Of a stretch of DNA of 64,000 bases, positions 1-64,000 are shown piece by piece; positions within the stretch are counted from its first letter, which is position 1, and every line of letters begins with the position of its first letter. The position numbers and the translations under genes are program-made. Location: the NCBI RefSeq assembly GCF_000002865.3, contig NW_001865048.1, positions 646,098 to 710,097 on the forward strand. The letters are read 5' to 3'. This DNA is from Monosiga brevicollis MX1 (taxonomy: Eukaryota; Opisthokonta; Choanoflagellata; Craspedida; Salpingoecidae). Under the pieces are notes generated by a model that worked only from the letters and a program-made list of their open reading frames with translations, did no database searches and was not told where the DNA came from.

Positions 1-220
<220 letters not shown>

Positions 221-357
221 CGTTTGACTCGTTGTGGCATTTTTTTACTCCAGCTCAACGCTCGAAGAAGCACACCGCCGTTGACCCAATCGTGATCGTC
301 TACTCTTGTCTCTGAGCAGTAGGAAGTATTGCCCGCCGTTGTTTCAATACCAGCACC

Positions 358-1583
358 ATGTCGATCAACGCTGCCGTCAAGCTGAGCTCGGGCCAGACAA
401 TGCCTGTTGTGGCCTTTGGCACCGGTACCCAGTGGTTCAGGTCTGCTTCCCTGCCCGTGGTGCCGTAGGAGTCTTGGACGCATTGTCATGCTCGACTTGT
501 CGATGCCTGCTGCATCCCTCTCATGTCCCTCGCAATCGCCTTGACGCAGCAACGACCAGGGTGTAAGCAACGCCAACGAGGAGGCCACACTTGCCGACAG
601 CCTCCACGCCGCGCTGGACGCTGGCGTTACCCACATCGACTCAGCTGAAATGTACAAGACCGAGGTGTTCTCCGGCCCGGCTTTCCAGGACTACCTGAAG
701 AAGAGCTCAAAGCAGCGCAGTGACTTTTTCATCACGAGCAAGGTCTTTGTCAGTGCCGGTGATGTCGAGAAGGCCGTTCAGACGACGCTGGACCACTTTG
801 GCACAGACTACCTCGACCTGTACCTCCTTCACGCCCCCTTCCTCGATAAGGCCGGCGTCACCAAGTCGGTCGCAGAAGTCTGGAAGGCTATGGAAGCGTA
901 CGTGCTCTGCCGGTCCCCGCTGCAACCCGAGTGCCTTGGATGCCCCGTGCGTCTCTCGCCCTGCCCTGTATGGCCTGGCTCACCCCGTCATTTCGTACAC
1001 CGATAGCCTGGTGGATGCTGGCAAGATCCGCTCCATTGGTGTGAGCAACTTTGCTGTGCAGCACTTGGAGTCACTCCTGGCCACGGCTCGTATTCCACCC
1101 GCCGTCAACCAAATTGAGGTGCATCCCCAGCTCTACCAACCCGAGCTGGAAGAGTACTGCCGCAGCCACGAAATCGTGGTGACTGCCTACTCCAGCCTTA
1201 AGCCCCTGGCCAGCAAGGATGAGTGCAAGGACATTCTCAAGACTGCAGAGGACATTGCCAAGGCTCACGACAAGACCACCGCCGAAACACTCCTCAAGTA
1301 CGTGTAGATGGAGCATATGTGGGCTTGAAGCGCCACACTCTTTGTGATGCAATAGCGGTCTCGAGGTTTTCTTCTAATATGATGTATGTGGGCTGCTTGT
1401 AGCTGGAACTTGAGCCGTGGCCTCGGTGTCGTCACCACCTCCTCTCGTCCAGAACGTTTGGCCAAGACCCTCAACTGCCTGTCTTTCACCCTGGACCAGA
1501 AGGAGATTGAGGCCATTGCCGCTGCTGGCAAGGGCGTGCCCCACCGCTACTATTGGACTGAAGCCTTTGCCCAGCTCGAGTAG
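358..1583 (+). CDS. aldo-keto reductase (AKR superfamily), 4 exons
   Basis: NADPH-dependent oxidoreductase of the cytosolic aldo-keto reductase family, reducing aldehydes or ketones; the substrate cannot be told. Exons 358-440, 550-897, 1007-1297 and 1403-1583 join in phase and give 300 residues, normal for the (beta/alpha)8 barrel family. The N-terminus MSINAAVKLSSGQTMPVVAF is the usual first beta-hairpin and leads to FGTGTQ. The catalytic tetrad is visible: Asp and Tyr in HIDSAEMYK, Lys in FITSKVF, His in DLYLLHAP. Later come GKIRSIGVSNF, the NQIEVHP strand, and a cofactor-binding C-terminal stretch GVVTTSSRPERLAK. That last form, with TTSS in place of the classical IPKS, resembles fungal-type members of the family. 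The start is the only in-frame ATG giving the hairpin. The downstream gene on the same strand is unrelated. Confidence 0.92.
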
Positions 1584-2475
<892 letters not shown>

Positions 2476-4436
2476 ATGCAAAAGCTGCTCAATGGTAGGC
2501 ACGCGCGCGACGCCTCGTCGTGTGCACACTCTTGAACTCTGCTCTTCTCCATCCCCGGTTCCTATCGTGTTGCTCATCATCTTCCCCTGCTGCTCCCAAT
2601 CCAATCCTTCCTTCCCCCCCCCCCCCCCCCCCTTCTTCATCCCCAAGCGTTTCGCATTCAAGATCGCTGGCCCAATCTTCAGGCCGCCGGCATTCGCACC
2701 GTTTTTGATCTGGCTCAAAAGTCGGACCAGGTTTGTGTCGCACAGCCCCTGAATGTTTTTGCTTGTGTGCATTGCAACAATGTCAAATGAACAGGCGGGT
2801 CTCCGCAAGACACCGTGCTCTCCAGAGCTCAATCGGACGTGTGCTCTGTGCTTTAGGACATTATGCGCATATGCACCCTGCCCGGTGCCACCATGCTCAA
2901 GCTCCGTGAAGTTCTCAACAAAGTCCTGGGTACGTTCCTTGCCTGCTTTTCCAACCGCCCGGGCACATCCAGATTGAATGTTGAATTTGATCTCAATCTC
3001 ATTCACGTCTTACTCATTGCTACTAGCTGCCAGATCGAGCGGCGCCAGCGCCGCCGCCCCTGCCTCGGCCGCCAATCCCTTTGGTGATGTACGTCGGCTG
3101 CCACTCTTATCGCAAAGGGCCCATGAAAGCACGACTCAACTCACGAAATGCCATTTGCCCCCATGGCGTCCCACGCTGCAGCCGGTGCCAGCACGGCCAG
3201 CCCGAGTTTTGAACCTCGCGCCCGTACCTGATGAACAACGAGCGGCTCCGCCCCGAGCCAATCGACCCGCCCCGGGTGTGCCCAACCAGCAGCCCCGCGC
3301 CAATCGCCCTGCACCAGGTGTACCTGGAGGCCAGCCCAAAGCGAATCGTCCAGCCCCCCACGTGCCCGGCTCCAATACGTGGGTTATTGAGGACTAGCCC
3401 TGTGCTACCACCGCCATCACTACTTTTGTTCCGGTGCTGCAGCCGCCTTACCTGCTGGCTGACCTCACACACCCTACTTGATGCTGTTCTGTACCGTCTT
3501 GGTCTAGGCGACCAGTCTCAAAAGCGCACGGGCCTTCTGCGGCCAAGAGCAAGATTCCGCCTCGCCCTTCACGGGAAAACATTTCGGACGACATTCGGCA
3601 ATCAGCCCTGCCCATCGTCGTGCACCAAGGTTATGCGACCAAGCAGGGAGGCAAGGTACGTGACTTCATCCGGCAAGACTTGGGCATTTCAAGGAAAGTT
3701 TGTGACCTTTGCTAAACTGGATCCTCGCCTGCCAATTCCCATCTCTAGGTCAAGTCCTGGCAGCGTCGCTGGTTTATTCTGCGTGTCGATGGTTCACTTA
3801 CGTATGCCAAAGAAGGTTTGATCCAGAACACGTTGCTTTGTCCACGTGCCTCGCCGGGTGTCGCACTCTCATGTTCATGCTCCTTCACGTTTGCATTCTT
3901 CAGGATCTCTCACCGAGCCCAAAGGTGTGATTGATATCAAGGCCAATACCGAACTACACACACCAGGTGCTTGTAACTGGGGCAAAGAAGAAGGTGCACC
4001 AGCAACCGCCTCTGAACAACAGCGCTTTGCGGTAAGTCATTCCTCCGCCCCCATGCTCACGCTATGCGCTTGATCTCTCGCACGTCAGTGCTGAGCTCAA
4101 GCCAACAGCCAGTGATTATGCTCAAGGATTATGCAACATGATCGCACCTTCGGCGCAGGTGGTTGCTGGCGACCGTGTATACCGCATGTTCTGTGACACT
4201 CCACAAGAAGCCGCTGTCTGGGCGAGCAAGCTGAAGCAGGTGAGGAATATGGCAAATTGTCCGAAGGCTTTGCGACCTTTCTCATCCCATTCGCGTGGCA
4301 CGATCAACTTGTTTGGCAGGTGATCAACATGCTCAAGCGCAACCCCAACACTGCCCCGTTGTCCTCGCGAGAAATCAGCTCTGGTCCTGGATACCAGCAC
4401 ATGCTTGCCTCACTGGCCGCCGTGAACGGCCAGTAG
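2476..4436 (+). CDS. SAM-like / proline-rich repeat / PH domain adaptor protein
   Basis: Predicted cytoplasmic adaptor; I do not recognise a named orthologue. Ten exons join in phase (2476-2494, 2648-2730, 2857-2939, 3034-3088, 3182-3378, 3508-3655, 3749-3815, 3904-4031, 4096-4239, 4320-4436) and give 346 residues. Residues 1-62 form a SAM-like helical bundle (IRTVFDLAQKSDQ, then GATMLKLREVLNKVLG). A low-complexity linker follows with three copies of a RANRPAPxVP unit, a possible SH3 or profilin ligand. The C-terminal half is a PH domain: VKSWQRRWFILR opens the first strands, SLTEPKGVIDI lies in the middle, and EAAVWASKLKQ is the closing helix with its invariant Trp. The first exon is only 19 bases, so a further upstream exon is possible. 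PH domains of this kind bind phosphoinositides or proteins; specificity is not visible. Confidence 0.78.
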
Positions 4437-4931
4437 GTCATTCATCAAAGTCGTTAGATATGTGTTTTGTGTGCAGCTACAGCTTGTTGCTGTGCTCCTC
4501 CTCTGTCTTGTCAATTTGAAAGGCATTTCCCATCCTCTCACGTCAACTGCAGACGCACCTTTGCATCATCTCGAAAACTTGGGCATGCACGTTGATCCCA
4601 CTTCTGAACACCCACAACGGCTTATGATGAACAATCATGCAGCTGAGATCAAAGTCGGGCGCGTCAATTTCTTGTGCGAACTCTCTCAAATAACCAATAA
4701 CACCCACGGCACAAGACGGTACATTTAACTAGTGTGCACAGACGCAGAAATTTCTCCAGGATGAAAATCATCTCAATCCACAAAATGATAGGCTTGCTTG
4801 ATCATGGAAGGGACCAAGATAAGACCACAGTTGAGATTGACTAATGTACAAGATTCAGAATTCAAAACGGCGAGCCGATTGAGGACAGGCATGATGTGAG
4901 CTTCGGGTGGCAACCTGCTGTGGCCGCGTCA
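4437..4931. other. convergent intergenic spacer
   Basis: AT-richer sequence between the 3' ends of the SAM-PH gene (+) and the HURP-like gene (-). I see no coding exon, RNA gene or repeat. It should contain both 3' UTRs. Confidence 0.6.
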
Positions 4932-7825
4932 CTACTTGCGCACACTCAACGATTCATTTGGCATGTAGCCAAAATCAAGCGTTGGGGGCACCTCACTCAG
5001 ACTGCTCAACACAGTACGCAGCGAAGAGCCGCCCAGAGGTGTGGCGTTGGTCGAAGCAATACGAGCCGAGCGGCGCACGGGTGTGAAAACAACTTCGGTG
5101 CCTAGTTCATCTCGCACGCGGCGGGAAGGCGTCGTACGAGCAAAGCGGATGACGCTGCCTGTCTCTTGATTCTCTTCGTCCATGTCCCTGTCTTGGGGTG
5201 CGATCCGCTTGCGAGCAGAAAAGGGGGTGCGCTGAAGAGCCGAGCGGCGATGGGCCGCGCGACCCACAGACCGCGTTGGCGTAAAAGCAATGAGGTCTGC
5301 CTGGCCGTTGCGTGAAGCCGCGGGAAGCGGTGATTCCATCAAAAGCGCATCCAGATCGTTGACGTTCCCATCACCCAAAGCAGGTGACTGGCAAGCAGGC
5401 TGGGCGGATGCCGTCATGGACATGCGCACCGTCTGGGCCAATGGGGTTTCAGGGGCCAAGAGTGGGGAGAGCAGGGAATCAGAGTTTGCAAAGGCAGAGG
5501 CACGACGGCTGCGCATGGCAGGTGGGGGGGTGGCCACCTCGATCAGCTTGGCTACCGCTGGGTTCGGCTTGTATGCCACATTGGCCGGGTCAGCATCAGC
5601 TGTTGGTGCTGGACGTCGGTACTTGGAAGGTGTTTGGCGTGTGGAACGACGCACGGGCGTCAACACGACCTCTGAACCCAGCACTTCCTGCTCTTTGCGA
5701 CTGGCGCGCATCGGTGTCAACACAACAGTTGAGCCGTTAACCTCAGCCGTGGTCGATCCAAAGTTGCCTGAAGGGCCCGGCGCGTTGGTTGCGCTGGCCG
5801 CTGCCATTGGCTGGGCCATATCAGAAGCTGCGTCTGACGCATCGTCCTGCTGGCGGCGGGCGCGCATGCGCTGAATAAAGGCACGCGCCTGTGACACGCG
5901 AGCCGGTGCCTGAGCTGCCGACGCCTTGCGTGTGCTAAGTTAACCAATTGGAGCATTTGAGAAGCACACGTGCCTTGGTAAGCTGAGCGAGAAAGAACCT
6001 GCATCCCCCGTCGGAGGACCACCCGGCCACAAAAGCAGATTCCAACATCGAAATGGAGCAATCATCCCAAAGGCGCATATCGCGCAAAGAAGTGCTTATG
6101 CTTTTGAAAAGGAAAATAATAGGAAAAACATCGGAAAGACAACGCGACGCACCTCTTGGTTTTCTTGACGCGCTTCTTTTTGGGAGCGGCAGGTTCATCC
6201 TCTGCCGGCTGCCAGGCATTGTTCTTCAGCATGTCCAAGTTTTCAAAGCGCTTTTGCAGCTGTTCAACTTGAGGCTGGACACACGCGTCCCAATACCCGT
6301 CCAGATCACTCAGTTTCGTGCGACCCCCCTGGCGGCAGTCCTGGCAGAGGGATTCAAACTTGGAGAGCTTTTTGCGACTCAAAAGACGTGCTTGCCCAAT
6401 AGTGGCACGAATCTCATCACCGCTCTCCGAGTTGACGGCATCGGCTTCGGGAGTCATCGCTTCCCACTTGTTGCAGAGCTCAGCCAGGTAGCGCAGTTGA
6501 CATTGCAGCTGAGACTCGAAAAATTCAATGCTTTGATAACTCAGACCCTTCGCTGTCTCTGGTGTCTATGGTTGTCGACCAAAATAAATGTGAGTTTTTG
6601 GGGCATCCCACCAGCTGTTGGGCTGAGTGTCGACCCAGCCTGGACTGCAAGGGCTCGACGGATGCAATCAAGCAGAAGACAACAAGAGCAGACACACGAG
6701 CAGGCGAAGTGTAGGTGTTCGTACCTCATCGCTGGTGGCAGCTGTCACTTCTTGGTCGGATAGATCTGAAGTGATGGTTGTGTTTGACAGTCGTTGGCTG
6801 CCACTGGTCGTGGGGCGCGTGGGCGAAGCCGTGTCACGGGGGCCGACGAGGCAGCAGTCCTCAAGTTTCTCCAGGAGCGCATTAGGGCTATTGCTGGCCT
6901 CATAAGCCAGGCTCTTGGCTGCACCGCGCGCCAAGGCGGGAGTGCTGGTGGCCATCAGAGGGTCAGCGAGCGCCACTGGTGAGGCGATCTGAACCTTGGT
7001 CTGCAAAGCATCACTTGTGGGTGTCTCTGGGACATCTTTGGAGGGCTGCTGAACATCAATCACGGGCTGGTGCTGAAACAGAGGCGCCGTAGGTTGCGTG
7101 GCCTGAAACACAAAAGGACCTGGGGCAGTGTTAAACGCGCCCACGCCCATACGCTGGTCATTTCCTGATGTCCTGCGGCTGTTGCTGGCAGCACCAAAGG
7201 CAAAGGGCTTGGTCATGCTCGCAAGACTGGGTGCTGCAGAGAAGTTGAAGGACTGCAGTGGGCGGGAGGACACAACAAAAGGCTTCTTGTTTGAATTCTT
7301 GGCGTCCGAGTGCTGTTGTTGGCGGCGACGCTCTGCTTGCCACAATAGCAGCTTTCGCTTGCGCGGGTCTGTGATGTGATCCAACGACATGTTCTCCTTG
7401 TTGCTGACGGGGGCTGTCGGTGCAGTGCATGACGTATGTGTGAGGTATGGGAAAGCAGGCACAAGCAGGGGGGGTGGGGGGAGGATTGGACCAAGCCGCC
7501 CGCCCACACCATCAGATCATGCGGACAGGCCCATTGACGTACAGCAAACGACAGGCGAAGGTGGCACGTTGCGGTGCTGTGTCCATTGAGAGAAACGAGC
7601 TTGGTCGCGCTCCTTGCGCTGAGCAAGCATGAACTGTTGCTTGGCTCGGACTGCGGCACCGGAGATGCGATGGCATAAAAGATATTCATTGTCACATGAC
7701 CAACCCTGAAGCTCGCGCAAGAGAAGGCTGACCCGCTTCCTCGATTTTCCCGCCGTATGCATGCGGCATAGCATTCGCCGCTGACGCACCTCGGTTATGT
7801 GATTTGAAGCGGAATTTCCGCTCAT
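4932..7825 (-). CDS. HURP/DLGAP5-like protein with GKAP domain
   Basis: Probable mitotic spindle protein of the DLGAP/GKAP family, closest in layout to HURP (DLGAP5), which binds and stabilises kinetochore microtubules. Exons 7825-7543, 7413-6725, 6565-6153 and 5934-4932 join in phase to 795 residues. The N-terminal third is basic and coiled-coil prone (KRKLLLWQAERRRQQQ) and contains a KEN box at residues 100-102 created across the first splice. The GKAP core follows, with IEFFESQLQCQLRYLAELC, FESLCQDC, LDGYWDACVQPQVEQLQKRF and LKNNAWQP matching the family's conserved Trp and Phe positions. The C-terminal exon carries three spaced copies of a VV.TPVR.S.R-like motif, possible Cdk sites. The promoter must lie in the 530 bases separating it from the TEX11-like gene's 3' end. 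HURP assignment over other DLGAPs is inference. Confidence 0.82.
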
Positions 7826-8356
7826 CGTTCAGACGGCCCATGGCGGCCGATTCTGTCTGCAGGTGGCACAGCTTTTCAAGAGCTACCGCTTGGATCAAGG
7901 GGGATGTGCACGAGTCCTCACAGTCGTGTGTCAAAATTGAAGAATGGCAGGCCGAAAAGGGCAGGGGGAGCTCGCAATGATGACGACCAGGTCGCGATGA
8001 TCCAGCCGACCTCGATGATAATTTGACTCAACTTCCAAATCACAAACGCCGAGTGTTTTGGGTGTGGGCAGAACCTGCCTATGCGAAACCTTACACCTGC
8101 TGTTGTTGTGGCTCTGCAGCGCGCGCACACGGGGTGGTCAAGCCCACAACAATGACGCTCGTCGTCTGCTTATGTGACCCTGTCACCAACACAAATTGAA
8201 CTTACGCGCCAGTCGATTCTGAATCAGTTTGAGATCATTTTTTAAGCTTTTCATATTTACTTTTTTTAATTGTCAGCACGACTTTGCGGCAGGGCTTACG
8301 TATGCTCTGGATGTGCATTCGTCAGCCAAAAGGCTCGCACAGCGGACTCTTTCACA
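7826..8356. other. spacer between TEX11-like 3' end and HURP-like 5' end
   Basis: Both flanking genes are on the minus strand, so this should hold the TEX11-like 3' UTR and the HURP-like promoter and 5' UTR. Short open frames occur on both strands but none has family character. A T-rich stretch lies at 8237-8275. Confidence 0.5.
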
Positions 8357-11300
8357 TCACTTGGCGCGCGTTGGTGCCGAGGTGCTGGTGGCAGCGGCGG
8401 CGGCAACCGTGACGAAATCTCGCTTCATGCGCTCCTCCAAGACTGGACGACAAGTAGCGGAGAGGAGAGGTAGCATGACCATGGCCAGGTTGCACAGATC
8501 TTGTCCTCGGGGCAATGCGTTGGCGTGCATCTCGATTCCAAGATTCCAGGCCTAAATAAACGGGATGGCACGGTCGCACATTTTGACTAATGGATGCTGA
8601 AGCCCCCAAGTCAAGGACTGCGCCTGGCTGGTGCAACGTACCTTGACCACAAACCAAAGAACCTGGGACTCGGTGCAGGCCGAGCGCAGCGCCGGCGATT
8701 GGCGCAAGAGTGTGTGTACTTGGTGGAGGCAACCCTCGAGCTGGAGCCTTTCCCGCACTGGCCCATGCTGTAGCACAAGGTGTGCAAAAAAACTATGGGG
8801 CTCACAAAGCCCAGAAAAGGGGTTTTGTGTGAGTTGGCGCAAAGCAAACAAAGCGAACACATGCGCAGTGCACAAGCCTCCTCACATTGACACATTGGGA
8901 ATGCACGACAAACATACAGAGCTTTTTGGCCTTCGGACAGCGTTGCCTCGCGATTGGATGGTACAGCCCAGGCTAGCCCCTTTTGGGCCAGCTCGAACAC
9001 AGCGCGCTGCCGCCCATGCTTTTCTGCCAAGCCTGGTCAAAGCAGGCCATGCAGGGTCAGCAGACATGAAAATGATCAGTCTACGTAATCGGGTGCAAGT
9101 GCCAGCGCGTTCGAACCACACGCCAATTCCAACAGTTGCAATCGATCTGAGCTTGATGCCAGGGTCTCCAGGGCCTGTACGATCGAAAAGGTACGCATTG
9201 ATGGTGTGGCCCAGTCACAACCACCTATGAGGGTAGGGTAGAATGTGCAAGGGCCCAAGCGAGGTAGGCAACCAAAAAATGGCTTTTTAAATCACATCAC
9301 CCACGGGTTCAAGGGGTTCCTGAAGCACCAGCCGTGCTTCCAGCAGGAGGAGCAAGTGAACACCAAGCATCATCGGCTCTTCATCTGCAAGGCATGACTC
9401 CACAGATTCTTGGGCGAGTAGGCTCCGCAGGGCGGCCTTGTCTTCTTCTCTGGCCTCGCCAGACAAGGAACAGCTCAGGGCCAGCAGCTTGGCGTGGCGG
9501 CCACGCCGCTGTTCCACAGCCTCAGAACTGATACTGCTGATCTGCAATAAGCAGAAGAACGTTTCAACAAACAAGAGACCGGTAATGTGAGCCTACTCTC
9601 TGTCACCTTCCCCTTCCCAATATCCCCCCTCCATGGCCCGGCGCAGACATAGATAAGATTGCTCCCACCCGTGCGGCAACGCCAAAGTATGCCGAGGCTA
9701 AGCCAGCAGCCTCATGACGTAGTGCTGTCACTGCCAGATTCCAAGCTGCCCAACACAATCAGCATACATTTCCGAGTTAGGCCATTTGTGCTTCTAATGC
9801 AACACTGTGCCTTCCGTACATGATACCTGTGCGCCCAAACCAAGCTGCTTCCTGATCACGTGCCACGCCCAATGGCGTGGCGTGCAATTCATCGAAAGCT
9901 GCGTCACACACATGAGCCCGAAAATTGAGGCACTGTCGAGTGCAAGCAAGTGCCTGCACCTAATGCTGCTGCATACCAACCAAGACCCAAGATGCGTAGC
10001 AAGTCACCGTCCCGCTGACTTGAAGCCAGCTCTTCACTGGACAGCAGGGAGGCCAAATATGAGAGTGTCTAAGGCTCGTGTGAATTTGTTTCGCATCTTT
10101 TCCGTGTTCTCTCTGGCGACGAGGATTGACCCCTCATGTTCAATGTTGTGCAGTTCGACTGACCTCTTGCTTGTCAACGTAAGATCTGCCAGCAGATTGA
10201 CGTAGCACCGCACCACGACCAACTTGTCGGGAAAATTCTCCTGCACAAGATGCTGACGAGTTGTATGTGAGCCTTGCAATGCCTGGTGGTACAAATGTCG
10301 TGCCTCTGAAAGCATATCCCGGACATGTGTATGACTTCACGCCGGTACCTGTAGGATGAGACAGGCCAGGTGGCGTTGGCGTTTTTGAAAGGCTGCCCCA
10401 AGCACGACATGCCAGGCTCCAAACCGCTCTTGAGGTGTTGCGTCTACCGTTGCCATGGTATGCACTAGCGCCTCTACATCTGCAGTTCTTGCTGGCGCCA
10501 GCTGGTCGTCGGTGGACTCGGCCAGATGGTGCAGAAGCACGATGCACGCCGCACGACATGACTGTCGACTCCACGGCTGCGCCAAGGCGGTAGCCTCGTC
10601 ATTCTGACCCATATGCCAAGCACACCAAGCCAAATTGGTCTAGAAGGGCCAAGTGGGTTCTCCAACATGAGCCGAGCGCCAACAGAGCCATGAACGCAAC
10701 ACCCTGACCAAAAACAGTTTGAACCTACCTGAATGGCCTGCTTCTGTTCGCCGCTGATGACGCCTTCCTGGGCCAGTTCATGGCACAGGAGAAACTGCGC
10801 ATGGGCATCATGAAATTGTTCCGCCTGTCGTCGAAGCGGGGACCATGTGAGCACGATTGAAGGTGACCCCAACAAACGCAGCAACGTATTGCTCTACTGA
10901 CGGCCTCCCATTGCAATGCGTGGCGCATCAGCGTGTGGAAGGCGCTTGCAACGGCCTCGCGGTGCTGCAGAACGTGAGGCACCCCTGGAAAAGAACCCGG
11001 TGCATCGTGGTGGTGTCAATAGCAGTACAAGAGCAGCGGGTACAGACACAAAGCCTGGTCGGTTGCCAACATACGGTCTAATCCAATACGTATAGCCATG
11101 GCACAGGCTGTAGGGTGGGTTGCAAACGCTGACATGCTCTCCGACACCACTGTCCAAAGATCTTCAATGGGGAGCGAGGACAGGAGCTTTCGCAACCCCT
11201 GAAGGGCAGCCTCTGCCACGTCCTGTTCTTGTGGCCTGGCCTGCAGCGAAGCCCCAAGTACTACAGCAGCACGTATCCACACCTTGACCTGACTGTCAGG

Positions 11301-11441
11301 GGCCTGTGCCAGCATGTCTACTTCTATCCATGTTTGTAGGTGCAGGTCATTAGGCACAAATGGATGAAAGCATGGCTGCACCTCGTGTGATGCGTCGCCG
11401 TGTTCCTTTTTTTTTTTTTTTTTTGTGACTTTGAGATGCGT

Positions 11442-11477
<36 letters not shown>

Positions 11478-12664
11478 GAAGGGGGGTGAGGTCAAAGGCG
11501 GGTAGAGCGGGCTTGGTGAAAGGGACGTACGTGAGGTAATGGCTGAAGCTGGGGCCTGGATGGCCAAAAGAACTTCAAGCAGCAGACAGGTGTTGATGGC
11601 CGACGCGCAAATTTGTACAGCCTGTTCTGCATACTCTCGCGCCTCGCGTGGGCGCTGGGCTGCCAACGATGCAAATGCCAACGTGCGAAAGGCATGATCT
11701 CCCAATTCGCGTCGCTCGTCGGCCTCCAGTGCCACCCTGTGAGGCATGCAACACGCTGTCAGCACGCTGCTCAAAGTTGCAGGGCACTGCATGTGGAACG
11801 AGTCTTACTGCAGCCATTCTGTTGCCTCCTCGACATGGTTGTCTTGCAGCAGTTTTACGCCCACATCAAATGGCGTGCGCCAAAGCAGCTTGCGCTTCAG
11901 TCAAAAGGTGTACAGGAAAGGGGCCACCACAAAAAGCGAATGGCACATGCGGACCAATGCCAACATGAGGACGGTGTCTTGGTGCCAAGGAGATGGTGCA
12001 CCAGGCAGGCAGGCAAACGTACCGCCAATGCAGGGACATCTTCGCGTGCCGTACGCAAGCCCTGCACATGGGCCAAGGCCTGGCGTGCTGCGCTCATATT
12101 GTTCTGGGCTACCTGTAGCCGCACACAGCAGCACCAATAGGCCACGTAGGGCAGCAGGTCAGCCTCCTGCAGGTCAGCTTGCAAAGCACGCGCCGCCTTG
12201 TCACCAAGATCTAAATACAGCATGGGCTCGCTGCTGGCCTCTGCCGCCCCCGTTGCCATGACCAGCTGTTGGCGTAGCCGACGATGGTTGCATGCATCCA
12301 CCCCTGCGCCAAAGGCCAGTCGCGCAGACCACGCCTTGGCTGTGTCGTCGCAATAACGACAGAAACCCAATACAAGATGTGGTCAGTGAGGAGTAGAGCA
12401 CGTGAACGCAGACACACCGAGCGAAGAGACGATATAAGGGTTGCGATTACCGGTCGTTGAGGTGGGCATGGCTCCATGGCGCAAGGACGCGTTCCACAAT
12501 GCGCGCGCGGTCTCCAGCTGCTGCTCCTCCTCAAGCTCTTGTACCCAAGTAGCAAGCAGCTCAGGTGAGATCGCGTGAATTATCTCGTTCATTTGGCTGC
12601 CATCGCAATCGCTGAGTTGCGTTTGCAACTGGCGCGCCCGTTCGGTCGCTTCCATGCCGGCCAT
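8357..12664 (-). CDS. TEX11: meiotic TPR-repeat protein TEX11/ZIP4/SPO22-like
   Basis: Meiosis-specific helical-repeat (TPR-like) scaffold of the SPO22/ZIP4/TEX11 family, which acts at crossover sites on meiotic chromosomes. At least twelve exons read leftwards. Family signatures appear in the right order: TPR-like helices with LLWRTPFDVGVKLLQDNHVE and EEATEWLQ (11888-11809); VALEADERRELGDHAF with AAQRPREAREYAEQAV (11736-11531); a long helical segment VKVWIRAAVVLGAS (11323-11048); the hallmark AWNLAVTALRHEA (about 9750-9650); and the C-terminal VLWFVVK plus AWNLGIEMHANAL, ending at a TGA at 8357. These match, in position and spacing, TEX11's C-terminal 'W..VK.WN.G' block as I recall it. The first ATG of the open frame is 12793; ATG 12664 (MAGMEATERARQ) is more family-like and is used here. 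An intron at 11530-11324 holds two poly-T tracts. It is divergently paired with DMC1. A few middle junctions are approximate. Confidence 0.84.
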
Positions 12665-12793
12665 CCTCTGCCTTGGGTTCGGCCAGAGTTTGAAGCCACA
12701 GAGACCATGCAACAAATGCGCCATGTTTGTTTTGGCGGGAAAATTATCACTTTGTCGACAATTCGAATGCTCAACGTGCTGACGTGTTACCAT

Positions 12794-12878
12794 CCTTCCT
12801 CCCCTATGTTGTTGTTTATTTTGTTTTGTTTTGTTTTGTTTTGAATATTACATCAGATGTATGTTTTTTTTGTAACAT

Positions 12879-12965
<87 letters not shown>

Positions 12966-13178
12966 GGTTCCTATGTTCATGTGGGTTAGTCAATGCTAAT
13001 AACAAGGTGCATGCTCTTAGGCCCCTGCTTCTGGTCAACGACTCCAAGGAGAAAGCGGCATTTATCTTTGCCGGGTTCACAGTCGCTTTGCATGGTGCCA
13101 TTGTTCTCGCTTAGTCAAACACTGAGAAATTAGTCAAAAATTACTGAATATTCAGGCGAAATTGCAAGAAGTGCCATC
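12794..13178. promoter_or_regulatory. shared TEX11/DMC1 divergent promoter region with (CT)n
   Basis: About 385 bases (515 from the preferred TEX11 ATG) separate two divergent meiotic genes. It contains a (GTTTT)n tract at about 12818-12842 and a near-perfect CT run at 12880-12962. The promoter function is inferred only from position. I could not identify a TATA box or a named transcription-factor site with confidence. Confidence 0.55.
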
Positions 13179-14775
13179 ATGGCAGCCGAGATGGAACGCG
13201 AAGTCCCAGACGTGGCAGCCGCTGCCCTGGACGCGGACGAGGAGGAGGCGACATTCAACTTGATTGAGGAACTGCAAAGTACTGGCCTCGGGTAAGACAT
13301 ACGAGTAGTAGTGGGAAAATGCATTTTCCTACGACGACGAGCGCATCAACTTTGCCGCCATAGTTGCATTGCGCGGGCGCTGGGCCCGATTGATGCAGCG
13401 CCCACAAGCCTCTGCATTTTTTGTCATCAATGCCTGCCACCCCCTTCGCATTGAGTGGCGATCGCGGGCTGGGACGGCTGATGAAGGTGACCCTTGATTA
13501 ATTGTTCACCACAGCTGCTTGATGCATGGGCCGGCTCTGTGCTAGGATGCCGGATATCAGCAAGCTCAAAGCGGCAGGCTACCATACAGTCCAACACGTG
13601 CTCTCTCGCCATCCCAAGTACTTGAAGGACATCAAAGGGTTCTCCGAAAGCAAGGCCGAAAAGGTAGGCGCCCTAGGGCCAGTCTGCCTGGGTCGCATCT
13701 GCAGGGACGCACATGATTCTGATCGTGGTTGCTGCATTCACAGGTGCTGGACAGCTGCAACAAGCTGCTGGGAGTGGTCAATGCGTTCAAAACAGCCAGC
13801 TCGCTGCTAGACGAGCGTCAGTCGGCCATCTTTCACATCACGTCCGGCTCCAAGGAGTTTGATTCCCTTTGCGGCGGGTGGGAGTCACGTACCATCACAG
13901 AGCTGCATGGTGAATACCGCACCGGCAAGACGCAGTTGTGTATGACAGCGGTATGTCGAGTTGAGATGCATCAACGTGATACACGCAATTGTACCTCGTG
14001 ACCCTTGTGCCTTGCTCAAACTGGTCAGCGCCCTCATTCGGCGCACACATGCCCAATGAACCAGGCCATTACGGCACAACTGCCCAGCGAGGATGGGCGC
14101 TACAAGGGTGGCAAGGTGGTCTACATCGACACCGAGGGGTCGTTTCGCCCCGAACGCTTGGAGGCAATCGCCGAACGCTACAACGTCGAATACCGCGACG
14201 CACTGGACAACATCGTCTACGCGCGCGTTTACAATTCCGATCAACTGGTAAGGCACGACCCCAAAGTCGCGATACGCTCTAGGGGCATGCTATAGCCCTG
14301 GGGCAGTACAGCTGCAGACACTTATGGGCGCTCATGCCTGCTTGTTCCTACTTAGGCTCGCACAATTGAGCATCTGGCAGCATTGCTGGCTGAGGACCGG
14401 TATGTGCGGCTGGTTGTCATTGACAGTATCATGGCTACCTTCCGATGCGACTACATTGGTCGTGGCGAGCTATCTGAGCGCCAGCAGCAGCTGAATCAGG
14501 TCCTGACCAACATCAAGCGGTTGGCTGAAAGTCACAACGTGGCGGTCATTGTCACGAACCAGATGCAGTCGGACCCTGGCAACACCATGAGCTTTGTGCC
14601 CGACCCCAAGAAGCCTGTCGGCGGGCACATCTTGGCGCACGCTGTGCACGTGCGAATTGCACTACGCAAGGGCAGTGGCGACCAGCGCGTGGCCAAGATT
14701 GTCCAAAGCTGCAACTCGTGTGAGAAGGACGCCACCTACCTTCTGACAGCTGGGGGCGTCGCTGACTCGATGTAG
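13179..14775 (+). CDS. DMC1: meiotic recombinase DMC1
   Basis: RecA/RAD51-family ATPase that forms the strand-exchange filament in meiotic recombination. Exons 13179-13291, 13546-13663, 13744-13950, 14065-14247 and 14356-14775 join in phase to 346 residues; human DMC1 has 340. Domains in order: acidic N-terminus; helix-hairpin-helix DNA-binding domain (GMPDISKLKAAGYHTVQHVL, then GFSESKAEK); Walker A GEYRTGKTQ; VVYIDTEGSFRPERL; Walker B LVVIDS; L1/L2 region with FRCDYIGRGELSERQQ and NVAVIVTNQM. The C-terminus has PVGGHILAHA, RIALRKG and TAGGV.D, the DMC1 rather than RAD51 form. The acceptor at 14065 was chosen because it restores exactly the human spacing between Walker A and TAQLP. The gene is transcribed away from the TEX11-like gene, which acts in the same meiotic process. 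Confidence 0.96.
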
Positions 14776-15082
14776 TCAGCTTCGCAGTAGTGACACTTGT
14801 TGTACTACAGCGTGTGCGTGTACGTGTGTATGTGTGCGTGTACATGTGTGTGTGTGTGTGTACGTGTGCGTGTACGTGTGAGTGTGTTTGCTGTGCACAA
14901 AAAAAGGCCCAAGGGCAGAAAGAGGACGAGGTCAAGTCAATCAATGATGTATCATGTCACTCAATACAAGTTCTTCTCACTCTGAGAAAATCAACCGCAC
15001 ATTGCCAAACCCATGCAAAGGTAAAAAAAAAAAAGCATAAAAACCGAGGCTTCAGGAACAGATGCGCATGGTGCCAGTCAGC
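14776..15082. repeat. convergent spacer with degenerate (TG/CG)n run
   Basis: 3' flank of DMC1 with an imperfect (TGTG/CGTG)n tract at about 14807-14890 and a poly-A run near 15022. No exon seen. Confidence 0.6.
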
Positions 15083-15956
15083 TCAGCTGACCCACGGCGG
15101 CCGCGTCGAGGTGGTTGGGCTGGGTTTTGAGCGCCGCGAATTTCCGGTGCCGGTGCCGCGGCCCTGCGCCACGGCAGGACGAGCGCTGCCAACCGCGTCT
15201 CGAGCCTTTTGATGGGGTGCGGGATTAGATTTGGACTGGGGCGCGGTATTCCCACGACCGGGGCGCGTACGTGGAAACCCACGGCCGCGCGATGCCTGGC
15301 GTGGGGCCGCCTCGAGCCGGGGCTGGGGGCCACTGTGCTCAAGAGCCTCAAGTCGGAGAAAAGCGTCTTGAACTTCGCGAGGAAGGCCGCCCGCTACGAC
15401 GGCGGCCGGGCGCGCAGAGCTAGAGACAAGCATGAGGCACAACCTCGAGTAAGTTGAATGGCTATGTCTGTGTATCACGCGCGACTCAGCCAGTGTCGGA
15501 TGCGCCCTGACTTGCCCATCACGGCCTGCGAGACGCTCCAGACGGCGCCTTTGCTGGTATCGCTGTTCATAAAAGGCCATCTCTTCTTCTTCTGTCATGC
15601 GCTGCGTTGCTGCCGGGGCGGACGCACGAGGGGCCAGGCGACCGGCACGGACGGCCTGGGGTGGTTATGAGCGGTGTTTGCGAGACAGCCGGACAGCCGT
15701 CGACAGGCGGTGTTCAGCGGCGCACCTCGTTGCGCCGCCGTTCAAACTCTTCCGGTGAGAGCATGACATGGTCTGGGCGATCGGCCTCTGGCCCTACAAC
15801 GGCGCGATATTCAAGGTAGGCAGCCAGATGGTCTTTTCCATGCACCTGCAAGTGCAGGCCTGGCGCCTGACCTGGGGCACGCACCACCAAATCGTGAGTG
15901 AGGTCATGTTTGAGACACCCAATCAGACTTTGGGTTCGATGCCACTGACCAGCCAT
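15083..15956 (-). CDS. unrecognised basic, Arg/Pro-rich protein
   Basis: I do not recognise this protein. Exons 15956 to about 15737, about 15650 to 15500, and about 15424 to 15083 join in compatible phase. The N-terminus begins MAGQWHRTQSLIG and contains HLQVHGKDHLAAYLEYRAVV and a LSPEEFERRRNE helix. The second exon gives a charged helix (MTEEEEMAFYEQRYQQRRRL). The last exon has a short helix (LPREVQDAFLRLEAL) and then a disordered tail rich in Arg, Gly, Pro and Ser with RGRG and GRGTGTGN stretches. No membrane segment or catalytic motif is visible. It lies tail to tail with DMC1. Start and second donor are uncertain. It could be a lineage-specific protein or a divergent small cytoplasmic protein. 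Confidence 0.5.
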
Positions 15957-16225
15957 CGCCTCCAATGCCCCTCAATGCCCTCAATTGCCTCTTTCAGTCA
16001 ACCGGGCAGCACAGGTAGAGAGCCGAGATAGAGAAGAACACTGTCTCAGAGAGAGAGAGAGCGAGTTTGAGATAAATTGGTTGATGCAGAGAGATGCAGA
16101 GAGAGAAAGGCAGGCATAAGAGAGAGAGAGAGTGGAGAGATTAAAAGATGAAGAGTTTGAGAGAGTTTGAGAGAAATGAATTGGTTTGGTCGGTTTGAGA
16201 AAGAGAGAAAGGGAAAAGCACAACT

Positions 16226-16298
<73 letters not shown>

Positions 16299-16763
16299 AT
16301 TTCCATTCCTGCATTCAACGGCGCGTGCATCAATTTTTTGGATTTGGATTTGGATTTGGATTTGGATTTGTTGGGTCAAGTCTTGGGGGTAGGCGTGAGG
16401 GCAAGAGGTTGTGGTCACGGTGGTAGGCATTGGTGGGAGGGTCAAAGCGTGTTGCGGCGCATCTAGTGTAAAGGCACATGTGCAGCGTGCGTGGAGGTGG
16501 GCTGAAGATACAGGCCAAGCTGCACCCGGCTGGTCAGCTGCGACTCGCCAGCCATTAACGTTTGGGCTCCTCGCGACCGTTTTATTGCTGAAGCAGATCA
16601 TGGATATTCGGTGATTCTAGGCATTGAATGGCTGTATTGATCGCTTGCTACGCTGCCTCTGCCTGCAGTGGGCGAGACCCCCCTCGCAAATCATTGCCTT
16701 CGCCCCGACCCCCAGTTTTAGCCCGTTAGAGCGGCCATCGTGCTCGACGTTCGCGGGGTCGAG
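15957..16763. repeat. divergent intergenic region with (GA)n 16229-16296 and (TTTGGA)n 16336-16369
   Basis: This region lies between the divergent unknown gene (-) and the PIGZ-like gene (+). It has a GA-rich zone from about 16046 that culminates in a pure GA run of about 68 bases, then about five copies of the hexanucleotide TTTGGA. No coding exon seen. Confidence 0.85.
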
Positions 16764-19700
16764 ATGGAGACGGAGACATCACGTCGGTCAAGCCGGTCTC
16801 GCGCCGAGCCAGATAAACCCAAGCGCGAGCAAGTGCTGGCTTTCAGCCATCGCATCTACTTTCTGAGCATAGCTCTTCGAGCCTGGCTCACGCTCTCCGT
16901 CAACACCAGCTATCTCCATCCAGACGAGGGCGATGGCGTGCGTCAACTTCAAGGTTGGTATCGGCGCCCAGCAAGCTGGGTGGTCATCGTCTGGAAGATA
17001 ATCACTTTGCTCTCAGGTCGCGCTGACCTATGTGTCATGTTGTGCAGGCGATCTCTTCTCGCTTTTGACGGCCAACGATCGTGTGCGAAGCAGCGTCTGG
17101 CCCTTGCTGACCATCGGCCTACCCAAATTCATCATGAGCTGCCTATTTGGACCAGGTAGTGGCAGAGCTCGTGATCAACGAAACAGCTTGACCAATCCAA
17201 TCCCGTGACTCATCTCGCATTGGCCATTAGATATTGCCCTCAAGCCCGAGCTCCTTCTCTGCAGTACCCGCGTCTTTATGCTCATCTTGACTTTTGTGAC
17301 GGGTCGGTCCTCTTTTTCTCTCGCTCATTTGCCGACAGCAAAGTTCGAGTGTGCCTCACGCTTCTGCTTCGATCTGTCCTTGATGCCTTTTAGACTATGC
17401 CATCCGACGTACCTGCCTGCATCTTGGCCTGGACCACTATGCTACCCTGGCCATGCTGGGTTCTTCTGTCGCAATGATTGTGTTTCACACCCGGTAGGCG
17501 CACAATGGCCCTGTCGTCTGCTGGACAACTTGCTCTCTTTTGGCAAAGGCAAGCTCAATGTACTGTCAACTCATCGGCTGGATGGGCGCGCTGTTTGCTA
17601 GACCCTTGCAGGGCTCGGTGGACATGACATTGATCAGCCTTCTCATGTGGGCACTTGCAACAATACTTCGTGGTTGTGTTGCCTTTCCCACATCCCTTCA
17701 AAGGCTGTCACACATGGCGGGTCTCGAACATCAGCGTCGCCAAGAGCTCAGCTGTGCTGTAAGAACCCCGGTCCACGGCACTCAGCAGTTGGGATCATCG
17801 TCATCGTTATCGTCAGATGGCAAATCAAGTGGCGACGCTTGTGCGCTGCAGTCCGACCAGCGCCTACTTGTCTTGAGCGCTCGGAGTGCAGCGCTACGCG
17901 AGACGTGTTGGCGCGAGTGGCGACGCATCACAGCTTGGCTGAACTGGATGAGCTTAATTTGGACAGGCCTTCTCTTCAACAACGTGCTGACTGCACTCAT
18001 CGCCGTAAGATTTCATGACCTGTACCCTTGGGCCACCAAGTTCATAGCAGGGGCTTGGACTCATGACGCCAGCTGGTGGCTTTCGCTCCGTCTTGCGCCC
18101 GTACCGTAGCTTCCGGCCATCATTCTGGTCATTCGACATTTATTCCAACTTCGCAGGTGTGTGACAAATCTAGCTTCGACAGAGAATATCTGTTTCCTTG
18201 AAATTAGAAGCGCTTGCACGCGTGCACCTCTTCTGCTTCTGCTTCTGCTTCTGCTTCTTCTCATGCTAGGTGTCTTCTTTCTGTCTGGCAGCTTGCGCGT
18301 GCATGGGAAGCATGTGCGCCGCGATCTCCTCATCGAGGTTTTGACCACGGTACTGCTGTCTGGAGCCTGTTTGACCTTTTTTGATACCGTGCTCTCCAAC
18401 TGGACCGAGCTTTCACAGGTTGGGTCTTGCTGCAATGGCAACCCTCAACTTGAGTGGTTGTGCCTGGCGCCTTGACTTTTCGGATGGGTAAAGCACGTCT
18501 TGTTGATCGCACCACTTGATCGATTTATGCCTTTTGTTCTCTGTTCTCCCCATTGTGTCCATCACCTAGGGCCGATGGCCAAAGCGCATCATTGTGCCAC
18601 CCCTTTTTGGATTGCGGCGCCAACGCATGTTCTTCCAAGCCACGGCACCAAATGTATGTTCTTGCCTGACTGCTGTGGCTTTAGGGGTGGGTGCACACAT
18701 TGTCTTCACCTGATCAACATCCGTTCTCGGGATTAGCAAATTGGCGGATTACATGCCATCCTTTTAGCCACGGTTTTTCTGGGCGTTTTTGTGTGGTGGC
18801 TGTTGGATGTCAGCGCCAGCGCCCTCGCCAATCCCCGTTCTCAGTTTGCGCTTGAGGTGAACGAGGTCAGTGTTTACAGCTCTCGAGTCTTGGAGGACAG
18901 CTGCTCCATCGTACTGTTGACCTCGCTCATGAACACGATTCTGACACTTTTTTTACGGCTGTCCGCCCATCACTCTCCTTCTTCCATGAGAGTTCAGGTG
19001 GTGTGGCGTGGACATCGGCCCAAATTAGGTAGCAACTCACCCTTGGTCAGCTTTGTCAAGTACATGTCCATATCTTGGGCCCTGGGCTTTGCCTGTCTAG
19101 TCCTCTCGGGCCATGACATTGCCATATGGTGCGTACCCATCGTTGTATCGGCGTAGCTTTGCGCGGGTCTGACCATGCTGTGTGCCACACGTGCTCGCGG
19201 GGACGTCGGCGTGACCAACAGGGACCTGTCTGGCTTGATAGTTCCAGTGGCAATCGTCTTTGGCACGCGCACTTTTGGTCGTATTGCCGTCAACTCGTCT
19301 CCCTTGGCCTGGATTGCCCTGAACTTGTGTCTTGTGTGCTACTATGGAACACTGCTTCAGGTATGTATTGCGCCTCGCCTGATCTTTGAGAGTGAGCTTG
19401 TGCTTGCTGATGGGCTTGTTTCCGGACACGACTTGATCTTGAGAGAGGCCTGCCTCATCTGATCTCCGTTTCATGGTTGCATCTTACTTGTTGCTGCTGG
19501 GGTATTTAGAGTGGTGTGACGCCCGCTCTCAAATATGTCTACTCGGAGCTTCAGCATGATCGTTATCGCGGCGATATCCAGGTAACGATTTGCGTTGCTC
19601 CGATGGCGCACCTATGCGCTGAGCCAGATTTGGGATTGTTCATGCTTGCATTGGTGCCTCATGGGCAATGGCAATCATTCTACCAGTCGATTGCCGTGTA

Positions 19701-20330
19701 CATTAATGTGCCGTCAGCACGACCATATCTTCTGCCCGAGTGGGCCGACGACGCCTCCTGTGCGCATGCCTTTCGAGTAAGTAGCGTCTGGCTTGGAGTT
19801 TTGGGATGCCTCACGGTTTGTCAACGCCACCCTTTTGCTCATGGGCTCGTTCTGATGCATAGGTGTATGATCTCAAGTACACCACGACAGCAGATGATGC
19901 AAAGGCGTTTATCAGCAACATCACACGCCAAACGGCCGTGTCATGTGCACAGACGTCCATCCGTGAGACCAATCTTTACGTCGTGGCACCAGCACGACTG
20001 GGTCTGACGGCTCGACATCTGCCTGGAAACGTTGATGTCAAGGGGGTCATCTGGCCACATTTTGATCCTTCCCATGCTCCACGATGGTCCGGTAGGTTTT
20101 TGTGACTCAGTTCTGCTCATTTATATCCATGCCATTTGTGTGATCCCTTGATGTGCTCATGTCGAATGCCCATGGTCGACTGATGGATGTGCGCGGTTTG
20201 TGGCTGGTGGGTAGAGTTTACATCGTTCTGGGAGTGGTGTCTTGTGGTGTTTAAGGTTCAGATCCCACGGGTCAGCATCAATGGCGATATGTGTTTGGTG
20301 ACAGACTTGGGTTGTCATCTACCATCCTGA
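16764..20330 (+). CDS. GPI mannosyltransferase, GT22 family (PIGZ/SMP3-like)
   Basis: Polytopic ER-membrane dolichol-phosphate-mannose-dependent mannosyltransferase of glycosyltransferase family 22. The best fit is PIGZ/SMP3, which adds the fourth mannose to GPI anchors. At least ten exons. The first (from ATG 16764, METETSRRSS) leads into a first membrane helix (IYFLSIALRAWLTLSV) followed by SYLHPDEG. The HPDE motif at about residues 52-55 is the luminal catalytic loop, and its HPDE form separates PIGZ from PIGB and ALG9/12. Further family blocks: VRSSVWPLLTIGLPK, DHYATLAMLGSSVAMIVFHT, RRDLLIEVLTTVLLSGAC, SGLIVPVAIVFGTRTFGRI and SGVTPALKYVYSEL. The C-terminal exon reads VIWPHFDPSHAPRW then EFTSFWEWCLVVFK and ends at TGA 20328-20330. 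A Ser-rich insert with acidic residues lies in a cytoplasmic loop (about 17800). Several internal junctions are not resolved. Confidence 0.76.
18229..18262 (+). repeat. (CTTCTG)n hexanucleotide run inside the PIGZ-like gene
   Basis: Five to six tandem TTCTGC units precede CATGCTAG and TCTGGCAG. If these are 3' splice sites, the repeat serves as the polypyrimidine tract of an intron. Read through, it would encode poly-Leu. The intron reading is preferred because the next exon resumes family sequence. Confidence 0.6.
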
Positions 20331-20680
20331 CACAAGTGCAAGGCTTGGTCCTGCGCTGAATGCAACGACCCATTGGGGGCGCATGGCGTGTGTTATTGTT
20401 GTGGCTTTTTTTCGAGCAATTGTCGGCATGAGCCAACTTGGCAAACGGCTCCGTGCCACTTGTTTCAGGGCACTGGGTAGTGCAAGATTGGTGGCAAGAT
20501 AGTGATTGAGGCTAGGCTAGATGATGATGAAGAGTGTGCAATCGATCGTGAGCGTGGCTCTTTGAGCAAAGAAAACATCTTTCTTGAATTCTGAATTTCG
20601 GTCCTTGCTCTCTACAGCGCAGCAATGTGCAGGGTTCAGATGGCGCAGGCAAAGAGTGCTTGCAGTCGAATGAGGAAAGC
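20331..20680. other. convergent spacer
   Basis: 3' flanks of the PIGZ-like gene (+) and the histone-fold gene (-). GT-rich but without a clean repeat or exon. Confidence 0.5.
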
Positions 20681-22110
20681 CTAACTTTCCAAGGCTTCTG
20701 CGAACATGGCCTGCGCCAAATCGTCGTCATCATCGCCATCATCTTCCCCTGCAGCATCGAGGTCCGTCTCCATCTCACCAGCAACTGGCGTGGTGTTCAT
20801 CTCAGCATCCTCCTGGGGATTTGTGCCCGGGTCGTCGCTCGTCGCTGGTTCATGTGACGTGCTAGGGTCTCTCTCGTTGCCACCCGTCATGGATCCCGAA
20901 GCCTCTTCGATATCTGCTACCACTGTCTCAGGCTGGGCTGGGAGCGTCTCGGGCTGATCAGGCAGGCGGTCGGTAGCATTGGTAGCGTGCGTGGAAAGCG
21001 TGTCGGTGGGTGTGTGGGATGTTTTATCAGTCGATGCGGCGGGCGGGCTTGATCTTCGGTGTGTAAAGTTCATGAGGTTGGTTTGGCGGGCGCCACGGGG
21101 GGCGTCTGTGCGGCCGGTGGGGGCTCGTCGGGTGCGGCGAGCCCCGGCCGTGAGACGCTGGTTTTCTCGTTCACGTTTCTCCAAGGCAGCTTCAGCTGTG
21201 TCCGTGGGCACGAGAGGTATATCTTCGAGAAACTCGTAACACTCGTTCTGATCAAAGCAAGCAACTGAAATGACCATGTGCATAGGGTGGTCCAGAGTAC
21301 CCCCCCATCCCCAAGCAGGTGTGAGTATCAAGCCAAGGCGCAGGGGGTAGCGGCATGTCTGCAAGCTGTCTCTCATCTTTGTTCTTTCATCACAATGCGA
21401 CTATACCTACAGAGGTCCTGAAGGGCAAGCGTTTTGCGTTGGACACGGAGCGTCCGGTTGGCAGCCAATTGCGTGGTATAGTCAATAAACAATTGCTGTC
21501 ACACAGCGAGGCAGGTATTAGGATGAATGAGTTCTTTTGCGGGATTAAAAACGAAAGCGCGCGCTTATCATGGAGGTCGCAACACATTGCCACCACCATG
21601 ATGTCGAAGAGAGCCATGGGAACGCACGGTGGCAAAGGCTAAGAGGTGGGTGGCCTCGGCGCTGATGTTGGTTACATCTGGGTCAGCCTTGCAGATGCGC
21701 TTGATGCGGGCGAGGGGAAGCGCAGCCTGATAGGCTTCTACAGGCTCATTCTCCAGCTGTTCAGCTTCCTCCTCATAATCCTCTACATTTGGCTCTTCGA
21801 GGTCTGACAGTTGCAACGCTTCCTCTGTCGTCTGCTGGGCGGTGTCCTCATCGACATTTGTATCGGCATCGTCCATGTTAGAGTTTGCAGCGTGCGGGGC
21901 TTTGTCTGATGTCGCGCCGAGAGGGGGCTCCTGTGATTCCTGGAAACCTTGTTGCAGGCTTTCCTCGTCCATGGGCAAGGTATCATTGACCTCGAGGGTG
22001 TCGCCTTCCATCTCGGCAGCCCGCGCTGGTCGGTTGGGCGCAGGTGGTGAGGGGGGTGCTAGTTCATACGAAATCTCCATGCTTGCGTTATCTGGCTCTC
22101 TAAATCCCAA
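20681..22110 (-). CDS. histone-fold protein, POLE4/CHRAC1 (Dpb3/NF-YC) type, with long acidic arms
   Basis: H2A/NF-YC-type histone-fold subunit, likely nuclear, pairing with a POLE3/NF-YB-like partner in DNA polymerase epsilon or CHRAC-type complexes. Exons 22110-21628, 21495-21411 and 21264-20681 join in phase. The fold is split across the exons: ALPLARIKRICKADPDVTNI then SAEATHLLAFAT; QLFIDYTTQLAANRTL with RKTLALQDL; and NECYEFLEDIPLVP. LPLARIK and ADPDV are the diagnostic helix-1/loop-1 motifs, and the final FLEDI recalls CHRAC1's FLADI. The fold is flanked by a roughly 130-residue acidic N-terminal arm and a roughly 170-residue C-terminal arm ending in an Asp-rich run. POLE4 and CHRAC1 are only about 115-130 residues long. 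In-frame codons continue upstream of the first ATG to a possible acceptor near 22169, so the N-terminus may be longer. Confidence 0.82.
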
Positions 22111-22182
22111 TTTTCTGTTGCTCTCGCTAAAACCCTCGTCCTTGAGCGAGGGGTGAAGGACAAGTACCGGCTCCTGAACGCC

Positions 22183-22256
22183 ACCAGCGAGTCAGCGAGT
22201 CAGCGAGTCAGCGAGTCAGCGAGTCAGCGAGTCAGCGAGTCAGCGAGTCAGCGAGA
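22183..22256. repeat. 8-bp minisatellite (CAGCGAGT)n
   Basis: About nine head-to-tail copies of CAGCGAGT, almost perfect, lie just upstream of the histone-fold gene's first ATG. Confidence 0.95.
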
Positions 22257-22384
22257 GAGTTCGGGATTCAAAGTGTAACGGCTAGTCGTGGTGAGGAGGG
22301 GGGTTTTTGGCGCCGATCCCGTTACCAACTGTACACTCCTGGCCATAAACAAGATCTTGCCTTCTCCTTGGGAGACAGAAGCAA

Positions 22385-22388
<4 letters not shown>

Positions 22389-22439
<51 letters not shown>

Positions 22440-22560
22440 GAGGTTTGGTCAGTTTGAGAGAGAGAGAGAGAGTTTATGTTGCGTTACCTGTTCAAAAGTG
22501 TGTGTGTTCCAGTTCTCTCTCTCTCCGCGCTCTCTTTCGCTGTGTCGCTCTCTCTCTCTG
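22389..22560. repeat. (GA)n followed by TC/CT-rich runs
   Basis: GA runs at about 22389-22441 and 22458-22472, then CT-rich stretches to about 22560, in the divergent region between the histone-fold gene (-) and MGRN1 (+). No exon seen in 22257-22797. Confidence 0.85.
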
Positions 22561-22797
22561 TCTGTGTTGGTCGGAGCGCTTGCTGGTCTGTCTGCTGCTC
22601 AGCTGGCGTCTGCTTGGCCTCGGCCTCTGTTTGTGGGTCTTTGTTGGGCTTGGGAATAGGGCACGGGGGTTCTGTGCAGTTAAAGGGTAGTTGAGGAGTC
22701 AAGCTCTCCTCTGAGGGCGTTGGTTGGCAGCTTTTGGTGTTGGTTTAGCTCGACAGCGGACGAGGCACGGGGGACTCCGGGGGCCCCGCGCGTCGCA

Positions 22798-25326
22798 ATG
22801 GGCGGCTACTTTAGCTCAAATGCGGACAACCGCACCAATGGGAATAACGCAACCGGCAATCATGGTGTGTGGCGGGTACTGTAGCCTTGCCTGCCTCATA
22901 TATCTCTGCTTCTTCCACAAGCGGCGTATCCTTCATTGTCCTCGGCTGGTCTGGCGTCATTAGGCATGTACTTTGGCAACCAGTTTACAATGGGCGGCGA
23001 AAGCTTTCAGAGCATGAGTCCAGAGGCGTTTCTCTTTGGGGACATTTCCGAGCTCTCTTGGCTCTCTCGTGTGCCTGGCTCGGTAGGTCTTTACTATCGT
23101 GCACACGACGTGCGCCGATGCCTCGGCCACAAGTAGCTTGAATTCACCTCTCGGCTTGGTCCCATTCCAACGCTTGCAGGTACCTCGCGTGCCAAACACC
23201 GTGCGCCACACCAACACCGTGCGGTGTCTGGTGAACGTGCACAAGAACTCGCTTCGCCTCATTCGGTAGGCTCAAAGCGCTGCCTATCGGCTTTCTGAAC
23301 CCCCTCGCCTCGTCAATTTTCAAACTGCGACCTCACCCCTTCACCATCGACTGCTTCAAGGCACGCACGCAACGATTCGCCCGTCGATGCATATCACCTC
23401 AGCTTTACCTTTGACGCCGACTGCGCGTGCACCGTGGTCATTCACACGTTTGTGGAGGAGGCCTTTGATAAACACGGCAACCTCAAGTGAGTCACAACAA
23501 GTCACAGAGATGCCGTAACCGCTAAAACGCACAGCTTGCCAGCACGCAGCTCACAACCTCCTTTCCTCCTCCCAATTACTCGCCACGCGCAACTCGACTA
23601 GGTTGCAAAATTATCGCCAGTACTCGCAGTTCCGACCCGTTGACTTTACGGCCGGCTTCAACCAGGTCGGGCGTGCTGCCAGATGCTCGTTGACGCGCGC
23701 AGGCAAACCGGCTCAATCAGGCCTTGCTTTCTGGCCACATCCCGATTTATCTGTTGATTTGTAGACATTCAACTTGAGCGATTATGTGCTGGAGGGCTTT
23801 GAAAAGATGAGTCAGGCTGAGCTCGATCCAGTCTCAACCACAGATACCCTGCGCTTTCCCTTGGCCATCGAAATTCGCCGTCATGAAGAGGCCAACTCGC
23901 CACCCATTCGTGATCCCGGTTCGTACATACTTGCCTGTGGAATCATCGCAGCCACATTTTTTCTTACTCCTCCACAAGCCTCGCTTGATGAAAGCCACGG
24001 TGATGCTCAGCCTGACCATTCACGTCCCCGCTTGCTGGCTTGATTGTGGGCACAGACAACCTTGATGGAACCAACCACTCTCAGATCACTTATTGCTATT
24101 TTGAGAAGGTGAGGGGCGTCTTGGTCGATGACCACAATGAAAGACTCGCTCAAACGTTGCTGTGTCATCTTCTTGAGTGTTGCCCTCATGCGTGCCTGCT
24201 AACATGTGCCACGCCACAGTCGGACAACAACATTGCTCTCAAAATCGCGGCACAAAAAATCAATGTGCGTTTGCGCCATTCCCTTGAGGAGTTGCAAACA
24301 TCTTTTCACTTTTCATCGTTCCGTGCCAGAGCGTCATTTCTTGGGGGGCTTGTCCGGATCGCTGAGCTAGCGTTTCTGATGGATGTTCTTGTCTTGGGTT
24401 CGATGCAGGTGGATGGGCGATCTTTTTTGCTGCGCGAAATCTATGGTCTAGAGCGCAAGGTACAGGAGGAGGGTGAAGACAACAATGGAGACAATGACGA
24501 TGACGACGATGACGAAAGCATTGATTGCGTGGTGGGTACTCGCTTCATAAAGCGCTAGACAAGAAAAGAAAAAGGTGGAAAAGAAAAGACAAGAAGCATT
24601 GCTTTGCCTTGTTGCCTGCAGACTAGCCTGGTGTGCCCTGATCAAGGTTGTTTGCGGGACAACGACTGTGGCTTGCTTAGATTTGCATGTCCACTTCCAT
24701 GGATACCATGGTGCTGCCGTGTCGCCACCTCTGCCTCTGCCACGACTGCGCTGAGGCGCTGCGCTATCAGGTGGGCAAGAGTACCGGGTGATGTATTTTT
24801 GACGCATCGCCCAGCGGCGTGTTGTTGAATGTAAATTGGTGCCTTGGGCCTGGTTCTCAGCTGTGACTGCTGTATCCTCATCATCGTGCCGCACTTACCA
24901 CCGTGCATCATCAGGCCTCCAAGTGTCCAATTTGCCGGGCGCCCTTTCACTCCCTTCTTCAAATTCAAGTTGCCAAGCGCGAAGAGGATATTTCGGATGA
25001 GCAACGAGATGAAACGGAGGTACGGATGGTCAACGCTGCCCTTGCACCTTCATTTGTGTGTGTGTGTGTGTGTGTGTGTTGTGTGTGTGTGTTGGTTTCT
25101 TCATTTCATCATTTTGTGCCCTGGCTTATCGACGTTTGTTGTTTTTGGGGGGCTTTGGCAGGACCAAACAGATGCGCCACCCGGGTATCGGCTGGTCTCT
25201 GTTACAAGTGCCATTTCTGCCGCGGCTGCAGATCAGAGCCGTGGTTACATTTCTGTTCACGAGACTGACGCAGAGACTGCCCCGAATGCTGAGGCAGGGT
25301 CTGCTTATGCAAGTGAAGAAGACTGA
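22798..25326 (+). CDS. MGRN1: E3 ubiquitin ligase MGRN1/RNF157 (mahogunin) orthologue
   Basis: RING-type E3 ubiquitin ligase; in animals MGRN1 ubiquitinates TSG101 and influences endosomal sorting. It starts at ATG 22798 with MGGYFSSN, a possible N-myristoylation signal like the MGS start of MGRN1. Family blocks follow in order over about eleven short exons: YFGNQFTMGGESFQSMSPEA and FLFG; TVRCLVNVHKNSLRLIR; YHLSFTFDADCACTVVIHTF; QYSQFRPVDF; FNLSDYVLEGFEKM; DGRSFLLREIYGLERK; an Asp-rich linker. The RING is assembled over splices: DCV, ICMSTSMDTMVLPCRHLCLC, HDCAEALRYQ, ASKCPICRAPFHSLLQI, giving C-x2-C ... C-x-H-x2-C-x2-C ... C-x2-C. The last exon reads PPGYRLVSV and ends in an acidic Ser/Ala-rich tail at TGA 25324-25326. 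A few interior junctions are approximate. Confidence 0.93.
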
Positions 25327-25789
25327 GCGGGCACCTCAACGTACTGACGGACCCGTAAGGATGGTGTTCGAAGGCCCGTCGACTGTTGTGCAATGTCCGA
25401 ATGTGAATGTGAATGCGCCGGCAAGCGGCTTTTTTTGGGTGTGAGAGCCGGCCAATTATTGTTTATCAAGTGTCGAGGGAGGGATGGATCGAGGGAACCT
25501 CTGCTCCCTGCTTGTGTTGGTTGTAGTTTGTGTCGCCATCTTGCTTGACCCGTTGTCCTTGGGCGCCCTGCAGTGTGCTTTTCTCCTGTGTTTTTCTTGC
25601 ATGGCAGCCAAGACGCTCTCATCTTAATTCATCCAGATACACGTCAGAGCCAGATCTTTGTTGTGCACTCTCCTGCCATTAGTTCGTGTGTGTGTGTGTG
25701 TGTGTAGGTGAAGAGGTGCGAGGGAGAAATTGTCAGACAAAACGAGTCACCTGGAAGAAAGGATGACACCACGTGCAGCGCGTTGTGTG

Positions 25790-25820
<31 letters not shown>

Positions 25821-26043
25821 CAGCTTCTCCTTTCCGCGCACAGACACGCTCTCGTCTCTGTCTCTGTCTGTGTCTCTCTCTTCGTGTGTCTTTCGGGGCG
25901 CGGGTGTGTCTCTTCATTTGATTCACCTTCCGGCTGCGGGAACAGACGAGTGGGGGAATTGGTTTGGGCGTGGTTTGGGGGCCTTGAAGTCTTGTTGTCG
26001 GGGTTTAAAGAAAGCGCACGCGTGCGTTCATTTCACCGCAAGC
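25327..26043. repeat. spacer with several (TG)n runs
   Basis: This is the MGRN1 3' flank and the DDX27 5' flank. TG runs lie at about 25685-25705 and 25787-25821, with (TCTG)n-like stretches to 25900. There is also a TG run inside MGRN1 at about 25057-25092, in an intron. No exon seen. Confidence 0.75.
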
Positions 26044-29000
26044 ATGGCCTCGTCCCGCTTTGTGATGACCATTGAGGACGACGATCCTGTCGCAAACCAT
26101 AGCGATGACGAAGAGGTGCGGCCAGCCGGCTGGGCTTGGGTCGTGCCTTGGTCTGTTACTTGTGAGGCACACGCATTGACGCGCCTTGTTCCTCTTCTGC
26201 TGCTTCTTCTTCTTCTTTCTTTCTTTTCTTTTTTTTTTTTTTTTTGGTGTGTGACCAGGTGGTGAACGGCCGCCGGCAAAACAAGGACGTCAACCCGGAA
26301 TTTGACTTTAGCGAGGCCGTCGACGAAGGCTGGGACCCGAGCTATCAGCTGCAGACGCAGGTCTGTTCCTGCTCTGCTCTTTGGGGCTTGGGCCAGCCGT
26401 TGGGCAACCATGCAGCCGTCACTTGCTTTTGAGCTCAGAGGATGTGTTGTCATTGGTTCTCCTAGGTGGCGGATACCAAAGCGACAGACGACCGCATTGC
26501 TCAGCTCGTGGCCAAGCGCCAAGCAAAGGTCAGTTTTCCCTCAAGTCTAGCCTTTGGCACTCTGCTGAGAAAAACGATGCATTGAATCGTTCAAGAGATT
26601 TTTTTTTTTGTTCCCTCTTTTGTGGGCCTGCTTTGACATATGGCTTGTCCCTTGGTTCAGCGAGCAGCAGCGGAGAGCACGGGAGAGGCAGACGATTCCG
26701 TTGCTCTCGATGATTTGGAGGGCGACAGCGAAGTGGAGGACAATGCTGACGACGATGATAACCTTGACAATGCTTCAGATGACGAAGAGGTGGATGCCCA
26801 ACGACTCGGCTGCCTTTCATTACTCATTCCGTGAATGTGATAGCTTATCATCGTTTGCCACCATCGTCATTCCGCAGGCTGAGCGTCTCAAGCAAGAGTT
26901 TTTTGCTGAAACGCCCGAGGTCAGTTTGCTTGACGATTCCTCTTTCGGGGTTTTTTTCCAATGCTTAACAGACCTTCCAGATGCCAGACAAGCTGCTGCT
27001 TGGTGTGTTGCAGAGCCCCTCATACCAGTGTCGGATCTCGTTGTTGGGCTGGAATCGCCGATTTAGATTGACCGCGAGTCAAGCAATGCCAAGACCTTTC
27101 AAGACCTACAGCTGAGCCGTGTGCTCTTGAAGGTGCGTTTGCAGAGCCAAATCCTTCAGCATGTTATACGCTGCCAGGCATTTGGCAATGAACTTCAAGC
27201 TGCAATCCACAGGCCAATTCTTATGTGAACCACGGTCATGAATTTTTGCGATGCAATTGGGGTGCCTAGGGCATTGCCAACATGGGGTTTGCCGAGCCAA
27301 CGTTGGTTCAGTCGACCACCATCCCCGTGGCGTTGGCAGGTCGCGACATTTGCGCCTGTGCTGCTACCGGCTCTGGCAAAACAGCCGCCTTCATGTTACC
27401 CGTTCTTGAGCGTCTTCTCTTTCGGTATGTGTGCAACCCACCCCAATATGGCGGCTGCGAACAAACTGGTTGTTGTTGCATTCATTTCATTCTCATATTC
27501 TCTGCCCTGCTTGGTCAAATCCTTTAGCCCCAAACAAATTGCTCAAACACGCGTGCTTGTCCTGAGCCCGACGCGCGAGTTGGCCGTACAGGTGTGCCAG
27601 GCTGCTCGTGGCTTGGCCCGCTTTACCGACATCACATTTGGCATGGCCGTCGGTGGTAAGCACCGCAGGCACCACGTTGCTTGACAAAGGCCGATCGGCG
27701 GGAGACCTGCGTGTTGTGCCTCACAGACGCGATGAATGACTCGGAAATGGCCCAGGCATGTCCCTCAAGGTTCAGGAAGCTGAGCTTCGGGCACGCCCCG
27801 ATGTCATTGTGGCTACCCCTGGTCGCCTGGTGGATCACATTCAAAACACGCATAGGTTTGTCTTCCGCTGAAATTGTGGCATGGAAAGCGTGTTGGTGTA
27901 TCGGCAGGTTGCGCCTCTCAGAGAGTCTACTTCTTACCGCCTCGCTTGACCGCATACCACCATAGTTTTGATCTCAGCACCATTGAAGTTCTCATTTTGG
28001 ATGAGGCTGATCGCTTGCTCGAGGTAGGCACAGGATTGGCCTATCATTTGTCGAGTCTTCTTCTCGGTATTAACACGCTCTGGTCTGCTGAACCGCTGCT
28101 AGGTTGGATTTACCGAACAGCTCAAGATGATCATCAAATCTTGCGCAGCTCAGCGCCAAACCATGTTGTTCTCTGCTACCATGACTGGTTAGCATCATCC
28201 TAACCCTGCTCGACACAAGTCTTACCCCCTTTGTCTTTTCTTGAATCTTGTCCGTTCTTCTGACCCTTTTCACAACTTTTGTTTGACCCGCGGAACCACA
28301 GACGAAGTCGAGGACCTGATTACCTTGTCGCTCAACCAGCCGATCCGTCTGTTTGTGGACGCCAACAAGAAAGTCACCAACAATTTGGTTCAAGAGTTTA
28401 TTCGTATCCGTCCACAGCACGAGGATCAACGCGAGGCCATTGTTCTTTCCCTATGCAAACGCACCTACAAGTCACGCTGCTTGGTATGAGCCTTGAGCTT
28501 CATCTGTCCCCACCAAGCTGCCAGCAGCATCTTGTTTCATTTTATGATATGCGTGGGTCTAGGTTGACAGTCCTCACCGTGTCTTTTGCTTTTTGTACAT
28601 TGTGTTGCACTCAGGTCTTTGTGCGTAGCAAGAAGCACGCCCATCGCTTGCGTATCATCTTTGGTCTTGCTGATTTGCGGGCCGGCGAGTTGCATGGCTC
28701 GCTCACCCAAGCGCAGCGTCTTAACGCCCTGGAACAGTTCAAGAATGGCGAGCTTGAATTTTTAATATGCTCAGATCTTGCTGGTCGTGGTCTCGACATT
28801 CCCGGCGTCAAGTCTGTACGTCCGATCGTTTCACAATGGCCCATGCACATTTGACCGCTACGGGTTACTGCGGACGGGGGTGCGGGATTGTGATTGAATT
28901 GCACACTCTGCTGTTTTTCTTATGATGGTGGGATATGCCTGATAGGTCATCAACGTCAGCATGCCCAACACCATCAAGCAGTACATCCATCGCGTCGGCC

Positions 29001-30589
29001 GTACGGCTCGTGGTGGCGCCACAGGCCGGTCAGTGTTGTTACCCCGAGGCATTTGGGCTGTGGGCTCTTTGGTCCCTCGAGCTTCTCCTGACGTTGGCTT
29101 ATCAATAGGGCTTGCACGCTGGTGGGCGAGTCTGAGCGCAAGCTGCTTCGCGAGCTCTACCGAGACGTGAGTGCAGTCTAGGCTGCTACCGTGTTTGACT
29201 TGCTCCTGTGCAGCGCTTGGGTGCTATTTCAAGGTCGAACGATGCGTGCAACTCAATACTCAGAATCTTTCGCTGGGACTTATAGAACTCAAGCACGATG
29301 CGCAACCGCGTCATCAAGACGGACGTAACCATGCAGTTTAAGCGCTACATTGACAGTTTGGCCGATGATATTCGCCAAATTTTGCGTGAGGAGGAGGAAA
29401 TGGCCCAGGTCTGTGGCTTGCATCTGCTTCAGAATCAGGCAGCGGGGTTGAGCTACCAAAGCGCCATCTGCACAGAGACGGGGCAGGCGGCAGACAGTCT
29501 CGGTTCCTTTGTTACAACTGATTGATAACTTTGGGTGTAGTTGCAAGAAGCAGAACGGGAAGTTCGACGAGCGGAAAACTTGATTTTGCACGAAGACGAA
29601 ATCAAGGCGCGCGCCGCGCGCACATGGATTCAGTCTGAGAAGGACAAGGCTACCGAGGCCGCAGCAAGCAAGGCGGCGCACGAGGGCAAGGATGGGCTCA
29701 GCAGTGATCGCTTGCGCAAGCAGGCTGCTTTGGCCAAGATGGAAGAGGTGCGATTGCGCTGGCATCGCAGGCTACTGCTTCTTGGCTGCCCTCGCGTAAC
29801 CATGCTGCTCCATGATTTGGGCCGGGATTTGATAGAAGGAGCGCGAAGCCAAGAAGGCCAAAATTACGCCGGAAATGGGTACGTCTGTTTTTCTAGCCCC
29901 GCACGTGGTTCTAGATGGGATGGGTTACTTTTGTTTGAGAGACTGCGGAAAAGCACGAGTTCCTGCTATTGTATGCGCGGTGGTGTACATTCTGATTGAC
30001 GGTATGCCTGGCAATATTTTTTTTCCTTAGCCCACCAAAAGTTCCTGATTCGCAATGTCAAACGCGCCAAGAAACCCAAGCGTATTCACATGTTCAAAGA
30101 AGGTAGGTTGAGATTGCCTGGGCAGGATGTGGCGTACACACGATCCGACTTACTTTTGTTGCGATCTAGACACGACCAAGCGAGCTGCGGCAGCCTCCAA
30201 GCGACGGGCCATGGCTGGTTTCGATGCTGAGATTAAGACTGCGGGCAAAAAGGGTATGTCGCGGCCGGTACAGCGCTTTTCTTTTGCTTTTGGGTCGCTT
30301 GCTCATGCACTCGACTGTTTGCCTCTTCTTGCTTGGCTGCAGCGAAAACGAGCGATGGCGCCACCACGGCCACCGGTCTCAAGCAGAAGCTATCGTCCAA
30401 GAAGGTAAGCTGGGCTCTAGCTTCCGCAGTTCCTTCCTCATCTGCCTCGATACTTCTCTTACATGTCTGTGTGATCTTGGGGTTTCCGTCAAATAGGCGG
30501 CTCTCAAGGAGCGTGAGTCAAAGAAGAAGGTTGTTCCGGGCAAGGGTAACAAGGCATTCAAGTCCAAGAAGCGTTACAAACGCCATTAA
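26044..30589 (+). CDS. DDX27: DEAD-box RNA helicase DDX27/Drs1
   Basis: Nucleolar ATP-dependent RNA helicase needed for 60S ribosomal subunit maturation. Roughly seventeen exons. The acidic N-terminus ([30 protein letters not shown], Asp-rich run near 26700-26790) is typical of Drs1. Helicase motifs in order: [12 protein letters not shown] and [10 protein letters not shown] (Q-motif); [11 protein letters not shown] (I); SPTRELAVQ (Ia); TPGRLVDH (Ib); LDEADRLLE (II); LFSATMT (III); [10 protein letters not shown] (IV); [24 protein letters not shown] (V); [12 protein letters not shown] (VI). The C-terminal third is charged coiled coil ([36 protein letters not shown]), ending in a Lys-rich tail [14 protein letters not shown] before TAA 30587-30589. 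A T-rich tract at 26215-26245 is the polypyrimidine tract of the first intron. Confidence 0.95.
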
Positions 30590-30746
30590 GCATCGCTCCG
30601 CACCTGATCACCATGTGTGTTGGCAAGTGAATTCAGAGTCAAAACGGTCACTCATACATTCTCAAAGAAATCATGATTATTCTCAAGCAGCTGGAAGGTA
30701 CCGAGAAAATGACGGGGCCAATTATCAGTGAACTCAAAAGTTTTGT
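30590..30746. other. short convergent spacer
   Basis: Only 157 bases separate the stop codons of DDX27 (+) and the receptor kinase (-). No feature seen. Confidence 0.6.
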
Positions 30747-33700
30747 TTACAGTCGCGAGATGTCAGTGCTTGCATCCCATGCTTCGGTGTCAGTGCCCGA
30801 GCCTTGACCAGTCGTCCAAGCACGACTGGTCGAAGTGAATCTGAGCTGCCTTGGCTGCGAGCTCGAGTTGGATCTGTACGCTTTTGCGTATCCCAAAGCG
30901 AGGGCTACATCGTTGGCTGCAGGGCGTGCAGCTGGATCTGCGGTCCACATGCGCGTGGCCCATCTGCAAGGTTCGGGTGGGAAATGACCGGCTTGGTGAG
31001 CTTGGCGCGGGAACCGTGGACGAGAGCAGGCATATACGATTAGACTGACTCTTGTATGATTGCAGGGCAGCGACTGAGGTCCAAGCGATGCCCGTGCTGC
31101 ATAGATTCAACCAGCATCGGAAGCGTGAAATCGCCGTGCGGTGTCCGGCCCTCGTTCCAAATCTAGCATGTATGGGTGAATCTAGCCATCAGGGACCGGG
31201 CGATACTGTGTGGGGTACAAATCTGGCGGCGGACGGCCCGTGATACACTGACCTCCCAGCACACGACGCCAAGTGACCAGATATCGGACTGGGTAGTAAA
31301 TCGTCGTGCCAGCATGGTCTCGGGTGCCATCCATCTGCAGTTACGGCGAGAAGTTAGCTTGCTTGGCTCAATGTTGCGTGCCGCACCCAGAACGCTGAGA
31401 CAGACCGGAAAGGCAGCTCGTCGAGCTGGCTGACTTTGTAGTATTCATGATCCCCGGTCAGATATCGACCCACTACGCACACGTAAAGCAGGCAGCAGTC
31501 AAGCCTTTGAGTCGGTGGATCAGCATAGAGACCAAAGATGGACTGCTTGAAATATGAATGCCAGCTGTGAAGGTGGTGGGATCTGACTTTGCTGTACCTA
31601 CATCCAAAATCACCCAGCTTAGCTGTTGGGCCCATGGTCGGATTGGTAGAACTGAAAATGAGTATGTTCCGGGCAGCGAGATCACGATGGACCAGGTGTA
31701 GGCCATGCACGTGATCGAGTCCCTTCGCCACCTGGGCTACGATCATGATCTAAGCCGAGTCGGTGAGTGCGGTCAGATGCCTGCCTCACAGCCAGCGGAG
31801 CGGCAACACGACCACGGACTCGCCCTAATCCTTGTGGCAACAGCTTACTACCTACCATATCTGAGCTGGTCCACTGATGGCCCCGTGCCCTCAGCAAGGA
31901 CCGCAAATCGCCCTGATCTGCCCATTCCAAGACCAAAGCGATTGGAAGGCTAGAGGAAGAGGTAGAGATTGGGAAAGGACAAAAGAACAGCCCCAGGAGA
32001 GCAGTCAGAAGCACAAGATCCCGCAGCCTTCTTTTGATTGCATAACCCAGCAAAGAAAGACCATGCAAGCGCCAAGTTTGTGCAGTGTTCAGACCTGTCA
32101 TCTATGATGCCGATAAGCTGAATGACGTGTGGATGGCGGCCCACAATGTGCATGAGAGCAGCTTCAAACATGACTGCCTTGTAGTCGGTCAGCTACAGAC
32201 GCCCACAACAGCAACGGCGTGAGCGGTAGCATTTGTAGGTGCTGGCGATGACCCCCCAGGACCCCAATGCCTGACCTCAACTTCATCAAAGGTCTTGAGG
32301 GCTACCAGGGTGTGCGCAATCTTTTCAGATTGCTGAATGACGGTTGCCTATCATTGACGACATGACAGGAGGCACAATTCAGGTCAGTGTGCCCAGTACC
32401 TCAAAGCTTGCTGGACGTGAGCAAGCAAGACAAAGCTCGGACCTTGTAAACGGCACCAAAGTGCCCTTTGCCAATAAGACTGTTTTTTTCCAATGCATGG
32501 CTATGCGTATCGCCGTCCATGAGAACAAGCGCGATGAAGCAATGGTTTGGGACTTGAGAGCAGTCTGTGCCAGGTAGGCAAAGACAAAGAGCAAAGGAAC
32601 GGTTTTGGGTGATTGCACCCACCTGGGCAGCATCAGCAGCTCGGGCATGTTGCCATCGGTCGTACTGGGGTTAGGGTGCTGCTGTCGGAGTTGCTGGAGG
32701 CAGAGTGCAAGTTGGCTACTAGAGGACATGGCGATTGTTTGCGCATGTTCTGCTTGCGACCATCGTCGCCTCCGTTGTTGGCGCCTAATGGCACCAAGAA
32801 CAACGGCGCCAGCAAGTAAAACAACACACGCGACGCCAACTGCAATGCCAATTTGGGTGCTCCGAGGCATAGACTGATTGTTGGTGCTGCCAACTGGCAT
32901 TTTGGGATTTGGCGTTGTCGATGTTGCCAGGCAGGGCATCGTGCTTTCAGCTGTCAAGGGCAGGTTGAGTTCAAGGTAGCCTCGTGAATCTTCGACTGCA
33001 ACTTGAGCCAGATTCCGCGTCAAGGTGGCCGTCGAATTGAAGCTTGAGGAAAAGGTCAGCGCAAAGCTCCATTCCGGGGCTCCATCCAAGCCTTTCTGCA
33101 TGGACTGCCAGGCTGCTGTAATGTAACGAATGCTCAGAACTGAGAAGCAAAAAGGGTTGACGGAAGCTGGGTTGGGCGGCATGATTTGAGCGTGGTTTTG
33201 ATGGATTGTGACTTGCAAGTGGCCCTCGCTGCAAGTCTGGTAGTCGGTATCTTCTGTGGCGGCGAGCTGGCAGCAGTTTTCCTCATCCCAACCATCGGCA
33301 CAGTCAGGAATGCCATCACAGTATTGCCAATTGGTGATGGAGGTGCTGCCATCGGGGCAGGTCCAGGCAGTGGTGTTGTCAACAATGGTGCAAGAGGTGG
33401 AATTGATGGGAGGAGTACTAGCTGGCAGGAAGGCGGTGCAGCTCGAGGGGGCGGAGTCGAGGCAGGTTTCCGGCAGGAGTATTGTGGTACAATCGGGGGC
33501 CATGGAGGAGATGAGCAGATCGGAACGCAGGGTCAATGCTTCATTTCCTTGAACATCTAGCGTTTGAAGTGAGTTTTGAAACGGCAGCTGCAGTGGTTCC
33601 AGGCTGGTGAGACGGTTGTGACTGAGATTGAGATATTTAAGATTCACCAGCTGGGGCAGAGCTTGGGCGTAGAGGAGCGAGATGGCATTGTTGCTCAGAT

Positions 33701-34247
33701 CCAGCTCCTCCAACAGCTGCAACATGCTGAAGTGGGTTGTCTCGGCGTACAGTAGGGCATGATTCCGTACGACGAGGCGCTTCAGATTGCTAGGCGCACC
33801 GCCGAGAGGCAGCTCATAGAGCAACGTCGTGTTGCTGTCGTGGCCATCGCAAACAAGGCCAGGCCGCTCTTGTTCATAAAAGTGAACTCGGCAGCCGACG
33901 TTGACGTATGGGTCGGTGAGGCGGCCCTTGTTGCGATTGAGGATAAAGGAGCCGTCCTCGGCGCATTCATAGTGAGTAAACCACAACCGCCGGGCACAGC
34001 TTGGGCTCGTGTCAAGAACGGTGCATGTAGAAAAGGGGGGAACCAGCACGACGCGGTTGCTGGTAAAATTGGACGGGCAGGACACACACGACTGCCAGCC
34101 TGGGCCTAGCAGGTGAACAGCACAGCCATCGTTTGCCCACGCGCTCCTGACAAGGAGCAGGCCGATCAAGCACACCCCCACCCCCATCCCCAGTCGAGAT
34201 GGCCCCGATCGCCCCCCCCGAGGCGCTGATCTAGAGATCGGATCCAT
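30747..34247 (-). CDS. receptor tyrosine kinase with LRR and LDL-receptor class A ectodomain
   Basis: Single-pass plasma-membrane receptor tyrosine kinase. The first exon (34247 to about 32640) encodes a signal peptide (about 1-38), a Cys-containing segment, leucine-rich repeats (about 155-235, with [12 protein letters not shown] and [14 protein letters not shown]), an LDLa module (about 297-326, [17 protein letters not shown]), a Cys-containing membrane-proximal region, and a transmembrane helix (about 465-488) followed by a stop-transfer RRQQRRRR. The kinase lies in about eight small exons: [13 protein letters not shown] (P-loop), VALKTF (catalytic Lys), HRDLAARN (tyrosine-kinase catalytic loop), [17 protein letters not shown] (DFG and activation loop with tandem Tyr), [21 protein letters not shown] and [12 protein letters not shown]. 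The C-terminal tail is Ser/Thr-rich. All catalytic residues are visible, so it should be active. The ligand is unknown. No one-to-one animal orthologue is expected for choanoflagellate RTKs. Confidence 0.9.
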
Positions 34248-34286
34248 CCAGAAGGACTCGGATCCCCTCCATCAGCTCACAAGAAA

Positions 34287-34319
<33 letters not shown>

Positions 34320-34737
34320 TTGATATCGATCGAAATAAGAGAGGCGGAAGAAAGAGAGAGAGCTTACTCTCAGTTGTGCTTTTCCTTTGTGTCTCAATTT
34401 ATGCAATTCATGTCAGCTCTCTCTCTCTCTTGACCTCTCTCTCTCTTGACCCTACCCCACTCCCTCCCCCTTGATCTCTTCATTCATTCTCTCTCAAAGA
34501 GAGAGGTCAAGAGAGAGAGATCAAGAGAGAGGTCAAGAAGAGAGAGAGTCTGAGAGAGCGCGTAGAGAGAGTGTGTGTAGAGAGAGTGTTTAGATGCACA
34601 TGTCAAGTTGGAAGCAAAGCCACCGCCACGTCGCGCATCGATTGACATCACAGTTGGTGCACGGCACCAGGCACCGACAGACACATGGGGCGGGGAGCCA
34701 GCCCTGGGCAGAGCCCTCTAGTAAGGCGCCAAGCCAG
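34248..34737. repeat. intergenic CT/GA/CA microsatellite cluster
   Basis: Alternating short CT and GA tracts and a CA run (about 34287-34318; 34415-34445; 34495-34590) lie between two minus-strand genes. Runs of opposite sense could pair into imperfect hairpins. No exon seen. Confidence 0.8.
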
Positions 34738-35303
34738 TTAGGCAGCTGCGCTGCGAGCACAGTCCAAAAACTCGGTCAGGATGGGTGCACATTTGGCCTC
34801 GTCATCGCCGTGCTCATGCATACACTGGGCATATTTGGACGCCATCGTGACGTGTGACTTGCCACACTTGCTCAAAATGTGTTCTGATACGTTGTTCTGC
34901 ACCAAAGGTGGGTAAAGGGTCAGGCAGGGGTCAGGCGCGCTCCCTGCTCACAACGGCACTTGAACAGTGGCTTTGGGGCCAGCGAGACTTACTCGGCGGG
35001 TCAAGCAGGCATCGTACGCCTTGGCCTCGTCCACGCACGAGGCACTGCCCAAGCCCATCATCCAGCCCAGACGCGCTGCATAGGAGGCATTGGCTTTTCC
35101 CACACGGCACTGATCCACGGTGTTGCGTTCCTCCTACCCGACCCGCACAAGCAGCCTTAATCTGGGTACGGTGCTGCAGCTCATGCACAACAAGGCGGCA
35201 GACTCACGTCGCAGGACGGCAGGAGGTTCTCAAACTCGCGGAGGGTGGCCGAGAGCTGGCTGTAGGACGTCGAAGTGCCTTTAAAAACAGGGCAGCCCGC
35301 CAT
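34738..35303 (-). CDS. small CHCH-like (twin-Cys) protein, 123 residues
   Basis: Three exons (35303-35208, 35109-34993, 34896-34738) join in phase 0 to 123 residues. Two C-x9-C pairs are visible: one in SCVDEAKAYDAC and one in KCAPILTEFLDC. Other cysteines (CPVF, PSCDC, KCG, AQC) extend the pattern. Helix-CX9C-helix proteins are usually small, disulphide-bonded mitochondrial intermembrane-space factors for complex I or IV assembly, imported by Mia40. By that analogy this protein may be one. I cannot assign an orthologue, and one of the twin pairs has irregular spacing (C-x10 to x13-C). The start ATG 35303 gives MAGCPVFKGTSTSY. Confidence 0.68.
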
Positions 35304-35513
35304 CTTGACGTGTCGTCGTCGCAAAAAGAAATACAACACAACCTCAAAAGTATCAGTGTCTCTGGAGGCCTTGCTCGTGGGCCACCTCAGAATCACAGCT
35401 TGCTTCAACCTTGCATCCACGCAAACAAGTACAGTCTATGTAAATGCCACCGACCAGCCAGCCCCCCTCAACGCCTCCCCGAACCTCCTCCGCAACAGCC
35501 ACGGAGCCCTCTG

Positions 35514-35558
<45 letters not shown>

Positions 35559-36301
35559 NNNNNNNNNNNNNNNNNNNNNNNNNNNNNNNNNNNNNNNNNN
35601 NNNNNNNNNNNNNNNNNNNNNNNATGTACCTTGGACTAAATGTAGAGAAAATCAATGTTAATGCTGTCAGGAGTTTGCTTTTGATCCAATTGTCAGATGA
35701 AATCTTGCTGGTGCTCGTTTTGATTTTTATGTTTTTTTTTTAAGGCGTGACGGGCTGGTGGTGACGGCGTTCCTCGATCGCCGTGCCTGTGCTGCGGTCC
35801 GTGGGCGAGTGAAAAGGGAAAGGGCGTGGCCGTGAGGGCGTGAGTGTGTCTGTATGAGCGTGTATGTGTGTGCGGGTGAGTGATTGATAAGAGGAGGTGG
35901 AGGGGAGGAGGAGGAGGAGGAGAGAGAGAGCGAGCGCGAGGAGCAGGGTGGAGCGACTCGGATTGAAAGCAGTGGCCTTTGGACTCAAGCATGTTGGAAG
36001 CAGTTTAAGGTGGGCGTATGGATCGGTTGTTTGCTTGCTTGTGCTATTTTACAGAGTCGTACCTCATCGCCATGACAGTGCCTCTGAAGGATCCTTCAAG
36101 TGGGACGTTGAGCAGAACAGTCCCGACCTGGGATGTGGGCTCGGCCCAGGCAGCAATCAAACTAGCGCCCAAGGCAGCGCGCACGTCCACCATGGCAGAG
36201 GCGGACGAGGACAGGCACGTCTCTGGCTTTCTCCTGCAAGCTCACTGCGCAATGACGCTTACGATGGACTTCCATGGCTCTCTATTCTTAGATCCGAGAC
36301 A
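35304..36301. other. divergent intergenic region with (TG)n and a sequence gap
   Basis: Divergent promoters of the CHCH-like gene (-) and the helical-repeat gene (+). Contains a TG run (35517-35558) that runs straight into 65 undetermined bases, then a (TG/CG)n-like stretch and a (GGA)n/(GA)n stretch at about 35893-35937. No coding exon seen. Confidence 0.7.
35559..35623. other. assembly gap (65 N)
   Basis: Run of N directly after a TG microsatellite, probably an unresolved repeat. Any reading frame spanning it is meaningless. Confidence 0.99.
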
Positions 36302-38561
36302 ATGGCTGACACTCTCACATCCACTAGCAAGTCATCATCAGCCCTGGCACGAGCACGTCGCCGAACCAAGGTGGATCCCTGTGGACCATCACCGGCTCAT
36401 GCTAGCGCATCATCCATCCATTGTAGTCACCGCACCACCCCTCGCTCATCCCATTTACCATTCGTGGGACCTATAAATGGGCAATTCCATAGTCCGTCTT
36501 GCCTCCGAAACCACAGAAAGCACCACCTCGACCACCAGCTTACCCATCACGGGTGCGCTTTGCAAATCAAAGCAAGCCTTCAGTTTCCCAATCCATGTCG
36601 GTTGTCGAACGGCAAGCACCACCTGCTCGCGTCACCTTTAGCCCTACTGGACCCAGTCACCAGGTGCGGCTGTGGGTATTTGGGCTCGCACGGTTTTGGT
36701 TGGCCAATGTAGCTGAGGCTCATTTTTTGTTCCTGGTCATGGCACTGGCGCTTCTGGCTAGCTGAAGCACCTCACCGCCTTTAGGCAGCGTGCTCACACC
36801 AATGTGAGTGCATGCCTGATGTTTCGCTCTCAACCGAGTCTTGACTCACAATGCAACTGCCCACCGTCGCCCAGGTCATTATCCGCCGTGGTCACGTTTT
36901 GGATGAAGAGGTCGAAACCTTTTCAGCATTAAATCTTGCCCAACAACTGCTGCTGTTGCGCGCCGTCAAGGTGCGCCGCTTCCGTCCAGTTCTCGTTGCC
37001 CCGCCCCTTTTCTTGACCGGGATGCGACAAGAATCGTGACTCACGCCGACCTCATGCATGGATCTGTTTCTGGACAACTGGTGGGTGCCTATTGACTGCT
37101 TTTCTCCCATCATATTTAGTCTCAGGCACTCAGTCAGGATGAAGCCGATACAGCAGCGCGCGAGCTCAATGCACTGGTGAAACAGCCTGACAACCCTGAG
37201 GCCCAAACCGCGCTCAACCAGCGTATGACCAATCTTGAACACTTGGTTAAAGCTGCCGAGGATGCCCCACCCTCTGCCCGATTGTCTGCCGGCGCCAAAC
37301 CGTAAGTTGACAGACTTAGTGTGGCTGCTTCGTTATCCACCCCGCCTTCTCTTTGGCCTCGCGCTCGCGTCTGTGAAATGTGCTGTGACCTTGCGGTGTC
37401 TGAGCCCAATCTCATCGGCCGCGTGATGGCTGCTCTCCCCGTGTCAGAGCTTCTGCAGCCGACGCTGATATCGATCAACTCGACAATGTTCAACGGCGAG
37501 CCGTTTTACAATCTGTGGCTTCGGGCGCTTTGCCAGCTGGGGAAGCTCTTGATCTGATGAAAGATTACTTAGACGTGGAGCTGAAGCGGACTGCCAAGTC
37601 GGCCTCCACCACCCCAACAACGTCACAAACATCCACGCCTCAACATCCTCCGCGAGCGCGATCTGCCTCTAGCAGTGGCAATGGTAGTCATGGTCGATCA
37701 TCGTTGTTTTCACGGCTTAAGCGAAAAACTGGGAGTACTTCAGACGTGCTCAGTCCTCCCATGGCCAAAAGTGCGACGATGCCCGACACGCAAAGTGCTG
37801 CTGCTGGATCCGGGGATCTGTACCGCCTTGCTGCAACGCTCGACAACCAGCAGCGTCTCGCCATCCTTTCTACGGTTGCAGCTGGTCACCTGACGGTCGA
37901 TGAAGCCCTACAACTGCTACACCAGTATGTGGATCCCGTGGAAGCAGTTGACATGGCAGATGAGCCCAACCAGGAGGGCGTGTTGGACGAGGTTGAGGAA
38001 GATGGTGAAGCCTCGGTGCTTGATAGTTCAGCGCCCTCTGACCACTACTCCTCATCTGATTCGGATGGGGATGGAGATGAGCCCGTAACCCCCGATCAGC
38101 TTGAGTATGTTCATGCTGCCTCGACGGCCGGGCAGACACGCACACCCGCACTGGTCGTCTCGACGCCCACGTCGCTCCGCGACCCGGTACTCCAGTTATT
38201 TGCGCCAGATGGTCATCAATTGCAGGACACTGTGAATGGGCCAAGGACGCCGCAGAGCTGGACACAGTTTGCGCCTACTTCCAGCGCCAGTGCCAGCGCT
38301 TCGCCGCGGCTTGCGCGACGCCAGCGCCAGCGCTCCAGCTCGTTCACGCTCTCGCCTCCACCTCAAACCCCCAATGTGCTCAACTCACGCAGTGTGGGCG
38401 CATCACCTGCATCCTCCCTCTCGAACCTGCGCAAGCTTCAAGAGGACATGGGGGCTAGCAATCCATTTTTGCAAGAGGTGATGCTCCGAGAGAGGGAGAT
38501 GGCTGCCGCTTCGCAGTTACCCTCAGCCACAAGCGACAAGACACCACCCAAAGCAGACTAA
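36302..38561 (+). CDS. protein with duplicated short helical 'SHOCT-like' repeat
   Basis: I do not recognise a named family. Exon 1 (36302-36370) begins MADTLTSTSKSSS, and exon 2 (36493-36663) joins in phase with a Pro-rich stretch (LPPKPQKAPPRPPAYPSRV). A middle exon near 36873-36969 gives a helical unit (QVIIRRGHVLDEEVETFSAL, then NLAQQLLLLRAV); its upstream junction is unresolved. The next exon is helical (ALSQDEADTAARELNALV). The long last exon, through 38561, contains two clear copies of one motif: DNVQRRAVLQSVASGALPAG with EALDLMKDYLD, and DNQQRLAILSTVAAGHLTVD with EALQLLHQYVD. These resemble the bacterial SHOCT-like 'IL..v..GkIt.eEA..LL' helical hairpin. The motif copies are separated by a Ser/Thr-rich linker and followed by a disordered acidic, Ser-rich tail. 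Cytosolic; no membrane segment. Confidence 0.62.
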
Positions 38562-38593
38562 AGGGAACGGGCCGTGTCTTCACGTCACACGGC

Positions 38594-41107
38594 TTAGCTA
38601 TGGTCCCGTTCATAGATGGTATCGGACTCAAAAAGATCCTCCTCATCGAGAATCGAATATTCATTGCTATATGTCATGACATCGTCCGTGAAACCACGCA
38701 CACGGCCGCCTGCAATCGCGCGACCTCGGCAACACTTGCAGAAAGCACAGCAATTGAGAATGCTGCTGGCCAGCAGCAGGAGCAAGGTAATGACAAAAAG
38801 AGCCACAAAGGCCATTTCACGCTTCTTGTCGATCCCGCTGTTCGTGGTGTCAGCCGTGGGTTCTGTCGTTCCCGGAGCCGGCGTAGTGCAGGTGACCTGT
38901 GTAAACCGGAACAAAGGCACGACGAGTGGCACTTTGGTAAGGTATCCGAGCTGGGGGTGGGTGCAAACTTGGGGGGGAAATACGCTACCCTCGCCCCACT
39001 GGACGCGGAACGTACAGGTGGTGTGAGGCACGCAGTGCCCGAGTAGCCGTCGGCACAAAAGCATACGCCGTCTTGACACGTGCCCCTCATTCCACAACCA
39101 CGGTCCTCATTGCAAGTGTGCAGTTGGCATTCAGCGCCGTTGTAGCCGGCGTCACAGCGACAAGTGCCTTCGTAACAAGTCCCATGGTCTCCACAGCCAC
39201 CACCGAGATTGCACAGCTTCGAGCGGCACGCGTCGCCGGTGTAGCCAACATCACAATGGCAAGCCCCGTTCCGACATACGCCATGGTTGCCACAGCCGGT
39301 TCCGTTGTTACACAGGGGTCGGTGGAGGCAGAGGATGGTGGTGACCTTGCGCTCACAGCTACAAACGGAAACGACAAGCACGTGTTTGAAACCTGCTTCG
39401 CAAGCCCGGACATAGGGGCGACGCGACGCCAAACCGGGGTGTCAACAGCCGGTCGGGCGTTTGCCACGTACGTCTGCTCGGAGCGGTCTGCACACATGCC
39501 ATAGCAGGTGCTGTCGGCGTTTGGAAAAGGGCAGTTGCAGGCCCCGCAACCATCCGTCGGGAAGCTCACCACCGAGTTGTTCACCACGCTGACAGAAGAG
39601 CCACCTGCACAGGGTCCCTCAAGCAACCGTGAGCCAGTCTGGTTTGCGGCAAGTTGCTTGCGTGTGATCAAACTGAGTGGCGGCCGGACTCACCACCATC
39701 CAGGTTGATGGCGTTGACGACACCTTGCTGCTTCAAATATTTTGCAAATTCATACAGGTTGATGCTATCAAAGTGATTGCAGCATGATCAGGGTAGACGC
39801 GCGCATAGAGGGCACGTCGGCATATGCAGGTGTAAATGCACGGGCCTACCCGTAGTGTCCAGATTGGCCGTTATGCTGGACAATGCGCACGGCACCATTT
39901 GAGTCGTGGGCGAGTGCCGTTCTGGCTGACTGCAGATTGGCAAACTCTTGCAAACTGCCCGATTCTTCAATATTGGAACATTCGTAAGCGATGGATTCAT
40001 TGACGTACACTTGGCCGTTTCGCACCAGCCAAATGGCCCCTATGTGTTTGTGAGCCCAAGTGTCGTGAGGGAAACAACAAGAGCCAATCATGCTGCTTTC
40101 GGATGCCTCATGGGCGAGCTTCTGGTGGCACGCACCGGTGATCAGAAATTGAAAGTCCTCTGCACGAGTTTCGTTGCCATCCAATTGAAAGTAGCCCACC
40201 TGCATGCAGCGGTCGATTGGTGAAGCAGGCAAACCCCTCGAGGAAGCTGTTTGTGATTTAGGGTTCGAAAACAAGGCCACGCTCACCTGAATGGTGTTGT
40301 CGTGGCGGACGCCAAACTGTACGTTGGTGTGGTTATCCGCTTGTACAAGTCGTCCATCGGACACAATGTCACCGTAGCAAGTGCCTACACCACAGAGACG
40401 CAGCCACGAGTCCCAAGTCATTGCGGGACAAGGAGTGGTACGTTGCAGTTGCACTGTGAGTGTGCGGTAGGCTTTTCTCACCGTCATGTGTGTTGAAGAA
40501 GCCAGCGTTGGTGGCGTAGATGCAGTCATGGCGGGCCGCCGTCTCTGACACGATGGTTCTGAAGATTGGGACAGCGACGACCGGAGCACATGCCGAGCCC
40601 GTATAAGAGACTGTGCACCGCAAACCAAGCTCAAGCAGGCTGCAGGCACCAGTCCAGCACGTACCGGTGGTCGCCGTCTCCGCAGCCACCGGGCGCTCCA
40701 GGCTCGTACACGGATAGGGTGCGCCTTGGGTCCAGAGCGCTGGCCGCATGAACGTAAGGGGCAAAGGTCTGTACATGCACGAGGTTGTAGTCCTCAACGC
40801 CATCATATATTGCGGCTTGAATCGGGGTCACTTCAAACGACCAATTAATCCAGGGAGAGCGACAGGTCTTGCCGTCGCGCGGGACCCGGCTGCCTACTGT
40901 CGACTGTCCGCATGCGCCGCGAGATGAGACCGGTGCTGGACCAAGAATGATGAGAGCTTCGGACATGCACCTTACCAGATCAGGCTGACCGCTGCCCAAA
41001 CCAGGGTGCGCATACGGGCACAGGAGATCCATTTCTTGCGCCTGCCCTGCCAGCGGCATCAAGGCGGCCAGCGCCAGCACGATAATACCGAGTGCCCACA
41101 GCCTCAT
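38594..41107 (-). CDS. NAGPA: N-acetylglucosamine-1-phosphodiester alpha-N-acetylglucosaminidase (uncovering enzyme)
   Basis: Golgi membrane enzyme that removes the covering GlcNAc from GlcNAc-1-phospho-mannose on lysosomal hydrolases, exposing mannose 6-phosphate. The start ATG 41107 gives a signal peptide (MRLWALGIIVLALAALMPL); an in-frame ATG at 41140 is an alternative. Catalytic-domain blocks follow: YEPGAPGGC, ATNAGFFNTHDG, YGDIVSDGRLVQADN, VQFGVRHDNTIQ, WLVRNGQVYVNESIAYECSN, SARTALAHDSNGAV and INLYEFAKYLKQQGVVNAIN before LDGG. These line up closely with human NAGPA as I recall it. At least three EGF-like modules follow (GCGNHGVCRNGACHCDVGYT and GCGDHGTCYEGTCRCDAGYN are two). Then come a transmembrane helix (MAFVALFVITLLLLLASSI), a Cys-rich juxtamembrane turn and a cytoplasmic tail with YSIL and EEDLF, candidate YxxPhi/acidic sorting signals. 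Human NAGPA also uses a Tyr-based tail signal. Confidence 0.95.
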
Positions 41108-41681
41108 GGTGGTGAAGCGTCGGCGCGCACGCCCATGCACCGTGCTTCAGCAGCCTCGTCACCACCCACATGCACCAAGCACACGCATAAGGCAGCCAAT
41201 CTTGGACCAATCTTCAGCCTCCAATCAGGAAACGCGCCTCGTTTCGCAGTACTATCGCTGCTCCACCGCTGCCCGGCCCCGCGTCACGCCGCGGAACACT
41301 CACGCACACACATGTACTGCTCTTGAGACGACCGTGCCAGAGTGGAAAAAGTATTTTACTTGAGCGATAGGTGTTTGACAATGCAGAGGTATATTTATGT
41401 TACTTCTTGCCGCCAAAATTTGAAATTGTCATTATCGTCCGGTTTTTCCTTTTTTTTTCTTTTTTTTTTTGGGTCTTTGAGTCAATCGCATTTTCGCCGC
41501 TTGACACCGAGCAAATCGCGTTGACCGTGTCATCTTCCTTGCCCGCCTGGACGTGTTTGGCTGTCTGAGAGGGCGGCGGGCTCGTTGATCGTGCCTTGGT
41601 GTTGATGTTGCTTATATTTTTTGCAACGGCTCGAGTTTGATCGCAAACGCCAGTCGTGCCTTTCTGTTCACAACCGCCAAC
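41108..41681. other. divergent NAGPA/KNL1 intergenic region
   Basis: About 574 bases between divergent start codons, so both promoters lie here. Poly-T tracts at 41448-41470. I see no exon or named promoter element. Confidence 0.55.
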
Positions 41682-44600
41682 ATGGAGCCCCTGCGAGTTT
41701 TGATGGACACGGACAATCTGGCACTTGGCAGGTGAGACAGTGTGAACTCGTTCGCATCTTCGCGCAGCGAATTAGCGAAACAACACCTAGATTGGTTTTG
41801 AGATGTGCCTCATCATATCCTCCCAGGTCATTCGAAACGCCCTCACCCCTCTTGATTTTCCTTGTGCCACAGAGATTCGGGCATCAAGGATCGTCAGAAT
41901 GCGGTGAGTCACCCGACCCTGTTCATCCCAGGCTCTGAATCTATGATTTTTCTTTTGGCGCTTGGCAACGAATCTCTTTTTTCTTGCTACAGCGAATCTG
42001 CTTTGCAAAGGCCGCTCGGATGTATTCTGACCGGTCCATGTTGACTTGCAGGCCTTAAAGGAAAGCGTCAAGTCACCTGGCCGAAGCCGAGGCTTGAGTC
42101 TGCTGGACTCCAACAGTCACACTCCTGCTGATCAGAAGAAAAAGTATGCATTGGCGCTTCCCATCCAAGGATTGACCAAGTATCTGCCCGCAGCCTCGAT
42201 GCCACATGTCTCACTTTGACTAATTTCTTTCCTTGGCATTATCCAATCAGGAGCAAGAGTCGCCGCAAGTCTGTCGGGCGCCGCGTTTCGTTTGCCCCAA
42301 CTGAACAGCTCAACTCAGTCAAGTATGTTGGCACGTTTGGGGCCGCAGGCTATTCAAGCCCAAAGCAAGCAATGCGAGCCGTCACTGTTCACCCTTTTGC
42401 TTGATTTGCCTTCGCAAACGACTGACAATGTACTTGGCTGTGCGATGGCCCAGGGAATATGTGGCTGATGCCAGTGAATGGAGTCTGCCGGCCAGCCATG
42501 GGGCTGATGGTGCGGATGATGCGTCAAGCAGTGGCTCTTTTGGCTCAAACAAGCTTTCCATCAAATCAGCGCTCAACAGCAACTCGGCTGGATTTGGAAG
42601 CACTGCAACCCGCGGAGCCATGAGCATGACGAGCAGCTTCTCTGCGGCCCGAGATGCGTGGAAGCCCATGTCCTTGCAGGCATCCATGAATGAGCCTTCC
42701 ATGGGCACCGTGCTGGACTTTGCCATGCCTGCTTCAGCGGCACAGATGCCTTCAATGGGTAAGAACAAACACCGCGCTCATCCCCTCCCTCTACACGTGC
42801 GAGTCGAGGATCCTGCAACTCATGCCGCATCGTTCTGGTCACGGACATCTCGCTCTTGTAGCTGCTGCCTTTCCGTCTATGCTACAGGATGAAGACCAGG
42901 TCGAGCCCACAATGCCTTCTGCTGAAGGCAACGAGGATCTTCCCATGCCTCGCGCCAATGCCGGCGGCAAGCGCAAGTCTTTGGCGTTCAACGAGGACAT
43001 GGACTTGACGGAAAACTTGGCCGCGCTGCGTGGTCAGCTGCCGCCCCAGCCTACGGCCAACATGGATGAAGAAGCTGATGCCGAGCTGCCCCCACCTGCT
43101 GCGTGCACCATGGCTCAACCTTCTGTGGATCGCCGGCAACAGCGCAAATCTTTGGCCTTTGACACGGAGATGGACATGACCGAGAACATCAGTCATTGGC
43201 TACCCACCTCGACCACGGGGCATGAAGCATCTACCGATCAAAGCAGCATGGACTGCACACTCCCAGCCCCGCGAGCCGAAGCCATGGATATGTCACGTGG
43301 CCAAGCGGAGTTTATGCACTCTGTTGATGCACCCGCCGATGACGTTGGTCTTCCCGGTCCTGCTAACTTTCAAAGTAAGCGCGAGGCACGCAAGTCCATG
43401 GCCTGTGAGGACATGATGGACGAGACTGAAAATCTCTCTCAGTACAAGATGGCTCCTGCTACTGAGCCAGCGCCCACTGCCACCTTTCAGGCCAAGCGTG
43501 AGGCACGTAAATCGATGGCCTGCGAGGACATGATGGATGAGACTGAAAATCTCTCCCAGTACAAGATGGCTCCTGCTGCCGAGCCAGACCCGCCCACTGC
43601 CAGCTTTCAATCTAAGCGTGAGGCACGCAAATCGATGGCCTGCGAGGACATGATGGATGAGACCGAGAATCTTTCCCAGTACAAGATGGCTCCTGCTGCC
43701 GAGCCAGCACCCGCCGCGGACCCCGCCAGCTTTCAGGCCAAGCGTGAGGCACGCAAATCGATGGCCTGCGAGGACATGATGGATGAGACCGAGAATCTTT
43801 CCCAGTACAAGATGGCTCCTGCTGCCGAATCAGAAACCACTGCGGATCCCATTACCTTTCAAGCCAAGCGCGAGGCCCGTAAATCCATGGCCTGTGAGGA
43901 CATGATGGACGAGACCGAGAATCTCGACAGCTTGCAACGCTCGCCACCTCTTGCCGCCAGCCCGGCTGCACGCTCTTCTGAAGAGGGCGCCAACGAGGCC
44001 GACACAGGCAACGATCAAGTGGCACTGGAGCAGAACCAACATGAGTCAGTGCTGGTGTCCGTGCCCGGGTCTCACAGCAAGACCGCACGCAGCAATGGTC
44101 GCAAGTCAATGGCCTGCTTTGATGACATGGATGTTACAGTTGAAATGAGCCGAATCGAAGGACCTTCAGCTCCAGAGGAAGCGGAAATTTCTTCCGTACC
44201 CGAAGCCAAGCGGGCCAAGGTAGACAACACTAACGACGCGAGCCTAGAGATGGACGAGTATGGAGCAACTTTGCTGCGCGCACCGACTTTTGGGGCTTCT
44301 TTCGCGCCTTCCACGTCTGACCAGCTCGAGCCCAATGCGCTGAATACAACCCAGAGTCTGGACCAAAGCACGGCTGATGCACGCGATAGCACCTTTGAAG
44401 TGAACGACCCGGAGACACCGATCGATGACAATTTGGACCAAACCTTTGATCTGGTTGCTCCGACTGCCACCACCGCTGCCACCACCCCAGCAGTGGCACG
44501 AACGCAAGCGGGTGGTCTGCTGAGCCTCAATGACAGCGAGGACTACTCTGTGGATGAATCAGTAGGCCTGTCCTCCGAGTCATTCGTCATTGAGTCTGCA

Positions 44601-46915
44601 CCAAGCGAGGCTGCAGCAGATACACACGCTGAGACGTTGTGTGCGCCAAGCACGACTAGCCTAGAGACCATGGATATTGACGTGGCCGGCCAAGAGTCCG
44701 AAAAGATGCTTGAGGTTGATGCCGAGCACAACGTCACGCTACACAACGAAGCTGGCGAAGAACAAACTGAGGTCCCTGCCGAAGACATTGCCGAGCCAGA
44801 AAATACTCACGGCCTCAGTGACGACACTCCGGATTTGTCGGAGGAGGCTGCCGAAGATGCTGATAGCAGCGCCTTGCTCCGTCAGGAAATCAAGGATATG
44901 GCTGACTCTAACATGCGTCGAATCAACGAGGCATGCAAAGACAGCATGCCGACGCTCGAGGGCGACGCCCTGGCGAGCAACGCTCTAACTGACGAGCAGG
45001 CCAGCCTAGTGCGCGAGTGTGGTGAAATCTTTACCAGCTTCATGCAGAAACTGGAGGTGAGAGGACGCATTTTCGTTTTTGCCTTGTTGTTTCTACTCTT
45101 TTGCAGTTGTGTTTTTCCCCGCAGAGGATGCAACAAACTTGCCCTTGCTTGCTCCGTCCATCGACTCACGCCACGTTTGTGCTGGACCGTGGTGTACGCC
45201 GCTGCATGCTACCGTGCTAGGTGCGCTTTGCCGGCCGTATTTCATCGACGCGCCGCTTGACGCAAGCGGCTCCAGCAGCATCTTATGAGCGCAACCCCAC
45301 CGCAATCGCACGTTTGATTCACGATACAGCCGTTGAGTTGGGCTGCTACAACTGGGCCGTGGATTATCTGCAGACAACGACCGACGGCATCGAACGGGCA
45401 CTGCCAGCGGAAATGGCGCGCATCATTACCTCGGCCCAAGCCAAGCTCTTTGACACTGTGGATGCGTTGGAGGGTGCAGAGCTGGAGCGTTATCAGGCCC
45501 GTGCCCTGAAGCTCAAGACAGCTAGTCATGCCACGGCCAAGCATAGTTGGTTGGTATGGCGCCAAAAGTTTGAGACTCGCATCAGTCAAGGACTACAGGA
45601 TGAGGTGCGCGAGCTTGAGCAGAACGCCACAAGTGTTGACGCGCGCTTGCAGGAATTGCGGGAGTTGCGTGACACCCTCGCAGCACGCCGCGGCGAGTTG
45701 ACGAGGGGGCGCAGCTCGCTGCAAACGGCCTTGCGAACCCCCGAGCAAATTGCTGCCATGCAGGATCAAGCCGAGCGCGTTGCCTCGTTGCGCGCGCGAC
45801 TGTCACAGTTGCGCGAACAGGTAGCTACGCGCCGGGCGGCCCTGGCAGAGCAGGAGGAGAAGGTGGCACAGCTGGATGAAGACGTGCAAGCCAAATCAGC
45901 AGAGGCTGCCGCGCAGCGCGCTCGACTCGAGTCCTTGTGCAAGGAAGGTTCTGCGGAAGAGCTCGCACGCGTGGAGGGTCTGCGTTCGCAGCTTGAAACC
46001 ATGAGCGGATGGGCCATTGTGGAGCTGTCGGAGGAGCACCGCTTGGAGGTGCTCCACACCACCTCGGGAACGCGCATGACAGTGCAGTTGCAGGCGGGCA
46101 CGGAGTCTGATCGCCTTGTAGTGGCCAGCGTCAAGCTGACGCCTGCGGTACGTGTGTCGGGTAGTTTGTATGGTTGCATCCCTATTTCTGGCCACTCGCC
46201 TAAAATGCGGGCGTCTCACCAGTCGGCTCGAGGGTTGATGGAAAGTGTGGCCATGTCTCTGCTCACTGGGTCGCGCACGCGCGCGCGCTTGTGTGTGTGT
46301 GATGGTTGACGTCTGAAATGCAGAACGCCTTTTGGGCTGGTCTGCTGTCCAGTGCCAACGTGGCGACAGTGCATGGACGGGCCTGTGCTGCGGCCCTAGT
46401 GCACGTGGCTGCCATCCTCGACTCGCTGCTGCTTCTGCAAGACGACTTGAGTGTGATCACAAGTCTCGGTCAAGCCCGACTGACCACACAGGGCTCCCTC
46501 ATCAGTGTGACCTTCTCGCTGGCCAGGTGTGTTTGCAAGTCTACAAACCGTGGTTGACGTACTTGAGCATGATAACTTGCTGGTGGCCCACACCTCCCCT
46601 CACGTTTCGTTTTGAAATCTGTATGAACATACCTGTAGCCATGCGCTGCAGGCGCGAGGTGAGGCCACGGCGAGTGTGGACATTGCCAATCAATTCGCAT
46701 CGGCCGTGCACGTCAAGGTACGTCTTACCTGAGCTACTCTCGTGGACAGGTTGAGCATGAAATTGCCACCTGACCAATCTGATTTGCATCCGCAGCTGTT
46801 TGATGGGTCCGCTGAGCTGGCTGCCGAGCTGCAAGGCAAGCTTGAGGCGATGCCATTTGCTAGTGGCTACTTTTTGCAGATTCGTGACACTTTGCGAGCG
46901 GGTGGTATGCTCTAA
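41682..46915 (+). CDS. KNL1: kinetochore scaffold KNL1/Spc105 with MELT array
   Basis: Outer-kinetochore scaffold of the KMN network that recruits PP1 and, when phosphorylated by Mps1, the Bub3-Bub1/BubR1 checkpoint. Start ATG 41682 (MEPLRVLMDTDNLALGR). The fourth exon carries GRRVSFAPTE; RVSF at residues 70-73 is the PP1-docking motif at KNL1's usual N-terminal place. The acceptor at 42860 restores the frame into the large exon. That exon (to about 45056) holds eight modules of the form RKS(L/M)A..MDxTEN, with MDLT, MDMT, five MDET and a final MDVT, at about 42975, 43145, 43391, 43509, 43629, 43754, 43880 and 44101. Long acidic linkers follow. C-terminal exons encode helix and coiled coil (NWAVDYLQTTTDG, LQDEVRELEQNATSVDARL, ALAEQEEKVAQLDEDVQAK) as in the Spc7 region, then an RWD-like end (LEVLHTTSGTRMTVQL, FASGYFLQIRDTLRAGGML). 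Orthology is inferred from this architecture. Confidence 0.88.
43375..43935 (+). repeat. five tandem ~120-bp MELT-module repeats within KNL1
   Basis: Five in-frame copies of a roughly 40-residue unit, AKREARKSMACEDMMDETEN followed by LSQYKMAPAAE with a short variable linker. Period is about 118-126 bases. Copies differ at only a few third positions and in the linker, indicating recent amplification or homogenisation. Confidence 0.93.
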
Positions 46916-48252
46916 AGTGCATGTACATAATAATGACGCGCCGAGGCCACGCGGGTTGGCTTGCGGTCTTTGCTCGTCTCGACCAATTGGTTGCCGGTGA
47001 CTGGTATTCTTTTTTCTTTTTCTCTCTTTCCCCCTTTGATTTCGTCGTCTTCTTGATGGTCTCTTGTTGTTGCGCCGTGGTGGTCGCCGTGAGTTGTAGC
47101 AGAAAGGTTTTTCTTATAAGCTGCTGATGTTTTTGTGCTGTTGTTGAACAAGTCCTCGGGCCATCTGGTCCAAGTTGATTCCAAGCCCTCTAAAGCCTGC
47201 GTCACGCTGACATTGATCATTCCAAGTTTTTGTTGGTTCACATTGGGTTTATGCAGTTTTATACGAGATAGACGTGTGAGTTTATGTATAAAAATGTTTA
47301 TAAACTGCAGTATTGCGTTGCGATGGGCGACACACGTTCCCTTGCCCGTGTTGCATCAAGCATCGGCGCGCTCCCAACCCCTTTTGATTTTTTGACCGTC
47401 CCCTGAACTTTGGTCGCACGCTCTCGGGTCTGGTACTCCTGCAGCAGCGAGGACTGGGCATTGAAAATCAAATCCGAGGTTGTGTAGGCGGCGGGTAGGG
47501 CCACAGGGAGCTGGACGTTGGGCCCATTTGGTCTCATTCATTCCTACACACCCTAGCGGACAAAAAAAGTCAAAAAGATGAAAAGAAAAAGTGTGTGCCA
47601 GAGGGCGTGCATGAAACACGAGTAAAGTCAGAGATAGACGACAACACGGACAGATCGGTAACGATGAACTGATAGCTAAAATCAGAGAGTTGAACTAAAG
47701 TCGACGATTATGCAGAGAGGCAGACCAACACAGAATAGCACCAAACAACAGGACCAAGTCGTTTTCCTAAGCTCCGACGCGAGACGGGCGCGAGGCAGCA
47801 AGGCGGCACATGGTGGTGCATCGCGCGGGTGTTTGGGAGCTTGGGCTTGGTGGCAAAGCACGATAGATCAATCGCCCGTTGTATGCTGCCCCGCTACATG
47901 TCCATGCCCACACACTGAGAGGATTTGGTCGGTCTGAGGGCACTTGGGGTGGTGCAGACGACCATCGAGGCGACAGCTTGCTCACACACTGTGTTGTGTC
48001 CGCTCGAAACGCTTGGTGGCGACCACCACCTGGCCATCAGCATCCAGGTGAGAGAGACCTGAAGTCGTGAGCTGCGTTTTCCTCGCTACACACAACGACA
48101 GAGGCGCTTGGTGCCCATCCGTCCAGCCCTCCTTCCTGCTGCCAAACCACACACGCACCTGCCCACGACCACACTTTGGAGTTCCTGGTTGCCGCTTGCT
48201 TGTCTTGGTCTTGCCGCTCAGTCTGCCCAAGGCAGGCGGGTTTAACGCCACC
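46916..48252. other. 1.3-kb intergenic region
   Basis: Between KNL1 and the kinase, both plus strand. T-rich near 47010-47040. Minus-strand open frames at 47298-47537 and around 47982-48080 exist, but neither shows a recognised domain. I see no confident gene. Confidence 0.45.
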
Positions 48253-51200
48253 ATGATGGCACCTACGAGTGCACATCAATCGCGACGGGCCAATGACAAT
48301 ACAACCAACAACCCGCGCCCCCGCAGCACTCGCCGAAACGAAGGTCTCACTTCGCACGCCTCCCACAGTGCCACCGCCATGACGACCAAGAGCAGTCGGA
48401 TAGGGCATTATGAGCTCGGCAAAAAACTTGGAGAAGGCGCCTTTGGCGCCGTCCGCGTTGGCCGCCACCTGCTCTTTGATCAAGAGGCATGTGCCTCATT
48501 TGCCCCTGAATCAAGGCCATCGTCGCCAGCGCATCCTTTCTCATATCGATGACGGTGTGCCGTGCCATCCCTCCTCGTCTGCTTGCCAGGTGGCCATCAA
48601 GTGTGTCGATCGAAAGGAGCTAGCCAGCGATTATGAACAGAAAGCCCTCACACGCGAAATATCCATCCTCCAACGCATCGCGCACTCCAATTGCGTGCAG
48701 GTCCGTATGTCCCATCCCCACCACCACGGCACGCACGCACGCACGCACCCGCACACACTCATTCGGGATATCCAACCATTGTGCTCAACCTCACCCCTCG
48801 GCCACCCATGCCATCAGTTGTTTGAAGTGATTGAGGTCCAAACCAAGGTCTACATCGTCATGGAAATGGCCGTCAAAGACCTTCTCTCGGTTGTCGTGGA
48901 GGCGCAACGTCTACCCGAGTCTCGCGTGCGGTTTGACCACTTCGGCGTCTGCTCCACGCTTTGCTCATGTATGCTCGGCGCAGCGCTCCCTTGTGCCTCG
49001 CCGCTCACGATGAGCCGTTTGGTCCTTCCGCATGCAGGCGCGCAAATACACCCGGGACCTGATTGCTGCGATCGGCCACATTCACAGCCTAAACATTGTA
49101 CATCGCGATATCAAGCTTGAGAACCTTCTAATTTCCCACAATGACCGACTCTTGCTCATCGGTGTGCCTCGTGAAGCGTGATATCTTGGAAGATTAGCAG
49201 GCGCCATCACGGCCAATCCACTCGCCTTCACGATGTTTTTTTTTTTTTAATGCTGTAGACTTTGGCTTGAGCAGCAGTTTTGAGGAAGGCAAGGGTCTGA
49301 CGACGTGGTGTGGCAGCATGGCCTACAGTGCCCCTGAACTTCTGGGTCAAAAGCCCTATGGCCCGGCCGTCGATGTTTGGGGCATGTGCGTTCGTGCTTT
49401 GTAGCTCAGCTTGTGGAGTTCATTTGATCGGGCTTTTGCCGGCAAATCCCAGCTCACTCAACTCCTCCAACCCCCAATGATTTGTTCTCTAGTGGTGTTA
49501 CCCTGTACGTCATGCTCTTTGGCAACCTGCCTTTTGTAGCAGACGGTCTGACCCAGGTATGAGCATGACGGGTCGTACCTTGAACCCTTGGTGTACTATA
49601 TGCTCAACCGTTTTGCGCATACCGCACCCCCTGTTTTCTTTTTCAGTTGCATGCCGCCATTCTTGACAAGACATACAAGTTACCCGAGGACTGCGACCCT
49701 CTTTTACGAGATATCTTGGATGGCATCTTTGAGTTTCGCCCAAAGAAGGTAAGCAAGCCCGACAGCACGCAGATGTGGCTGCCAGTGGCATCATCAATGC
49801 CAAGCGGCTCTCCTGTCCACCCGCCGGCCACACTCTGGGCGGTTTGACTCATCTTTCTTTGGGCTCTGACTATAGCGCATGGCTTTGCCAGCGGTTGCTA
49901 AGCATGCGTGGATCTGTCGCGAAGGACCACCTGTGGCCCTAGATCAAGCGCGCCCTCCCTTGGCCAATGATACGCTCAACAAGCAGGCACTTGACCTCCT
50001 CTCCAATATGGGCTTTGGGACGGTGCAGGCCATATCCGACAAACTCCTCGAAGAAAGTTTTACCAGCGTTCACGGCGCATACTACATGGCCATCAAACAC
50101 CTGAAACGCCCACAACGACCCGTCTTCCGGACTTCGTCCACTCCCAACCTCAGTGTGCTGGACGATACCACAAGTCCGAGTCGGGATCGCACCCGGTCAC
50201 CCTCTCGACCCCTGGCTGGACGCCCCAAGGGTCGGTCGCGCAGCATGCGAGGGCGCTTGCAACAAAACTCCCCCAATGCCTCCAAAACCTCCTACACAAC
50301 GCGAAACGCACAATCTGTGGATCGTAAGAGCAACAGCGTGCACGAAGGCCGTGCCAAGGAGCACCTCAGGGTTCCACTTACTGACATGCCCATGCGTCGA
50401 TCAGCCAGCGTGGATGCGCTCAAAATGGTTTGTAATTCGCCACATTCCTACTTTCGGCAGACAAACAAAGAAGAATTATGGCATGTCCGATGGGCTTCTC
50501 TTGTGCCCACCACCGATCCTGCTTGCTGATCAGGCCCTGCTTGCCTGCTCTCAAAATCATGCAGGTTGATAAACATGAACACAGTCCAGATGGAACTGAT
50601 TCAGACCTTTTAAACGACTCCACTGGTCCGTCAATACCATCATTGCCAGCCTTTTAGAAGCTGGCCTCATATTGTCCCCTCAGCTTGACTCAGTGCTAAC
50701 ATCTCCCTTTGTACCTTTGTGTCTGGCAGATTCAATTCACCCAGAGCAGGAGCACACCCCTGAGCGTAAAAGCCACCTTAACAACGGAGTATCTGTTGGT
50801 GCGTGTCAGCCAACATGGAAGCACGGCCCTTTGCCTTTTGTGATTTTTTTGCCTCTTCGGGCTGATGATAGTTCCACATACGCCTGCAGGTGCTGGGCGC
50901 CATCCTCGCAGCGAAACGTCAGGTTCCCCCTCGAGCTTGCATCGTAACAAGAGCCCACAGCCGGGCATGTCTCGCAGCATTCATGGCAGTCGACCGGCTC
51001 GTAGCTAGTATGTTGCCGGCTCTACATTGCAATGCTGGCTACTCAGGTTGCGGCAAAGAACTTGGTACATGGCTCACTCGTTTGCACGGTATTTCACAGT
51101 CCTGCTTCACCGGCCTTGAATCGAAGTGCGCCCACACCTCGACGCGACTCTGGTACGTGTCTTATTATTATTATTATTTTTTAAATGGAAAACGTGGGAG

Positions 51201-51927
51201 AGTGGATCTGCTAGTTGGCCCAATCCATGGCATTTCATCATGAAATTCTATCACTTTTTTTCTAGGGTCAGGCATGTCGGACAATGGGCGTGCCGTTCAA
51301 CAGAGCCTGCAACGTCTGATCAACGTTCTTCAAATGACTCATGACGGTGCGCACAAAAGTCATCGTGTGTCTCGAAAGCAGATCGGGAGAACAAGGGAAC
51401 GATATGCCGAGTGCGCCTCGCTAATCACGATTCCATTGCCTGTAGATGATTACGATGTTGACGTAGTCAACGAGTTGTTGTACAGTCTACTTGCCAGTGC
51501 AGGTGCAAGCGCCGACCAGCTGCGGATGGAGCTGGAGACAATGCACTGGCGCAATGGTTTTGATCATCACACGGCCCCCATGATCTCTGAACTCATGGAC
51601 TGGGCAGATCATCATTTACACAAAACTGCCAGCTCACCGGGTCGGGCACTGCAGCTGGCCACCCATCGAGTGGATCAGTCCAGCTCATTCAAGCCAGTGC
51701 CTACCGATGCAGATCCGGAAATGGATGAACTTCTTCAACGCGCCCGTGCATTGCATATGCGCCATGCCCGACAAGGCGACGGTCTGGTTCTTCCCCCGCT
51801 CCATCCCCACTCGCATGCCTCGGCAACCCTATCTCGAGAGGCCTCGCCCGCTCGTGGCGATGCTGTGAGTGGCAGGACGCGCTCCCGCGGTGCCGGCGTT
51901 GTGGGTGCGAGTGGCTCTGCCCGATAG
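48253..51927 (+). CDS. AMPK-related (CAMKL) Ser/Thr kinase with UBA-like segment
   Basis: Cytoplasmic Ser/Thr kinase of the LKB1-activated AMPK-related group (MARK/SIK/NUAK/BRSK kin). The start ATG 48253 lies in a GCCACCATG context; ATG 48380 just before the domain is an alternative. Kinase motifs over about eight exons: [15 protein letters not shown] (P-loop), [11 protein letters not shown] (Lys), [18 protein letters not shown] (catalytic loop), [11 protein letters not shown], then [18 protein letters not shown], whose Thr-x-Cys-Gly-Ser is the LKB1 T-loop pattern, and [14 protein letters not shown]. After the C-lobe, [20 protein letters not shown] to YYMAIKHLK resembles the UBA/AID helix bundle of this group. 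The long tail is basic and Ser/Arg-rich, followed by several exons and an all-helical end ([20 protein letters not shown]). No KA1 domain was recognised. All catalytic residues are present. Confidence 0.86.
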
Positions 51928-52449
51928 GCAACAATACATCTCCCCTCTTGGTGCCGGTACCTCATTGCCATTTTTTTTTTGTCTCCCGTCTTGATTTTCT
52001 ACTGTGCCTTGTGCGCGTTTGCCTTGTGGGTACGGAACGCCATCAGCTTTAAAAGATTTTAAGAATTGTTCGATATCCCCTCCTGTTCAACCCCGCCCCT
52101 CCCCCTAGTCCGAGAGGACTTGTAGTGTGTATTTGCAGGGTGGATCTGCAGTGTGGGCGCCCGCTCTCCATCAACTTGCTTGATGATGAGGGACGACCGT
52201 TGTGGACGCATCTTGTCTTCTCCCTATGCTAGCGTTGTCAACTATCTCACTACCGCGCTGGCGGTGGTTTATTCTAGTCCCTTTCAGCCTTTCTATGCAT
52301 CCCATTCCTGATGCGACAATTTTATTAGACAGCCATGTATACTCCAAGTGATCTTAAACAGCCGTGTATATCCCAAGTGGTCTCATCTCATCTGACCAAG
52401 CACACAGAGACAGAGACAGAGACAGCGAACAGACAGAAACAGAGAGAGT

Positions 52450-52483
<34 letters not shown>

Positions 52484-52583
52484 CCCAATCTCCAAATTTT
52501 TCCGACACAACAAAAGAAAGAACAAGCAGTTTCTTGTTTGGAGGTGTAACGAAGAAGAAAAAAACTTCAACTTCAACTTCAAC
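51928..52583. repeat. spacer with (GACAGA)n, (CA)n and (CTTCAA)n
   Basis: 3' flank of the kinase and 5' flank of the next reductase. A GACAGA-like run at about 52405-52432, CA at 52452-52481, and four CTTCAA units (52564-52583) directly before the start codon, probably in the 5' UTR. No exon seen. Confidence 0.7.
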
Positions 52584-54474
52584 ATGAGCGTGTGTCTGGT
52601 GACGGGTGCCAGTGGCTACATTGCCAGCCACTTGGTGGAGCAGCTTCTGGCCAAGGGCCATCGTGTGCGCGGAACTGTTCGTGATGCCAAGAACCAAGAC
52701 AAGGTGGCGCATCTCAAGGCCCTGCCCCATGCCAATGAGCGGTGTGTCCGTGCTTGTTCGTTCTGCCCTGTCTCATGGCACGCGCCTCTTGGTGCATCAT
52801 CCCGCCACCCGCCTTATCCAAACAACCATTGCTTGTCCCACAGCTTGGAACTGGTGGAGGCTGATTTGTTGAACCCCGAGTCTCTCAAGGCGGCTGCTCA
52901 GGGTTGTACGGTACGTGCTCAGGAAGCTTCTTCTTTTGACTTTGCTGGCGTATTTTAAGTGTTGTGGTTCAACTCAACCAAGTGTGCGATAATGGTGGGA
53001 ACAGGTCTGTTTCCACACGGCCAGCCCTTTTTACAATTCTACAACGGACAAGGATGCTCTGGTCAAGCCCGCCGTCGAAGGTGAGTCAACCCATCAAGCT
53101 CACTGTCGCAAAATCGATTGCTCCTGCCTCCTTGCACCCTCATGCACCTGTCGCTGTGGTTCAACATGATTTTTAGGCACCATCGCTACGCTGGATGCCT
53201 GCGAAGCGGCCAACATCCACGTACGCCGCTGCCGCAAGTTTTGCCTCAACATGCGCTTCTTTCAACTCATGCGGTGGCTTCGATTTAGGAGATCATTCTG
53301 ACATCCTCGACCGCCTCGGTTTTCGCCAAGAAAGTCGAAGAGGGTCATACCTTTACGGAGGAGGATTGGAGTGATGTTGGTACGTATGATCTGGCAGCCA
53401 GGCCCACCCTTCCTCATTCAGATGCAACTGGCTCTATTACCTCGGCTCACTTCCTTCCCTTTAGACATGATGGATGAAAACAAGCTTTACTACCCCTTGT
53501 CCAAGACGCTCGCGGAGAAGGCCGCCTGGGAGTGGATTGAAAAGGTAGATTGTGCAGTCAATGCTGTGTTGTCATGTCAGAGCTACACGCCGACCGCCTG
53601 GCGTCTTGGGGTAGCCCTTACTCACATCGATTTACCATGATGCCGTGAGCAGGCGAACGCGCGCAGCCCGGATAACACGTTCCGTTTGGCAGTGATGAAC
53701 CCCACTCTTGTCATTGGTCCCATGCTGCAGCCTTCAATGAATACCTCCTCGCAAGTGCTGGCCGACTTTTTGACAGGGGCCCACAAGGTGGTGCCAAGTG
53801 GCTTCATCACTCTCGTCGATGTCCGCGATGTGGCTGCAGCGCACGTTGCCGCATACGAGAACAAGCAGGCCACCGGCCGGTACGCTGTTTGCGGGTGATG
53901 GAGAGCTTATTTTGACGCATTGGTTCAACTGATCAGTCTCACAATGTCCCATCATTCGCTTGGCTTGATTTGGCCCAACCCGTCTCAGCTACTTGTTGAT
54001 CGCGGACTGCCCTGCCTGGCGAGATCTGATGCCCGTCATGCGTGATGCCATGAAGGACACGGCACATGTGCAACATCTGCCGACGGAGATTGGTGATCCG
54101 GCCACGGAACCCAAGAGCCGGTATGCGCGCGTTCTGATTAAACTCCTTTGCCCCCTTGCCACGCACACGCACCACACAGTGGTCCTTTCCTCTTGTGGGC
54201 CACAAATCAATGAAGGCTGGGCATCGTTCTCACGGCCTTGAATCGGCATGTAGGTATAACGGCGCCAAGCGCGGCTTTTCCAGTGACAAGGTGCGCTATC
54301 CGATCCGTGCACTTTCGTTGGAATGTCGATTATCTTGCCTCACCTCCGATGTTTGGACCAATGCAGGCGCGCTCGCTTCCCCTGACCTTCAGGAGCACTG
54401 AGGAATCCGTCCGCGACCATCTGCTGAGTGCACCCTTCCGTGCTCAGCTGGACAACCTCAACAAAGTAAACTGA
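52584..54474 (+). CDS. NAD(P)-dependent reductase, dihydroflavonol/cinnamoyl-CoA reductase-like (extended SDR)
   Basis: Cytosolic extended short-chain dehydrogenase/reductase of the DFR/CCR/anthocyanidin-reductase-like branch; substrate unknown. About nine exons. ATG 52584 gives MSVCLVTGASGYIASHLVEQ with the Rossmann GxxGxxA motif. Next come RVRGTVRDAKN, ELVEADLLNPESLKAA, VCFHTASPF, EIILTSSTASVFAK (catalytic Ser region), YYPLSKTLAEKAAWEW (Tyr-x3-Lys) and RLAVMNPTLVIGPM. The late exon has FITLVDVRDVAAAHVAAYE, the family's DVRDVA.AH.. motif. It ends FRAQLDNLNKVN at 54474. The full catalytic triad is present. It is followed, on the same strand and 125 bases later, by an unrelated classical SDR. 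Confidence 0.91.
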
Positions 54475-54598
54475 GCTTCTTTTCGCTTTTGCTCTGACCT
54501 GTTCAAAGAGAAAGCACTCAACTTTTTCCTTGCAAAATGTCCAAGGCTGACCTCTGGCCGCACCATTCTGAGGCATTCAATTGACCACCACGCAACTG

Positions 54599-56226
54599 AT
54601 GTTTGCTCCTGTTGTTGTCGCTGCTGCTACCCGGCACGCTCTTGCATTCCTTATCTACGCGCCTGTGTCTTGGGCATCATGCCGCCATAGCCAACGCAGC
54701 AGCCGCTGCCGAGCCGGTATGCCCGAGACTAGTATCGCTAGTGCTGCACGTTGGCAGTGACTTCTCTTTCCTTCTGCTGAAAGCACTGAACGACTGTTGC
54801 TGCCCGTGCCCCTCTCAGCGGCCAATCAACCCGTGTCTTGCTTACTGGCATTCGCCGATCATGCTGCATTTGCCAGGTGGTCATTGGCCGGGCGTACGGC
54901 CGTGGTGACCGGAGGCACCAAGGGCATTGGACGGGCCGTATGTGAAGAACTCCTCCAGCTGGGTACTGCAAATGTGACTGACACTGATCCGAGCGGCATG
55001 ATAAAATGAAAGTTGCTGCCACTTCTCACCCCCTGTGTTTATTGATCTGCGGGTGTGCGCAGGTGCTACGGTTTTGGCATCCGCTCGCACATCGTCCGAT
55101 GTGGACGAGACGGTGGACGCCTGGCGGCAGCAGTATGGCAAAGTAGGTCATGAAGAAACCCGTCAACTGCAGACGCCCCGGTCCCCTTCAGTCAAGTATC
55201 AGCATGGTTTGACAGTATTGTTGGGTTCATGTCATTAACTCTGCCGTGTCATAGACGCGAGTGTATGGTTGTGCTGCCGATTTGAGCACACCTCAAGGAC
55301 GCGAGACCCTCGTGACTACCGTGCAAAGCACGTTTCCTCAAGGTTTACACGTCCTAGTTAATAATGCGGGCATGAACATTCGCAAGCTCACCCCGGCGTA
55401 CAGCGACGAGGAAGTGGATCAGGTTTGGATGGCTTGCGCGTCGGGCTGCTTGCCACGTGATCATCTGTGTTCTTGCTATAAGCTCACATGATGGTGGCTG
55501 ATGATGGCAGGTGTTGCATACCAACATGCTGTCCTTCTTCCACGTGACGCGCCAGCTCCACGGCTTGCTCGCACGAGCACAAAGCAGTGCCGTTGTACTT
55601 ATGGGCTCTGTTGCTGGCCTCACGGGCGTCCGGTCTGGCGTACCATACGCCATGACCAAGGCCGCCATGACGCAGGTATGCTTTATTACCGTTCACTCGA
55701 GTGTGAGCAGCTCGCAACTTGAAGGTACCCATAATTGCACTCCTGTAGGCAGCCCGAAACTGGGCCTGCGAGTGGGCTAAGGATGGCATCCGTGTCAACT
55801 GCATTGCTCCCTGGCAAGTCTGAGATTTTCACTGCCCAGCCTGTGGGGCACTGCATGCTGTTTCGCCTGTTTGCTGAGCAATGCACATTGGGCCTCGTAT
55901 GGCAGGTATATTGCGACACCTTTGGCGCAGCAAGTGCTACAGAATCCCGAATACAAAGCTGAAGTTGTTGGTCGGACCCCCATGGGCCGGTGAGTCCATT
56001 CGCTTGTGCATGTGAGGTGGTGGGGTAAAAAGCTGCTTGATTATGTTGCCATTGCTGCGGTGCAACGCTTGGACAAACGGATTCACATGCCTGCTGTTTG
56101 TCCAGGGTGGGCGAGGTGGGCGAGGTGGCCACGGCGACCGCCTTCCTTTGCATGCCAGCCAGTAGTTACATCACCGGCCAGACTCTCAGCGTAGACGGCG
56201 GCTTTACCTGCATGGGATTTTACTAA
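54599..56226 (+). CDS. classical short-chain dehydrogenase, tropinone-reductase-like
   Basis: NADP(H)-type classical SDR similar to plant and bacterial tropinone-reductase-like enzymes; substrate unknown. Exon 1 (54599-54716) and exon 2 (from 54819) join in phase. The N-terminal extension of about 60 residues is hydrophobic and Arg-rich ([20 protein letters not shown]), perhaps a mitochondrial or signal presequence. The core follows: [20 protein letters not shown] (TGxxxGxG), [38 protein letters not shown] (NNAG), [12 protein letters not shown] (catalytic Ser), [12 protein letters not shown] (Tyr-x3-Lys), [19 protein letters not shown] and [14 protein letters not shown]. It ends at TAA 56224-56226. 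All catalytic residues are present and the core has family length. The presequence is a prediction from composition only. Confidence 0.89.
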
Positions 56227-56766
56227 CAAGTCAGCGCAACTCGCAGGCTCCATGCACTTGAAGCTCCTTTCGACAAGACCCTTTACCCCTCTGCCTTTCC
56301 CAGGCCGACGGCCTTTTTCGAGCACACGCCATTGACACTTGTCCCATGTAGCTTCACTGTCACGTCAAAAGCCAATTTACAGTCCCCGACAACTGTAGTG
56401 ATTCTTCACCCCCCCTCCCCCTCTTTTCTCTGCGTCACTCGATCGTCTGCCCGCTGGACGGCCGTGTGGACGTGGTGATCCAGGGGGCGGTACTCTGACG
56501 GCTGGCACCGTGACACTGTCCATTTTGTCATATACTCCTCGGAATGCAACCTCGTTCGGCGGCGGTGTGAGGAGCGGCCGGTGCGCGGGGAGCCAAGCGA
56601 ACCTGACCCAGACGTGCGGAAGGCAAAACTGATGAGCCTAAAGAAAAACTGATGAGCCTAAAGAAAAAGCAGAGCGAAACAGCAAAGCGCGACTGAGTTA
56701 TGAATGAATCAATCACTAAAGTTGTCCGGGACTGTTAAAGCGAGTTCGAGTCATTCAAAATGACCG

Positions 56767-56800
<34 letters not shown>

Positions 56801-56929
56801 ACTTTCTTTTTTGTCTTTTTATGTTGGCGCGCTCTCTCTCTTCTTCTTTTTTTTTTTTTTTCAACTTTGGTGTGCCTTTGACGTTGAGGCGGAGTGCGCT
56901 TTCAGGGCGCGTGGAGTTGGACCAGTAGG
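56227..56929. repeat. spacer with (CA)n
   Basis: Contains a short direct repeat of ACTGATGAGCCTAAAGAAAA (about 56630-56668), a CA run at 56768-56797 and poly-T at 56848-56861. A CAG at 56903-56905 could be an acceptor for a short upstream exon of the next gene. No other exon is visible. Confidence 0.6.
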
Positions 56930-59302
56930 ATGGCCCCACCGGGCCCGCTTGGAGCTCGGTATGTGGTTCGATCGCAGATTAGCGCGCTGTGTCGCATGGT
57001 GCGGCCGGCTGAGCTGGCGCTGCAGTTTAATGTCGAGCCGCAAACGCGGATTCGGGGCTTTGTGGTCGTCGGCCACGACCAGCGCCGGCTCGGCATCAAC
57101 GCCAACGCCGACGTGGTGATTCTCGTACATCCTGATGCTGAAGGCGTCTTCTATGCCAGTGCCAACCGCATTCGTGCCGAACCCGGCCCGCCCTCGGAGC
57201 GTGCCCTCAAGTTGGCCGACCGCGTTATCGCCGAGGGCAGGGCCGTCATGCCCGCCATCACAGACTCACCAGCCGCGACACCGGCATATAGCCGCCGCAG
57301 CTCGACACTGACAACTTCAGTGCCACCATCGCGTATGGCTACGCCGCGACCGGCCACGCACTCCCAAGTCCTCAAGGACGCTGCTGTCGCTGCTGCGGCC
57401 GGTGTTCGCCGGCCACAGCCTGTCAATCTTGGCGAACTAGACATTGAGGACGACAGTCAGCCTGATACACCTGCGCTACGTCTACCGCAGGCTGCGCCTG
57501 ATGAAGTGTGTGCCTTTGAAGGATGGGGCACTGCTCACGAACATCTGAACGGACCCAAGCTACTGCGCGAGCCTCGCGTCAATCTATCCAGTGATTTTCG
57601 TCCCCAAGCCCTGTTCTCCGCCTTCTTCCCCCCCAAGGCCCTGGACCGTATGGTCCGAGCAACAAATGCTGCTGCGCCTACCCTGCGTCTGGAACGGGAA
57701 GAACTGCTGTGCTTCTTTGGTTTTCACATGGTAGCTGCCACTCTGGCCTCCCCTACCGAGGAGTGCTGGCGCCGAACACATAACAAATATGACCTGATAC
57801 CGCCTTTTATTGATGCCATGTCGTTAAATCGCTTTCGTGACATTGCCGCCCACTTGAAACTGACTGATGCTTCAGACAACCCCAACGAACCGGATCCTTA
57901 CCATGGCGTGCGCGAACTTGTTACCGACTGGAACGAGCGCATGGCCGATGTGTACGATCCGTCAGGCCTGGCAGCTGTATTTGAGGCGCCAACAGTGCAC
58001 CACTGCGACAGCATTCCTGACGCTGTTGCAGCACGCCAGTGCCCACTGCCCCTAGGCCACGAGTATCATGGCATCTGCGACGCTGATACAGGCGTGACAT
58101 TTGCTTTGGAAATTGAGGAAGGACCGCATCGCCCACTGCGCCTGGGTCGGCGGCCCTTTGATGCAACGCATCCGAGCGTCACCGCCCTCCTCCTGCGCCT
58201 CACGACCACCATTCAAGGTGCCGAGCGTGCAGTGGTCCTGGGTCCATCCTTGTGCTCGCTGGAGGCCATGGTGGACTTGCATCGCCACGGGATCCACGCT
58301 GTCACTGCCGCAAAGAAGCGCCCCGGCTGGCCGCGTCACGTGCCCGGCGAAGAAGTCACGGCACATCTAGCACAATGTGTGCCAGGCAAGGTTCAAAGTC
58401 GTGCTGGTCGCCTTCAGGGCGTACCCTTGCAACTCTTCGCCGCCAACCATGTAACGCATAACCTGCTCGTGGTGGCCTCGTACGGCACTCCAGACCCGTG
58501 CTCGTCACACGTTATGTGGACTGCTCAGGGCCAGCGTTTCGTGGCCCATCGCACCAACGCCATGCATGACTACTACCGTGGTCGGCAAGCATGTGTTGAC
58601 CAGCGCAAGCTCTGTCGGGAAATGTGCGAGGCTCTGGAGCGCAGTTGGGTCCCCCAGGATTGGGCCACGCGCCAGCTTGTTTTCCTCCTCTCCCTCACCT
58701 TAGTCAATGGCATGTGTCGCTTCAACAAGATGCTCACGTCCAGGCGCAATCCCAATGGTGTGGTCTCCGTTGCACATTTCTGCCAGGCCGTGGGTGCGGC
58801 TCTGATTGCCGAGTGGGAGGAGCGCTCCGAAAATCGCCCTCTCGTTGCCGATTTTTTGGCTCCCCGTACGCCCATAGCACTAAAAACTTCGACACAGCTG
58901 CCCAGACCGGACCTGGCATCCTCGGGGCAGCCGACGCAAACGGGATCGCCGATGCTGCAGCGAACTGCGACTCCTATGGAGGTCGCAAGCCCGGCCACAG
59001 TTGTGGCCACTCCCGACCCAATGCCAGAAGCCCCGAGTGCGCTGGCTACACCAGAGCGGCAGGCTGCACCGGGCCAGGGCGCGACGGAACATGGACAGGA
59101 GCATTACTTAATTAAGCTGCCTTTGTACGAGGCGTACAAGCCCGGCAAGCGTACTGCGTATCCCCGACAGCCCGTTCGATGCCGGGGGGATGGATGCACC
59201 CGCATGATTCGCACCTACTGCGCCTGCTCGCGCCTCCTATTGTTATGCGAGGGTTGCTTTGCCATTCATGCTGCTAAAGCAGCACAATCTCCGCACACTT
59301 GA
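56930..59302 (+). CDS. piggyBac-derived (PGBD-like) protein, probably domesticated
   Basis: One uninterrupted 790-residue frame from ATG 56930 in an otherwise intron-dense region. Residues about 220-650 follow the piggyBac transposase core: PQALFSAFFPPKALDRMV with RATNAA, REELLCFFGFHMV, PFIDAMSLNRFRDIAAHLKL, WNERMADVYDPSG, GHEYHGICDADTG. The C-terminus (about 751-778) has the Cys-rich domain (CRGDGCTRMIRTYCACSRLL then LCEGCFAIH). By eye alignment to insect piggyBac, the first catalytic Asp (in the usual 'DE' after Y.PG/S) is Phe-351, the second (in 'DN.FTS') lies in VVLGPSLCS with no Asp, the third Asp is kept as D557 (CVDQ), and the fourth is absent. An added N-terminal region of about 200 residues has an unrecognised globular start and a Pro/Ser-rich linker. 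Transposase activity is unlikely. I did not identify terminal inverted repeats or TTAA flanks. Confidence 0.86.
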   Translation: MAPPGPLGARYVVRSQISALCRMVRPAELALQFNVEPQTRIRGFVVVGHDQRRLGINANADVVILVHPDAEGVFYASANRIRAEPGPPSERALKLADRVIAEGRAVMPAITDSPAATPAYSRRSSTLTTSVPPSRMATPRPATHSQVLKDAAVAAAAGVRRPQPVNLGELDIEDDSQPDTPALRLPQAAPDEVCAFEGWGTAHEHLNGPKLLREPRVNLSSDFRPQALFSAFFPPKALDRMVRATNAAAPTLRLEREELLCFFGFHMVAATLASPTEECWRRTHNKYDLIPPFIDAMSLNRFRDIAAHLKLTDASDNPNEPDPYHGVRELVTDWNERMADVYDPSGLAAVFEAPTVHHCDSIPDAVAARQCPLPLGHEYHGICDADTGVTFALEIEEGPHRPLRLGRRPFDATHPSVTALLLRLTTTIQGAERAVVLGPSLCSLEAMVDLHRHGIHAVTAAKKRPGWPRHVPGEEVTAHLAQCVPGKVQSRAGRLQGVPLQLFAANHVTHNLLVVASYGTPDPCSSHVMWTAQGQRFVAHRTNAMHDYYRGRQACVDQRKLCREMCEALERSWVPQDWATRQLVFLLSLTLVNGMCRFNKMLTSRRNPNGVVSVAHFCQAVGAALIAEWEERSENRPLVADFLAPRTPIALKTSTQLPRPDLASSGQPTQTGSPMLQRTATPMEVASPATVVATPDPMPEAPSALATPERQAAPGQGATEHGQEHYLIKLPLYEAYKPGKRTAYPRQPVRCRGDGCTRMIRTYCACSRLLLLCEGCFAIHAAKAAQSPHT

Positions 59303-59739
59303 ATTGAATTGTGAGCTTTGCTCGCCCCACAGTCTCCTTCCCATAGCGAATCCCTATCTTTGCACGTACGCCCAGCCACAGCGATCCAAGGCCATGCCAG
59401 ACTCATTGAGCGTGCATTTGTCTGCCTTTGGTCCCGCCATGTCCCACACACTTGATTTGACAACGCTCCTCTTCTTTGCTTTCAGGTTATGTGCACTGTC
59501 GTCGTCGTCTTGCTTCGCATGCTAATTCTCTCTCCGTTTCTCTCTTTCTGGTTGTAGTTGTGCTTTTCCTTTGTGTCTTTGCTGTTTATACCTTTCTCTT
59601 GCTCACACCATCCATTCTCTCTCTCTGTCAAACTCTCTCAAACTCTCGCTCGTTCTCTCTCAAAACTCTTTCTTTGTATCTTTTTTTTTCCTCTCTCAAT
59701 GGCATATAGGTGATCCAGCGGGTGGGGACCAGCAGCACC
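59303..59739. other. spacer, CT-rich
   Basis: 3' flank of the piggyBac-derived gene and 5' flank of ZRANB2. CT-rich 59605-59695 with several TCTC runs and T tracts. No exon seen. Confidence 0.55.
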
Positions 59740-61782
59740 ATGTCGAGCTACGGTACGTTCTTATCCTTTAGATAGAGGGCAGACCGTGATGATGATCGGT
59801 GTGGGACAGCTGGCACCGGCTGGGACTCGGAGAAGAGTCGGGTGATGTGCTCATTCTCAAAGTATCTTCAGGGTACGATCGTCGGCGCGGCGACCGGCGC
59901 GATGACCGGCGCGGCGACCGGCGCGATGACCGGCGCGATGACCGACGCGATGATCGACACCGGGGCGAGCACCGAGGTGGACATCACGGAGAGTACCGTG
60001 ACTTCCAAGACGGCCGTGACGGCCGGGGTCATGGTGGCCATGGTAGATATGATGCTCCCGGTGGCCCCGGTGGCTATGGTGATCGCGGCGACCCTCGTGG
60101 TGGGCGCGGCGGCTTTCGCGGCGGATACGGCCGGGACGGACCTCCAGGCCCACCGCGGGACATGGACCGACGAGGCCCTCCTGGTAAGAAGCTCACATGT
60201 AGCTTATGATTGGTGGCTGGTGCCAATGCTTGCACCCACTCACTCAGACATTGCTGTAGGCGGCAGCGGTCGCGGGTTCGGACGCGGTGGGGGACGTGGC
60301 GGCGGACGTGGTGGCGGACCGGGTGGAGAGCATGCTGGAGACTGGATTTGCCCCAACGCTGAGTCAGTACTAGCTTGTGCCAAATGACTGGCCGGCCTTG
60401 AGAGGCCTCTTCTGCTTCCCTGGTTTTTTTTTTTCATCCCTTCTTTTTTCTCCGTCAATTCTGAGCCTCTTATACTCTCCCTTTTGCCCTTTTGTGAACC
60501 GGTCAACCGAGCAGGTGCAGCAATAAGAACTTTGCACGCCGAATGGAGTGTCAGCGATGCCACACCGGTCTGCTTTCGCTCTCTGTTTGTCTTCTGAGTG
60601 GTGCCCTTTGTGTCGTACCAAACCATCTTGCCTTCTCACAGCTTGCCATGTGTCTTGATATTCAGCTCGTCCAATGTCTGCTCGACCCAAAGGCAACGTG
60701 GTCATTGGCGAGTCGGTGCGTTATAACTCCTGCTCTGCATTGTAGAGCCTTATGCACATTCCCTTGCTCAAGCATCCTTTTGTCGCTCCTACTCTTGTGC
60801 CATCGAGACAGGCTGCTCGCGGCAGCAACGGTCTCTTCAAACCCACGGATTGGCAGTGTGCCAAGTGTGGCAACGTCAATTGGCAATCTCGTTCACGATG
60901 CAACATTTGTCAGTGGCCTCGGGAAGGCAAAGTGGAAGTGCGCGACGGGTACGTCTCCTGGATCCTGGTCTATCTCTGCTTGTGCTATAGCCTGCCGCAC
61001 AGATTACGCCTTGCATTCCCATAACCACCATTGTCCCCGTATCCCTGTGCAGCTTGGGGGGTGGATTCAAGGAAAATGCTGACGTAGAGTATGACCGGCA
61101 CGATTCCGATTCAGAAATGTACGACGACTTTGGCCGCTTGAAGAAAAAGTATCGTGGCCAGAACGAGGGCAAATCACTTGTGCGCGAGGTGAGTCAATTG
61201 ACGCTCCTCTCCTCGCTTGACGCAGTTGCATTCTTGCTGGCCCAAAGGCCCTGCGTATTCCATTCATCACGACGGGTACATGTGTTGGCGTGCAACCTAG
61301 GTGGTTGGTGAAGATCAGGGACAGGTATGGAACGTCCCTCCGTTTTCAAACGACAAGACAACCTTCTTATATTAATGCCCATCGTCTTTGCACATTCTGA
61401 ATGGCGCCAACAACTTGCAGACCACATCAAGCATCGGGGCTGGGGACAGCGCGGTCGCTTCCGCAAGGGCGCGCGAGGAAGAGGAAGAGGAAGAGGATGA
61501 TGAGGATGTGGATGTGTCCAAGTATCAGGTATTTATTGCATATGCTATCGCTGCACATCTCGCCATTTTACCAGCGGAACCTAATGACTCTATGGTTTAC
61601 TCATGTATTTGCCACGAATGACCTTATTCATCAGTTGGATGGTGACGAAGAGGAAGAGGACGACGATGAAGATGGTACGCTTCCGCCTCCCCCAAGCACA
61701 CACACACAGCGATTTGGTGCACACAACTCTGACTTGAGGTGCAAACCATTTTATAGTTGACTTGTCCAAGTACGAGTTGTAA
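59740..61782 (+). CDS. ZRANB2: ZRANB2 (RanBP2-type zinc-finger splicing factor) with RGG/DRRD-rich N-terminus
   Basis: Nuclear RNA-binding protein; in animals ZRANB2's two zinc fingers bind AGGUAA-like single-stranded RNA at 5' splice sites. ATG 59740 (MSSYG) splices to an Arg/Asp/Gly-rich exon (59874-60182: repeats of DRRD/GDRRD, then GGRGGFRGG) and a second RGG stretch (GRGFGRGGGRGGGRGGG). Zinc finger 1 is split over two exons (GDWICPNAE, CSNKNFARRMECQRCHT), and zinc finger 2 is DWQCAKCGNVNWQSRSRC with NICQ. LGGGFKENADVEYDR then YDDFGRLKKKYRGQNEG match the conserved ZRANB2 post-finger block. Short acidic exons end in VDVSKYQ and VDLSKYEL, matching the DLSKY pair of the human protein. The C-terminal SR domain of animal ZRANB2 is missing, and the protein stops at TAA 61780-61782. 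The RGG-rich N-terminus is an addition relative to human. Confidence 0.92.
59874..59960 (+). repeat. in-frame CGGCGCGAYGAC-type tandem repeat in ZRANB2
   Basis: Units of CGCGATGACCGG/CGCGGCGACCGG in tandem encode alternating DRRD and GDRR. Imperfect, about seven copies. Confidence 0.85.
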
Positions 61783-62122
61783 ACCATCAAGACTGCCGAC
61801 ACAAGTTTCTGTTCCTGGGCACGGCCTGCTTGCCTGTCGGGTGAAGTGGTTGCTTAACCTAGGTTTCATGATCAGAATTCTAAAATGCCTTTGCCTGACA
61901 TTCAAACTGACATTCAAAAGGGGTGAGCTGTCTCAACTCAATTCAGGATCAGGGCGTGATTAGCGCGCTGCGCCACCAATTTATAGCACTCCCTGATGCC
62001 CTTCTTGCTCAATCATTGCACAAAACACGTTGCAAGGCTAGTAGAACAGCATCTACATGTAGTGAGTTGATCAACAAAACCAGGCACCCCAAAAAACACA
62101 GGCTGGCTGACCAATCTACAGG
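61783..62122. other. convergent spacer
   Basis: 3' flanks of ZRANB2 (+) and CCDC40 (-). AT-richer; no feature seen. Confidence 0.55.
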
Positions 62123-64000
62123 TTAGATGGTTTTATGGGAGACCTGCAGCTGTAAACCGATGAGAGACTTGATGCTCTCCAGCATTGGCCTAGCCTCAGG
62201 CTCGATGTTGAGCATGTAGTCCACCACGCCATGAAGCGCCTGCAACTTGTTCTCCTGCGCCTCAAGCTTTGAAGGGTAGACTTCTGGATCTTTGTAACGG
62301 CGGCGCTGCCGCCCTGCCTCCACGCCTTCAAAATACTTGATCGTATCTTGGTGGTGAACCAATGTCTCCAAGTTCTACACCACCAGCAGAAGTTGAGAGG
62401 GCGCCGCACCTATGATGATGGGCGAGCCAAGACGCAACGCTGACCTGTTGGCGCTCGCCATGAAGAGACATGACTCGCTCCTGCAGCTGCTTGTACTGGC
62501 TGGACAGTTGGGCTGTCTCCTGTCGATACTCCTCAACGCTTCGTTGCACCTACACGCAAGCCGAAAACGCCATCGAGTGAATGTAGCAGCACGAAGCACA
62601 CACGAGCGGATTGCATAGGGTCTCATAACACGATGGCATCGTAGCAAGGTGGTACAAGAACACGCACTGCCTCAGTCTCTGCATCAGCCTCAGCAATGTT
62701 CTCCTGCGCATGACGAGCGTCCGCAATAGCCTGCTTAACCTTGCGCTTCAGCTCCAGCACCTGCGCCACGGCACCGCAAGCCAGTACGTGAGGCAAATAA
62801 ACGCAAGATCATCTTGGGACAAGCGTGGACAAGCGGGAGAGTGAAGCACAAGGGTGCAGCATAATTTGAATTGGGCCGTGGGGGTGGGGGATTACCTCCT
62901 TCTGCACTGTCTGCGAGGTGGGCTGTCCTTTCTTTGCAGCCAGTCGTGCCTTGCTTCCGATGGTGCCACGCCGATCAACGGAGCGCTCCATCTTCAGAAA
63001 GACATAGCCAAACGCATCGACCCGTAAGACGGACAAAGTAGGGCGAAGGGTCGCTGATAGGCGAAGAAAGTAAAGTGGCTAGGATGATGGCATCTGCTCA
63101 TACCTCTTTGATCAGCTCTTCCTTTTGACGGTCGAGTTGAGCAAGTCGCAGCGTCATGCGGTGGATTTCGCCGCGCATACTGTTCAGCTCATCGGCACCC
63201 TCATTCTGATTGAGTTCCGCTTTGGTTTCCTGCACGCAGAAATCCGGTCAGCGGGACGCTTGCATCAACTGATGGAGAAAAATTAAAATGGCACCCAACG
63301 CTGCGGCTGACCTTGGCCAACTGAATCTTCTTCTCCCAGAGCAGCAGCTGACGCTCAGCCTCAACCACGGCGTTGAGAAGGCGTGTGCGCTCTTCTTCGA
63401 TCTGTTGCAGCTCAGACTGCAGATGCACACATAGCGCCTCTTCCTCCTACCATCCACAAAGCGGGACAACATGCAGGGAAAAAGCTCGGCATCAGACAAG
63501 ACACGGATGGTTGGTGGTCCTGGTGGTCCTGGTGGATCAGGCAAGTGAGATTGCAAAACATACGCGCAGCTGGCGAACGAAATCGGCTTCCATGAGTTGA
63601 TGGTTTTGCTGCAAATCTTCTTGTTTGCCGCTGCGCAAGAAATCAAATGACATTTTGCGGTGAGTCTGAATCGGGCGAGGGAAATGCCATCAGTGTCGAA
63701 AAGGATGAAGGATTCATGCGTGTGCGTGCATACCGATTACTGGTCACCAGAGTGTTGAGCTTGACAAGTTCATTTTGCAGCTGCTTGAACAGGCGTTCCT
63801 GATCGCGGATCTCACCGCGACGCTGCTCCGTTTCCGCGTCGAGTCGATATTGACGCTCCGAGAGCACCTGATGCTTCGTGCGAAGCTCGTCGAGCTGTTT
63901 TTGCTCCGCCTCAAGACGGCGCTCCTGTGCCACAAGCTCACTCTGGCGAGACAGCCATCTGTGCAAATCGACAAGGAGGAAACATTGAGTGTGCGTAACT
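62123..64000 (-). CDS. CCDC40: CCDC40 (axonemal ruler protein), C-terminal part, runs off right edge
   Basis: Flagellar coiled-coil protein; with CCDC39 it forms the 96-nm axonemal ruler that places dynein arms and radial spokes. Only the C-terminal portion is in the window. Reading leftwards from 64000: RWLSRQSELVAQERRLEAEQ, DQERLFKQLQNELVKLNTLV, QLMEADFVRQLR, LLNAVVEAERQLLLWEKKIQ then LAK, GEIHRMTLRLAQLDRQKEEL, MERSVDRRGTIGSKARL, VLELKRKVKQAIADARH, and the last exon with EVYPSKLEAQENKLQALHGV and MLNIEPEARPMLESIKSLIG before TAA at 62123-62125. The LLWEKKIQLAK, GEIHRM.LRL and ME.aV.RR.T blocks are, to my knowledge, characteristic of CCDC40. At least eight exons with short introns. The presence of this gene fits a flagellated organism. 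Confidence 0.91.

Follow-up and report, generated by a model that had tools for sequence, protein, structure and literature searches.

The CDE/CHR elements of the DREAM/MuvB system pair an E2F-like site with a second short motif, TTTGAA, at a restricted spacing. The element described here in the choanoflagellate Monosiga brevicollis has the same paired layout, with a second motif that differs from TTTGAA. Mouse E2F6 binds TCCCGC, which an account of mammalian germline control by E2F6/PRC1.6 reports as highly conserved in the promoters of meiosis-specific genes, and the second motif of that system is given there as an E-box, found in 661 of 2533 peaks (PMC8195999). M. brevicollis likewise has TCCCGC-type E2F sites at meiotic promoters, but the second motif is the palindrome TTGTCGACAA, held at restricted spacing; a repressive role for the M. 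brevicollis element would be hypothetical. The E(CG)-box (CACGTG, Myc/Max) is described as marking the ribosome biogenesis regulon in Holozoa, Monosiga included (PMC2570694). The likeness to that regulon is that one promoter motif appears to mark a whole M. brevicollis pathway; the composite is a different motif, and the pathway a different one.

The window, the whole stretch of M. brevicollis DNA that was analysed, measures 64,000 nt. DMC1 on the plus strand and a ZIP4/TEX11-like gene on the minus strand diverge from each other where a sequence-only reading had placed them, positions 8357 and 14775 being their stop-codon ends. The pair, DMC1 and very likely a ZIP4/TEX11 scaffold, probably shares a promoter region whose composite element would switch recombination genes together at meiosis. 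The features of this region are the following.

12665..13178, no strand: shared head-to-head intergenic region of 514 bp, between the two gene models
12731..12743, minus strand: E2F-type site TTTTCCCGCCAAA, a 13-mer with 36 exact copies genome-wide against 1 of the reversed control
12752..12761, no strand: palindrome TTGTCGACAA, the other half-site of the composite, sole copy in the window
12880..12963, no strand: (CT)42 microsatellite, which separates DMC1 from the composite (from the sequence)

The start-to-start gap had been put at 385-515 bases, and both figures are recovered: the gap is 514 bp when counted from the MAGM... start and about 385 bp when an in-frame ATG further upstream is used. 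Were the ZIP4-like protein to start at the most distant of its upstream in-frame ATGs, its first exon would contain the element. From the composite to the modelled ZIP4-like start is 70 bp; the DMC1 start is 417 bp away, on the far side of (CT)42. A shared bidirectional meiotic promoter, as proposed from the layout of the pair, gains a composite in the gap, but because of the unequal distances and the microsatellite the use of the element in both directions is only putative, as is the sharing of one composite copy by both promoters. The element may instead act for the ZIP4-like gene only, with a separate DMC1 promoter near 13100 and an adjacency due to chance. Close divergent neighbours are common in compact genomes, and both this and the asymmetry of the gap fit such an arrangement. 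A scan of 12600-13250, however, found no second palindrome (with up to two mismatches) and no second E2F core, while DMC1 is expected to be co-regulated with the element-bearing SPO11, HOP2, MSH4 and MSH5; we consider an element private to the ZIP4-like gene doubtful. The 8-mer TTTSSCGC by itself is hardly more frequent in the window than expected by chance (18 observed, 13 expected).

Genome-wide, the E2F-type 12-mer occurs 72 times against 3 for the control, and a degenerate E2F consensus stands out less sharply (163 against 44). The composite of E2F site and TTGTCGACAA has 59 matches (40 + 19) in the 39.5-Mb genome, against 0 + 0 for the reversed controls, and the half-sites lie 14-25 bp apart, centre to centre, in all 59, with up to 42 and 39 bp permitted by the search. 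Co-regulation of the pair, which had been read from its arrangement, gains direct sequence support from the composite in the gap, because the same composite recurs ahead of most of the other meiotic recombination genes examined; it is not, however, special to the head-to-head layout. The distribution of the matches supports putative membership in a genome-wide meiotic recombination regulon, rather than a private bidirectional promoter.

With starts picked by eye, the nine element-to-start distances run from 70 to 417 bp; outside the pair, the composite lies upstream of SPO11 by 100 bp, MSH4 by 110, HOP2 by 146, MRE11 by 178, MSH5 by 192, HORMAD by 210 and RAD51 by 328. It also adjoins TRIP13 and an HFM1-like helicase gene. 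The assignments of SPO11, MSH4, MSH5 and HFM1 were made partly from sequence blocks that we take to be theirs. The 12-mer was derived from the DMC1 region, and the palindrome was spotted by eye in the DMC1/ZIP4-like, SPO11, MSH5, HOP2 and RAD51 regions; the MSH4 palindrome was seen by eye just ahead of the genome search, and MSH4, HORMAD and MND1 provide the cleaner tests, with two of the three positive. MND1 and three further MutS loci have no genome-wide composite match nearby, and the second TP6A locus (C41) is without the composite. The MND1 and C41 loci, together with the placement of DMC1 beyond the microsatellite, are counterpoints to the main reading. Three carriers of the element, MRE11, RAD51 and an XPD-family helicase, function beyond meiosis too, a counterpoint to a meiotic role.

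Gene identity has been assigned for a minority of the 59 matches. Thirteen composite loci, three paralogue pairs among them, had already been retrieved when the palindrome came to notice. Four of these are of recombination or repair type (MRE11, TRIP13, the HFM1-like helicase and the XPD-family helicase), and the remaining nine were not identified as recombination genes. A Pfam search of 52 open reading frames at the 34 other 13-mer loci returned an E2F gene and miscellaneous families, with no clear replication set; no gene identity was found for L032 or for the families of coiled-coil proteins encoded at L030/L051 and L035/L047. The composite could be an E2F module serving S phase and DNA repair in general, by which the pair would be turned on with DNA replication. 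Its presence at RAD51, MRE11 and the XPD-family helicase agrees with such a module, as does the 13-mer without palindrome near an E2F gene, which the genome thus contains. On the other side, the composite accompanies SPO11, HOP2, MSH4, MSH5, HORMAD, DMC1 and the ZIP4-like gene and is missing at the three other MutS loci, and of the 34 further loci with the 13-mer no more than 13 have the palindrome next to the E2F site, so that we think a replication module unlikely. Very improbable is the descent of the element from a repeat family copied through the genome. Duplication does occur among the 36 13-mers, in two clear locus pairs (L030/L051 and L032/L033) and one local duplicate (L036), but the flanks of the 36 sites are mostly unrelated and form 28 clusters, several of which hold together only through matches that are short or resemble repeats, and the copies at meiotic genes look alike, by eye, only in the two motifs and their spacing.

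The plus-strand gene (13179-14775) has five GT-AG exons and encodes 346 aa with no internal stop.

13179..13291, plus strand: DMC1 exon 1, start ATG at 13179 (stop-free GT-AG model)
13546..13663, plus strand: DMC1 exon 2 (stop-free GT-AG model)
13744..13950, plus strand: DMC1 exon 3, Walker A, GEYRTGKTQ (stop-free GT-AG model)
14065..14247, plus strand: DMC1 exon 4 (stop-free GT-AG model)
14356..14775, plus strand: DMC1 exon 5, loops L1/L2, equivalents of Gln244, Pro274 and Gly275, stop (stop-free GT-AG model and residue comparison)

Its assignment to the DMC1 meiotic recombinase by sequence comparison is secure, and the structure match, the profile ranking and the tree all bear out the name first given to it. 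The top solved-structure match is human DMC1 (E 2.2e-99; best RAD51 E 1.7e-86). The DMC1 profile TIGR02238 scores 402.2 bits against 346 for the RAD51 model; this is under the curated cut-off of 447.7 bits, a database threshold and not a biological definition, and the named Salpingoeca rosetta DMC1 (430.3 bits) and other related rows are likewise under it. The claimed DMC1 signature residues agree with published fidelity positions (those given in PMC7809202): the lineage residues Gln244, Pro274 and Gly275 are Q, P and G here, and M, V and D in the separate RAD51 of the same genome. In an unrooted tree of 37 of 120 relatives, with two RAD51 rows, the protein joins S. rosetta DMC1 at 100/97 support, apart from both RAD51 rows. 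With known DMC1 it thus shares the Walker motifs, the DMC1-specific loop residues, the best family scores and the separate RAD51 in the genome; it differs in having GGW before Walker A, one residue short, where 10 of 11 displayed relatives have GGG and one residue more.

The minus-strand gene (12664-8357) has 17 exons, all GT..AG, and encodes 868 aa with no internal stop. A 16-exon model was replaced by this one on comparison with the partial public model P0001 (MONBRDRAFT_25746, 547 aa), which is identical in its letters wherever the exons coincide.

12451..12664, minus strand: exon 1, ATG at 12664 (model; start uncertain, in-frame upstream ATGs)
12023..12339, minus strand: exon 2 (gene model)
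11809..11888, minus strand: exon 3 (gene model)
11531..11736, minus strand: exon 4, TPR-like (gene model, P0001 and Pfam)
11075..11323, minus strand: exon 5, partly spliced out in P0001 (gene model and P0001)
10902..10984, minus strand: exon 6 (gene model and P0001)
10729..10824, minus strand: exon 7 (gene model and P0001)
10349..10639, minus strand: exon 8, absent from P0001 (gene model)
10164..10240, minus strand: exon 9 (gene model and P0001)
9981..10036, minus strand: exon 10 (gene model and P0001)
9827..9898, minus strand: exon 11 (gene model and P0001)
9669..9745, minus strand: exon 12, AWNLAV block (gene model and P0001)
9301..9541, minus strand: exon 13, shorter in P0001 (gene model and P0001)
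9117..9224, minus strand: exon 14 (gene model and P0001)
8914..9032, minus strand: exon 15 (gene model and P0001)
8642..8767, minus strand: exon 16, WFVVK at its end, shorter in P0001 (gene model and P0001)
8357..8551, minus strand: exon 17, AWNLG block and stop (gene model and P0001)

Proteins of the SPO22/ZIP4/TEX11 family are helical solenoids built of TPRs, about 850-950 aa long, that bind ZIP2/SHOC1-SPO16 and promote class I crossovers. The minus-strand protein resembles them in length class and in the AWNLAV/AWNLG blocks, which we take to be traits of the family, in weak TPR matches, and in the UniRef name of P0001, 'Protein ZIP4 homolog'; it differs in being too diverged for the Pfam SPO22 profile. 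SPO22 is matched only in hand-picked fragments and below cut-off (15.2 bits against 27.5, E 0.015), there is no SPO22 match to the full-length 868-aa model and no Pfam family match to the C-terminal 341 aa, and SPO22 (PF08631) searched against the whole genome has its sole match at another place (C23, E 0.07) and none at this locus. TPR_2 (E 1.7e-4) outranks SPO22 (E 0.015) in a 340-aa fragment, where the weak SPO22 match is collinear over 202 residues and the TPR_2 match covers 29; in a 93-aa fragment five Pfam families, four of them TPR, outrank SPO22 (E 0.024), GlcNAc_2-epim (E 0.0029) being one of those above it. The TPR matches are all under their own cut-offs. Sequence searches of Pfam, NCBIfam and PDB did not place the protein in SPO22/TEX11, and two protein searches (7,997 and 83 candidates scored), queried with an earlier 844-aa version of the model and with 60 residues, found M. 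brevicollis' own model and no TEX11/ZIP4 relative elsewhere. A single-sequence AlphaFold2 model of P0001 is all-helical and of low confidence (pLDDT 52), and Foldseek matched it to generic helical repeats only, none at E <= 0.001.

The blocks ascribed to TEX11 by the sequence-only reading, AWNLAV and WFVVK/AWNLG, are present in a protein with a sub-threshold SPO22 score and no relative found beyond M. brevicollis. A better hit to generic TPR families had been named as grounds against the assignment, and at the Pfam level generic TPR does score higher. We do not take this ranking as decisive, because the SPO22/ZIP4 family is itself built of TPRs, the SPO22 match is 202 residues long against 29, and the UniRef name agrees. 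Some other TPR solenoid would accord with the Pfam ranking, with the SPO22 match elsewhere in the genome, with the lack of outside relatives and with the generic fold matches; the name, the collinear match and a control element common to MSH4, MSH5 and the HFM1-like gene make it quite improbable. The gene is likely, if on weak support, a ZIP4/TEX11-type ZMM scaffold.

We infer that an E2F/DP-type factor would bind the E2F-type site and a second factor the palindrome beside it, and that the paired factors would activate, or derepress, the element-bearing genes jointly on meiotic entry, driving both genes of the pair and giving them meiotic expression. A wider proposal, plausible but tentative, is that this two-factor code of E2F site and TTGTCGACAA at restricted spacing acts as the choanoflagellate master switch of meiosis, that the genes for breaks, strand exchange, the axis and ZMM crossovers form one regulon, and that other carriers are new meiotic genes.

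Carr et al. in 2010 reportedly advanced gene content as evidence for sex in M. brevicollis, and the gene-content argument is not new. A 2018 paper describes sex in this species as supported by indirect evidence, with confirmation pending (PMC6188563). A promoter signature common to recombination genes would be a second kind of evidence, because it suggests that selection maintains co-regulation. The element offers a readout of meiosis induction, and its 59 matches a list from which new meiotic genes might be found in an organism closely related to animals. It also lets the age of E2F meiotic control be tested: if the master-switch reading is true, such control, exerted in mammals via E2F6, would predate animals.

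The head-to-head gene pair and its intergenic gap comprise the following features.

8357-12664, minus strand: ZIP4/TEX11-like gene
12665-13178: intergenic gap, with a (CT)42 tract; near the ZIP4-like start it holds TTTGGCGGGAAAATTATCACTTTGTCGACAA, containing the next two
12731-12743: E2F-type site
12752-12761: palindrome TTGTCGACAA
13179-14775, plus strand: DMC1

The window spans 646098-710097 of contig C47 in an assembly of 39.47 Mb. The plus-strand gene was modelled as five exons with GT-AG introns and a stop-free frame of 346 amino acids. By family scores, distinguishing residues and tree placement it is a DMC1, as the sequence-only reading had proposed, and belongs to a fast-evolving choanoflagellate type. 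Human DMC1 is its top PDB match (E 2.2e-99, against 1.7e-86 for the top RAD51), and the NCBIfam DMC1 model outscores the RAD51 model (402.2 against 346.5 bits). The NCBIfam DMC1 cut-off of 447.7 bits is missed by this protein and also by S. rosetta DMC1 (430.3) and the relatives P0002, P0004-P0006 and P0012; P0007 and P0078 exceed it. According to PMC7809202, human DMC1 is distinguished by Gln244, Pro274 and Gly275 from RAD51, with Met, Val and Asp. The window protein carries Q, P and G at these positions, and the genome's own RAD51 (contig C52) M, V and D. Among the best 120 DMC1 relatives listed, Q, P and G are found in 119, 119 and 109, with one Val row and one Asp row at the latter two positions; the sole relative lacking Gln is the EukProt protein P0012, which has Met, as in RAD51, and a very long branch among the choanoflagellate DMC1 rows. 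An unrooted tree of 40 rows (37 of the 120 relatives; two RAD51 rows) groups the protein with S. rosetta DMC1 and four EukProt rows (support 100/97), on a long branch of 0.91. Since the best 120 listed include no record named as M. brevicollis, DMC1 may be missing from the public gene set or mis-modelled there.

The minus-strand gene was modelled as 17 exons encoding 868 amino acids, stop-free and with all introns GT..AG. Its exons are letter-identical to P0001, the partial public M. brevicollis MX1 model (547 aa), wherever both models choose the same exons; relative to P0001 it is extended at the N terminus and gains, among other stretches, a 291-base exon. The earlier assignment to TEX11/ZIP4 agrees with the UniRef name of P0001, 'Protein ZIP4 homolog', and is weakened by the domain scans: Pfam finds TPR_10 (E 0.025) and no SPO22 match in the full 868 residues, and SPO22 appears at E 0.015 over 202 residues in a chosen 340-aa piece, cut to fit, where its 15.2 bits stay below the cut-off of 27.5. 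At the level of Pfam, the proposed HMM comparison formally went against that assignment, TPR_2 scoring above SPO22 both in this piece (1.7e-4 over 29 residues) and in a 93-aa piece, where SPO22 (0.024) ranks below TPR_2 (6.4e-6) and four further families, of which one is non-TPR. The C-terminal 341 residues had no Pfam match, a genome-wide SPO22 search produced its sole match at another place and did not recover this locus, an earlier 844-aa version matched no solved structure in PDB, and two protein searches returned P0001 alone. With SPO22 below the Pfam cut-off, the predicted protein is best described as ZIP4/TEX11-like, and is probably ZIP4 itself.

The two start codons lie 514 bp apart if the ZIP4-like protein starts at the chosen MAGM; with the furthest upstream in-frame ATG the gap is about 385 bp and the composite element falls within exon 1. 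The label 'E2F-type' is based on a match to the E2F consensus, and on one E2F gene close to such a site. The element would act on the closer ZIP4-like gene and may act on DMC1 too.

The E2F 13-mer TTTTCCCGCCAAA occurs in 14 + 22 copies genome-wide (reversed control, 0 + 1) and the 12-mer TTTCCCGCCAAA in 28 + 44 (control, 2 + 1). By flank similarity the 36 copies of the longer word form 28 clusters; L030/L051, L032/L033 and a local pair in L036 are clear duplicates, and the remaining groupings stem from short or repeat-like matches. The composites GCGGGAA-N(2-32)-TTGTCGACAA and TTCCCGC-N(2-32)-TTGTCGACAA have 40 and 19 genome-wide matches, each with a control of 0; one pair overlaps (C56:1142560 and 1142582). 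In all 59 the centres of E2F word and palindrome are 14-25 bp apart, with up to 42 and 39 bp allowed. The spacing distribution has peaks at 14, 19-21 and 23-24 bp, perhaps a sign of constraints on DNA face or orientation.

Meiotic genes were located by family searches (HOP2, MND1, MutS, TP6A, HORMA, RAD51), and the element lies close to the starts of many of them.

Distance of the composite element from start codons picked by eye
ZIP4-like: 70 bp
SPO11: 100 bp
MSH4: 110 bp
HOP2: 146 bp
MRE11: 178 bp
MSH5: 192 bp
HORMAD: 210 bp
RAD51: 328 bp
DMC1: 417 bp

HOP2 and HORMAD are identified by PDB matches (HOP2, E 1.8e-13; HORMAD1, E 1.9e-5). The C55 gene with a TP6A domain (2.5e-12) is presumably SPO11, named from its sequence blocks, as are the paralogues taken to be MSH4 and MSH5. 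Their MutS domains, scanned as single exons, fall below the Pfam cut-off; the MSH4 candidate had no PDB match, and those of the MSH5 candidate are mostly MSH2 and MutS. Six of the seven loci sought as meiosis-specific carry the element (SPO11, DMC1/ZIP4-like, HOP2, MSH4, MSH5 and HORMAD), or six of eight if a second TP6A locus (C41), without it, counts as meiotic. The exception, MND1, has its closest genome-wide composite matches more than 60 kb away, and its 5.5-kb locus holds one two-mismatch palindrome-like word with no adjoining E2F word. The element is also absent from three other MutS loci, on C24, C55 and C18, which by eye look like MSH2, MSH3 and a further MutS. If 59 elements are spread over the roughly 9,200 genes of M. 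brevicollis, the probability of six in seven is about 5e-13, and that of two in three for a cleaner set (MSH4, HORMAD, MND1) about 1e-4; both figures are approximate, since these loci had in part served to define the motif.

The 34 E2F 13-mer loci outside the window that were fetched before the palindrome was noticed form a partly unbiased sample. In 13 the palindrome lies within about 50 bp of the E2F word; in L040 it adjoins a second such word. Four of these are MRE11 (PDB 1e-25), TRIP13/PCH2 (PADLOC TRIP13 3.1e-28), an HFM1/MER3-like helicase by eye, with the related ASCC3 and Brr2 as best PDB matches, and an XPD-family helicase (PDB FANCJ 9.8e-10 best, CHL1 5.6e-7). The other nine, unmatched to recombination genes, include three paralogue pairs (L030/L051, L032/L033, L035/L047) with the composite near their starts; two of these families have coiled-coil-like repeats, and all three are candidate chromosome-axis or synaptonemal proteins.

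Other sites and genes were seen in passing. A second E2F-type word in the window, TTTCCCGCC (7746-7754), has no adjoining palindrome. It lies upstream, by about 355 bp, of the minus-strand gene at 6062-7390, a later exon of which resembles HURP/DLGAP5 by eye. A gene start with NTSYLHPDE (16720-17160) looks like that of a PIGZ/SMP3-type GPI mannosyltransferase. At locus L046 (C47:527755-532755), an E2F 13-mer lacking the palindrome is about 1.1 kb away from an exon that codes for an E2F CC-MB domain (E 1.4e-18), an arrangement that may mean the E2F gene regulates itself. Several MYB-like AACGGTT/CCGTTT words were seen by eye upstream of HOP2 and RAD51 (L066, L068) near their composites; window positions 12600-13250 contain none.

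Meiosis genes in M. brevicollis were reportedly treated by Carr et al. in 2010. Neither the composite element nor the gene pair is reported in the portions of the literature examined, including PMC4132317 and PMC10133878; the string TTGTCGACAA recurs in the literature, with no choanoflagellate paper among the titles listed. In mouse, according to PMC8195999, E2F6 silences germline genes and binds TCCCGC, a motif described as strongly conserved across the promoters of genes specific to meiosis. Ribosome biogenesis in M. brevicollis offers a precedent for one promoter motif across a pathway (PMC2570694). The simplest account of the motif's distribution is that an E2F-type factor and a partner on TTGTCGACAA jointly control recombination genes. 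Their predicted targets would span break formation (SPO11, MRE11), strand exchange (RAD51, DMC1, HOP2), axis and checkpoint (HORMAD, TRIP13) and class I crossover (MSH4, MSH5, HFM1-like, ZIP4-like).
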